Under the pieces are notes generated by a model. That model saw only the letters and a program-made list of their open reading frames with translations. It had not been told where the DNA came from and did not search any database. Shown here in pieces: positions 1-34,039 of a DNA stretch of 34,039 bases. Positions within the stretch are counted from its first letter, which is position 1, and each line of letters starts with the position of its first letter. This DNA is from Chthoniobacterales bacterium (GTDB taxonomy: Bacteria; Verrucomicrobiota; Verrucomicrobiia; Chthoniobacterales; UBA6821): positions 1 through 34,039 of the forward strand of contig JAPJNA010000004.1 in NCBI GenBank assembly GCA_026461395.1. The letters run 5' to 3'. The position numbers were made by a program, and so were the translations under genes.

Positions 1-290
1 CCACCACCGTATCCACCGCCGCCTCCGCCACCACCGCGAGGACGATCCTCCATCGGACGGGCTTCATTGACGGTGAGATTGCGCCCACCCATGTCAGCGC
101 CGCTGAGTCCCGTGATCGCCGCGCGACCTTCGTCGTCGGTGCTCATGGTGATGAATCCGAATCCGCGTGAGCGGCCGGTCGTGCGGTCTATCATGACGAT
201 TGCGTCTGTGACAGTGCCGTGAGCGCCGAAAACCTCGCGGAGGTCTGCGTCGGTTGCTGAGAAGGGAAGATTCCCGATATATAACTTCAT
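1..290 (-). CDS. RRM-domain, glycine-rich RNA-binding protein (3' part cut by window edge)
   Basis: Read on the minus strand from the ATG at 290-288, the protein begins MKLYIGNLPFSATDADLRE and is a single RNA recognition motif. The RNP2 motif (LYIGNL) is at residues 3-8 and the RNP1 motif (RGFGFI) is near residue 47. After about residue 83 it becomes glycine-rich (a run of Gly followed by GYGG) and runs off the left edge, so the C-terminus is missing. Small RRM plus Gly-rich proteins in bacteria bind single-stranded RNA and are often cold-induced; the specific role here is inferred. There is no clear ribosome binding site before the ATG. About 300 bp of non-coding sequence separates it from the next gene, enough room for a regulated leader. 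Confidence 0.9.
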   Translation of the reverse strand, partial: MKLYIGNLPFSATDADLREVFGAHGTVTDAIVMIDRTTGRSRGFGFITMSTDDEGRAAITGLSGADMGGRNLTVNEARPMEDRPRGGGGGGGGYGG

Positions 291-591
291 ACTGCTTGTT
301 TTTGTTGGTTCCTGTTACGCTGACGGCTACTTCTTGGAATGCACCAGCTCCTCACCTGAGGATACGTGGAGCAGTCCTCCCGACCAGCGGGGAACCTGCA
401 TTGCCTGAATCGCTATCATCGAACTTCGGCTTCAAGCTATGGTGATGCTGAGCCACTTTGGCAACAGAATTTATCAATGTGACGCTTTCGTCACACTTTG
501 GTTACAAGCGGTTCGCTCCGTCAAAATACTGATTCCGGTTGAAAAACATTGAAGTCACGAGACAAATGAGTGATCACCTAGGGAGTTCACC
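291..591. other. Intergenic region between divergent genes, with an inverted repeat
   Basis: No convincing gene is present. The stretch separates the minus-strand RRM gene from the plus-strand lipoprotein gene and must hold both promoters. The clearest structure is a perfect 7-bp inverted repeat, TGTGACG (478-484) and CGTCACA (489-495), with a 4-bp spacer. It could be an operator or a small hairpin. A usable ribosome binding site (AGGGAG, around 580-585) precedes the lipoprotein ATG. Confidence 0.5.
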
Positions 592-1008
592 ATGATGAAA
601 CAATCACTTCGCTTACTCTCCCTTGGCCTAGTCCTAATCTTGGCGGGATGCGCTGACAACGAGACGCCGGCTCCAAGGAAGAAGCATGGTGCCGCCACCG
701 TCACCGATTCCCAAGAGATAAACACCTCAACCTCGACTAATGAAGTTCCTCTCGTTGACGGTAGTGTCACCGACACCAACAGCACGGTGACCAATGCGAT
801 CTCCAGCCCTGCCAATCCGTTTGCCACTCCGACTCCCGTTCCCGTGGCCGCTCCCCGCGATCTCCCTTACGGAACCCCCGTCCCAGGAAAGCCCGGTTTT
901 GTGACCAGCCCCCACTCACCAACCGCCGGTTATGTGGATGTTCGCGGTTTCCCTCCTGGCTCCGAGGTCAAGGATCCCTACTCCGGAAAGGTCTTTCTGG
1001 TTCCCTGA
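592..1008 (+). CDS. Small secreted lipoprotein of unknown function
   Basis: The 138-residue protein has a lipoprotein signal peptide. Two Met are followed by Lys, a hydrophobic stretch (LLSLGLVLILAG) and a lipobox L-A-G-C with the lipidated Cys at residue 20, so it should be anchored to a membrane from the periplasmic side. The mature part is low-complexity, rich in Thr, Pro, Ser and Asn, and ends in a more compact segment (GYVDVRGFPPGSEVKDPYSG). No known domain was recognised. The ATG at 592 is preceded by an AGGGAG ribosome binding site; the adjacent ATG at 595 is an equal alternative. It is followed 10 bp later by the tyrA start, but no functional link is evident. Confidence 0.8.
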   Translation: MMKQSLRLLSLGLVLILAGCADNETPAPRKKHGAATVTDSQEINTSTSTNEVPLVDGSVTDTNSTVTNAISSPANPFATPTPVPVAAPRDLPYGTPVPGKPGFVTSPHSPTAGYVDVRGFPPGSEVKDPYSGKVFLVP

Positions 1009-1018
1009 TCCGCTCCGC

Positions 1019-1918
1019 GTGAGCACTCCGGCAGTCAAGAACGATACGGCTCCCGCCGGACGCGTCACCATTTTCGGTCCTGGGCTTATCGGCGGCTCGA
1101 TCGCCTTGGCTCTTCGAAGCCGCTCTCCAAGCACGAAAATTTCGGCCTGGGCACGCAACGAAGATGCCTTGCATGAACTCACTAGCAGAGGTCTAGCGGA
1201 TTCCGTTTCCACTGACCCGGCGACTGCCGTTAAAGCAGCAGATCTCATCGTGCTTTGCACCCCGGTCGGCAGCATGGAAGGGCTGGCAAGGAGCATGGCT
1301 CCGGGACTTTCGGCTACGGCAGTCATCACGGATGCAGGAAGCGTGAAAGCCTGCATCGTCGATCAACTCACCCCGATTCTGGGGGAAAATTACGTAGGCG
1401 CTCATCCGATGGCCGGCAGCGAACGGGCAGGGCTCGGGGCCGCACGCGAAGACCTGTTTGAGGGGGCTTCCTGCCTTGTCACTCCTTCTCAAGAAAGCAA
1501 TCAGAGAGCCCTCGGCAAGGTAAGGGAATTCTGGGGAAATCTTGGTTGCGCCGTCACGATAATAAGCCCCGTCGAACACGACCGTCTTGTTGCGCGACTC
1601 AGCCACCTGCCGCACGCACTAGCCTATGCCCTGATAAATCTTGTCATTGATACGCTTCCGGAAGGATCCCAACACCTGGCCGGGGGCAGCTTCCGTGACG
1701 CCACACGCGTTGCCGCAAGCAACCCAGAGCTCTGGACGGGAATCCTTACCTCTAACGGCCCGGAAGTCGCCGCAGCCCTACGGGAAATGTCCAAACTCTT
1801 GAAATCGATGGCCACAGCGATTGGGGATGAGAACCCCGACTCGCTTCTCGATTTTTTGAAGAGGTCAAAGCACCATCGCGATGCGCTTTCACTCCCTCGC
1901 GCCGAACGTGCAGCCTAG
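1019..1918 (+). CDS. tyrA: Prephenate dehydrogenase (tyrosine biosynthesis)
   Basis: The enzyme oxidatively decarboxylates prephenate to 4-hydroxyphenylpyruvate with NAD(P)+. The N-terminus carries a Rossmann nucleotide-binding loop (FGPGLIGGS), followed by the family motifs LCTPVG, TDAGSVK and GAHPMAGSERAG and the conserved His segment RLSHLPHALAYAL. The frame is open back to an ATG at 932, but that start would overlap the lipoprotein gene by 77 bp and add 29 residues unlike the family. The in-frame GTG at 1019 gives a 299-residue protein of normal size beginning VSTPAVKNDT and is preferred. aroA follows after 8 bp, so the two shikimate-derived pathway genes are likely cotranscribed. Confidence 0.92.
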   Translation: MSTPAVKNDTAPAGRVTIFGPGLIGGSIALALRSRSPSTKISAWARNEDALHELTSRGLADSVSTDPATAVKAADLIVLCTPVGSMEGLARSMAPGLSATAVITDAGSVKACIVDQLTPILGENYVGAHPMAGSERAGLGAAREDLFEGASCLVTPSQESNQRALGKVREFWGNLGCAVTIISPVEHDRLVARLSHLPHALAYALINLVIDTLPEGSQHLAGGSFRDATRVAASNPELWTGILTSNGPEVAAALREMSKLLKSMATAIGDENPDSLLDFLKRSKHHRDALSLPRAERAA

Positions 1919-1926
1919 AAATTTTC

Positions 1927-3234
1927 ATGCATAACTTTACTGTTCATCACTGCCGCCCGATCCGCGCCACCATCACTATTCCGGGAGACAAGAGCATGTC
2001 GCATCGAAGCGCCATGTTCGCCTCTCTTGCAGAGGGGCGGAGCACGATCACCGGTTTCCTGGAGAGCGAGGACTGCCTCTCCACTGTCAATGCGATGAGA
2101 GCGCTCGGAGCCCACATCGAGCGCACCGGCACAGGCACCTTTGTCGTAGAAGGCAAGGGAGGTCACTTCACCGCGCCCTCCACCGATGTCGATTGCGGCA
2201 ACTCCGGCACCACCATGCGTCTTCTCTCCGGCATTCTGGCCGCCCAGCCTTTCAGCTCCCGACTTACCGGCGACGCCTCACTTTCCAAGCGCCCGATGGG
2301 CCGGGTCATCAAGCCGCTCACCGAGATGGGGGCTAGCTTCAAATCCGAAGGAGGAGAAGGGAAGCCGCCGTTGGTGGTCGAGGGAGGGGCAGTTTCACCC
2401 CTCCATTATGAAATGCCAGTTGCCAGCGCCCAGGTGAAGAGCGCCATCCTGCTCGCGGGTCTCTCAGCCGAGGGGGAGACCAGCGTCGTGGAACCTGCCG
2501 CCTGCCGAGATCACACGGAGCGGATGCTTCAAGTGTTCGGCATTTCACTGGATCTCGGGAAAGCTGACGTTAACGGCCGCCGCCGCATCGCCCTCAAGGG
2601 CCCCCAACAACTCAAGGCCCGAGACTTTGCCGTGCCGGGTGACATTTCCAGCGCCGCCTTCTGGCTTGTGGCTGCTTCAGCCAAAGTAGGATCCGACGTC
2701 ACGATGCCTAGCGTCGGACTGAACCCCACTCGCACCGGCGTCATTGACGTACTCCGTCGGATGGGGGCAACGATCGAGACCACATCAGTAGACCCCAATG
2801 CAGCAGAACCACTTGGCACCGTCCGGGTGCTTGGCAGCGAACTCCACGGCACCGTGATCGAGGGGGCTGAGATTCCGAATGTCATCGATGAACTTCCCAT
2901 CCTTGCGGTAGCCGGAGCACTAGCCCAAGGCACAACCATCATCCGTGACGCCAAGGAGCTTCGAGTTAAGGAGACCGACCGCATTGCCGCAGTCGCCGGA
3001 AATCTTCGCGCCATGGGCGTACCCGTTACCGAGACAGAGGATGGCATGGTAATCGAAGGTGGGCACCTGCTCAAAGGCGCCCAACTCGAGTGCTTTCACG
3101 ATCACCGCATCGCAATGGCTTTTGCGATCGCAGGACTCTTCGCCGAGGGGAAGACAGTCATCAATCATGTGGAATGCGTGGCCACCTCCTATCCGACCTT
3201 CGGCTCAACGCTTGAGTCGGTACTGGCCGCCTGA
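1927..3234 (+). CDS. aroA: 3-phosphoshikimate 1-carboxyvinyltransferase (EPSP synthase)
   Basis: The 435-residue cytoplasmic enzyme joins phosphoenolpyruvate to shikimate-3-phosphate in the shikimate pathway. Diagnostic motifs are present: the phosphate-binding GDKSMSHRSAMFA near residue 20, DCGNSGTTMRLLSG near residue 88, ELRVKETDRIA near residue 345 and DHRIAMAFA near residue 390. The length is normal for the family. It lies between tyrA (8 bp upstream) and cmk (8 bp downstream) on the same strand, consistent with one operon. Confidence 0.97.
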   Translation: MHNFTVHHCRPIRATITIPGDKSMSHRSAMFASLAEGRSTITGFLESEDCLSTVNAMRALGAHIERTGTGTFVVEGKGGHFTAPSTDVDCGNSGTTMRLLSGILAAQPFSSRLTGDASLSKRPMGRVIKPLTEMGASFKSEGGEGKPPLVVEGGAVSPLHYEMPVASAQVKSAILLAGLSAEGETSVVEPAACRDHTERMLQVFGISLDLGKADVNGRRRIALKGPQQLKARDFAVPGDISSAAFWLVAASAKVGSDVTMPSVGLNPTRTGVIDVLRRMGATIETTSVDPNAAEPLGTVRVLGSELHGTVIEGAEIPNVIDELPILAVAGALAQGTTIIRDAKELRVKETDRIAAVAGNLRAMGVPVTETEDGMVIEGGHLLKGAQLECFHDHRIAMAFAIAGLFAEGKTVINHVECVATSYPTFGSTLESVLAA

Positions 3235-3242
3235 ATAATCCC

Positions 3243-3899
3243 ATGGCCGGACGCGTCATCTCCATCGATGGTCCCGCCGCCTCCGGGAAAAGCAGCGTCT
3301 CCCGGGGGGTTGCTGCTGCCCTAGGCTGGTTCTTTGTCAGCTCTGGCCACTTCTACCGAGCCATCGCGTGGGGCACCGTGCGCGATCAGATCTCATCAGA
3401 CTCACCCGACTCTTTGATCGCCTGGGTAGCCACGCGCGAACTCACACTGCTTGAAGACGAAGACCCCACAAAAGGAGTCTCCCTGCTACTAGATGGGGAA
3501 AATGCCTCGCCTCACCTCTCGGATCAGCAGGTGGCATCCACGGTTTCCGTCATCGCCGCAGTGCCTGCCGTGCGTGATTTCATCAATGCCAGACTCCGCG
3601 CCTTGTCAGAAAACCATGATCTGGTCATGGAAGGTCGAGATATCGGCTCCGTTGTCTTTCCGCTGACCCCATGGAAATTCTACCTCGACGCCTCTCCCGA
3701 GGTACGCGCCCGTCGTCGTGCCAGTGAAGGAGCGATCGATACAGTGACCGAACGTGACAGACTTGACGCAACGCGCGCGACCGCCCCACTGACGATTCCT
3801 CCGGGCGCCATTGTCATCGACACAACACACCTGACCCTGGATCAAGTAATCCAGACGGCACTGAACCATCTTCATCTTCCAGAGCTGACCACCGGCTGA
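3243..3899 (+). CDS. cmk: Cytidylate kinase
   Basis: The 218-residue kinase phosphorylates CMP and dCMP using ATP. It has the P-loop GPAASGKSS at residues 10-18, the NMP-binding region with VSSGHFYRAIAWG, the signature MEGRDIGSVVFP near residue 130, and the lid segment ARRRASEG. The usual family form of the second motif has Asp-Thr-Gly (LDTGAMYRA); here it reads SSG, a conservative change seen directly. The TGA stop overlaps the plsC ATG by one base, indicating translational coupling. Confidence 0.95.
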   Translation: MAGRVISIDGPAASGKSSVSRGVAAALGWFFVSSGHFYRAIAWGTVRDQISSDSPDSLIAWVATRELTLLEDEDPTKGVSLLLDGENASPHLSDQQVASTVSVIAAVPAVRDFINARLRALSENHDLVMEGRDIGSVVFPLTPWKFYLDASPEVRARRRASEGAIDTVTERDRLDATRATAPLTIPPGAIVIDTTHLTLDQVIQTALNHLHLPELTTG

Positions 3900-4561
3900 T
3901 GATGAGCTTCACCTACTACTTCTGGTACACGCTCTCGAAGATCGCGGCGCGTTTCTTCTTCAGCTTCCGGGCGGTTCATCCGGAGCGGATGATCGAAGAG
4001 GGACCTCTCATTCTTGCCTCCAATCACCAGAGCTATTTCGATCCCCCGCTGGTTGGCATCTGCTCACGACGAGGCGTCTATTATCTCGCCCGAAAAACCC
4101 TTCTTCAGATCCCCTTGCTGGGAAAGCTTCTCCCTCACATTAATGTCATCCTCGTCGACCGCGACGGTAATGACATGTCGGCACTCAAGACTGTGATCCG
4201 TACAGTCAAATCAGGCAACGCCGTCGTCCTCTTTCCCGAGGGAACGCGATCGGTGGATGGTACTCTCCAACCTGCAAAAGCTGGGATCGGCCTAGTCATT
4301 GCAAAGACCCGGGCCCCCGTGCAACCGATGCGCATCTTCGGCTCCCACGAGGCATTTCCGAAAGGATCAGGAAAAATTTCCCTGACTCCAATCAACGTAG
4401 TGGTAGGCAACCCGATCCGTTTCACACCCAAGGAACTGGATCCAGCTACCCACGGCGGCGATGACCGGGCGCTTTATCAGTATCTTTCAAATCGTGTCAT
4501 GGAAGCGATCGGAGCCCTCTCGCTTCCGGAGTCATCCCCGTCGTATTCCCAAACTTCCTAA
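3899..4561 (+). CDS. plsC: 1-acyl-sn-glycerol-3-phosphate acyltransferase family protein
   Basis: The 220-residue membrane-associated acyltransferase probably acylates lysophosphatidic acid in phospholipid synthesis. The catalytic NHQSYFD motif (HX4D block) is near residue 43 and the substrate-binding FPEGTRS near residue 116; an N-terminal hydrophobic segment (YYFWYTLSKIAARFFFSF) fits membrane attachment. The start ATG overlaps the cmk stop (an ATG at 3902 is also possible). The cmk-plsC pairing is frequent in bacteria. Substrate specificity cannot be read from sequence, so the specific PlsC activity is an inference from family and context. Confidence 0.88.
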   Translation: MMSFTYYFWYTLSKIAARFFFSFRAVHPERMIEEGPLILASNHQSYFDPPLVGICSRRGVYYLARKTLLQIPLLGKLLPHINVILVDRDGNDMSALKTVIRTVKSGNAVVLFPEGTRSVDGTLQPAKAGIGLVIAKTRAPVQPMRIFGSHEAFPKGSGKISLTPINVVVGNPIRFTPKELDPATHGGDDRALYQYLSNRVMEAIGALSLPESSPSYSQTS

Positions 4562-4602
4562 GCCTTGCCATCATCGCCTCCGATGCCGAATCTGTAACCT
4601 TC

Positions 4603-5592
4603 ATGAGCGAATCAAAGACCCATGCCATCGTCATCAGCGATCTCGTGAAATCCTTTGGAGAACGCCATGCGCTCGACGGAATCTCCCTCGAGGTTCACCG
4701 AGGCGAACTCTTCTGCCTGCTAGGACCGAATGGGGGAGGAAAGAGCACTCTCTTCCGAATCCTGGCGACCCTCTCACTGCCCGATTCGGGTGCGGCAAAA
4801 ATCGCGGGTCATGATGTCGTTTCGGCTGCAGCCGCAGTTAGGTCCGGACTCGGCGTTGTCTTCCAGTCACCAAGTCTCGACGGCAAGCTGACCATTCTGG
4901 AGAACCTCCGTTGTGGCGGTGCCCTTTACGGGCTTACGGGAACAGAACTCGAATCCCGCATCACTGAGGCCTCGAAGGCCCTTAACCTGATAGACCGACT
5001 TAATGACATAGTCGAGACCCTCTCCGGCGGACTTCAGCGCCGTGCTGAAATCGCCAAGTGCCTCCTGATCCGTCCGGAGGTACTTCTGCTCGACGAGCCC
5101 TCCACGGGACTCGACCCTGGAGCCCGCCTCGATCTCTGGGCTGCACTGGAAAAACTCCGTAGTGATCACGGTGTCACCGCTCTCTGCACCACGCATCTCA
5201 TGGAGGAGGCGGCGCGAGCCGACCGGGTCGGCATCGTCAGTTCTGGAAAACTTGTCGCCCTTGGCACTCCCGATGAACTCACCGCAGCCATCGGCGGCGA
5301 TGTGATAAGCCTCTGCGTTTCCAAAGAAACCGGAGCCGATCAACTCGCCAAACTCATCACCTCGAAGACCGGCATTCCCGCCACAGTCGTGGAGGGAGAG
5401 GTTCGCATCGAGCATGGCGAGGCCTACGCGCTTGCAGCACGGCTGGCCGGAGAATTTCCAAAAGAGATCACCTCCCTCCGAATTGCGCGACCAACCTTAG
5501 AGGATGTCTTCATCGCGAGGACAGGGCGCCTCTTTGCCGATCAGGATCTTGAGCCTGACATGAATGCACCCGTTAAGAAAAAGAAGCATTGA
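4603..5592 (+). CDS. ABC transporter ATP-binding protein (ABC-2 exporter type)
   Basis: This is the cytoplasmic ATPase subunit of an export complex. The 329-residue protein has Walker A GPNGGGKST at residues 41-49, the signature LSGGLQRR, Walker B VLLLDEPSTGLDP, the switch His in CTTHLMEEA, and a C-terminal extension ending ARPTLEDVFIARTGR. That last motif is typical of the NodI/DrrA/CcmA-like drug and polysaccharide exporter ATPases. Walker A has Gly where Ala is usual (GPNGAGKST). It is followed directly by its permease. The cargo is unknown; antibiotic, lipid or glycan export are all possible. Confidence 0.92.
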   Translation: MSESKTHAIVISDLVKSFGERHALDGISLEVHRGELFCLLGPNGGGKSTLFRILATLSLPDSGAAKIAGHDVVSAAAAVRSGLGVVFQSPSLDGKLTILENLRCGGALYGLTGTELESRITEASKALNLIDRLNDIVETLSGGLQRRAEIAKCLLIRPEVLLLDEPSTGLDPGARLDLWAALEKLRSDHGVTALCTTHLMEEAARADRVGIVSSGKLVALGTPDELTAAIGGDVISLCVSKETGADQLAKLITSKTGIPATVVEGEVRIEHGEAYALAARLAGEFPKEITSLRIARPTLEDVFIARTGRLFADQDLEPDMNAPVKKKKH

Positions 5593-5611
5593 GTTACCAA
5601 AGCAGTTCCTT

Positions 5612-6415
5612 ATGAAACCCACACGCCTTCTCTGGACTCCCGCTCTCGCCTTCTGGTGGCGCGATGTCATTCGCTTCCTGCGTCAGCGTAACCGCATCAT
5701 TGGGGCCCTTGCCACTCCGCTTGTCTTCTGGCTGCTTGTTGGTTCAGGCTTCGGACCTTCCTTCCGCAATCCTGGAGCCCTGACTTCCGCCGCCGCAACG
5801 GGTAGCTACCTCGCCTATTTCTTTCCCGGCACGCTGGTGCTGATCATGCTCTTTACCGCGATCTTTTCCACGATCTCGGTCATTGAGGACCGTCGCGAGG
5901 GATTCCTTCAGGGCGCGCTCGTTGCACCGCTCTCCCCCGCCGCGATTCCGCTCGGGAAGTTCCTGGGAGGAACGACCCTTGCGGTCCTTCAAGCAGCCCT
6001 GTTCTGCGTGCTGGCCCCGCTGGCAGGCCTGCCGATCGGATGGCATCAGGCGACCCTACTCCTGCCCGCCCTTGTATTTGTAGGCTTCGCAATGACAGGG
6101 ATGGGCTTCCTCGTTGCCTGGCCTATGGACTCAACCCAGGGATTCCACGCGATCATGAACATCTTCCTGATGCCTCTCTGGATGATGTCCGGAGCCCTCT
6201 TCCCCATGCCTGCGGGAACCGGCTGGCTCTACTGGGCCGGAGCGCTCAACCCCGTCAGCTACGGGGTCACGGCAATCCGTTCGTCCTTTGCTGCGACCAG
6301 CGGAATGGCACTGCCCGCCGGATATCTGACAGGCCTCGTCGTCACGGCGCTTTTTGCAGCCGTGATGTTTGTGATCAGCGTTAACCTGGTTTCCAAGCGC
6401 TCCAAGCGCAACTGA
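5612..6415 (+). CDS. ABC-2 type transporter permease
   Basis: The integral membrane partner of the preceding ATPase has about six hydrophobic segments, starting with GALATPLVFWLLVGSGFG and including YFFPGTLVLIMLFTAIFS, a conserved region of ABC-2 permeases. The middle segment MPLWMMSGALFPM and the late NPVSYGVTAIR motif are also family-typical. The start is uncertain: the ATG at 5612 (MKPTRLLWTPALAFWWRD, 267 residues) avoids overlap with the ATPase gene, whereas an in-frame ATG at 5564 overlaps it by 29 bp. Neither has a clear ribosome binding site. Confidence 0.88.
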   Translation: MKPTRLLWTPALAFWWRDVIRFLRQRNRIIGALATPLVFWLLVGSGFGPSFRNPGALTSAAATGSYLAYFFPGTLVLIMLFTAIFSTISVIEDRREGFLQGALVAPLSPAAIPLGKFLGGTTLAVLQAALFCVLAPLAGLPIGWHQATLLLPALVFVGFAMTGMGFLVAWPMDSTQGFHAIMNIFLMPLWMMSGALFPMPAGTGWLYWAGALNPVSYGVTAIRSSFAATSGMALPAGYLTGLVVTALFAAVMFVISVNLVSKRSKRN

Positions 6416-6432
6416 GTCAAACCGTCCTATCC

Positions 6433-8253
6433 ATGGGGAACTTGCCTGACTTATTTGAAGAACTGAAGTCTGCAGTGCTTTGCGGTGATGGCGCGATGGG
6501 CACGCTCCTGGCCGAGAGGGGCGTTCCTGCTGGAAACTGCTTTGAGGAGCTCTGCCTCTCCCAACCGGAAACAATCTCCTCCATTCACCGCGAATACCTG
6601 GATGCCGGAGCACAACTCATCACCACCAACTCCTTCGGAGCGAATGCACGCAAGCTGCTCACGTTCGGTCTCGAAGGACGGGTTGGCGACATCAACAGAG
6701 CGGCCGCCCGCTTGGCTCGGGAGGCTGTGGATGCCTCCGGTAGGCCGGCTCTGGTTGCCGGAAGTGTGGGTCCCCTTGGTTCTCACCAAGCGGAAGCCGG
6801 CCAGAACCCAGCAGTTCTTTTCCGAGAGCAGATCAGCGGACTGCTCGAAGGAGGTGCGGATCTGATCCTGCTGGAGACCTTCCAGGATCCCGAGGAGCTC
6901 TCGCTAGCACTGCAAGTGGCCAAATCTCTCGGCAACAAGCCGGTCATCACCCTGATCGCCTCTCCCGAGAGCGGTCGCCTGCCCGGCGGAGCCTGGATCG
7001 GCGATGTCCTGGAATCCCTTGGCGAACAAGGTGCGGACCTGGTCGGTCTGAACTGCGTGAATGGTCCCCAGGCGATGCTCCGTCTTGTCGAAAAAATTGC
7101 GCCATCCCGCCCTCTCGCCGTCTATCCGAATGCCGGACGACCCACCTATCAGGAAGGACGTATCGCTTACGGCACGACGCCAGAATATTTCGCCGATCTA
7201 GGCCGCCGGATGGCTGAGACAGGTGCCGCCTTGGTCGGTGGATGCTGCGGAACATCTCCTCTTCATATCAAGGCGCTCAGCAAAGCGCTGCAAGGACTCA
7301 AACCGACAACACGACATACAACGGGAGTCGTCACCAGTCTAGAACCACCCCCGACCCCGGAACCCACCGAGAAAAGCATTCTCGACCTGATCGCCGGGGG
7401 AAAGACCGTGATCGTCACGGAACTGGATCCTCCAAAGACACTCCCTTTGGAAAAATTCTTCACTGCCGCCGAAGCCCTTACTCGGGCGGGAAGTGACGCT
7501 ATCACCCTGGCAGACAATTCACTCGCTATCCTGAGGGTCAGCAATTTCGCTGTAGCCGCAATGTTGAAGCAACGGGGAATCACCCCCCTTCTGCACGTGA
7601 GTTGCCGAGATCGCAATGTCATCGGCCTCCAGAGTGAACTCCTTGGCATGGCCGCGATGGGAATGCGCCATGTGCTCGCCCTGACAGGAGACCCCGCGAA
7701 GGGAGGAGACCATCCCGACGCAACCTCCGTTTATGATGTGAACTCCGTCGGTCTTCTGGAGATCATCCGCAGACTGAATGAAGGATACACGCTGGCGGGG
7801 ACCGACCTTCAGGCGCGGCCCGATCTTATTGCGGGATGCACCTTCAATCCCAACGCCCGGAGTCTCGACACCCAGATCCAGCGCCTCGAGCGCAAGATCA
7901 ATGCCGGCGCGCGCTATGTGATGACCCAGCCGGTCTTTGAAACCGCCTTGGTCGAAGAGACCGCCAAACGGACGGCTCACTTTGGAGTGCCGGTCTTTAT
8001 CGGCGTCTGGCCACTGCTCAACGGACGCCAGGCCAAGTTCCTCCATAACGAGGTGCCGGGCATCACGATCCCCGTTCCCGTCATGGCCAGGATGGAAGGT
8101 CTCGAAGGTGCCGAGGGACGCAAGGAAGGCGTGAACGTCGCCAAGGAAGTCGCCCGCGCCGTTCTGGACCACTTCCCCGGGATTTATTTTATGACTCCGT
8201 TCTTGGCCTACCAGACCACCGAGGAACTCTCAGCATTCGTCAGAGGTAGATAG
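6433..8253 (+). CDS. Bifunctional homocysteine S-methyltransferase / methylenetetrahydrofolate reductase
   Basis: The 606-residue protein fuses two methionine-cycle enzymes. Residues about 1-290 form a homocysteine S-methyltransferase barrel with the zinc ligands Cys208 (GLNCVNGP) and Cys271-Cys272 (VGGCCGT). Residues about 325-606 match MetF-type methylenetetrahydrofolate reductase, with VTELDPPK, LALTGDPAKGGDH and MTQPVFE motifs. The fusion could make methyl-THF and methylate homocysteine, but the methyl donor of the first domain may instead be S-methylmethionine or SAM. A similar domain order is known in Bacillus YitJ. No SAM riboswitch-like leader fits in the 17-bp gap upstream. Confidence 0.93.
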   Translation: MGNLPDLFEELKSAVLCGDGAMGTLLAERGVPAGNCFEELCLSQPETISSIHREYLDAGAQLITTNSFGANARKLLTFGLEGRVGDINRAAARLAREAVDASGRPALVAGSVGPLGSHQAEAGQNPAVLFREQISGLLEGGADLILLETFQDPEELSLALQVAKSLGNKPVITLIASPESGRLPGGAWIGDVLESLGEQGADLVGLNCVNGPQAMLRLVEKIAPSRPLAVYPNAGRPTYQEGRIAYGTTPEYFADLGRRMAETGAALVGGCCGTSPLHIKALSKALQGLKPTTRHTTGVVTSLEPPPTPEPTEKSILDLIAGGKTVIVTELDPPKTLPLEKFFTAAEALTRAGSDAITLADNSLAILRVSNFAVAAMLKQRGITPLLHVSCRDRNVIGLQSELLGMAAMGMRHVLALTGDPAKGGDHPDATSVYDVNSVGLLEIIRRLNEGYTLAGTDLQARPDLIAGCTFNPNARSLDTQIQRLERKINAGARYVMTQPVFETALVEETAKRTAHFGVPVFIGVWPLLNGRQAKFLHNEVPGITIPVPVMARMEGLEGAEGRKEGVNVAKEVARAVLDHFPGIYFMTPFLAYQTTEELSAFVRGR

Positions 8254-8548
8254 GGCTGCGAAGCCGCCTAGGCAGGAGAGAGCAACTCGTGAGAACTCGC
8301 ATTCAAATGCGAGGAAACGAGAGAAGACCAAAGGGCTTTTGGGTTAATCCGCAGAAAGCGTGGTTTGCGCATTTAGCCATTTTACGTATGCAAAAACATC
8401 ACATCACTCCAATCACATATCGACTCCATGCAATGACGAAAACCTATGGTTAATCAGGAATAGCTCCCCCTTTAGAGGCTTGTTTAAAGGGAATCTATGG
8501 CGTTTTTCTTCTGTATTGTGAGAGTTTCATTTTGTACTAGTGTTTCTT
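8254..8548. other. Chromosomal flank left of the integrated element
   Basis: No gene is seen between the methyltransferase stop and the left attachment repeat. The region holds a strong hairpin (8286-8321, listed separately). It is AT-richer toward its right end, where the original tRNA-Arg promoter should lie. A TACTAG hexamer at 8535-8540, 12 bp before the tRNA fragment, is a plausible -10 element, but no well-spaced -35 is visible. Confidence 0.4.
8286..8321 (+). terminator. Hairpin downstream of the methyltransferase/reductase gene
   Basis: CTCGCATT (8296-8303) pairs perfectly with AATGCGAG (8306-8313). An outer stem, CTCGT (8286-8290) with ACGAG (8317-8321), extends it across a small internal loop. 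No U-tract follows, so it is either a weak or factor-assisted terminator, or an mRNA 3'-end stabiliser. Its position 33 bp after the stop codon fits either role. Confidence 0.45.
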
Positions 8549-8591
8549 CTTTGCGCCCGTAGCTCATCGGATAGAGCAGGGGTTTTCTAAA
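8549..8591 (+). repeat. attL, left copy of the 43-bp direct repeat
   Basis: This copy is identical over 43 bp to 14969-15011. It covers 4 bp upstream of the tRNA plus tRNA positions 1-39, i.e. through the anticodon loop to the first base of the 3' anticodon stem. Identity ends at 8592 (A, against C at 15012). The chromosomal side is to the left, so this is the tRNA 5' half that belonged to the original host gene. Confidence 0.93.
8553..8591 (+). pseudogene. tRNA-Arg(UCU) 5' half, displaced by integration
   Basis: Positions 1-39 of tRNA-Arg(UCU) are intact, but the sequence then diverges into element DNA, so the acceptor, T-arm and anticodon stems cannot close. It is not a functional tRNA. 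The original promoter upstream (8400-8548) presumably still transcribes it, which could yield a short tRNA-half-like RNA; that is speculation. Confidence 0.9.
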
Positions 8592-9159
8592 ACGATCAGG
8601 CAGTGAGTCTATGCATTTCCTGAAATGTCGGGAAACCATTACTGAAAGAGGGGAAAGCAGCAGCAGTGACCGGGAAGCCTGATTTCATAAGCCTGCACAG
8701 ACATTCCCGAAACTTGCACAATTCTTTCACCCCCTTTTTCCAAGGGTCTGATTGACCCTAGGAACCATCCACAGACGCCAGAAAGATTCTGATAACCCTT
8801 TGTTTCAGCGGTTTCCACAGACCAGGAGCAGCACCCACTGGGCCTTTGTGCAAGCGCCTGTGCAAGTTTCCTATCGTTTACCCCTCCCCCCTTTACTTTC
8901 TTAACGACGGTTTCTGTCACCGGGGAGACATCACAGAACGATCAGCCAAAGCCGGGAAGCCCTTAGGATTTCCCCGGAAGCGCTGAGGAAATAGCCCGGA
9001 AGCAAAGGAAGCATTTCAGCTTCCCTCAAGTTTCAGGATGCGCTCTCTCTTATAAAGAGGCAGTGCGCACAACCGCAGGAGATATATCACTCGAAAAGAT
9101 TACTTACCACGGGGGGGCGCCGGGTAGGTAGTGAGCAAAGAACGACATAGCCCACACGC
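8592..9159. other. Non-coding, repeat-rich left end of the element
   Basis: No credible gene is present in about 570 bp. It contains CTTGCACA at 8713-8720 and the inverted pair TGTGCAAG at 8847-8854 and 8859-8866. GGAAGC-centred repeats occur at 8671-8679 and 8953-8961 (CGGGAAGCC) and at 8974-8981 and 8996-9003 (CCGGAAGC). AACGATCAG is repeated at 8591-8599 and 8937-8945. By analogy with P4-type elements such a region may contain the replication origin, integrase arm sites or a packaging signal. No function can be proven from sequence. Confidence 0.5.
8847..8866 (-). promoter_or_regulatory. Candidate integrase arm-type sites, left end
   Basis: Two copies of TGTGCAAG start exactly 12 bp apart (8847 and 8859). 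They mirror, in inverted orientation, the pair CTTGCACA (14899) and CTCGCACA (14911) next to the integrase start, which have the same 12-bp spacing. Paired short repeats on both sides of an att core are the usual layout of tyrosine-integrase arm sites. An origin iteron role is the alternative. Confidence 0.45.
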
Positions 9160-9171
9160 TCACCTGCCTAC
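9124..9171 (-). terminator. Hairpin at the end of the HNH gene
   Basis: GTAGG and GTGAGC (9124-9136) can pair with GCTCAC and CCTAC (9158-9171) with a small internal loop and a loop of about 21 nt. It overlaps the HNH stop codon, so it would end the minus-strand operon of the element. No T-run follows, which weakens a simple Rho-independent reading. Confidence 0.35.
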
Positions 9172-9576
9172 ACAGGACTGAAAGCGTTCAGCGGCATCAT
9201 CAGGCCAATCGCAGGGATCTTCACCAAACACCCTAGCACACCATGCAGCCTCACCAGCATCACCACCACCACCCCAGCGACGCCGGGTCCATCTCTTCCT
9301 TTCCATGTCAGCAATACGGTGGCAGGAACCGCAAAGCGCCTGCAGATCATCCATCAATTCCCGTCCAAACCGCTCATAAGTCAGGTGATGAACTTCAAAG
9401 CGGCGGGTTTTCTTAAAGCAGCGCTCACAGAATCCCCCAGCCCTCTTGATAACCGGGATACGATAATGAGGGTGCCAGTCAGCCCGACTCATTCTCAGTG
9501 AGTATGACCGAAAGGTGGGGGGATCTTGGGGAAATGGTTTTTCCCCTTCATGGGAAAATAGGAAGTCTTGTTTCAT
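9160..9576 (-). CDS. HNH endonuclease
   Basis: The 138-residue protein has a zinc-ribbon HNH domain. C50-x2-C53 and C82-x2-C85 can hold the structural zinc, and His63-His64 in FEVHHLTYERFG plus His86 form the catalytic and metal site. Single HNH proteins of this size are common in phages beside terminase genes and in satellites, where they assist DNA packaging or cleave DNA. Here no terminase is nearby, so the role is open. The start ATG at 9576 is preceded by CAGGAG 11 bp upstream on the minus strand. It is the last gene of the minus-strand run after the primase-helicase, separated by 175 bp containing several scattered GTGAC/GTCAC words. Confidence 0.87.
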   Translation of the reverse strand: MKQDFLFSHEGEKPFPQDPPTFRSYSLRMSRADWHPHYRIPVIKRAGGFCERCFKKTRRFEVHHLTYERFGRELMDDLQALCGSCHRIADMERKRWTRRRWGGGGDAGEAAWCARVFGEDPCDWPDDAAERFQSCVGR

Positions 9577-9751
9577 TATTTATAAATCTCCTGAAAAGAA
9601 CCGTCACTACTGTCACAACTCCTGAAACCCCTTATAGAATCAGGCCGGGAGCGGTGACGGGCACAGAACCGGGCGCCGTCATTCTGCGTCACACTCCCTC
9701 CCGTGACAGTGCCACGGGGAGAGAAAACAGCGAGGGGCGGGAGAGACGCCA

Positions 9752-12130
9752 TCATGAGTTGAGGGAAGGGGGTTGAATGATCCACGCCCGTTTCTTTCCA
9801 GTCCGTTTCAGGTGGAACCGTTCAGGGAACTTTTTCTCTAGTTTCCCCAGCAGGCGTCCACTCTGTTCAGCGGCACCGTCTAAGAGCTTCCGGGCGCTCA
9901 TGTAGCCCTTTGAGTTTTGATCAGTCAGCTTGTCCCTCAACTCCGTTGCGCTGCCCTCCCACGGGTTGAACCCCCCTGATCCATCGTCCTTAAAGTCCAG
10001 TGCTGAGGAACCAAACAGAACTTCATCTACCAGCGACAGCAGCAGTGATTCAGGCTCTTGATCAAAAAGCAGTTCCTCTATCTCCACATCCACATAGGAA
10101 CGGACCCCGTAGCGGCGATCCTTAAGCGATTCTGGAACCTCCAAAGAAAGCAGGTGATCACAAAATGACGGCAACTGCTTTTCAACGGCTGAAATGAAGC
10201 AGTCAAGCGGGTCCGTCTCGCCATCATACCGGGCAAAGAAATCCTCTTTACCTGTTTTGAGCAGCAGCAATTTATCCCTGAAATCCGTTGTCAGCGGGGG
10301 CAGGCAGCGCAGGCGCTCAGGCTCATCGTTGAGTGATATGCTCAGGCGCCACTGCGGTTTCACCGTCACGGCAACCTTGTTTTTCTCGTGCAGGCGCTGG
10401 GAATGGTTCACGCACAGTTCCTTGATCCTTTCACCCAGTGTCAGTCTGTCATCATAACGGACAGAGCTTGGGATTTCCTCAATCTTTAGATGCTCACTGG
10501 CAATCATTTCAGAGTTAAAATCCGTCTTTTCGCTCAGGTAGCTTTTAGGGTCTGCCTCCCGGCCTGCAAGAACTGCGGTGATGATCTTAGACTGCAGCAC
10601 TGATTTTCCCTTTCCAGAGGGACCACACAGGACCAGCGCCTGCCCGTGACGGCGCTGATTAGAGCGCAGCGCCTCATAGCCAACCTTTAGCCACAGACGA
10701 AAGCGCAAAGATCCATCATCACCCAGCAGCGTCTGCAAGAAATCCAGGATCGTTTCACACTCACCGGGGGCAGGCTCAATCAGCTTAGGGGTGGATACCA
10801 CGAGCAACCGGGCGCCTCCTTCCTGATAAAATCCAGCCTTCACCCCAGCGACAGAAGCAACTGCGTCCACATATCGCATCTTAACCACATGATTCAGCAC
10901 ACGGTCCACCTGCCCGGGGATCGTGCCTCCTGCGGGATCGTCCGGGAGCTTCAGCGGTTTATTACTCAGGCCAAAATCCACACGCAGAAAGCGTCCTATC
11001 TCAGCCTGATTCAGTTCACTAAAACCGTCGTCACCTTCCCGTCTGAAATAGTACTTTGACCCCTTCCACCAGAGATCCAGTTTTTCAATCACTTCCATCG
11101 GATCAAAGACAACAGCAGCGCCGGGAGCCTCCGGGGGCAGCACTTCCGGGGTGATGACCCGCACCGGAAGTGGCATTTCCTCAGCGGCGGCAATACAGTT
11201 CAGGAGATCGGATCGGGTGAAACCTGCTTTCTGTGCATCGTTTAAATCTTTGTGCCCGGCGGGGAGACGGACCACAGAAACGGGGACCACAGCAGCAGAG
11301 ATGACATCCTGCAGCCACTTCTCAGCCGGGTTTTTCCCGTTCTTTGTCTCATCATTCTGCATCACCACCACTAGCGATCCCGAACTGCAAAGCCCGGACC
11401 ACTTGCCATTCTCAGCGCCACGGGTGGCAATGAAGCACAGACGCTCATCCGGGGGAACTCCCATCAGATCCATGAAGGAAAAGAGATCCCACTGTGATTC
11501 TGCCAGCACAGTTTCCCGAGCTGATGAGGGATCACCAATGACCAGCGGCTGAGATCCAATCCCCTTGGGAGTATAAATCCATCCTTTCCCATCCTCCCGG
11601 CGAACATGAGCGCCAATGACGGCGCCCGATTTCTGCACAGGCAAGGCGAACTGCCCCCGGCTCATCCCCAGCAGGGACCGGGAGCGCAGCCACTCCACCA
11701 GCGCAGGAGAATATCCCCGCCATGAGGCAAGCTTTTCCCCAGCGGTTTGATTGAAGGAAGCAGCGCAGCCGATCCAATCAAAGGGAGCAAGGGGAACCAC
11801 AGGCGCCCGGCCTGATCGGTTTCCGGGCGGCAGCGCCACATAGTGCCCGGACATTTCCAAGAACCGCTTCACTGCCTCAGCAGTGCTAAGGTTTTCCAGA
11901 CGCTCAATCAGGGTGATCTCATCCCCTTTAAGATCCTCCCCGGCGCCATGATCTTTCCAGCCCCAGCCATCCGAAAAACTGCAGACTGAAAAGCTGGGGT
12001 TTTTCTCATCAGGCCGAAACGGGGATTTCATACTGCCACCGTGTGAGGGGCAGGCATGACCGTAACGGGCAAGCAGATCGGGGAGCGGCAAGCGTTGCTT
12101 TGCTGCGGTGATTTCAGGGGAATTACTCAT
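9752..12130 (-). CDS. Primase-helicase fusion (TOPRIM primase + SF3-type helicase), P4 alpha-like
   Basis: This 792-residue replication protein starts with a CHC2-like primase zinc region (residues 22-65, CPSHGG, PFRPDEKNPSFSV, GWKDHGAG), although not all usual Cys ligands are visible. A TOPRIM-like domain follows, with AESQWD around 210-215 and VVVMQNDE around 254-261. A P-loop helicase has Walker A GPSGKGKS at 503-510, acidic Walker B residues at 551-552 and an SF3-like segment LSISLNDEPERLRCLPP around 597. A lysine-rich winged-helix-like tail ends it. Such fusions prime and unwind an element's own origin. The ATG overlaps the upstream HTH gene by 8 bp, implying coupled translation and joint control. 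Confidence 0.88.
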   Translation of the reverse strand: MSNSPEITAAKQRLPLPDLLARYGHACPSHGGSMKSPFRPDEKNPSFSVCSFSDGWGWKDHGAGEDLKGDEITLIERLENLSTAEAVKRFLEMSGHYVALPPGNRSGRAPVVPLAPFDWIGCAASFNQTAGEKLASWRGYSPALVEWLRSRSLLGMSRGQFALPVQKSGAVIGAHVRREDGKGWIYTPKGIGSQPLVIGDPSSARETVLAESQWDLFSFMDLMGVPPDERLCFIATRGAENGKWSGLCSSGSLVVVMQNDETKNGKNPAEKWLQDVISAAVVPVSVVRLPAGHKDLNDAQKAGFTRSDLLNCIAAAEEMPLPVRVITPEVLPPEAPGAAVVFDPMEVIEKLDLWWKGSKYYFRREGDDGFSELNQAEIGRFLRVDFGLSNKPLKLPDDPAGGTIPGQVDRVLNHVVKMRYVDAVASVAGVKAGFYQEGGARLLVVSTPKLIEPAPGECETILDFLQTLLGDDGSLRFRLWLKVGYEALRSNQRRHGQALVLCGPSGKGKSVLQSKIITAVLAGREADPKSYLSEKTDFNSEMIASEHLKIEEIPSSVRYDDRLTLGERIKELCVNHSQRLHEKNKVAVTVKPQWRLSISLNDEPERLRCLPPLTTDFRDKLLLLKTGKEDFFARYDGETDPLDCFISAVEKQLPSFCDHLLSLEVPESLKDRRYGVRSYVDVEIEELLFDQEPESLLLSLVDEVLFGSSALDFKDDGSGGFNPWEGSATELRDKLTDQNSKGYMSARKLLDGAAEQSGRLLGKLEKKFPERFHLKRTGKKRAWIIQPPSLNS

Positions 12131-12452
12131 GACCGGGCAGGTGTTTGGGGACCGTTCCCGGCGAACTCTCCCGATTCCATCCGAGCGTTGAACCGGGCAA
12201 TTCCTCCCGGGTGATGTAGTGACGACCAGCGATCACGCAGGTTTTCAGCCATCCCTTTTTCCTGAACCTCCAAAGCGTCACGGGTGAAAGCCCGGATTGC
12301 TGCACAAAGCAGTCCATGGAAATCGGGGGGTGCGCTTCCAGTGGGATCGTCTCGTGTGCTGGGGTTGTATTGATCCCCGGTGACAGGGGGTGATGCGCTG
12401 CAAGGGAGATGCCTCCCTGAGCGCTTAATGTAGTTGTGATGTTTCTTGGCAT
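12123..12452 (-). CDS. Small helix-turn-helix protein (excisionase/AlpA-like)
   Basis: The 109-residue protein has a MerR/excisionase-type HTH in its second half, beginning near residue 46 (MDCFVQQSGLSPVTLWRFRKKGWL, given here only as the motif region), with a wing ITREEL. Such proteins near a primase in satellites act as excisionase or transcription activator. The N-terminal 45 residues are low-complexity and unlike the family, so the true start may be the internal ATG at 12317. No ribosome binding site supports the ATG at 12452, which lies inside an inverted repeat. The gene overlaps the primase-helicase start. Confidence 0.7.
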   Translation of the reverse strand: MPRNITTTLSAQGGISLAAHHPLSPGINTTPAHETIPLEAHPPISMDCFVQQSGLSPVTLWRFRKKGWLKTCVIAGRHYITREELPGSTLGWNRESSPGTVPKHLPGHE

Positions 12453-12507
12453 GACAAGAAAGGGGGGCTTGTCAAAGTGCCCGGTTAATGGTTAATGATC
12501 AAACACT
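12452..12507. promoter_or_regulatory. Divergent control region with inverted repeat and tandem 7-mers
   Basis: Between the two divergent HTH genes lies TGACAAG (12452-12458) and CTTGTCA (12468-12474), a perfect 7-bp inverted repeat with a 9-bp spacer. It is followed by two tandem GGTTAAT copies (12483-12496). The layout suggests an operator bound by one of the flanking HTH proteins, giving a two-way switch between replication and quiescence. The function is inferred. Confidence 0.5.
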
Positions 12508-12981
12508 GTGAAATCCGAAAAACAGCAGCTTTTAGCACCCCGGCAAGCGGCAGCACTGGCAGGAGTTTCCACGGTTGCGATATGGAAGGCCCAGCAGCGG
12601 GGAGAGATCCGGGCGGCTGCGTTCAAATCAAGGGGGGCGCTTTATGACCGGGCAGACATTAAGGAATGGATGAGGTGCAGGAGGATCAGGCAGCGCAGGA
12701 GCAAGGTGAGTCTGAAACTGAACCCCGGGAAGGCAACGGGCTTCCTATCCATCGAAGGGATATCGGGGGGATTCGGCATCTGGCATCGCAGAATGGCTAG
12801 GGAGATTCCGTCATGGGGTGAGGCCGAAATCTCACGAGCGGTGGAGCTTCTACTGCCGATAGCGGAGCTATGGGCAGAGCTACACCACAGGGAAGAACCT
12901 TTCAGGGTAGCCCGGGAAAAAGTGCAGGTGACGGCAGATAAGCGGCGGGAACTAAGACGCCTCTCAGCAGTTTCTGATTAG
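12508..12981 (+). CDS. HTH DNA-binding protein, probable element regulator
   Basis: The 157-residue protein starts at a GTG (12508). Its N-terminal domain, residues about 8-56, is a MerR/excisionase-type winged HTH (LLAPRQAAALAGVSTVAIWK, then ALYDRADIKEWM). A basic linker rich in Arg and Lys follows, and a C-terminal helical part has no recognised relatives. Placed divergently from the small HTH and primase genes, it could be the repressor or activator of the element. There is no clear ribosome binding site. The GTG start is chosen because it precedes the HTH fold by a normal distance. Confidence 0.65.
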   Translation: MKSEKQQLLAPRQAAALAGVSTVAIWKAQQRGEIRAAAFKSRGALYDRADIKEWMRCRRIRQRRSKVSLKLNPGKATGFLSIEGISGGFGIWHRRMAREIPSWGEAEISRAVELLLPIAELWAELHHREEPFRVAREKVQVTADKRRELRRLSAVSD

Positions 12982-13074
12982 TGACAGCAAATAAGCGCCC
13001 GGTGACACTTCCCGGCAGCTAATCCTCCCCACTTAAACCTCTGTGCAGCAGCGCCTCAGGATGATTAGTGACAG
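12975..13074 (+). repeat. 13-bp direct repeat pair between regulator and lipoprotein genes
   Basis: TGATTAGTGACAG occurs at 12975-12987 (overlapping the regulator stop codon) and again at 13062-13074, with another GTGACA at about 13002 and GTGACG at about 13078. Clustered copies upstream of the lipoprotein gene suggest a binding site for an element regulator, or a footprint of a past insertion or duplication. Confidence 0.45.
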
Positions 13075-13147
13075 AAGTGACGGTTATTTTGGGATTTTCC
13101 TTGTGAGAGCTAAGGTAAATGCCCTAGAAAGCACAACGTCCTATAAA

Positions 13148-13564
13148 ATGAGCGCGAAAATCAAAGTTCTACTCGGGTTTGTAACGCTCACTGCTTTAGT
13201 AGGATGCGTTTCACCTTATGCTGCACAGATCAGCAGCTTAGACAAAGATTACAAGGCTGGGAAAATAAACGCCACCGATTACTACACATTGCGGCAGTCT
13301 ATCGCTTATCAAGATGCACAGTGGCATGAAGCATCTAACGATAAATTTGGGAAAGCTTTAACTGCAGGTCTTATGGGAGGAGCTGCAGGCGTACAGGCAG
13401 GGCAACAACAACGGAGAGAGGATGCGGCTATCAACGCCTACAATTACAGAACACAGGTTCTAGCTCAACCTCAGACCTATAATGTTAACGAAAATATCAA
13501 CGCTACCGTTAATGCAAATATTAATCAGACCGTTAACGGAACAATGTATTTGAAAGGGTACTAA
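13148..13564 (+). CDS. Element-encoded lipoprotein of unknown function (probable cargo)
   Basis: The preferred ATG at 13148 gives 138 residues with a lipoprotein signal (MSAKIKVLLGFVTLTALVGC, lipidated Cys20). Further in-frame start codons upstream would add 35 residues before the signal peptide and are rejected. The segment DKDYKAGKINATDYYTLRQS resembles short SHOCT-like helical motifs. A Gly/Ala stretch follows (GLMGGAAGVQAG) and an Asn-rich tail with NVNENINATVNANINQTVN. The gene is visibly more AT-rich than its neighbours, consistent with recent acquisition as cargo. A membrane lipoprotein on a prophage-like element could act in superinfection exclusion or lysogenic conversion, but that is inference. 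Its stop overlaps the convergent integrase stop by 4 bp. Confidence 0.72.
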   Translation: MSAKIKVLLGFVTLTALVGCVSPYAAQISSLDKDYKAGKINATDYYTLRQSIAYQDAQWHEASNDKFGKALTAGLMGGAAGVQAGQQQRREDAAINAYNYRTQVLAQPQTYNVNENINATVNANINQTVNGTMYLKGY

Positions 13565-14889
13565 CAAATAGCTGTCCCCGCGCACCGGGGGACCACTGAA
13601 AAGCCAACCTGCACCTTGGCAGCTTGCTCGTGCAGGTGATCGTCCAGCAGGTGAGAATAAGTCTGCATGATGAGTTTTCCACCGTCCCCATGACCGACCC
13701 ATTTAGCAACGGTTCCCACATCAGTTCCACCCATGAGACAGGAAGAGATGAAAAGGTGCCTCATATCATGGAACCCTAAGCGCTCGATCCCGGCAGCTTC
13801 TAAGCCACTGGCAAGCGCTCCCCGGAGTGTCGTCACCCTAAGATCCTGTTTACCTCTTCGGGGTGAGGGAAAAAGCCACCGAGAATCAGGCGCCCGGCGG
13901 CTCTTCATGTCCAGCAGATGCGCTTGCAACTGCGGGTTTAACTGAACCTGCCGACCAGTGCCCGTCTTAGTGTCCCCAGCATCACCCAGCATCACCGACC
14001 CGGAGACAAAATCCTCCCCGGCGCCGATATGGAGACAGCAGCGGTTTAAATCCACATGGGACCAGCGCAGTTTTAGCCCTTCCTGTTCCCGGGCGCCCGT
14101 ATAAGCAAGCAGCAGCAAGAAATCGGCAATCTGATCCCCGTTTCGGATTGCCAGCACCTGATCCCCTAGCGCTCCCGTGTGCCGCTCCCGGCAGCACTGG
14201 ATAAGCTGCAGGAACTTGTCAGGCTCAATCAGTGCCCGGCGCTTTGCTTTAGGGATTCCCTTTCTGCCCCACTTGGGAAAATCAGTCTTTTTATTGATCC
14301 ACTTTTTTTCATCTATGGCGAACTGCAGAAAACATCTAAGCGCTACCAGATCATGTTCCACCGTCCGGGGGTGTGCTGCCTTGCGGCTGCGTCCCCCTAT
14401 TGATCCACCAGCAAGACGGCGGCTCTTGAACCCGGAGATCATTTGCGTCGTTATTGCGTCCAGACGGGTATCCCATCCGAAGTGACGCACAAAGAGATCC
14501 AATGAGCGCACTTCCTTGTCCCGGGTGTTTTCTGCCTTCCCTTTGTGCATAGAGCTTTCCAAATATTCTTGCACAGCAGTTTTCAGTCCGGGCTTTCTTC
14601 CTGAACTAGGCAGTGCCCCTTCCCGGCGCTCCTGCTTCAGCTTTTCCAGTGCAGTCTGAGCAGTGGTGAGAGATCGGCAAGGCTCCCTGTTATCATCTAA
14701 GAGGGGAAACCGTCGTGCCCCTTTGCGCCCGTCATCCTTGACCACCCAGAGCAGAGCATAAAAGCGCCCGTTGCGCTCCTGCAGCCCCTTTACTCTGCGA
14801 TTGCGATAATCACGGGCTGGGGTAAACTGCCCGGCATGATCCTTGGAACCCTTTGCCTGTGTGCTTTCAGCGCTTTCAGTGCCTTTCAT
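13561..14889 (-). CDS. int: Tyrosine recombinase (site-specific integrase)
   Basis: The phage-type integrase has an N-terminal arm-binding region, a SAM-like core-binding domain around residues 95-190 and a catalytic domain. In the 442-residue form the catalytic residues are Arg267 (YTGAREQEGLKLRW), Lys308, His374 and Arg377 (HDMRHLF), His400 (WVGHGD) and the nucleophile Tyr411 (QTYSHLL). All are present, so the enzyme should be active. The ATG at 14889 is preferred because an AAGAG precedes it and the upstream 12 residues from an alternative start at 14925 overlap candidate arm sites. The gene lies beside attR, pointing away from the tRNA. Confidence 0.95.
   Translation of the reverse strand: MKGTESAESTQAKGSKDHAGQFTPARDYRNRRVKGLQERNGRFYALLWVVKDDGRKGARRFPLLDDNREPCRSLTTAQTALEKLKQERREGALPSSGRKPGLKTAVQEYLESSMHKGKAENTRDKEVRSLDLFVRHFGWDTRLDAITTQMISGFKSRRLAGGSIGGRSRKAAHPRTVEHDLVALRCFLQFAIDEKKWINKKTDFPKWGRKGIPKAKRRALIEPDKFLQLIQCCRERHTGALGDQVLAIRNGDQIADFLLLLAYTGAREQEGLKLRWSHVDLNRCCLHIGAGEDFVSGSVMLGDAGDTKTGTGRQVQLNPQLQAHLLDMKSRRAPDSRWLFPSPRRGKQDLRVTTLRGALASGLEAAGIERLGFHDMRHLFISSCLMGGTDVGTVAKWVGHGDGGKLIMQTYSHLLDDHLHEQAAKVQVGFSVVPRCAGTAIC
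13574..13593 (+). terminator. GC-rich hairpin just after the lipoprotein gene
   Basis: GTCCCCG (13574-13580) pairs with CGGGGGAC (13586-13593), with one bulged G and a 5-nt loop. It starts 10 bp after the lipoprotein stop but lies within the integrase 3' end, so it could end the plus-strand transcript. No T-run follows. Confidence 0.4.
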
Positions 14890-14898
14890 ATCACCACT

Positions 14899-14918
14899 CT
14901 TGCACAAACCCTCGCACA
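14899..14918 (+). promoter_or_regulatory. Candidate integrase arm-type sites, right end
   Basis: CTTGCACA (14899-14906) and CTCGCACA (14911-14918) start 12 bp apart, immediately upstream of the integrase ATG and about 51 bp from the att core. The left end has the same motif pair inverted with the same spacing. Binding here could also autoregulate int. Confidence 0.45.
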
Positions 14919-14968
14919 GAGTCAAGTATCGACATTTCCCATTTCTCCTTTAACTCTGTTAATCAACA

Positions 14969-15011
14969 CTTTGCGCCCGTAGCTCATCGGATAGAGCAGG
15001 GGTTTTCTAAA
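14969..15011 (+). repeat. attR, right copy of the 43-bp direct repeat
   Basis: Identical to 8549-8591. It supplies the 4 bp before the tRNA and tRNA positions 1-39; the 3' half beginning at 15012 is chromosomal. The sequence to the left, including any promoter for the intact tRNA, therefore comes from the element. Confidence 0.93.
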
Positions 15012-15048
15012 CCCTTGGTAGCAGGTTCGATTCCTGCCGGGCGCACCA
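14973..15048 (+). tRNA. tRNA-Arg (anticodon UCU), reconstituted by the element
   Basis: The 76-nt sequence folds as a standard tRNA. The acceptor stem GCGCCCG pairs with CGGGCGC, the D stem is GCTC/GAGC, and the anticodon stem GGGGT/ACCCT surrounds TTTCTAA with anticodon TCT. The T stem is GCAGG/CCTGC with loop TTCGATT, and CCA is encoded at 15046-15048. It should read AGA (and possibly AGG) arginine codons. Its 5' half and upstream region are provided by the integrated element and its 3' half by the chromosome. The heptosyltransferase-like gene starts 13 bp downstream. Confidence 0.97.
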
Positions 15049-15061
15049 CGCTTGGCTCACC

Positions 15062-16069
15062 ATGGACTCCCCAGAAAAATCACCCCGCATCCTGATCATC
15101 CGCCGGGACAATATCGGGGACTTGGTCTGTACGACGCCCCTGATACGCGCACTCAGGGTACAGCTCCCGGAGGCCTACATCGCCGCACTCGTGACAAAAT
15201 ATAATTTGGCTGTGATGGCAGGAAACCCTGACATTGATGCTCTCTTCTCCTACACGAAGGCGAAGCATCTGGAGCATGGCGAGAGCCGCATCGGCATCTT
15301 CTGGAGCCGTCTCAAGACCATCTGGAAACTTCGTAAGCAACGCTTCGACTGGATTCTACTGCCGGGTGGTTCACAGCGCAGCTCGCTCCGTTTCGCCAAA
15401 TGGATCGGTGCCAAGAAGATTCTGGTCCGCGATGCGGAAGATGCGGCGGGCGGAGAGCACCATGTCGAGCAATGCTGCCACCAGCTTGTCCGTATGGGGT
15501 TGGAGTTCGCAGCACCCGAGGCTCGCCTGACCCCGGACAAAGCCCGGGTTACAAAGCTCAAGCACTCGTTGCCCCGGGAGTGGAACCGGCATTCTGGCCC
15601 GGTAATCGCCTTGCATCTCAGCTCACGAAAGATTTCCCAGCGCTGGCCTGCTGAGCGTTTTACCGAACTGGCCCGTATGCTGCATGAGAAACTTGATGCC
15701 AAATTTCTCCTTCTCTGGTCTCCCGGATCAGCAGATAACCCCCTTCACCCCGGCGACGATGAGAAGGCCCGTGACGTGTTGACTTCCACGGCGGGCCTAC
15801 CACTGCATCCCATTCCCACGGAACGGCTGGAAGACCTGATTGCGTCTCTCTCCCTCTGCGACTCCATGGTCTGTAGCGATGGCGGCGCGATGCATCTGGC
15901 CGCCGCTCTTGGCAAACCAATGGTCTGCCTCTTCGGCGATTCCGATCCGGAACATTGGGGCCCCTGGAAGGTGCCGTATGTGGTCCTGCATCCGCCCAGT
16001 CGCGAAGTGACCGATATCTCCGTGGAGCAAGTCTCTGCCGCATTTTTGGATCTCAGTCAAAAGTCCTAG
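15062..16069 (+). CDS. Glycosyltransferase family 9 (heptosyltransferase-like)
   Basis: The 335-residue enzyme matches the ADP-heptose:LPS heptosyltransferase family (GT9). It has ILIIRRDNIGDLVCTTPLIRAL near residue 10 (nucleotide-sugar fold start), HLSSRKISQRWP around residue 184, and DSMVCSDGGAMHLAAALGKP with FGDSDPEHWGPW toward the end. It probably adds a sugar to a lipopolysaccharide core or another envelope glycan at the inner face of the cytoplasmic membrane. The actual sugar is not readable. The ATG lies 13 bp after the tRNA CCA, so the gene may depend on readthrough from the tRNA promoter or on one of its own. Confidence 0.88.
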   Translation: MDSPEKSPRILIIRRDNIGDLVCTTPLIRALRVQLPEAYIAALVTKYNLAVMAGNPDIDALFSYTKAKHLEHGESRIGIFWSRLKTIWKLRKQRFDWILLPGGSQRSSLRFAKWIGAKKILVRDAEDAAGGEHHVEQCCHQLVRMGLEFAAPEARLTPDKARVTKLKHSLPREWNRHSGPVIALHLSSRKISQRWPAERFTELARMLHEKLDAKFLLLWSPGSADNPLHPGDDEKARDVLTSTAGLPLHPIPTERLEDLIASLSLCDSMVCSDGGAMHLAAALGKPMVCLFGDSDPEHWGPWKVPYVVLHPPSREVTDISVEQVSAAFLDLSQKS

Positions 16070-16101
16070 CGAGTACGCCTCCTCGGATTCATTCTCATCC
16101 C

Positions 16102-16875
16102 ATGCTCGAGATCACGATTCTGGCCAGCGGCAGCAATGGCAACGCCGCACTGGTTCGGACCGAAACGGCCTCCTTCCTGGTTGATGCGGGCCTGAGCACC
16201 AAGGAGCTGACTCTCCGTTTGAACTCTTGCGGCGTGGAACCGCGCGACCTCTGTGCGATCCTAGTGACCCACGAGCATGGCGACCATACCAAGGGACTCG
16301 CCCAGTGGTCCAAGAAACATGCCACACCGATCTATTGCAACCGCCAGACGGCGGCGGTTCTCCGGGATAAAGTCCTCGATTTCAACGGATGGAAGATCTT
16401 TGAAAGCGGTGCCGAATTCGACTTGGAGGGCGCAACCGTGCGTTCTTTTCTCATACCGCACGATGCGGTGGAGCCGGTCGGCTTCGTGATCCGAGAACGG
16501 ACCCACTCCTTCGGCTTCCTCACCGACCTTGGTCATGCAACAACGCTCGTTACCGAATCGCTTCGCGGGGTGGATGGTCTCCTGATCGAGGCGAACTACG
16601 ATGAGCAACTCCTAGAAAAAGACACGAAGCGCCCCTGGTCGATCAAGCAACGCATCCAGTCCCGCCACGGCCATCTCTCGAACACCGCTGCTGCGGAAAC
16701 CGTCTCCGGGATTCGCCACGATGGTCTCGGCCACCTCCTGTTAGGTCACCTGAGCCGTGACTGCAACAGCGAAGCGCTAGCCCTCGGCGCCATGAACCGA
16801 ATGCTGGGTCCGAGTACAATCAACCTCTTCTGTGCACTGCAGGAGGAGGTTTCTCCACCTATCAGATTCATTTAG
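16102..16875 (+). CDS. MBL-fold metallo-hydrolase, WalJ/YycJ-like
   Basis: The 257-residue protein begins MLEITILASGSNGNAALV. It carries the metallo-beta-lactamase signature THEHGDH at residues about 54-60, a phosphate-binding SGSNGN start and RHGHLSN late in the sequence. These match the WalJ (YycJ) group of predicted metal-dependent nucleases linked to DNA repair. The reading frame is open upstream, but the ATG at 16102 matches the family N-terminus and avoids overlap with the glycosyltransferase gene. Its stop overlaps the stop of the convergent DUF2752 gene. Confidence 0.88.
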   Translation: MLEITILASGSNGNAALVRTETASFLVDAGLSTKELTLRLNSCGVEPRDLCAILVTHEHGDHTKGLAQWSKKHATPIYCNRQTAAVLRDKVLDFNGWKIFESGAEFDLEGATVRSFLIPHDAVEPVGFVIRERTHSFGFLTDLGHATTLVTESLRGVDGLLIEANYDEQLLEKDTKRPWSIKQRIQSRHGHLSNTAAAETVSGIRHDGLGHLLLGHLSRDCNSEALALGAMNRMLGPSTINLFCALQEEVSPPIRFI

Positions 16876-17303
16876 AGGGCCCGTTCTCTGACGATCAGGT
16901 AGATCCAGTTCCCTGCGATCAGCGCCACCACGCCGACTCGCACAGCAAGCGCGGTGATTTTGGCGAGTGGCTCCCACCGCAGACGCGGCAGTCCTGCAGA
17001 GACAACCACCACACAATAAAGGAGATAGATAGTTATTCCAAAAACGAGAGCCATGAGAAGTGGGTTGAAGAGAATGGCCGCCTCCAGATGGCCATGGAGC
17101 AGACAGCTAAGTCCCCGGGTCATGCCGCAGGTGGGGCAGGGGAGGCCTGTTAGTGCATGGAGTGGACAGAGGGGTGTCGGTAATCCTGAGAGGAGCCAGC
17201 CGATAGCCAGGATGCCACCAAACACGATAACCAAACCCCAAGTCAGCTCCGGATCATTCTCCCCCGGAAAGAGCGGCCGCCAGAAGAATCGGGGAACGAG
17301 CAA
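16872..17303 (-). CDS. DUF2752 membrane protein
   Basis: The family core is clear: CPLHALTGLPCPTCGMTRGL, the Cys-rich signature of DUF2752, lies between hydrophobic segments (LVIVFGGILAIGWLLSG, LLMALVFGITIYLLYCVVVV and a last one near the C-terminus). The biochemical role of the family is unknown. The start is uncertain: a TTG at 17303 (143 residues) places it just after the stop of the upstream membrane-protein gene. The in-frame ATG at 17513 would overlap that gene by about 200 bp with non-family sequence. The pairing with a GYF/Yip1-type gene suggests a shared membrane function, which is inference. Confidence 0.78.
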   Translation of the reverse strand: MLVPRFFWRPLFPGENDPELTWGLVIVFGGILAIGWLLSGLPTPLCPLHALTGLPCPTCGMTRGLSCLLHGHLEAAILFNPLLMALVFGITIYLLYCVVVVSAGLPRLRWEPLAKITALAVRVGVVALIAGNWIYLIVRERAL

Positions 17304-17314
17304 GGACTTATGGA

Positions 17315-18232
17315 TTAGGGAAGCTTGGGCAGCGTCGGCATACCGCCGCCCATCTGATGGCTTAACTCGGCGATGCCGAATCCCGCTGCAGTACCCAGCA
17401 AGAGAAGGAGTCCACAGCAGAGTAAACCTGGCAGGGTAATGGCAAGCGTCGCCCTCCAACCTTCCGTGCACTGCGCTTCCTTCAGTCCGATGATAATTGC
17501 GTAAGCGCCCCAAATCACGCCGATCAAGCTGCCACAGATCGGGATGATGTTGAGCACCGCCGCGCTAGCCTGAGCGTAACAGATGACTCGGAAGGTGGTT
17601 TCGAACGGCCGATTGGCACCGCCCAGCAACTTCAGGCAGAGATGGGTGATACCCGAGGAAATGAAGGCGCTCACGACATAAAGCGCCGGGGAGAGTAGCA
17701 CCGATCCTATCAGTGCCACGGAGAAGGAGGATCCCGTGGGCAAGGATGAAGCATGAGGAACTTTCGCCGCGAAGAGACCGGGATTCATGGTTGTCATCGC
17801 GATCTGGTAGAAGGCGGAGACGGCAAACATGGCGCTACTGAGCAGCACGAAATAGAGGAGCGGATTGGCCAGACCACCCGTCTGCTTCATGGAGGCGAAG
17901 GTCTGGGTCGGGCGTAAAAGCACATCGCCGATCGTCTGGGAGAGGGCGGCGAAAAAACCGAGCGACTCTCGCTCTTCCCAAGCAGGGCTGTTCCCCTCAG
18001 CTGGCAGGGCGTCGAAGGGTGTCTCGTCCAGACTTGCTGTATCAAGAGAAGGCGCAGGAATCTCCATGCCCCATTGAGGGGCTATCTCGCCGAGCGGCCT
18101 CCACTCAGCCATCCCCTCTCGCCAGGCAAGATCACCCGACGAAAAGCGTCCGGAATGAATTCCCTCCCTGACGGCCTCTTCACTGAACGAGCCTAGGGAC
18201 TGGTGGTTGCGCGCGATGTGAATGTTGGACAT
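17315..18232 (-). CDS. GYF-domain (DUF4339) plus Yip1-like membrane protein
   Basis: The 305-residue protein has an N-terminal GYF_2-type domain, residues about 1-55 (AREGMAEWRPLGE with the typical Trp residues). An acidic linker follows, then a Yip1-like membrane region with about five hydrophobic segments (YFVLLSSAMFAVSAFY, FSVALIGSVLLSPALYVVSAF, LPGLLCCGLLLLLG). The LLRPTQTFASMKQTGG segment before the first helix is typical of bacterial Yip1 proteins. The function is unknown; a peptide-binding GYF head suggests a membrane adaptor. A heptamer array (18245-18273) lies directly upstream of its start. Confidence 0.82.
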   Translation of the reverse strand: MSNIHIARNHQSLGSFSEEAVREGIHSGRFSSGDLAWREGMAEWRPLGEIAPQWGMEIPAPSLDTASLDETPFDALPAEGNSPAWEERESLGFFAALSQTIGDVLLRPTQTFASMKQTGGLANPLLYFVLLSSAMFAVSAFYQIAMTTMNPGLFAAKVPHASSLPTGSSFSVALIGSVLLSPALYVVSAFISSGITHLCLKLLGGANRPFETTFRVICYAQASAAVLNIIPICGSLIGVIWGAYAIIIGLKEAQCTEGWRATLAITLPGLLCCGLLLLLGTAAGFGIAELSHQMGGGMPTLPKLP

Positions 18233-18244
18233 AGGGAGAGAAAA

Positions 18245-18273
18245 AGCTGAAAAGCTGAAAGCTGAAAGCTGAA
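18245..18273 (-). repeat. 7-bp tandem array upstream of the GYF/Yip1 gene
   Basis: Four copies of AGCTGAA, with one extra A after the first, occupy 18245-18273. Read in the sense of the downstream minus-strand gene they are TTTCAGC repeats starting 13 bp before the ATG. It belongs to the heptamer array group discussed in the findings. Confidence 0.85.
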
Positions 18274-18310
18274 ACTGTCGGTAGCCTTTGGCACAACTCC
18301 TTGATTTCTT

Positions 18311-18330
18311 TTCCTGAGTTCCTGAGTTCC
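18311..18330 (+). repeat. 8-bp tandem repeat copy upstream of lolD
   Basis: TTCCTGAGTTCCTGAGTTCC (18311-18330) is two and a half copies of an 8-bp unit. It differs by one base from 26726-26745 and is related to 29336-29352, so a dispersed intergenic repeat family is present. It lies 33 bp before the lolD ATG. Confidence 0.75.
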
Positions 18331-18363
18331 ATATTTTTATCCCCCCTGTAGCCTCATCATCGC

Positions 18364-19044
18364 ATGACCGACTCCATCCATCTCCGCGCCCGTGGTCTTT
18401 GCCAGACCTATGATTTGGGGTGCAACCATTTGCAGGTTCTCAAGGGAGTCGATCTCGACGTGGCCAAAGGCGAGGTGGTCTTTCTGCGCGGCGCATCCGG
18501 TGCAGGCAAATCGACACTCCTCTATATCCTTGCTGGTCTGGAGCATCCGAAGCAGGGAAGCGTCGAGTTCGAAGGCGAACAACTCTTTGCTCTCAAGGGA
18601 GATCGTGAGGCCCTCTTGCGCAACCGCCGCATGGGATTCGTCTTCCAATCCTATTTCCTCCTGCCAGAACTGACTGCCCTGGAGAACGTCATGCTTCCCT
18701 CGATGCTGGGCGGCAGAAAAAACGACGCTCACGCCCGCAGCCTACTCGACCGTGTTGGGCTTTCGGGACGCCTCGACCATCTCCCCTCGCAACTCAGCGG
18801 CGGCGAGCAGCAGCGTGTGGCCATCGCCCGCGCCTTAGTGAATGATCCCAGTATTCTCTTTGCCGACGAGCCCACGGGGAATCTCGACGCGGTAACGGGC
18901 GCTGGGATCATTGAGCTGCTTCTCGGGCTGGCAAGGCAGGACGGACGGACATTTGTCGCCGTGACCCATGATCCAGCTCTAGCCACTCTAGGCGACCGTC
19001 AGCTCTTTCTCAAGGAAGGCCATCTTCAGGAAAAACTCGCCTAA
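18364..19044 (+). CDS. lolD: ABC transporter ATP-binding protein, LolD-like
   Basis: The 226-residue ATPase has Walker A GASGAGKST at residues 43-51, the signature LSGGEQQ at 144-150 followed by RVAIARAL, Walker B ILFADEPTGNLD and the switch His in VTHD. This set, at this length, matches LolD/MacB-type ATPases. LolD powers release of lipoproteins from the inner membrane by LolCE. No LolC/E gene is adjacent, so assignment to lipoprotein transport rather than MacB-type export is probable, not certain. Confidence 0.87.
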   Translation: MTDSIHLRARGLCQTYDLGCNHLQVLKGVDLDVAKGEVVFLRGASGAGKSTLLYILAGLEHPKQGSVEFEGEQLFALKGDREALLRNRRMGFVFQSYFLLPELTALENVMLPSMLGGRKNDAHARSLLDRVGLSGRLDHLPSQLSGGEQQRVAIARALVNDPSILFADEPTGNLDAVTGAGIIELLLGLARQDGRTFVAVTHDPALATLGDRQLFLKEGHLQEKLA

Positions 19045-19061
19045 GGAACCGCTAACACGCC

Positions 19062-19089
19062 TTCAGGTTTCAGGTCTCCAGTTTCATTC
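19062..19089 (+). repeat. 7-bp tandem array upstream of the YbgC-like gene
   Basis: Units TTCAGGT (19062-19068), TTCAGGT (19069-19075), CTCCAGT (19076-19082) and TTCATTC (19083-19089) run in sequence, ending 4 bp before the ATG at 19094. It sits where a ribosome binding site would be expected. Confidence 0.75.
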
Positions 19090-19093
19090 TTCC

Positions 19094-19510
19094 ATGTCTT
19101 CTCCCCCCTCCATCATCACCCCTGTTCAGGTCATGTTCTTCGACACCGATGCGGGTGGAGTCGTCCACAACATTGCCTACCTTCGCTTCATCGAGACAGC
19201 TCGCACGCTACTTGCCGTACAGCTCGGGATGGACTGGAACCGGATGGCCCGAACCTCGGTCTATCCCGTGGTGGTGCGCACTGAGATCGACTACAAGAGA
19301 CCCGCGATCCTCGGAGACGAACTCGAAGTTCACGGACGCTTGGGTGAGGCCACCCCTGCACGCTTCTGGTGCCACTTCGAGATCATGCGCCCGCACGACG
19401 GGGCCTTAATGATTACGTGCCAGCAAGCGTTAGCCTTCGTGAAGATGCCCGAAGGAAAGCCTCTCCGCGTTCCCAAAGGCTGGCCAGAACCCTTCGCTCC
19501 GGAAGTTTAG
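19094..19510 (+). CDS. Acyl-CoA thioesterase, YbgC/4HBT family
   Basis: The 138-residue hotdog-fold protein has VMFFDTDAGGVVHNIAYLRFIETAR near the N-terminus, with the conserved Asp and the His-containing turn of the 4-hydroxybenzoyl-CoA thioesterase family, and RTEIDYKRPAILGDELEV in the middle. It is probably a cytoplasmic acyl-CoA or acyl-ACP thioesterase. YbgC proteins are often linked to the Tol-Pal envelope system, but no tol genes are here. Substrate unknown. Confidence 0.88.
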   Translation: MSSPPSIITPVQVMFFDTDAGGVVHNIAYLRFIETARTLLAVQLGMDWNRMARTSVYPVVVRTEIDYKRPAILGDELEVHGRLGEATPARFWCHFEIMRPHDGALMITCQQALAFVKMPEGKPLRVPKGWPEPFAPEV

Positions 19511-19536
19511 GGAAGTCCCCGGCAGAGATTTCCAAT

Positions 19537-19571
19537 TTTCAGGTTTCAGGTTTTAGGTTTCAGGTTTTAAC
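19537..19571 (+). repeat. 7-bp tandem array upstream of trxB
   Basis: Five consecutive 7-bp units, TTTCAGG, TTTCAGG, TTTTAGG, TTTCAGG and TTTTAAC, fill 19537-19571, ending 8 bp before the trxB ATG. This is the cleanest example of the array group. Confidence 0.88.
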
Positions 19572-19579
19572 ATCTCCAG

Positions 19580-20506
19580 ATGGAACAAGTCGTCATCATC
19601 GGATCCGGTTGCGCCGGATGGACCGCAGCGATCTACACAGCGCGCGCCAATCTCAATCCCCTTCTGATCACAGGCCAGCAGCCGGGCGGCCTTCTCACCA
19701 CCACCTCGAGCGTCGAAAACTTCCCCGGCTTCCAGAACGGCATCGAGGGAACGGCGTTGATGATGGAGATGCAGGAACAGGCAACCCGCTTCGGAACACA
19801 GATCCAGTATTTAAGTCGCGTGGAGTCGGTCGACTTCTCATCCAACCCGCTAAAAGTCACGGTTGATGGAAAAACAATCGAGACCCGTAGCGTCATCGTT
19901 GCGGTCGGCGCAGGACACCGCCACCTCGGCGTCTCAGGGGAGCATGAGCTTGAGAACAAGGGTGTCACCTACTGCGCCACCTGCGATGGGGCTCTTCCGA
20001 TTTTCCGCAACCAGCCGCTCGTTGTCGTGGGCGGGGGAGACTCGGCCTGTGAAGAGGCTAGCTATCTCACACGGTTCGCCTCCCAAGTCTATCTGATCCA
20101 CCGTCGCGATTCACTCCGCGCCTCCAAGATCATGGCAGAGCGGACGCTCTCCAACCCCAAGATCACACCCGTTTGGAACTCCGTCGTGGAAGAGGTGCTG
20201 GATGTCACGCAAAACCGCGTTACCGGAGTGCGCCTGAAGAACATCGTGACCGATGAAGTCAGTACGCTGGATTGCGCCGGTGTGTTTGTGGCAATCGGTC
20301 ACACGCCGAACACGCAAATCTTCCAAGGACAGCTCACCATGGATGAGGCCGGATACCTCATTCTCGGCGACGGTAGCCGCACGAATATTCCTGGGGTCTT
20401 TGCAGCCGGGGACTGCGCCGACTCCGTCTACCGCCAGGCCATCACTGCAGCCGGCATGGGCTGCGCTGCTGCGATCGACGCAGAACGCTGGCTAGCGGGT
20501 CTGTAA
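19580..20506 (+). CDS. trxB: Thioredoxin-disulfide reductase
   Basis: The 308-residue FAD flavoprotein reduces thioredoxin with NADPH. It has the FAD-binding GSGCAGWTAAIYTARA, the QQPGGLLTTTSSVENFPGF region, the redox-active CATC (residues about 134-137), the NADPH loop GGGDSACEEA and the C-terminal FAD motif GVFAAGDCAD. All match TrxB at normal length. After the redox motif the usual DGFFF/Y is DGALP, a small local difference. The ATG at 19580 lies 8 bp after a heptamer array and has no Shine-Dalgarno sequence. Confidence 0.96.
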   Translation: MEQVVIIGSGCAGWTAAIYTARANLNPLLITGQQPGGLLTTTSSVENFPGFQNGIEGTALMMEMQEQATRFGTQIQYLSRVESVDFSSNPLKVTVDGKTIETRSVIVAVGAGHRHLGVSGEHELENKGVTYCATCDGALPIFRNQPLVVVGGGDSACEEASYLTRFASQVYLIHRRDSLRASKIMAERTLSNPKITPVWNSVVEEVLDVTQNRVTGVRLKNIVTDEVSTLDCAGVFVAIGHTPNTQIFQGQLTMDEAGYLILGDGSRTNIPGVFAAGDCADSVYRQAITAAGMGCAAAIDAERWLAGL

Positions 20507-20508
20507 CC

Positions 20509-20524
20509 AAGGGCTTCAGCCCTT
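20509..20524 (+). terminator. Short hairpin after trxB
   Basis: AAGGGCT (20509-20515) and AGCCCTT (20518-20524) form a perfect inverted repeat 3 bp after the trxB stop, followed by a pyrimidine-rich stretch. It may act as a weak terminator or attenuator before the glycosyltransferase gene. Confidence 0.4.
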
Positions 20525-20535
20525 CCTCACTCTCA

Positions 20536-21702
20536 GTGGTAATTTGTGACCTCACCCAATTCTACTCCCCCTTCTCGGGGGGAGTGAGGCGTTATGTTGC
20601 GGAGAAGGCGGATCACTTGGAAGCGGCGGGCGATCGCCATGTATTGATCATTCCCGGCGAAAAAACCGAACGCTGCGTTGAAGGACTTCAGACAATCTAC
20701 ACGATCGAGTCGCCGCTGATTTCCCGGACGGCCCGCTACCGTGCGCTGATCAATCTCAACCTGGTCGAGGAAGCCTTGGAGCGGGAACGCCCGGACCTGA
20801 TCGAATCGGGCGATCCCTATCAGGTGGCCTGGAAGGCCCTTGCCTCGGGGCGCGCACTCGGGATTCCGACCGTGGGCTTCTACCATTCTCATTTTCCCGA
20901 TGCGGTGCTCCGGTCGGTGGCCAAGTACTTCGGCTCCATCTCCGTGATGATGGCCGCAGAGATCGGCAAGAAGTACGCTGTCACGCTCTACAACCGCTTC
21001 GAGCGTACGCTTGTCCCAAGTGCCGGCCTCTCCGAGCTGCTTAGCACGTGGGGCATGGAGAATGTTGAGACCCTTGAACTCGGCGTCGACACGGACATCT
21101 TTTTCCCCGACAAAGAGCGCGGACATGCGGCCCGCCAAGCCCTCGGATGGCCATCCGACAAACAGATTCTTCTTTATGTCGGCAGACTCAATGCTGACAA
21201 GAACGTCCGCAAGCTCTTCGAAGCCTTTGCTCTCCTGCACAAGAACGATCCGAGCCGTTTTCATCTGGTTGTGGTCGGCGACGGTATGCTCCGCAATGCG
21301 CTTCATCATCTGGAAGAAGAGACGCAGGCCGTAAGCTGGATTCGTTACTGCAATGGGTCCCAGGAGCTGGCTGACATTTACAGGGCGGCGGATCTCTTCG
21401 TGCATCCCGGGGTCAAGGAGACCTTCGGGCTAGTGACCCTCGAGAGTCAGGCCTGCGGAACACCCGTAGTCGGGATCCGCGGCAGCTACATGGACGCGAT
21501 CAACTTCAGCGGCCTGCACAACTGGTCGGCGGATAACAATGCGGAGGCACTGGCCAGGGCGATCCGTACGGTTGCGGATCAGGATCTTGCGGCCTCGGGC
21601 CTGCGGGCCTCCGCCTTCGTGAAAGGCCGTTACTGCTGGAAGGAAGTCTTCGGGCGTCTCTTTGCGATTTACCGAGAGGTGATCGCCTCGTACAACCCAT
21701 AG
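20536..21702 (+). CDS. Glycosyltransferase family 4-type protein
   Basis: The 388-residue GT-B enzyme starts with a GTG (20536) and VICDLTQFYSPFSGGVRRYV, typical of GT4 N-terminal domains. The C-terminal domain has ILLYVGRLNADKN and the donor-binding EX7E-type segment (KETFGLVTLESQACGTPVVG). It probably transfers a sugar in cell-envelope or glycolipid synthesis; donor and acceptor are not readable. An acetyltransferase gene follows almost without gap, suggesting joint action on a surface glycan or lipid. Confidence 0.88.
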   Translation: MVICDLTQFYSPFSGGVRRYVAEKADHLEAAGDRHVLIIPGEKTERCVEGLQTIYTIESPLISRTARYRALINLNLVEEALERERPDLIESGDPYQVAWKALASGRALGIPTVGFYHSHFPDAVLRSVAKYFGSISVMMAAEIGKKYAVTLYNRFERTLVPSAGLSELLSTWGMENVETLELGVDTDIFFPDKERGHAARQALGWPSDKQILLYVGRLNADKNVRKLFEAFALLHKNDPSRFHLVVVGDGMLRNALHHLEEETQAVSWIRYCNGSQELADIYRAADLFVHPGVKETFGLVTLESQACGTPVVGIRGSYMDAINFSGLHNWSADNNAEALARAIRTVADQDLAASGLRASAFVKGRYCWKEVFGRLFAIYREVIASYNP

Positions 21703-21703
21703 G

Positions 21704-22387
21704 GTGTCTTCTGTATCCACTGTGGCCCGGCCGGTATCATCGTTTACGAACGGGGTCTTGATCCGCCGTTACGAGTCACGTGATCGCGAGGCTGTGCGCC
21801 ATCTCTGCTGCGAGACCGGATTTCTAGGTAAGGCGATCGACCCCGTTTTCCAGGATCGCGAGATTTTCGCCGACTACCTGACGCGCTACTACACCGACAT
21901 CGAGCCGGAGTCTTCTTTCGTGCTGGAACAGGAGGGCATTGTGAAGGGTTATCTGCTCGGCTCCTACCGTCCCTTCCGCCAGCAGCTCTTCAACTTCTTC
22001 AACAACATCCATCTCTTCACGCGCGGGATGGCCAAGTACCCCTTCTACAACAAGGCTACGCGTGACTTCATCGGCTGGATCCTGCGCACTTCGTGGAAAG
22101 AGGTTCCGCAGGCTCCCCGCCGCAGTGCCCACTTCCATTTCAATATTTTGCCCGAGGCTCAGGGCCTTGCCCATAGCACCAAGCTGATGAACAGTTATCT
22201 GGATCATCTGCGCAGCAAGAACGTACGCCAGGTCTATGGTCAGGTGGTGACCTTCGAAGCACGTCGTGGAGCCAGAGTTTTTGAACGCTACGGCTTCCAG
22301 GTGCTCAATCGTAGCGAGATCACGAAATACCGCGCAACCCACCCCGAACCAGTCTACCTCACGACCGTGCTGAAGGAGCTCAAGTAG
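21704..22387 (+). CDS. GNAT-family N-acetyltransferase
   Basis: The 227-residue protein has a GNAT fold: an N-terminal VLIRRYESRDREAVRHLC strand-helix, a central ESSFVLEQEGIVKGYLLGSY, and an acetyl-CoA region with FNILPEAQGLAHSTKLMNSY, then ARRGARVFERYGFQV. The GTG start at 21704 lies directly after the glycosyltransferase stop (21700-21702). The substrate is unknown; its coupling to the GT4 gene suggests acetylation of a sugar or a biosynthetic intermediate. Confidence 0.8.
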   Translation: MSSVSTVARPVSSFTNGVLIRRYESRDREAVRHLCCETGFLGKAIDPVFQDREIFADYLTRYYTDIEPESSFVLEQEGIVKGYLLGSYRPFRQQLFNFFNNIHLFTRGMAKYPFYNKATRDFIGWILRTSWKEVPQAPRRSAHFHFNILPEAQGLAHSTKLMNSYLDHLRSKNVRQVYGQVVTFEARRGARVFERYGFQVLNRSEITKYRATHPEPVYLTTVLKELK

Positions 22388-22408
22388 TAAGGCTACGAGA
22401 GAGGCATC

Positions 22409-22543
22409 TAGGCTGGAGACTAAAGACTGTTAGGTCGGAACTTTCACCTGCGGTTTCAAGCCTTGAATTTTCATCTATCGAGACGATGGTCGGCTCTCTC
22501 GGCTTCTTATTTTCCCAACTAAAAGTCTTCAGTCTTTAGCCTA
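22409..22543. repeat. Inverted 7-mer arrays before dprA
   Basis: The left arm 22409-22433 (TAGGCT, GGAGACT, AAAGACT, GTTAGG) is an imperfect inverted copy of the right arm 22519-22543 (AGTCTTC, AGTCTTT and AGCCTA units). The right arm ends 14 bp before the dprA ATG. A second pair, CGAGAGAG (22396-22403) and CTCTCTCG (22494-22501), interleaves with the first, so a single nested hairpin is not possible. Confidence 0.7.
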
Positions 22544-22557
22544 AACCCCTTCCCCAA

Positions 22558-23655
22558 ATGACTGACACCGAGGCCGCGATCATCCTGAATATGCTTCCCC
22601 AGGTGGGGCCCGTCCGGGTACGGCGGCTGACTGACCGATTCGGTTCCCTCTCTGCGATCCTAGGAGCCACAGGTTCGGAATTGCGCGGTGTAGAAGGGAT
22701 AGGGCCTGAAGTTTCCTCCGTCATCAACTCCTGGCAAGAACACGCCAATCTGGATGCCGAGCTTGCTTTGGTTCAGAAGGCAGGAGCCCGCGTCCTTACT
22801 CAAGCCGACTCCGAGTATCCCGAACTCCTCAAGGAGATCCATGATCCCCCAATCGTCCTCTACATTCTTGGCAAGCTGGAGGAACGCGACCAGCGGAATG
22901 GCATTGGCATCGTAGGCACGCGGAAGGCAAGCCACTACGCCTTGGAGTCGGCCAAGAAGCTCGGCTACCAGTTGGCCTACTCCGGACTGACAGTCTACAG
23001 CGGTCTGGCACGCGGCATTGATACGGCGGCCCATCAGGCAGCGCTAGCTGCTAATGGCCGCACGGTTGCGGTTCTGGGCAGCGGCCTCTCCCATATCTAT
23101 CCTGAGGAGAATATTGCCTTAGTTGAAAAGATCATTGAGAACCACGGGGCTGTGATCAGTGAGTTTTCCATGGGGGTCACCCCGACCAAGCAGACCTTTC
23201 CCAAGCGGAACCGGATCATCAGCGGCTGCTCCTTCGGCCTGCTGGTTGTGGAGGCCGGACAGAACAGCGGCGCTCTGATCAGTGCGCGGGAGGCCGGGGA
23301 TCAAGGCCGTTCACTCTATGCCGTTCCCGGTCGGATCGATCATCCGGGCACCCTCGGCTCGAACCGTCTGATCCAGCAGGGGGCCAAGCTCGTGATCGAT
23401 GCCGCTGATATTCTAGCAGATCTCCCCATGATCTTTGCGGTACCGCCGGAGCTCTCCCGCAGCCGTCCAAAGTTGGAACTGACCGGCGAGGAGCTCCTTG
23501 TTTACGAGGCGATCGGAGAGGATCCGACTCCCGTGGACACGATCATTACGAAATCCGGTTTGCCACCAGCGACGGTCTCTTCTAGGTTGCTCGCCCTTGA
23601 GCTAGGACGCCATGTCCGGGCCCAACCGGGCAACCGCTTCATCAAACTGATCTGA
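22558..23655 (+). CDS. dprA: DNA-processing protein DprA
   Basis: DprA binds incoming single-stranded DNA during natural transformation and loads RecA. The 365-residue protein has an N-terminal helix-hairpin-helix-like region (LPQVGPVRVRRLTDRFGS). A Rossmann domain follows, with GIVGTRKAS, SGLARGIDTAAHQAAL, LGSGLSHIYP, FPKRNRIISG and SGALISAREAGDQGR. A C-terminal winged-helix-like segment has LTGEELLVYEAIGEDP. Length and motifs are complete. topB follows on the same strand; a dprA-topoisomerase pairing is common in bacteria. Confidence 0.95.
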   Translation: MTDTEAAIILNMLPQVGPVRVRRLTDRFGSLSAILGATGSELRGVEGIGPEVSSVINSWQEHANLDAELALVQKAGARVLTQADSEYPELLKEIHDPPIVLYILGKLEERDQRNGIGIVGTRKASHYALESAKKLGYQLAYSGLTVYSGLARGIDTAAHQAALAANGRTVAVLGSGLSHIYPEENIALVEKIIENHGAVISEFSMGVTPTKQTFPKRNRIISGCSFGLLVVEAGQNSGALISAREAGDQGRSLYAVPGRIDHPGTLGSNRLIQQGAKLVIDAADILADLPMIFAVPPELSRSRPKLELTGEELLVYEAIGEDPTPVDTIITKSGLPPATVSSRLLALELGRHVRAQPGNRFIKLI

Positions 23656-23694
23656 TTTTTCATAAGTTTTCCCATTAATCCTTTCCGCCTTCAG

Positions 23695-23715
23695 TTTTTC
23701 GCTTTTCACTTTTCC
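23695..23715 (+). repeat. 7-bp degenerate array upstream of topB
   Basis: Units TTTTTCG (23695-23701), CTTTTCA (23702-23708) and CTTTTCC (23709-23715) run to 4 bp before the topB ATG at 23720. Further degenerate pyrimidine-rich units lie upstream to about 23665. Confidence 0.65.
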
Positions 23716-23719
23716 CTCC

Positions 23720-26395
23720 ATGTCCAAAACCCTAGTCATTGCCGAGAAGCCCAGTGTCGCCGCCGATCTGGCGAGAGCTCTGGGAGGGAAGGCGGCCAAA
23801 GCCGAGTTCTTCGAGGTGGACGACTACATCATCACCTCGGCGGTCGGTCATCTAGTTGAGCTCTGCCTTCCGAACAAAATGACAGGCGGCAAAGGCCTCT
23901 CCTGGAAACTGGAGTCCCTACCTATCATTCCCGAGGAGTTTGAGCTGCAACCCATTGCGCGCTCCGCGGATCGCCTGGCCGTGGTCAAGCGACTGCTCAA
24001 GAAGCCCGAGGTCACCTCGGTCATCAATGCCTGCGACGCCGGCCGCGAGGGAGAGCTCATCTTCCATAACATCATTCAGCTGACCGGCTGCAAGAAGCCG
24101 GTGAAGCGCCTCTGGCTCCAGTCGATGACCAAGGAAGCGATCAAGGAGGGCTTTGCTCATCTGCGCGCCGATGCCGAGATGCAGCCGCTGGCAGCCGCAG
24201 CCGTCTGCCGCTCCGAGAGCGATTGGCTTGTCGGGATCAACAGTACCCGCGCACTCACCGCCGTGAACTCCGGCCAGGGTGGCTTCCAGCTTACGCCCGT
24301 AGGACGCGTCCAGACCCCGACACTCGCGATCCTAGTCGAGCGTGAGGAGAAGATCCGCGCCTTCGTGCCGAAGACTTACTTTGAGGTCCACGGAGTCTTT
24401 TCCGTGGCTGCCGGAAACTATCCCGGCCGTTGGTTCGACGAAAGTTTCAAGAAGTCCGAAGGAGAAGCCGACTCCGCGGATAAGAAGGCTGAGCGCCTTT
24501 GGGATCACGCCGCCGCCGAGGCGATCCGCACCAAGTGCGAAGGCAAACCATGCGTCATCGAAGAGACCAAGAAATCAACCAGCCAAGCCTCACCTCTCCT
24601 CTACGATCTGACCACCCTCCAGCGCGAGGCCAACGGCCGCTTTGGCTTCAGCGCCAAGCGCACCCTCCAGCTGGCCCAGCGCCTCTATGAGCATCACAAG
24701 GTGCTCACTTATCCCCGAACCGACTCCCGCTATCTCCCCGAGGATAGCATGCCTGCAGTAAAAGCAGCCTTCAAGTCGTTCGAGGACAATGAGCTGCGCA
24801 AGCACGCCGAGCATGCCTTGACCCAGAACTGGGTCATCAAGACCGGCAAGGTCTTCAATAATGCGAAGGTCTCCGACCACCATGCCATCATCCCGACCGG
24901 CGCCTCCATCGCCGGCCTCGACGAGGTCGAGGCCAAGCTTTTCCAGATGGTTGCTCAGCGCTTTGTAGCGGTCTTCTATCCTCCCGCCCGATTTGATGTC
25001 ACCACCCGAATCACCCGTGTTGAGGAAGAGCCCTTCAAGAGCGAGGGGAAAGTTCTCACAGATCCGGGATGGCAGGCTGTCTATGGCAAGCATGCGGTCG
25101 CCGAGGGCGAGGAAGATGCGAAGACTTTAGTTCCGGTTGCTGGTTCCGAAGGAGCATCTGGTGCGCTCGAGCCCGCCCTTACTGACTCCGTTCAAGTGCA
25201 TGAGACGCAGACGCGTCCCCCGGCCCGCTACAATGAAGCGACCCTGCTCAGCGCCATGGAAGGCGCGGGTAAGCTGGTCGAGGATGAGGAGCTGCGCGAG
25301 GCCATGAGCCTGCGCGGCCTTGGCACTCCGGCCACGCGCGCCGCAATTATCGAGGGACTCCTGGGCGACGGCTATGTCCTGCGCGAGGGACGCGACCTCA
25401 CCGCCACCAGCAAGGGCATGGCTCTGGTCAACCTGCTCAAGCACATGGGCGTGGCTGTCCTGACTTCGCCGGAGCTGACGGGCGATTGGGAGCACAAGCT
25501 CAAGCAAATGGAGGCCGGAGAGTTCCAGCGCCCCGAGTTCATGGAGGAGATCCGCGTCTTCACCCGCGACATCATTACGAAGGCCCAGGGCTTCACCGAC
25601 GATGCCGAGGGGGCTTTCCCCGACCTGGAAGTCGTTTGCCCAAAATGCGGCAAGGGCCCCTTCAAGGAGAACGTCCGCCAGTTCAAATGCCGAAACTGTG
25701 ACCTGAGCCTCTGGAAGTCTCTGGCTGGACGCCCGCTGGAGCGCCCCGAGATCACCGAGCTTCTCACGAAAAAAACCGTCGGCCCGCTTGATGGCTTCCG
25801 CAGCCGCTTCGGAAAACCTTTCTCCGCAGAACTGGAGTTTGATCCGGAGTTCAAGCTCAAGTTCGTTTTTGGTGAACGCGAGGGAGATCCCGCTGCTGAG
25901 GCGGCCATCCGCAATTCCGAGGCCATAGCACCCTGCCCTGTCTGCAAAAAAGGTACTATCCGCGAAGGCGTTACCAGCTACGTATGCGACCAGTCGATCG
26001 GCGCGGAGAAGTCCTGCGAGTTCCGCACCGGCAAGACCATCCTCCAACGCTCCATCCCGAGAGAGGAAATCGTCAAGCTAGCCGAGACCGGCAGAACGAA
26101 CCTCATCGCTGGATTCGTCTCCAAGAAAGGGCGCAAGTTCGCCGCCTACCTCAAACTGGATGGAAAAAAGGTCAGCTTTGAGTTTGAGCCGAGGGAACCA
26201 AAGGCTCCTAAAGCCGGGGGAGCCGAAGGGGAAGGATCAACCGTAAAGCGCGGTCGCTTCGGCAAACCACTCAAGCCCAACCTCACGACTGACGCCGTGG
26301 CTGAGTCCGTGGAGAAGAAGGCGAAGAAGGCAGCTAAGCCCAAGAAAGCTCCCGCTAAGAAAAAGGTGCCTGGGAAAAAGTTGGCTGCTGAGTAA
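23720..26395 (+). CDS. topB: Type IA DNA topoisomerase (topoisomerase III-like)
   Basis: The enzyme cuts and reseals one DNA strand to relax or decatenate DNA. The N-terminal TOPRIM domain has VIAEKPSVAADLARAL and ACDAGREGE with Asp106 and Glu110. The active-site Tyr331 lies in LTYPRTDSRYLP, and VGRVQTPTLAILVEREE near residue 195 is conserved. The C-terminal third has two Cys-rich zinc-ribbon modules (CPKCGKGPF with CRNCD, and CPVCKKG with paired Cys later) and a lysine/alanine-rich tail. At 891 residues it is longer than the E. coli enzyme because of these modules. The present stop (TAA 26393-26395) may be secondary; see the downstream remnant. Confidence 0.9.
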   Translation: MSKTLVIAEKPSVAADLARALGGKAAKAEFFEVDDYIITSAVGHLVELCLPNKMTGGKGLSWKLESLPIIPEEFELQPIARSADRLAVVKRLLKKPEVTSVINACDAGREGELIFHNIIQLTGCKKPVKRLWLQSMTKEAIKEGFAHLRADAEMQPLAAAAVCRSESDWLVGINSTRALTAVNSGQGGFQLTPVGRVQTPTLAILVEREEKIRAFVPKTYFEVHGVFSVAAGNYPGRWFDESFKKSEGEADSADKKAERLWDHAAAEAIRTKCEGKPCVIEETKKSTSQASPLLYDLTTLQREANGRFGFSAKRTLQLAQRLYEHHKVLTYPRTDSRYLPEDSMPAVKAAFKSFEDNELRKHAEHALTQNWVIKTGKVFNNAKVSDHHAIIPTGASIAGLDEVEAKLFQMVAQRFVAVFYPPARFDVTTRITRVEEEPFKSEGKVLTDPGWQAVYGKHAVAEGEEDAKTLVPVAGSEGASGALEPALTDSVQVHETQTRPPARYNEATLLSAMEGAGKLVEDEELREAMSLRGLGTPATRAAIIEGLLGDGYVLREGRDLTATSKGMALVNLLKHMGVAVLTSPELTGDWEHKLKQMEAGEFQRPEFMEEIRVFTRDIITKAQGFTDDAEGAFPDLEVVCPKCGKGPFKENVRQFKCRNCDLSLWKSLAGRPLERPEITELLTKKTVGPLDGFRSRFGKPFSAELEFDPEFKLKFVFGEREGDPAAEAAIRNSEAIAPCPVCKKGTIREGVTSYVCDQSIGAEKSCEFRTGKTILQRSIPREEIVKLAETGRTNLIAGFVSKKGRKFAAYLKLDGKKVSFEFEPREPKAPKAGGAEGEGSTVKRGRFGKPLKPNLTTDAVAESVEKKAKKAAKPKKAPAKKKVPGKKLAAE

Positions 26396-26557
26396 ATCTG
26401 GAGAGTTGGAAGGCAGCTTTGCTTGCCTCGCTGAAGCGATGTCATTCGAGCCGAAGGGAGAGAAGTCCGAGTGCCAGCAAGCACGAGGATGCCTGATCCG
26501 GGAGGATCGGCAGACAAAAAGGCGCCGGCTAAAAAATCGGCTAAAGCTGCGGTCTAA
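26396..26557 (+). pseudogene. In-frame remnant of the topB lysine-rich 3' tail behind an inserted segment
   Basis: After the topB stop, the same reading frame continues. A second stop (TGA 26432-26434) interrupts an unfamiliar stretch, then 26513-26557 encodes DKKAPAKKSAKAAV followed by TAA. That peptide closely resembles the present TopB end (KKAPAKKKVPGKKLAAE), so it looks like the earlier C-terminus. The segment of roughly 110 bp between them (26400-26512) has internal short inverted repeats (for example GATCC and GGATC around 26495-26510) and may be an inserted repetitive element. A tail duplication with a new stop is the alternative. Confidence 0.55.
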
Positions 26558-26691
26558 ATTTTCTTTGAGGCGCATCCACACCCTCCGCCGCACCCCGGTT
26601 TCTTGCGAACCCTGAACCAGCGGGTGACAAAAAATGCCACGGCGGCGACGACCAAGCCAAGGGCGATACCTGTTTGGAGTTCCGGCGTCAT
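26554..26691 (-). CDS. FeoB-associated Cys-rich membrane protein (45 residues)
   Basis: From the ATG at 26691 the short protein reads MTPELQTGIALGLVVAAVAF, giving one transmembrane helix. A basic segment (TRWFRVRKKPG) and a Cys/Gly cluster CGGGCGC near the C-terminus follow. This matches the small FeoB-associated Cys-rich proteins encoded downstream of feoB in many bacteria; a link to ferrous iron transport is inferred from position. Its start lies 75 bp past the feoB stop on the same strand. Its stop overlaps the presumed original topB stop by 2 bp. Confidence 0.85.
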   Translation of the reverse strand: MTPELQTGIALGLVVAAVAFFVTRWFRVRKKPGCGGGCGCASKKI

Positions 26692-26725
26692 AGGTTCACT
26701 ATATCACAAATAGCTTCTCGTTCCG

Positions 26726-26745
26726 TTCCTGAGTTACTGAGTTCC
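26726..26745 (+). repeat. 8-bp tandem repeat copy between the Cys-rich gene and feoAB
   Basis: The 20-bp sequence at 26726-26745 differs by one base (A for C at its 11th position) from 18311-18330. Both consist of repeated TGAGTTCC-like units. The two loci are unrelated by gene content, so this is a dispersed intergenic repeat. Confidence 0.75.
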
Positions 26746-26765
26746 AAATTAATTCTGCTTTCCCT

Positions 26766-29243
26766 CTAGTTAAAGCCCATCAAGCGGCCGCCTTGATAGA
26801 CTAGGAAAGAAAGCGCATAGGCTGTGCCGGTCATGTAGCAGAACTGAAAGAGGGGCCAACTGAAGCTGTTCGTCTCGCGGCGCACAACCGCCAGCGTGCT
26901 GACACACTGCATTGAGAGAACGAAGAAAACAAGAATCGAAAGACATGTAAGGGGCGTGAATGTAGGCGTTCCATCGGGGCGTTTCTCCTCTCGGAGGGTT
27001 TCTACCAGAGTGCCATTCTGCTCATCTTCCCCCCCCTCGACGTTATAGACGATCGACATGGTGCCAACGAACACCTCGCGGGCGGCCTGTGCGGCGACGA
27101 GTCCGATGCCGATCTTCCAATCCATACCGAGTGGTGCAATCGCAGGCTCGAGTGCATGGCCGATCCAGCCGGCATAACTGTGTTGGAGTTGCTCTGTCTT
27201 CGTTGGCTCTGGCATTCCCACTGGTGAATTCATCTTTGGGAAAGAAGCAAGGAACCACAGGATGATCGCTATACCCAGAATGACTGTTCCGGCCCGTTTC
27301 AGGAAGAGGCCGGCACGCTGCACCATCTGCGCTACAATCTGCCGGAGAGAGGGCAGCCGATAAGGTGGAAGCTCCATCAAGAAGATTGGTGTTTCGCCAC
27401 GCAGGATAGTCTTCTTGAAGAGCCACGCAAAGAAGAGTGCCGCCGTGGTGCCGAGCAGGTAGAGACCCATCATGATGGCTCCCTTGAGCCAGACGGTCTC
27501 CGATGGAAGCAGGGCCGCGATCATCAAGGCGTAGACGGGGAGACGGGCTGAACAGCTCATGAGCGGAGCCACCAGAATGGTGACAAGGCGGTCCTTTGGA
27601 TTCTCGATCGTTCGCGCGGACATGATCCCCGGAATTGCACACGCGTAGGAGCTTAGAAGGGGAATGAAAGATTTTCCGTGGAGGCCGACCTTGCTCATCA
27701 CGCGGTCCATGAGGAATGCAGCCCGCGCCATGTACCCTGTGTCTTCAAGAAGGCCAATAAAGAAAAATAAAATCAGGATCTGCGGCAGGAAGACCACCAC
27801 GCCGCCGACTCCCGCAATGACTCCATCGGTGAGGAGATCGCGCAGGTCCCCGGGGGGCATGGCCCCCTGCACGGCGCCCGAGAGCATTCCGAATCCAGTC
27901 TCGATCCAATCCATCGGATAGGAGGCGATGGTAAAAATGGAGACGAACATCAGCACCATCATCCCGAAGAAGATGAGCCACCCCCATGCCTTGTGCGTTA
28001 GAAGGTCATCCAGCCGTTGGGTGAGCTTGTCGCTCATGGCGGTCATTCCTCCTTGGGCGGCATGGCAGAGCTTGCCAATCTGGTCATAGCGCTGGGCCAC
28101 AATGGCCTCACGCCACTCTGGCAGCTCCCGATCGAGAGCAGCGCGCTGGCCGATGGCAGCGCTCAATGCGGAACCAGCTCCCAGTTCTACTGCCACGGAA
28201 GCGGCATCCGAATCCGTGGCTGCAAGTAAGATCGCCGCCTTCATCCGAGCCTGTGCTTCAGCTGGCGCCCTGACATTATCTTGCACCTGACTGGGCCAAC
28301 ATGCAGTAACCTTATCTGCTGCCCGAGTCCAGGCCGAAGGGAAATCAGGCTTCCAGGCGCTCCGTGGAATGTCAGCGCGACTCAAGGCTAACCTCAGCGG
28401 GAGAAGTGTCTCCCGGCGCGTGGCCTGCACGGGAACAACTGGAACGCCGAGTTCCTCAGCGAGACGCTCCGCATTCACCGGCGTTCCTTGTGCCTGCGCG
28501 ACATCAATCATGTTCAGCGCAATGATGGTTGGCAGTCCCAGTTCCAAGACTTGGGTGATGAAGTAGAGGTTACGCTCGAGGTGCGAGGCATCCACAACGC
28601 ATAGGATGCGCTTGGGGCGTGGCGTGTCCTGCCGGAGATCCAGAAGCACGTCCCGTGTGATCCTTTCGTCGGGAGCATGGGCACCGAGGCTGTAGCTTCC
28701 GGGCAGATCGAGTAGCTCGACCTTCTCTCCGTGTTGCCCGATGAACTGCCCAGACTTCTTCTCGACCGTGACGCCCGGATAGTTGGCCACCTTCTGGCGA
28801 AGTCCCGTCATGGCATTGAAGAGTGTGGTCTTTCCACAATTCGGGTTGCCAACGACTGCGTAGGATTTGGGATGCACTTCCGTCCTCAATCCACTGGCTG
28901 GCTCCGAAGTCTGAACATGTGAAATCGAGAAAACGGTCTTTGTCGGAGCCGGCGATACGACATGCGCAGGAGGAATCGGCTGTACGGGGCGCCGGGGCGC
29001 TTCACCGCTCGACACGGGGTCGAGCTTCATCATCACCTGCGCTGCATCAGCGCGTCGGATACTCAGGTCGAAACCCCGAAGACGGAACTCCATGGGGTCG
29101 CCTAGCGGGGCGCACCGAACTAAGGTGATCGCCGTACCGCGCAGCACACCCATCTCGCGAAGACGCGTCGCCAACTGCTCATCGGCAGGTAACTTCATAA
29201 TGACGGCGCTCTGGCCAGGCTTGAGTGTGGAAAGTGATGACAT
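26766..29243 (-). CDS. feoB: FeoA-FeoB fusion, ferrous iron transporter
   Basis: The 825-residue protein starts with a FeoA SH3-like domain, residues about 1-76 (LREMGVLRGTAITLVRCAPLGDP). A linker follows to about residue 125, then a G-protein domain with G1 GNPNCGKTT (132-140), G3 DLPG (179-182) and G4 NMID (244-247). The C-terminal membrane part has Gate-type motifs (GKSFIPLLSSYACAIPGIMSART) and about eight or more helices. It imports Fe2+ across the inner membrane, with the G domain as regulator. Separate feoA and feoB genes are more usual. A Fur-box-like site lies about 41-59 bp upstream. Confidence 0.96.
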   Translation of the reverse strand: MSSLSTLKPGQSAVIMKLPADEQLATRLREMGVLRGTAITLVRCAPLGDPMEFRLRGFDLSIRRADAAQVMMKLDPVSSGEAPRRPVQPIPPAHVVSPAPTKTVFSISHVQTSEPASGLRTEVHPKSYAVVGNPNCGKTTLFNAMTGLRQKVANYPGVTVEKKSGQFIGQHGEKVELLDLPGSYSLGAHAPDERITRDVLLDLRQDTPRPKRILCVVDASHLERNLYFITQVLELGLPTIIALNMIDVAQAQGTPVNAERLAEELGVPVVPVQATRRETLLPLRLALSRADIPRSAWKPDFPSAWTRAADKVTACWPSQVQDNVRAPAEAQARMKAAILLAATDSDAASVAVELGAGSALSAAIGQRAALDRELPEWREAIVAQRYDQIGKLCHAAQGGMTAMSDKLTQRLDDLLTHKAWGWLIFFGMMVLMFVSIFTIASYPMDWIETGFGMLSGAVQGAMPPGDLRDLLTDGVIAGVGGVVVFLPQILILFFFIGLLEDTGYMARAAFLMDRVMSKVGLHGKSFIPLLSSYACAIPGIMSARTIENPKDRLVTILVAPLMSCSARLPVYALMIAALLPSETVWLKGAIMMGLYLLGTTAALFFAWLFKKTILRGETPIFLMELPPYRLPSLRQIVAQMVQRAGLFLKRAGTVILGIAIILWFLASFPKMNSPVGMPEPTKTEQLQHSYAGWIGHALEPAIAPLGMDWKIGIGLVAAQAAREVFVGTMSIVYNVEGGEDEQNGTLVETLREEKRPDGTPTFTPLTCLSILVFFVLSMQCVSTLAVVRRETNSFSWPLFQFCYMTGTAYALSFLVYQGGRLMGFN

Positions 29244-29283
29244 GGAGACGGCCGTGCCCTTCGCTTCAGAGCAAAGCGGCGGC

Positions 29284-29302
29284 GAGATTGAGACGCAGTA
29301 TC
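29284..29302 (-). promoter_or_regulatory. Candidate Fur box upstream of feoAB
   Basis: GAGATTGAGACGCAGTATC (29284-29302) is an imperfect 7-5-7 inverted repeat. It shares the core TGAGACGCA with the opposite strand of the near-perfect palindrome in front of the FecA-like gene and roughly fits the general Fur consensus layout. It lies 41 bp before the feoAB ATG, and a fur gene is next door. Confidence 0.5.
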
Positions 29303-29335
29303 AATTTCATCCTGACTGAAGGCCAGCAGTATTTC

Positions 29336-29352
29336 TTGAGTACCTGATTACC
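29336..29352 (+). repeat. Degenerate 8-bp repeat copy between fur and feoAB
   Basis: TTGAGTACCTGATTACC (29336-29352) is two degenerate units related to the TGAGTTCC-type repeats at 18311-18330 and 26726-26745. It is shorter and less certain than those. Confidence 0.45.
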
Positions 29353-29361
29353 TTTTTATTT

Positions 29362-29889
29362 TCAGAGGGGGCGTCGCGCTTTTGGTAGCCGTTTCCGTAC
29401 ACCCTTGTCTACCTTGCCAGCCTTGAAGTTCTTACAGGATCCCAACAATCGCAATCGGTCGCAGCTAGCTTCGATACGAAGCGCCTTTTGTGTCGGGGAG
29501 AAGCCGAGTCGCCGGGTGATACAGTTCTGCATGACATCGATATTAGGATCCTCGAACTCGATGATCTCCCGGCAATCCACGCAAATAAGGTGATTGTGAT
29601 GCGGACTCTTCAAGAAGTTGGGATCGTAGAGACGCTCTCCTCCCCCAAGAGATATCTCCCGCAGCATGCCGCTCTCTACCAGCAGGAGGATCGTGCGGTA
29701 GATGGTCGCGCGTGAGACGGCTCCATCGCTCTTACGAAGCTTAGGGATCAGATCTTCCGGACGGAAGTGCTCGTGGTTGCGAAAGATGAGCGTAACGAGC
29801 GCTTCGCGTTGCTTCGTGAAGCGGAGGCCCTTGGAGGCAAAGAAGGCCTGCGCTTGGCCAAGTATGGCTTTGAGGGATTGCTGGTCCAT
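29362..29889 (-). CDS. fur: Fur-family transcriptional regulator
   Basis: The 175-residue protein has an N-terminal winged helix (LRFTKQREALVTLIF, then SRATIYRTILLLVESGML), with the recognition helix around residues 59-70. The metal-sensing and dimerisation domain has the His cluster HHNH at 97-100 and CVDC at 103-106. It is longer than typical Fur (about 140-150 residues) because of a basic tail (KNFKAGKVDKGVRKRLPKAR). With ferrous iron bound it should repress the surrounding feo, receptor and TonB genes. Zur or PerR are the alternatives, but the context favours iron. Confidence 0.9.
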   Translation of the reverse strand: MDQQSLKAILGQAQAFFASKGLRFTKQREALVTLIFRNHEHFRPEDLIPKLRKSDGAVSRATIYRTILLLVESGMLREISLGGGERLYDPNFLKSPHHNHLICVDCREIIEFEDPNIDVMQNCITRRLGFSPTQKALRIEASCDRLRLLGSCKNFKAGKVDKGVRKRLPKARRPL

Positions 29890-29905
29890 GAGTCATCACT
29901 TTGCT

Positions 29906-29919
29906 CCGCTTCGAAGCGG
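29906..29919 (-). promoter_or_regulatory. 14-bp perfect palindrome upstream of fur
   Basis: CCGCTTCGAAGCGG (29906-29919) equals its own reverse complement and lies 17 bp before the fur ATG. It could be an operator, or a hairpin ending readthrough from the receptor gene. It is not a Fur-box-like sequence. Confidence 0.35.
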
Positions 29920-29990
29920 CGGGAAAGCTAGAATTCCATTGGAGCGGCCGGATTTTCTTGTCCGTATTTCGGGGTAGGCAAGTACGGAGT

Positions 29991-32273
29991 TTAGAACTGA
30001 ACCTGAACGCCGACATACCAGTTGCGTGGCATGGCCGGGTCGATGCCGGTCTGTGTGATCCGGGTCGTGTACTTCAGGTCGAAGAGATTATTGATGCCTC
30101 CGATAACGCTGAGACGGTCTTTAAGGAGGTTCACCTCATAGGTGAAGTCCCAGACATTGTAGGCCGGCATCAGGTATTGCTGCGTGTTGTTGTCGTTGCC
30201 ATAGGCGGCCGCACTAAACGTGGTAAGCAGTCCCAATTTGAGACGATCGCGCCAGTTGTAGAGAGCGCCGAGGCGCAGGAGGTAGTTGGGGGTATACTGC
30301 GGGGTCTTGCCCTGGTACTGGCCGCTCGTATAAGTCCCCTGCTGGAGTGTGTAGCCCATCGTGAAGAGCATGGATCCGTAGGTATCGACGAGGCTGTGGA
30401 TGTTGGCCGTCCCTCCCTTCTTGATGTCGCCGGGGCCATCCTGCCGCTGGGCGGAAGGAGTCTTGCGGACCTCGTCCGCCAGCCCCACAAAATCCAGCTG
30501 GAGCATGTTATCCCATCCGATCGTGGAGGAATTTCCGATGGTCTGGATGACGGTGGTGCTTGGCGTCGGATTGACCGAACCAACCTGATTGTAGAAGTTC
30601 AGGACAAAGTAGCTACTCTGCCAGGCCAGCCAAGGGCGGGGATTGCCGCGGAATCCCCCCTCGTAATTCCAGGCGATGCTGGGCTGGAGGTTATTAGGAA
30701 CGAAAACGTTGGGTGCGTTGGGGATGGCCTGGCTGAAAGTGACTGGCTTGTAGGATTGCGAGGCATTCCCATAGGCAGTGATCCAGTCATTGAACTTATA
30801 CTCGGCCCCGAATCCCGGAAGAGGAACGAAGGCGTAGTTGCTCTCGTCGGAAAGAGGGGTTCCCACCTGACTTTTGGCAACGTTCACGCTCTCGTTGATC
30901 GTCTGCCAAATGTTCTCGAAGCGCACGGCGGGGATGAACTGGAACTTCCCGAAGACAAAGCGGTTCTCGACGAAGAGGGAGGCGTACCAGTTCTGGCGCC
31001 AACTTTGGTTAGAGAGCGTGCCCGTCGCGGCCCAAGGCTGGGCGCCAGTCTGTTGGTTCAAGGGTGACTGGTTGTTGTAAAGCATCGCCCCTCCCGTGAT
31101 CGTGTGGGTATTACCCAGCCAGTCGTAATCGTAGCGCAACTGGGGAAGCAGGCCGAATGTGTAGAACTGCTGGTTCTGGATCTGGTTGCTCTGCGCCGCC
31201 TTTCCGGTCGGGATCGTTCCGAATCCACCCCCATTCTGGCGCGCACTCCATCGTCCGTAGTAGTTCCACCATCCGCGGAAGCTGAAGAAGGCATGGTCAC
31301 TCAGGTCATTTTCATGGATGATCGAGGCGGCATAACGGACGATGTGCAGGTTGTCGTAGAAGCGTGACGTGCCGGTTGGATTGGAATTCCAGTTCACGGC
31401 ATTGGTTGCTGTTGATTGGGTCAGTCCTCCGGGTTCCTGAATGTAGTTCTGGTAAGCATCGATGGTGAGGTAAGTACGCTTCGTCGTCTTCGCGCCCCAG
31501 GCCAGCGTGCCACTCCAATTATTCGCGGTCCAGGCGCTGTTGGCTTGACGGAATCCGTCGGTCTGGCGGTGGTTGTAGTAGCCGTAGTAGCCGAGTTGGT
31601 CCACGGTTCCACCCAGCTCGGTGAAGTTCGCGAAATAGTTGAAGCTACCCACCGTATTGAGTGAGCGGATCCGGAACGGGGTGTCAAGAGGCGGCTTCTC
31701 CATGATGTAGTTCACCGCGCCGCCGGGTTGTGGCCCGTAGAGGAGCGCCGCCCCGCCCCTCACGATCTCCAGTCGCTTCACCCCGTCAATCGGCGGTGTA
31801 TAGTAGGCTTCCGGGTATCCGAACATGTCGGCATGGATAGGGATCCCATCTTTCATCACCTGCATGAATTTCATGCGGTCAGGGGGAAGTCCCCGCGTGC
31901 CGATGCTCACCAGCGGTGTTGACTCTTCGGAAAGCACCACTCCAGCCGTAGTTTGGAGGGCTTGGCGGTAGTTGTTATTATTAATCTGCGGGAGGAGATT
32001 GGGATCGATGTTGTCAGTCCTCTTGCCCGCAAAGATCTCGGCTCCCTCGACATCGGGAAGGAAAGGTGTGTTTTCCGGCGGCTGAAGCCTCTCGATGACA
32101 TTCACTTCTTCGAGTTGCGCGGCCGTTGCCCCGTTGGTAGTTTCAGCCTTTTCGATCAGATTCACGACGGCTGGCTCGGCACCGAGAGTGCCAGATGGCA
32201 AAAGAAGCAGTGCCGCCAGAGACACAAGGAATCGAGAGAACGTCCACACGGTTGGGTGGTTGATCAGATTCAT
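29991..32273 (-). CDS. TonB-dependent outer-membrane receptor, FecA-like
   Basis: The protein of about 760 residues begins with a signal peptide (FLVSLAALLLLPSGTLGAEP). A TonB-box-like segment and plug domain follow (QALQTTAGVVLSEESTPLVSIGTRG, then RLEIVRGGAALLYGPQPGGAVNYI). The rest is a beta-barrel ending in the typical aromatic terminus (YVGVQVQF) after NLFDLKYTTRITQTG. It should import a ferric chelate, and ferric citrate or a siderophore are candidates. The ATG at 32273 places the signal peptide at the normal position; ATGs at 32291 and 32318 are alternatives. A near-perfect Fur-box-like palindrome lies about 50 bp upstream. Confidence 0.92.
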   Translation of the reverse strand: MNLINHPTVWTFSRFLVSLAALLLLPSGTLGAEPAVVNLIEKAETTNGATAAQLEEVNVIERLQPPENTPFLPDVEGAEIFAGKRTDNIDPNLLPQINNNNYRQALQTTAGVVLSEESTPLVSIGTRGLPPDRMKFMQVMKDGIPIHADMFGYPEAYYTPPIDGVKRLEIVRGGAALLYGPQPGGAVNYIMEKPPLDTPFRIRSLNTVGSFNYFANFTELGGTVDQLGYYGYYNHRQTDGFRQANSAWTANNWSGTLAWGAKTTKRTYLTIDAYQNYIQEPGGLTQSTATNAVNWNSNPTGTSRFYDNLHIVRYAASIIHENDLSDHAFFSFRGWWNYYGRWSARQNGGGFGTIPTGKAAQSNQIQNQQFYTFGLLPQLRYDYDWLGNTHTITGGAMLYNNQSPLNQQTGAQPWAATGTLSNQSWRQNWYASLFVENRFVFGKFQFIPAVRFENIWQTINESVNVAKSQVGTPLSDESNYAFVPLPGFGAEYKFNDWITAYGNASQSYKPVTFSQAIPNAPNVFVPNNLQPSIAWNYEGGFRGNPRPWLAWQSSYFVLNFYNQVGSVNPTPSTTVIQTIGNSSTIGWDNMLQLDFVGLADEVRKTPSAQRQDGPGDIKKGGTANIHSLVDTYGSMLFTMGYTLQQGTYTSGQYQGKTPQYTPNYLLRLGALYNWRDRLKLGLLTTFSAAAYGNDNNTQQYLMPAYNVWDFTYEVNLLKDRLSVIGGINNLFDLKYTTRITQTGIDPAMPRNWYVGVQVQF

Positions 32274-32322
32274 GGGTTGGAGTGAATACATGAGATTGAG
32301 ATCCAATCGCAATAACAAAATT

Positions 32323-32341
32323 GAGAATGCGTCTCATTCTC
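32323..32341 (-). promoter_or_regulatory. Candidate Fur box upstream of the FecA-like gene
   Basis: GAGAATGCGTCTCATTCTC (32323-32341) has perfect 7-bp arms (GAGAATG and CATTCTC) around a 5-bp centre. That is the 7-5-7 layout of the E. coli Fur consensus GATAATGATAATCATTATC, with arms differing mainly at the third base. It lies 49 bp before the receptor ATG. Confidence 0.65.
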
Positions 32342-32415
32342 TAGTGTAACTCTCTATTCATTTCGTTGGAGATCGCACATGTTACGCCGCCACTACCCAG
32401 CGCAAGTAACTTGGA

Positions 32416-33105
32416 TCAGCGTTCTCGGATATCGAAATTGTATGGGATAGCCACTGTGTCAGGAAGGGGAACGCCGAGCAGAGTCTTGGGATAGTAAGTC
32501 GATGAGCGTGCGGCATGCACGGCGGCAGCATCCAGAATTAAATTCCCGCTCGAAGTAGTCACCGCCGCAGCCGTGGCTTGCCCGAGGGCGTTAACCTGCA
32601 CGGTGACCAAGACGCGGCCGAGTTTACGCGCAGCCAGCGCAGAGGGAGGATAGGAGGGGGTGACACGGTGCTTCCACGATGCATGGGATCGATCCTTTCC
32701 GGATCCAGCCGGTGGGCGCGAAGCGATCGGGGAAGATGTTATGGGGGCTTGAGCAGCGGTTGGCATCGTGCTGGAAAGGGGTTTGGATGTGACCGGTCGC
32801 GGGGTTGGCTTCACGGCAGGCGTTGGCTGCGGCTCGGTTGCCATCGCTTCCGGTACAGGTTCAAGTTCCGACTTTGTAAGTGGATCTGCGGGCTTCTCGG
32901 TCTGGGGTGGAGGTGCCTTGCGCTGAAACTCTTCCTTCACCGTATCAATCGGGGCAGCGGGATGTTGCTCCTCGGCGATCTCGATCTCGACAGCTGGAGG
33001 CTCTTGATTATCGATGAGGGCGGGCTGGGTTCGAGTCCATGCCCAGAGGATCGTCCCGTGAATCAGCAAGGCCACCAGAAAATAGACCGGAAACTCCCGG
33101 TTCAT
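32416..33105 (-). CDS. tonB: TonB energy-transducing protein
   Basis: The 229-residue protein has an N-terminal membrane anchor (FPVYFLVALLIHGTILWAW), a Pro/Glu/Lys-rich periplasmic spacer (residues about 35-130) and a C-terminal TonB domain. That domain holds TPSYPPSALAARKLGRVLVTVQVNALGQ and ends DTVAIPYNFDIRER. It couples the proton-driven ExbB-ExbD motor to outer-membrane receptors. Its ATG overlaps the exbD stop by one base, so the two are translated together. The receptor gene follows 142 bp downstream. Confidence 0.92.
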   Translation of the reverse strand: MNREFPVYFLVALLIHGTILWAWTRTQPALIDNQEPPAVEIEIAEEQHPAAPIDTVKEEFQRKAPPPQTEKPADPLTKSELEPVPEAMATEPQPTPAVKPTPRPVTSKPLSSTMPTAAQAPITSSPIASRPPAGSGKDRSHASWKHRVTPSYPPSALAARKLGRVLVTVQVNALGQATAAAVTTSSGNLILDAAAVHAARSSTYYPKTLLGVPLPDTVAIPYNFDIRER

Positions 33106-33560
33106 TACCTAGTCTTTGCCGGCAGAGCGGAGGTCGTCGCGGAACCACCCGTCGCCTTAGTCTGGATGGCGATCCTGCGGATGCCGAGACGCCTTGCCGT
33201 ATCGAGCACGTGGACTGCGGTGCCAAAGCTGGAATCGGTATCCCCGCTGATCAGGAGCCGAGGGTCGGGATCCGCCGACTGGAGATCCCGTAGAGCCGCC
33301 TCTAAAGCCGAGGAAGGGATGGTCTGGCGATCCACCGCGATCTCTCCGCCACGGGTGAGGGTGACGAGGTGGGTCTCACCGCGGTCCTGCGGTTGAGCGG
33401 TGGTGGCTCCCGGAAGGTTCACCGGGATCCCCTTGTTCTTCACCATGGAGAGTGAAACCATGACGAAGGTCGCCAGCAGGAAGAACATGATGTCGATCAG
33501 CGGGATGATCTCGATGCGCGCTTTTCTACGAGCCCCGAGAGATGGGATGACAACAGGCAT
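33105..33560 (-). CDS. exbD: ExbD/TolR-type proton-motor subunit
   Basis: The 151-residue protein has a short cytoplasmic N-terminus, a single transmembrane helix with the essential aspartate Asp23 (IPLIDIMFFLLATFVMVSL), and a periplasmic domain. This is the classic ExbD layout. Together with ExbB it converts proton flow into TonB movement. tonB overlaps its stop. A 7-bp tandem array (33581-33608) lies between it and exbB, 20 bp before the ATG. Confidence 0.93.
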   Translation of the reverse strand: MPVVIPSLGARRKARIEIIPLIDIMFFLLATFVMVSLSMVKNKGIPVNLPGATTAQPQDRGETHLVTLTRGGEIAVDRQTIPSSALEAALRDLQSADPDPRLLISGDTDSSFGTAVHVLDTARRLGIRRIAIQTKATGGSATTSALPAKTR

Positions 33561-33580
33561 CTGCAGTGTTATTTGCTGTT

Positions 33581-33608
33581 GGTTATCGGTTATCGGCTAT
33601 CGGCTATC
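33581..33608 (-). repeat. 7-bp tandem array upstream of exbD
   Basis: Units GGTTATC (33581-33587), GGTTATC (33588-33594), GGCTATC (33595-33601) and GGCTATC (33602-33608) occupy the gap between exbB and exbD. The array begins 20 bp before the exbD ATG as read on the minus strand. Confidence 0.88.
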
Positions 33609-33613
33609 ATCAG

Positions 33614-34039
33614 CTATTCGCCACCGCGTGCCCCACCCCGGACAAGCAGGATCTCCAGACGGTTGCCCGCCTCCTCCAACTCGGCGCGGGCTTCTTCCAT
33701 GCGGGCGTTGAGGTAGTTAAAGGGCAGCAGGGCCATGATGGCCACCAGCAGGCCGAAAGCCGTGGCAATCAGGGCTTCTGCAATCCCGCCCGTGATAGCA
33801 GCTGGGGCATCGAGCTCGCCGGCGATCAGACCGAAGCTCCGAATCATCCCCATCACCGTGCCAAGTAATCCAAGCAACGGCGCGATGGTGATCGCCGTGT
33901 CAAGGAGCGGAAGTCCTCGGTTGAATTTCTTCAGTTCAAGTGAGCTGGCGGCAAGCAGGGCGGATGTGTAACTGGTGTCGCGTTCACGAAGCGCCGCGGT
34001 AACTACTTTGGCCATGGAGTCGGTGGATTTCTCACCCAC
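33614..34039 (-). CDS. exbB: ExbB/TolQ-type proton-channel subunit (5' part cut by window edge)
   Basis: The visible 141 residues contain the two conserved C-terminal helices of MotA/TolQ/ExbB proteins: LPLLDTAITIAPLLGLLGTVMGMI with a following ITGGIAEALIATAFGLLVAI. An amphipathic C-terminus (LNARMEEARAELEEAGNRLE) follows. The Met at the very edge is probably internal, since ExbB proteins have a further N-terminal helix. It forms the motor complex with ExbD and feeds TonB in the next genes. Confidence 0.9.
   Translation of the reverse strand: MGEKSTDSMAKVVTAALRERDTSYTSALLAASSLELKKFNRGLPLLDTAITIAPLLGLLGTVMGMIRSFGLIAGELDAPAAITGGIAEALIATAFGLLVAIMALLPFNYLNARMEEARAELEEAGNRLEILLVRGGARGGE

Follow-up and report, generated by a model that had tools for sequence, protein, structure and literature searches.

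Gene content and boundaries of the element

The window, a 34,039-nt stretch of DNA from a Chthoniobacterales bacterium (contig JAPJNA010000004.1, positions 1 to 34,039), contains a single tRNA gene detectable by ARAGORN, tRNA-Arg(UCU) at 14973-15048 (+). A repeat search of the window revealed an exact 43-bp direct repeat (8549-8591 and 14969-15011, spacing 6420), consisting of CTTT followed by nt 1-39 of this tRNA, just as a preliminary description of the sequence had proposed. The tRNA 5' fragment (8553-8591) lies upstream of the intact gene and on the same strand. In shuffled sequence, the best 38-nt matches reached only 21-22 of 38 positions, compared to 38 for the actual repeat; the 43-bp exact match is far beyond chance. 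The 6.4 kb between the fragment and the intact tRNA constitute the element, which includes an integrase gene (Table 1).

The integrase gene is located at the tRNA end of the element and is divergent from the intact tRNA. Its ORF of 454 aa lies wholly inside the element and was not truncated by integration. The catalytic residues R260, K301, H367xxR370, H393 and Y404 (A1 numbering) are invariant in an alignment of related integrases, and this R...K...HxxR...H...Y set together with the Phage_integrase domain identifies the protein as a tyrosine recombinase. Phage satellites and small P4/PICI-like islands are 6-10 kb long and carry an integrase, HTH regulators and a primase-helicase-like gene at a tRNA site. 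The element resembles them in each of these respects, but family searches recognised no packaging or packaging-interference genes in it. A query of viral contigs with the primase-like protein found no relatives, and no free circular form of the element was seen. It is an integrative mobile element, probably a phage satellite or a similar small island.

Table 1. Features of the element and its junctions, with positions in the window.
Feature	Position	Strand	Evidence
Left junction, displaced 5' fragment: CTTT + tRNA-Arg(UCU) nt 1-39	8549..8591	+	Exact 43-bp repeat; homologous junction beside bioB in G009
Integrated element body	8592..14968	.	Not present at the bioB-tRNA-GT9 site of six congeners
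Putative left arm site (CTTGCACA on +)	8713..8720	-	~120 bp (about +121) inside left fragment; similar offset in other elements and G009
Second TGTGCAAG pair, 12-bp spacing	8847..8866	+	Motif search
HNH endonuclease	9160..9576	-	Family match
Primase/helicase-like replication protein, DUF5906-type	9752..12130	-	Weak matches, about 1e-5
Small HTH-like protein, possible excisionase/regulator	12123..12452	-	Sequence only; no family match
HTH_17/MerR-like regulator	12508..12981	+	Family match
Small putative lipoprotein (cargo), beside integrase	13043..13564	+	Lipobox-like LVGC in ORF; no family match
Tyrosine integrase; start codon ATG at 14889, open frame extends to 14925	13561..14889	-	PF00589 7e-16; PHROG integrase 2e-49
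Putative right arm sites in the int-tRNA spacer: TGTGCAAG / TGTGCGAG at 12-bp spacing	14899..14918	-	Pair at this spacing in 89% of 74 homologous spacers
Predicted location of the tRNA promoter or part of it; TGTTAAT ~10 bp ahead of tRNA	14926..14968	+	Sequence; no consensus promoter
Right repeat copy, element-supplied	14969..15011	+	Exact repeat; upstream 14926-14968 differs from empty site
Restored tRNA-Arg(UCU)	14973..15048	+	ARAGORN; genus-wide search

Empty and occupied sites in congeners

The site is empty in six congeners (G001, G002, G004, G006, G008 and G010). In these genomes bioB is followed by a single tRNA-Arg(UCU), which starts a few nucleotides past the bioB stop codon, and then by a glycosyltransferase gene (GT9) that corresponds to the gene right of the tRNA in the window. 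When the closest empty congener was compared to the source genome of the window (G000), identity stopped at the CTTT preceding the tRNA. No additional tRNA-Arg 5' half was found in the six empty-site congeners; such a duplication in element-free relatives is what the preliminary description had named as evidence against integration.

Another congener, G009, has the predicted left junction on contig C21, where bioB is followed by the tRNA 5' half and a homologous element end. This end aligns with the left end of the window's element over ~118 columns with a local score of 30 (best of 200 shuffles, 26), and the alignment ends in an arm-like TAGCACA/TTGCACA site at the same offset as in the window. 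Together, the empty sites and the G009 left junction bear out the proposal that the element brings the tRNA 5' half and everything upstream of it, while the 3' half is chromosomal. In G015, bioB is followed after a gap of ~190 bp by the tRNA 5' half and then by an element with primase-like (DUF5906) and HNH genes; its integrase is 72% identical to that of the window, and the matching right end sits on a separate contig. G012 retains an N-terminal integrase fragment beside the same tRNA-Arg. The occupancy in G009, G015 and G012 therefore indicates that the tRNA-Arg site is used repeatedly.

On a second contig of G009 (L276, C156), the genome that has the window-type left end at bioB, inspection by eye also located the beginning of another, different integrase-like frame, which runs divergently from this tRNA-Arg.

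The left flank of the window is not ancestral

The left repeat copy in the window follows an MTHFR-type gene, whereas the congeners have bioB before the tRNA. The expectation that relatives would have an intact tRNA next to the window's left flank thus held only with bioB as the flanking gene, the window's own flank being rearranged. In the source genome, bioB lies on contig C28, where it is followed by tRNA nt 1-33 and then pdxJ. When the sequences that continue from the two 5' fragments of this genome are swapped, the canonical order seen in G009 returns. The left flank of the window is therefore not ancestral, and the locus was either rearranged or misassembled at the tRNA fragment: the flanks were swapped by a genuine exchange at the att core, or by the assembler at the 37-43 bp repeat. 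The C28 fragment (6946-6982; L003 1501-1537) is a third tRNA-Arg 5' copy in this genome and lies at the rearrangement breakpoint.

Were the left junction produced by the assembler swapping paths at the repeat, the actual order would be bioB, 5' half, element, tRNA and GT9, and MTHFR, 5' half and pdxJ would form a separate locus. We regard this as quite possible, if somewhat short of an even chance. The exchange that returns the G009 order is consistent with it, as is the draft state of the genome (80 contigs), but a real exchange at the att core would yield the same sequence. Furthermore, assemblers with a word length above 43 resolve a 43-bp repeat, and three copies would break contigs more often than swap them. 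An artefact of this kind would alter the left flank only and leave the 5'-restoring layout unaffected.

MTHFR and pdxJ are not neighbours in the relatives compared, and the gene order past each of them differs among relatives. A first element in tandem found no support: the 295 bp that separate the left 5' fragment from the MTHFR-type gene (8254-8548) have no match elsewhere in the genus, and no integrase remnant was visible by eye. If the exchange was real, the integrase may possibly have taken part in it, by analogy with the pTN3 integrase, which drives inversions in vitro and for which a part in genome shuffling has been proposed (PMC5495485).

The 5'-restoring layout is a property of the integrase clade

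We aligned 11 related integrases, scanned the alignment against 84,980 species genomes and took the best 80 loci. ARAGORN placed an intact tRNA immediately upstream of the integrase match in 72 of these 80; in every case the tRNA lies on the opposite strand and turns its 5' end toward the integrase. A tRNA close downstream of the integrase, or upstream in the other orientation, was found in none of the 80 loci. The remaining eight include a tRNA-Leu 5' part cut by a contig end (L178), a tRNA-Leu broken by unread bases (L156) and the contig-end copy of the G015 element (L146). The 72 targets are mostly tRNA-Leu (four anticodons) as well as tRNA-Met and tRNA-Gln, to which the window adds tRNA-Arg. 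A tree of 73 integrases requires 5 changes in target amino-acid identity and 22 in the full target. Near the start of several more distant integrases there is likewise a divergent tRNA-Leu, tRNA-Thr or tRNA-Met.

The far end was assessed in a minority of loci, as most related contigs stop short of it. At least nine elements with the far end found have a 5' tRNA fragment there in the same orientation. The 5'-restoring layout is a property of the clade. Exact tRNA-Leu copies spanning nt 1-38 to 1-40 were found in G004 (C19), G126 (C107), L155 and L166, and repeats of 40-45 nt in G211, G204, G209, G208, G210 and G207, the last being counted on its repeat alone and not on an integrase between the copies. 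The copy in G197 is exact over 30 bp with a few differences beyond. No far-end 5' copy was found on a few long contigs, and no 3'-half tRNA copy was found. Across elements, the exact 5'-half copies measure 38-45 nt and stop at the 3' edge of the anticodon loop or slightly beyond it, which points to a crossover in the loop. This position is also used by 3'-restoring islands, but here attP would carry the other half of the tRNA.

Conserved motifs between the integrase and the tRNA

The spacer between the integrase and the tRNA contains two direct repeats of 8-9 bp at 12-bp spacing in 89% of 74 spacers, with other spacings from 8 to 16 each accounting for at most 3%. In L155, L166, G126 and G004 (C19), the repeat sequence recurs ~124-143 bp inside the left fragment. 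The geometry of the 12-bp-spaced repeats is consistent with integrase arm sites flanking a core. GTAAGT was present in 35% of spacers, mostly 22-24 nt before the tRNA, compared to 1% in shuffles; GTAAGT or GTAAGC preceded 2% of other tRNAs, in a small control set in which some copies are element-adjacent.

Three IMG/VR phage contigs encoding a related integrase (L226, L228 and L229) have, upstream of the integrase gene at about 9600-10000, a 12-bp-spaced pair, GTAAGT and AATCAACG, followed by a tRNA-like 5' half ending in GGGGACTGTCAGTCCC. This region is a candidate free attP.

Expression of the restored tRNA

In most cases the shared repeat begins 0-4 bp ahead of the tRNA, so everything farther upstream is element DNA, which would place the promoter inside the element. 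This argues strongly, from the arrangement of the sequence, that the restored tRNA is expressed from an element promoter, the simplest reading being that it lies in the 83-bp spacer. The elements of G015 and G012 have TGTTAGT/TGATAGT at the position equivalent to TGTTAAT in the window. Scans found no consensus sigma-70 promoter in the spacer or around either tRNA copy, best-TATAAT scores over the 25 nt that precede the tRNA were equal to those of shuffles, and there was no dyad enrichment before the tRNA in the spacers. The genus-wide search found no second UCU tRNA in the source genome assembly, the copy on contig C15 being CCU. As AGA codons are present in the chromosomal genes of this genome, the restored gene is presumably expressed.

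Read-through from distant genes would require no spacer promoter and may be the ancestral mode, given the position of the tRNA a few nucleotides after the bioB stop codon in empty congeners. We consider it improbable at the occupied site. The adjacent integrase gene points away from the tRNA, the nearest recognised gene facing the tRNA, a small ORF that ends at 13564, lies 1.4 kb off, and the same divergent layout recurs in the 72 loci.

Proposed integration mechanism

Very probably, the element's integrase acts on the anticodon-loop region of the tRNA-Arg(UCU) gene, recombining it with an attP that carries CTTT and the tRNA 5' half, and the tRNA is restored from the element side. In this mechanism, the attP half would adjoin the integrase gene and the crossover would probably fall within the loop (nt 32-38). 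The chromosome's original 5' half would end up at the far (left) end, and the chromosomal 3' half would gain the element's copy of the 5' half together with the integrase-tRNA spacer lying upstream of that copy. A spacer promoter, oriented divergently to the integrase gene, would then drive expression. The expected circle junction reads from the integrase side through CTTT and tRNA nt 1-39 into ACGATCAGG. Of this scheme, the repeat, the empty site, the congener left junction and the same layout across the clade were observed.

An ordinary 3'-restoring island, in which the right tRNA and its promoter would both be original and the left fragment a chance or retro-duplicated copy, would agree with the 3760 of 3919 tRNA islands that restore the 3' side (PMC4383910), but it is highly improbable and already contradicted by the empty sites: upstream of the tRNA lies element sequence in the source genome and bioB in the six empty congeners, the common part is the 5' half with no 3'-half copy found, and the layout is repeated in the relatives.

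Relation to known systems and significance

The element belongs to a known rare kind of tRNA island. In Islander, a 5' tDNA fragment marks 159 of 3919 islands, a minority of ~4% (PMC4383910), which confirms the rarity assumed in the preliminary description for islands overall; within this integrase clade the arrangement is the rule. Like the Islander 5'-fragment islands, the element has an intact tRNA, a displaced 5' fragment upstream of the tDNA in the same orientation and an integrase between them; it also lies within the 2-200 kb bounds and has an empty site in relatives. In contrast to that minority layout, a single clade uses it here throughout, with a shared module of integrase, arm sites and tRNA.

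According to a review, restored bacterial tRNAs keep their original promoter with very few exceptions, while archaeal pTN3-like integrases use the tRNA 5' half and the integrase promoter drives the restored tRNA (PMC8371274). The element resembles the pTN3-like integrases of Thermococcales in that their attB is a tRNA 5' half (tRNA-Leu nt 2-44 suffices) (PMC5495485, PMC8371274), and in the link between tRNA genes and genome rearrangement. It differs in that those systems are archaeal and leave the integrated integrase gene in truncated parts, whereas the element's integrase gene is whole. Beyond Islander and the archaeal review, we found nothing direct in the literature on bacterial or Verrucomicrobiota 5'-restoring elements. 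Within the searchable literature, a large Verrucomicrobiota clade that uses the 5' layout as its rule, with a conserved end module, is new.

We put forward, with nearly even confidence, that this large clade is specialised for the tRNA 5' side through a composite end of integrase start, arm-site pair and tRNA promoter, such that the host tRNA would come under an element promoter, loss of the integrase end would be lethal and the att core may seed rearrangements. The usual account is that tRNA islands leave the tRNA under its own promoter; this clade does the opposite in 72 of the 80 sampled loci. Host tRNA expression, mostly of leucine isoacceptors and in the source genome of the only UCU-arginine tRNA found, would hinge on mobile DNA. 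The positions of integrase-side tRNA promoters, and whether such elements become hard to lose, are made testable. A further question is why the 5' side is chosen, given that a crossover at this same place in the anticodon loop could also work for the 3' side.

Two side observations concern the regions upstream of tRNA genes. In G005 (L277, contig C89), a tRNA-Arg at 8331-8410 is preceded by TTGTGCAAAC...GTCAAA and CTGATAATGAAGTGCTTT without an integrase gene; here the element was possibly lost while its upstream region still serves the tRNA. In G210 (L268, C154) and G197 (L257, C37), the sequence leading into the left 5' fragment looks like the element-type region upstream of the intact tRNA, which suggests tandem elements, each of which would have brought a new tRNA upstream region.
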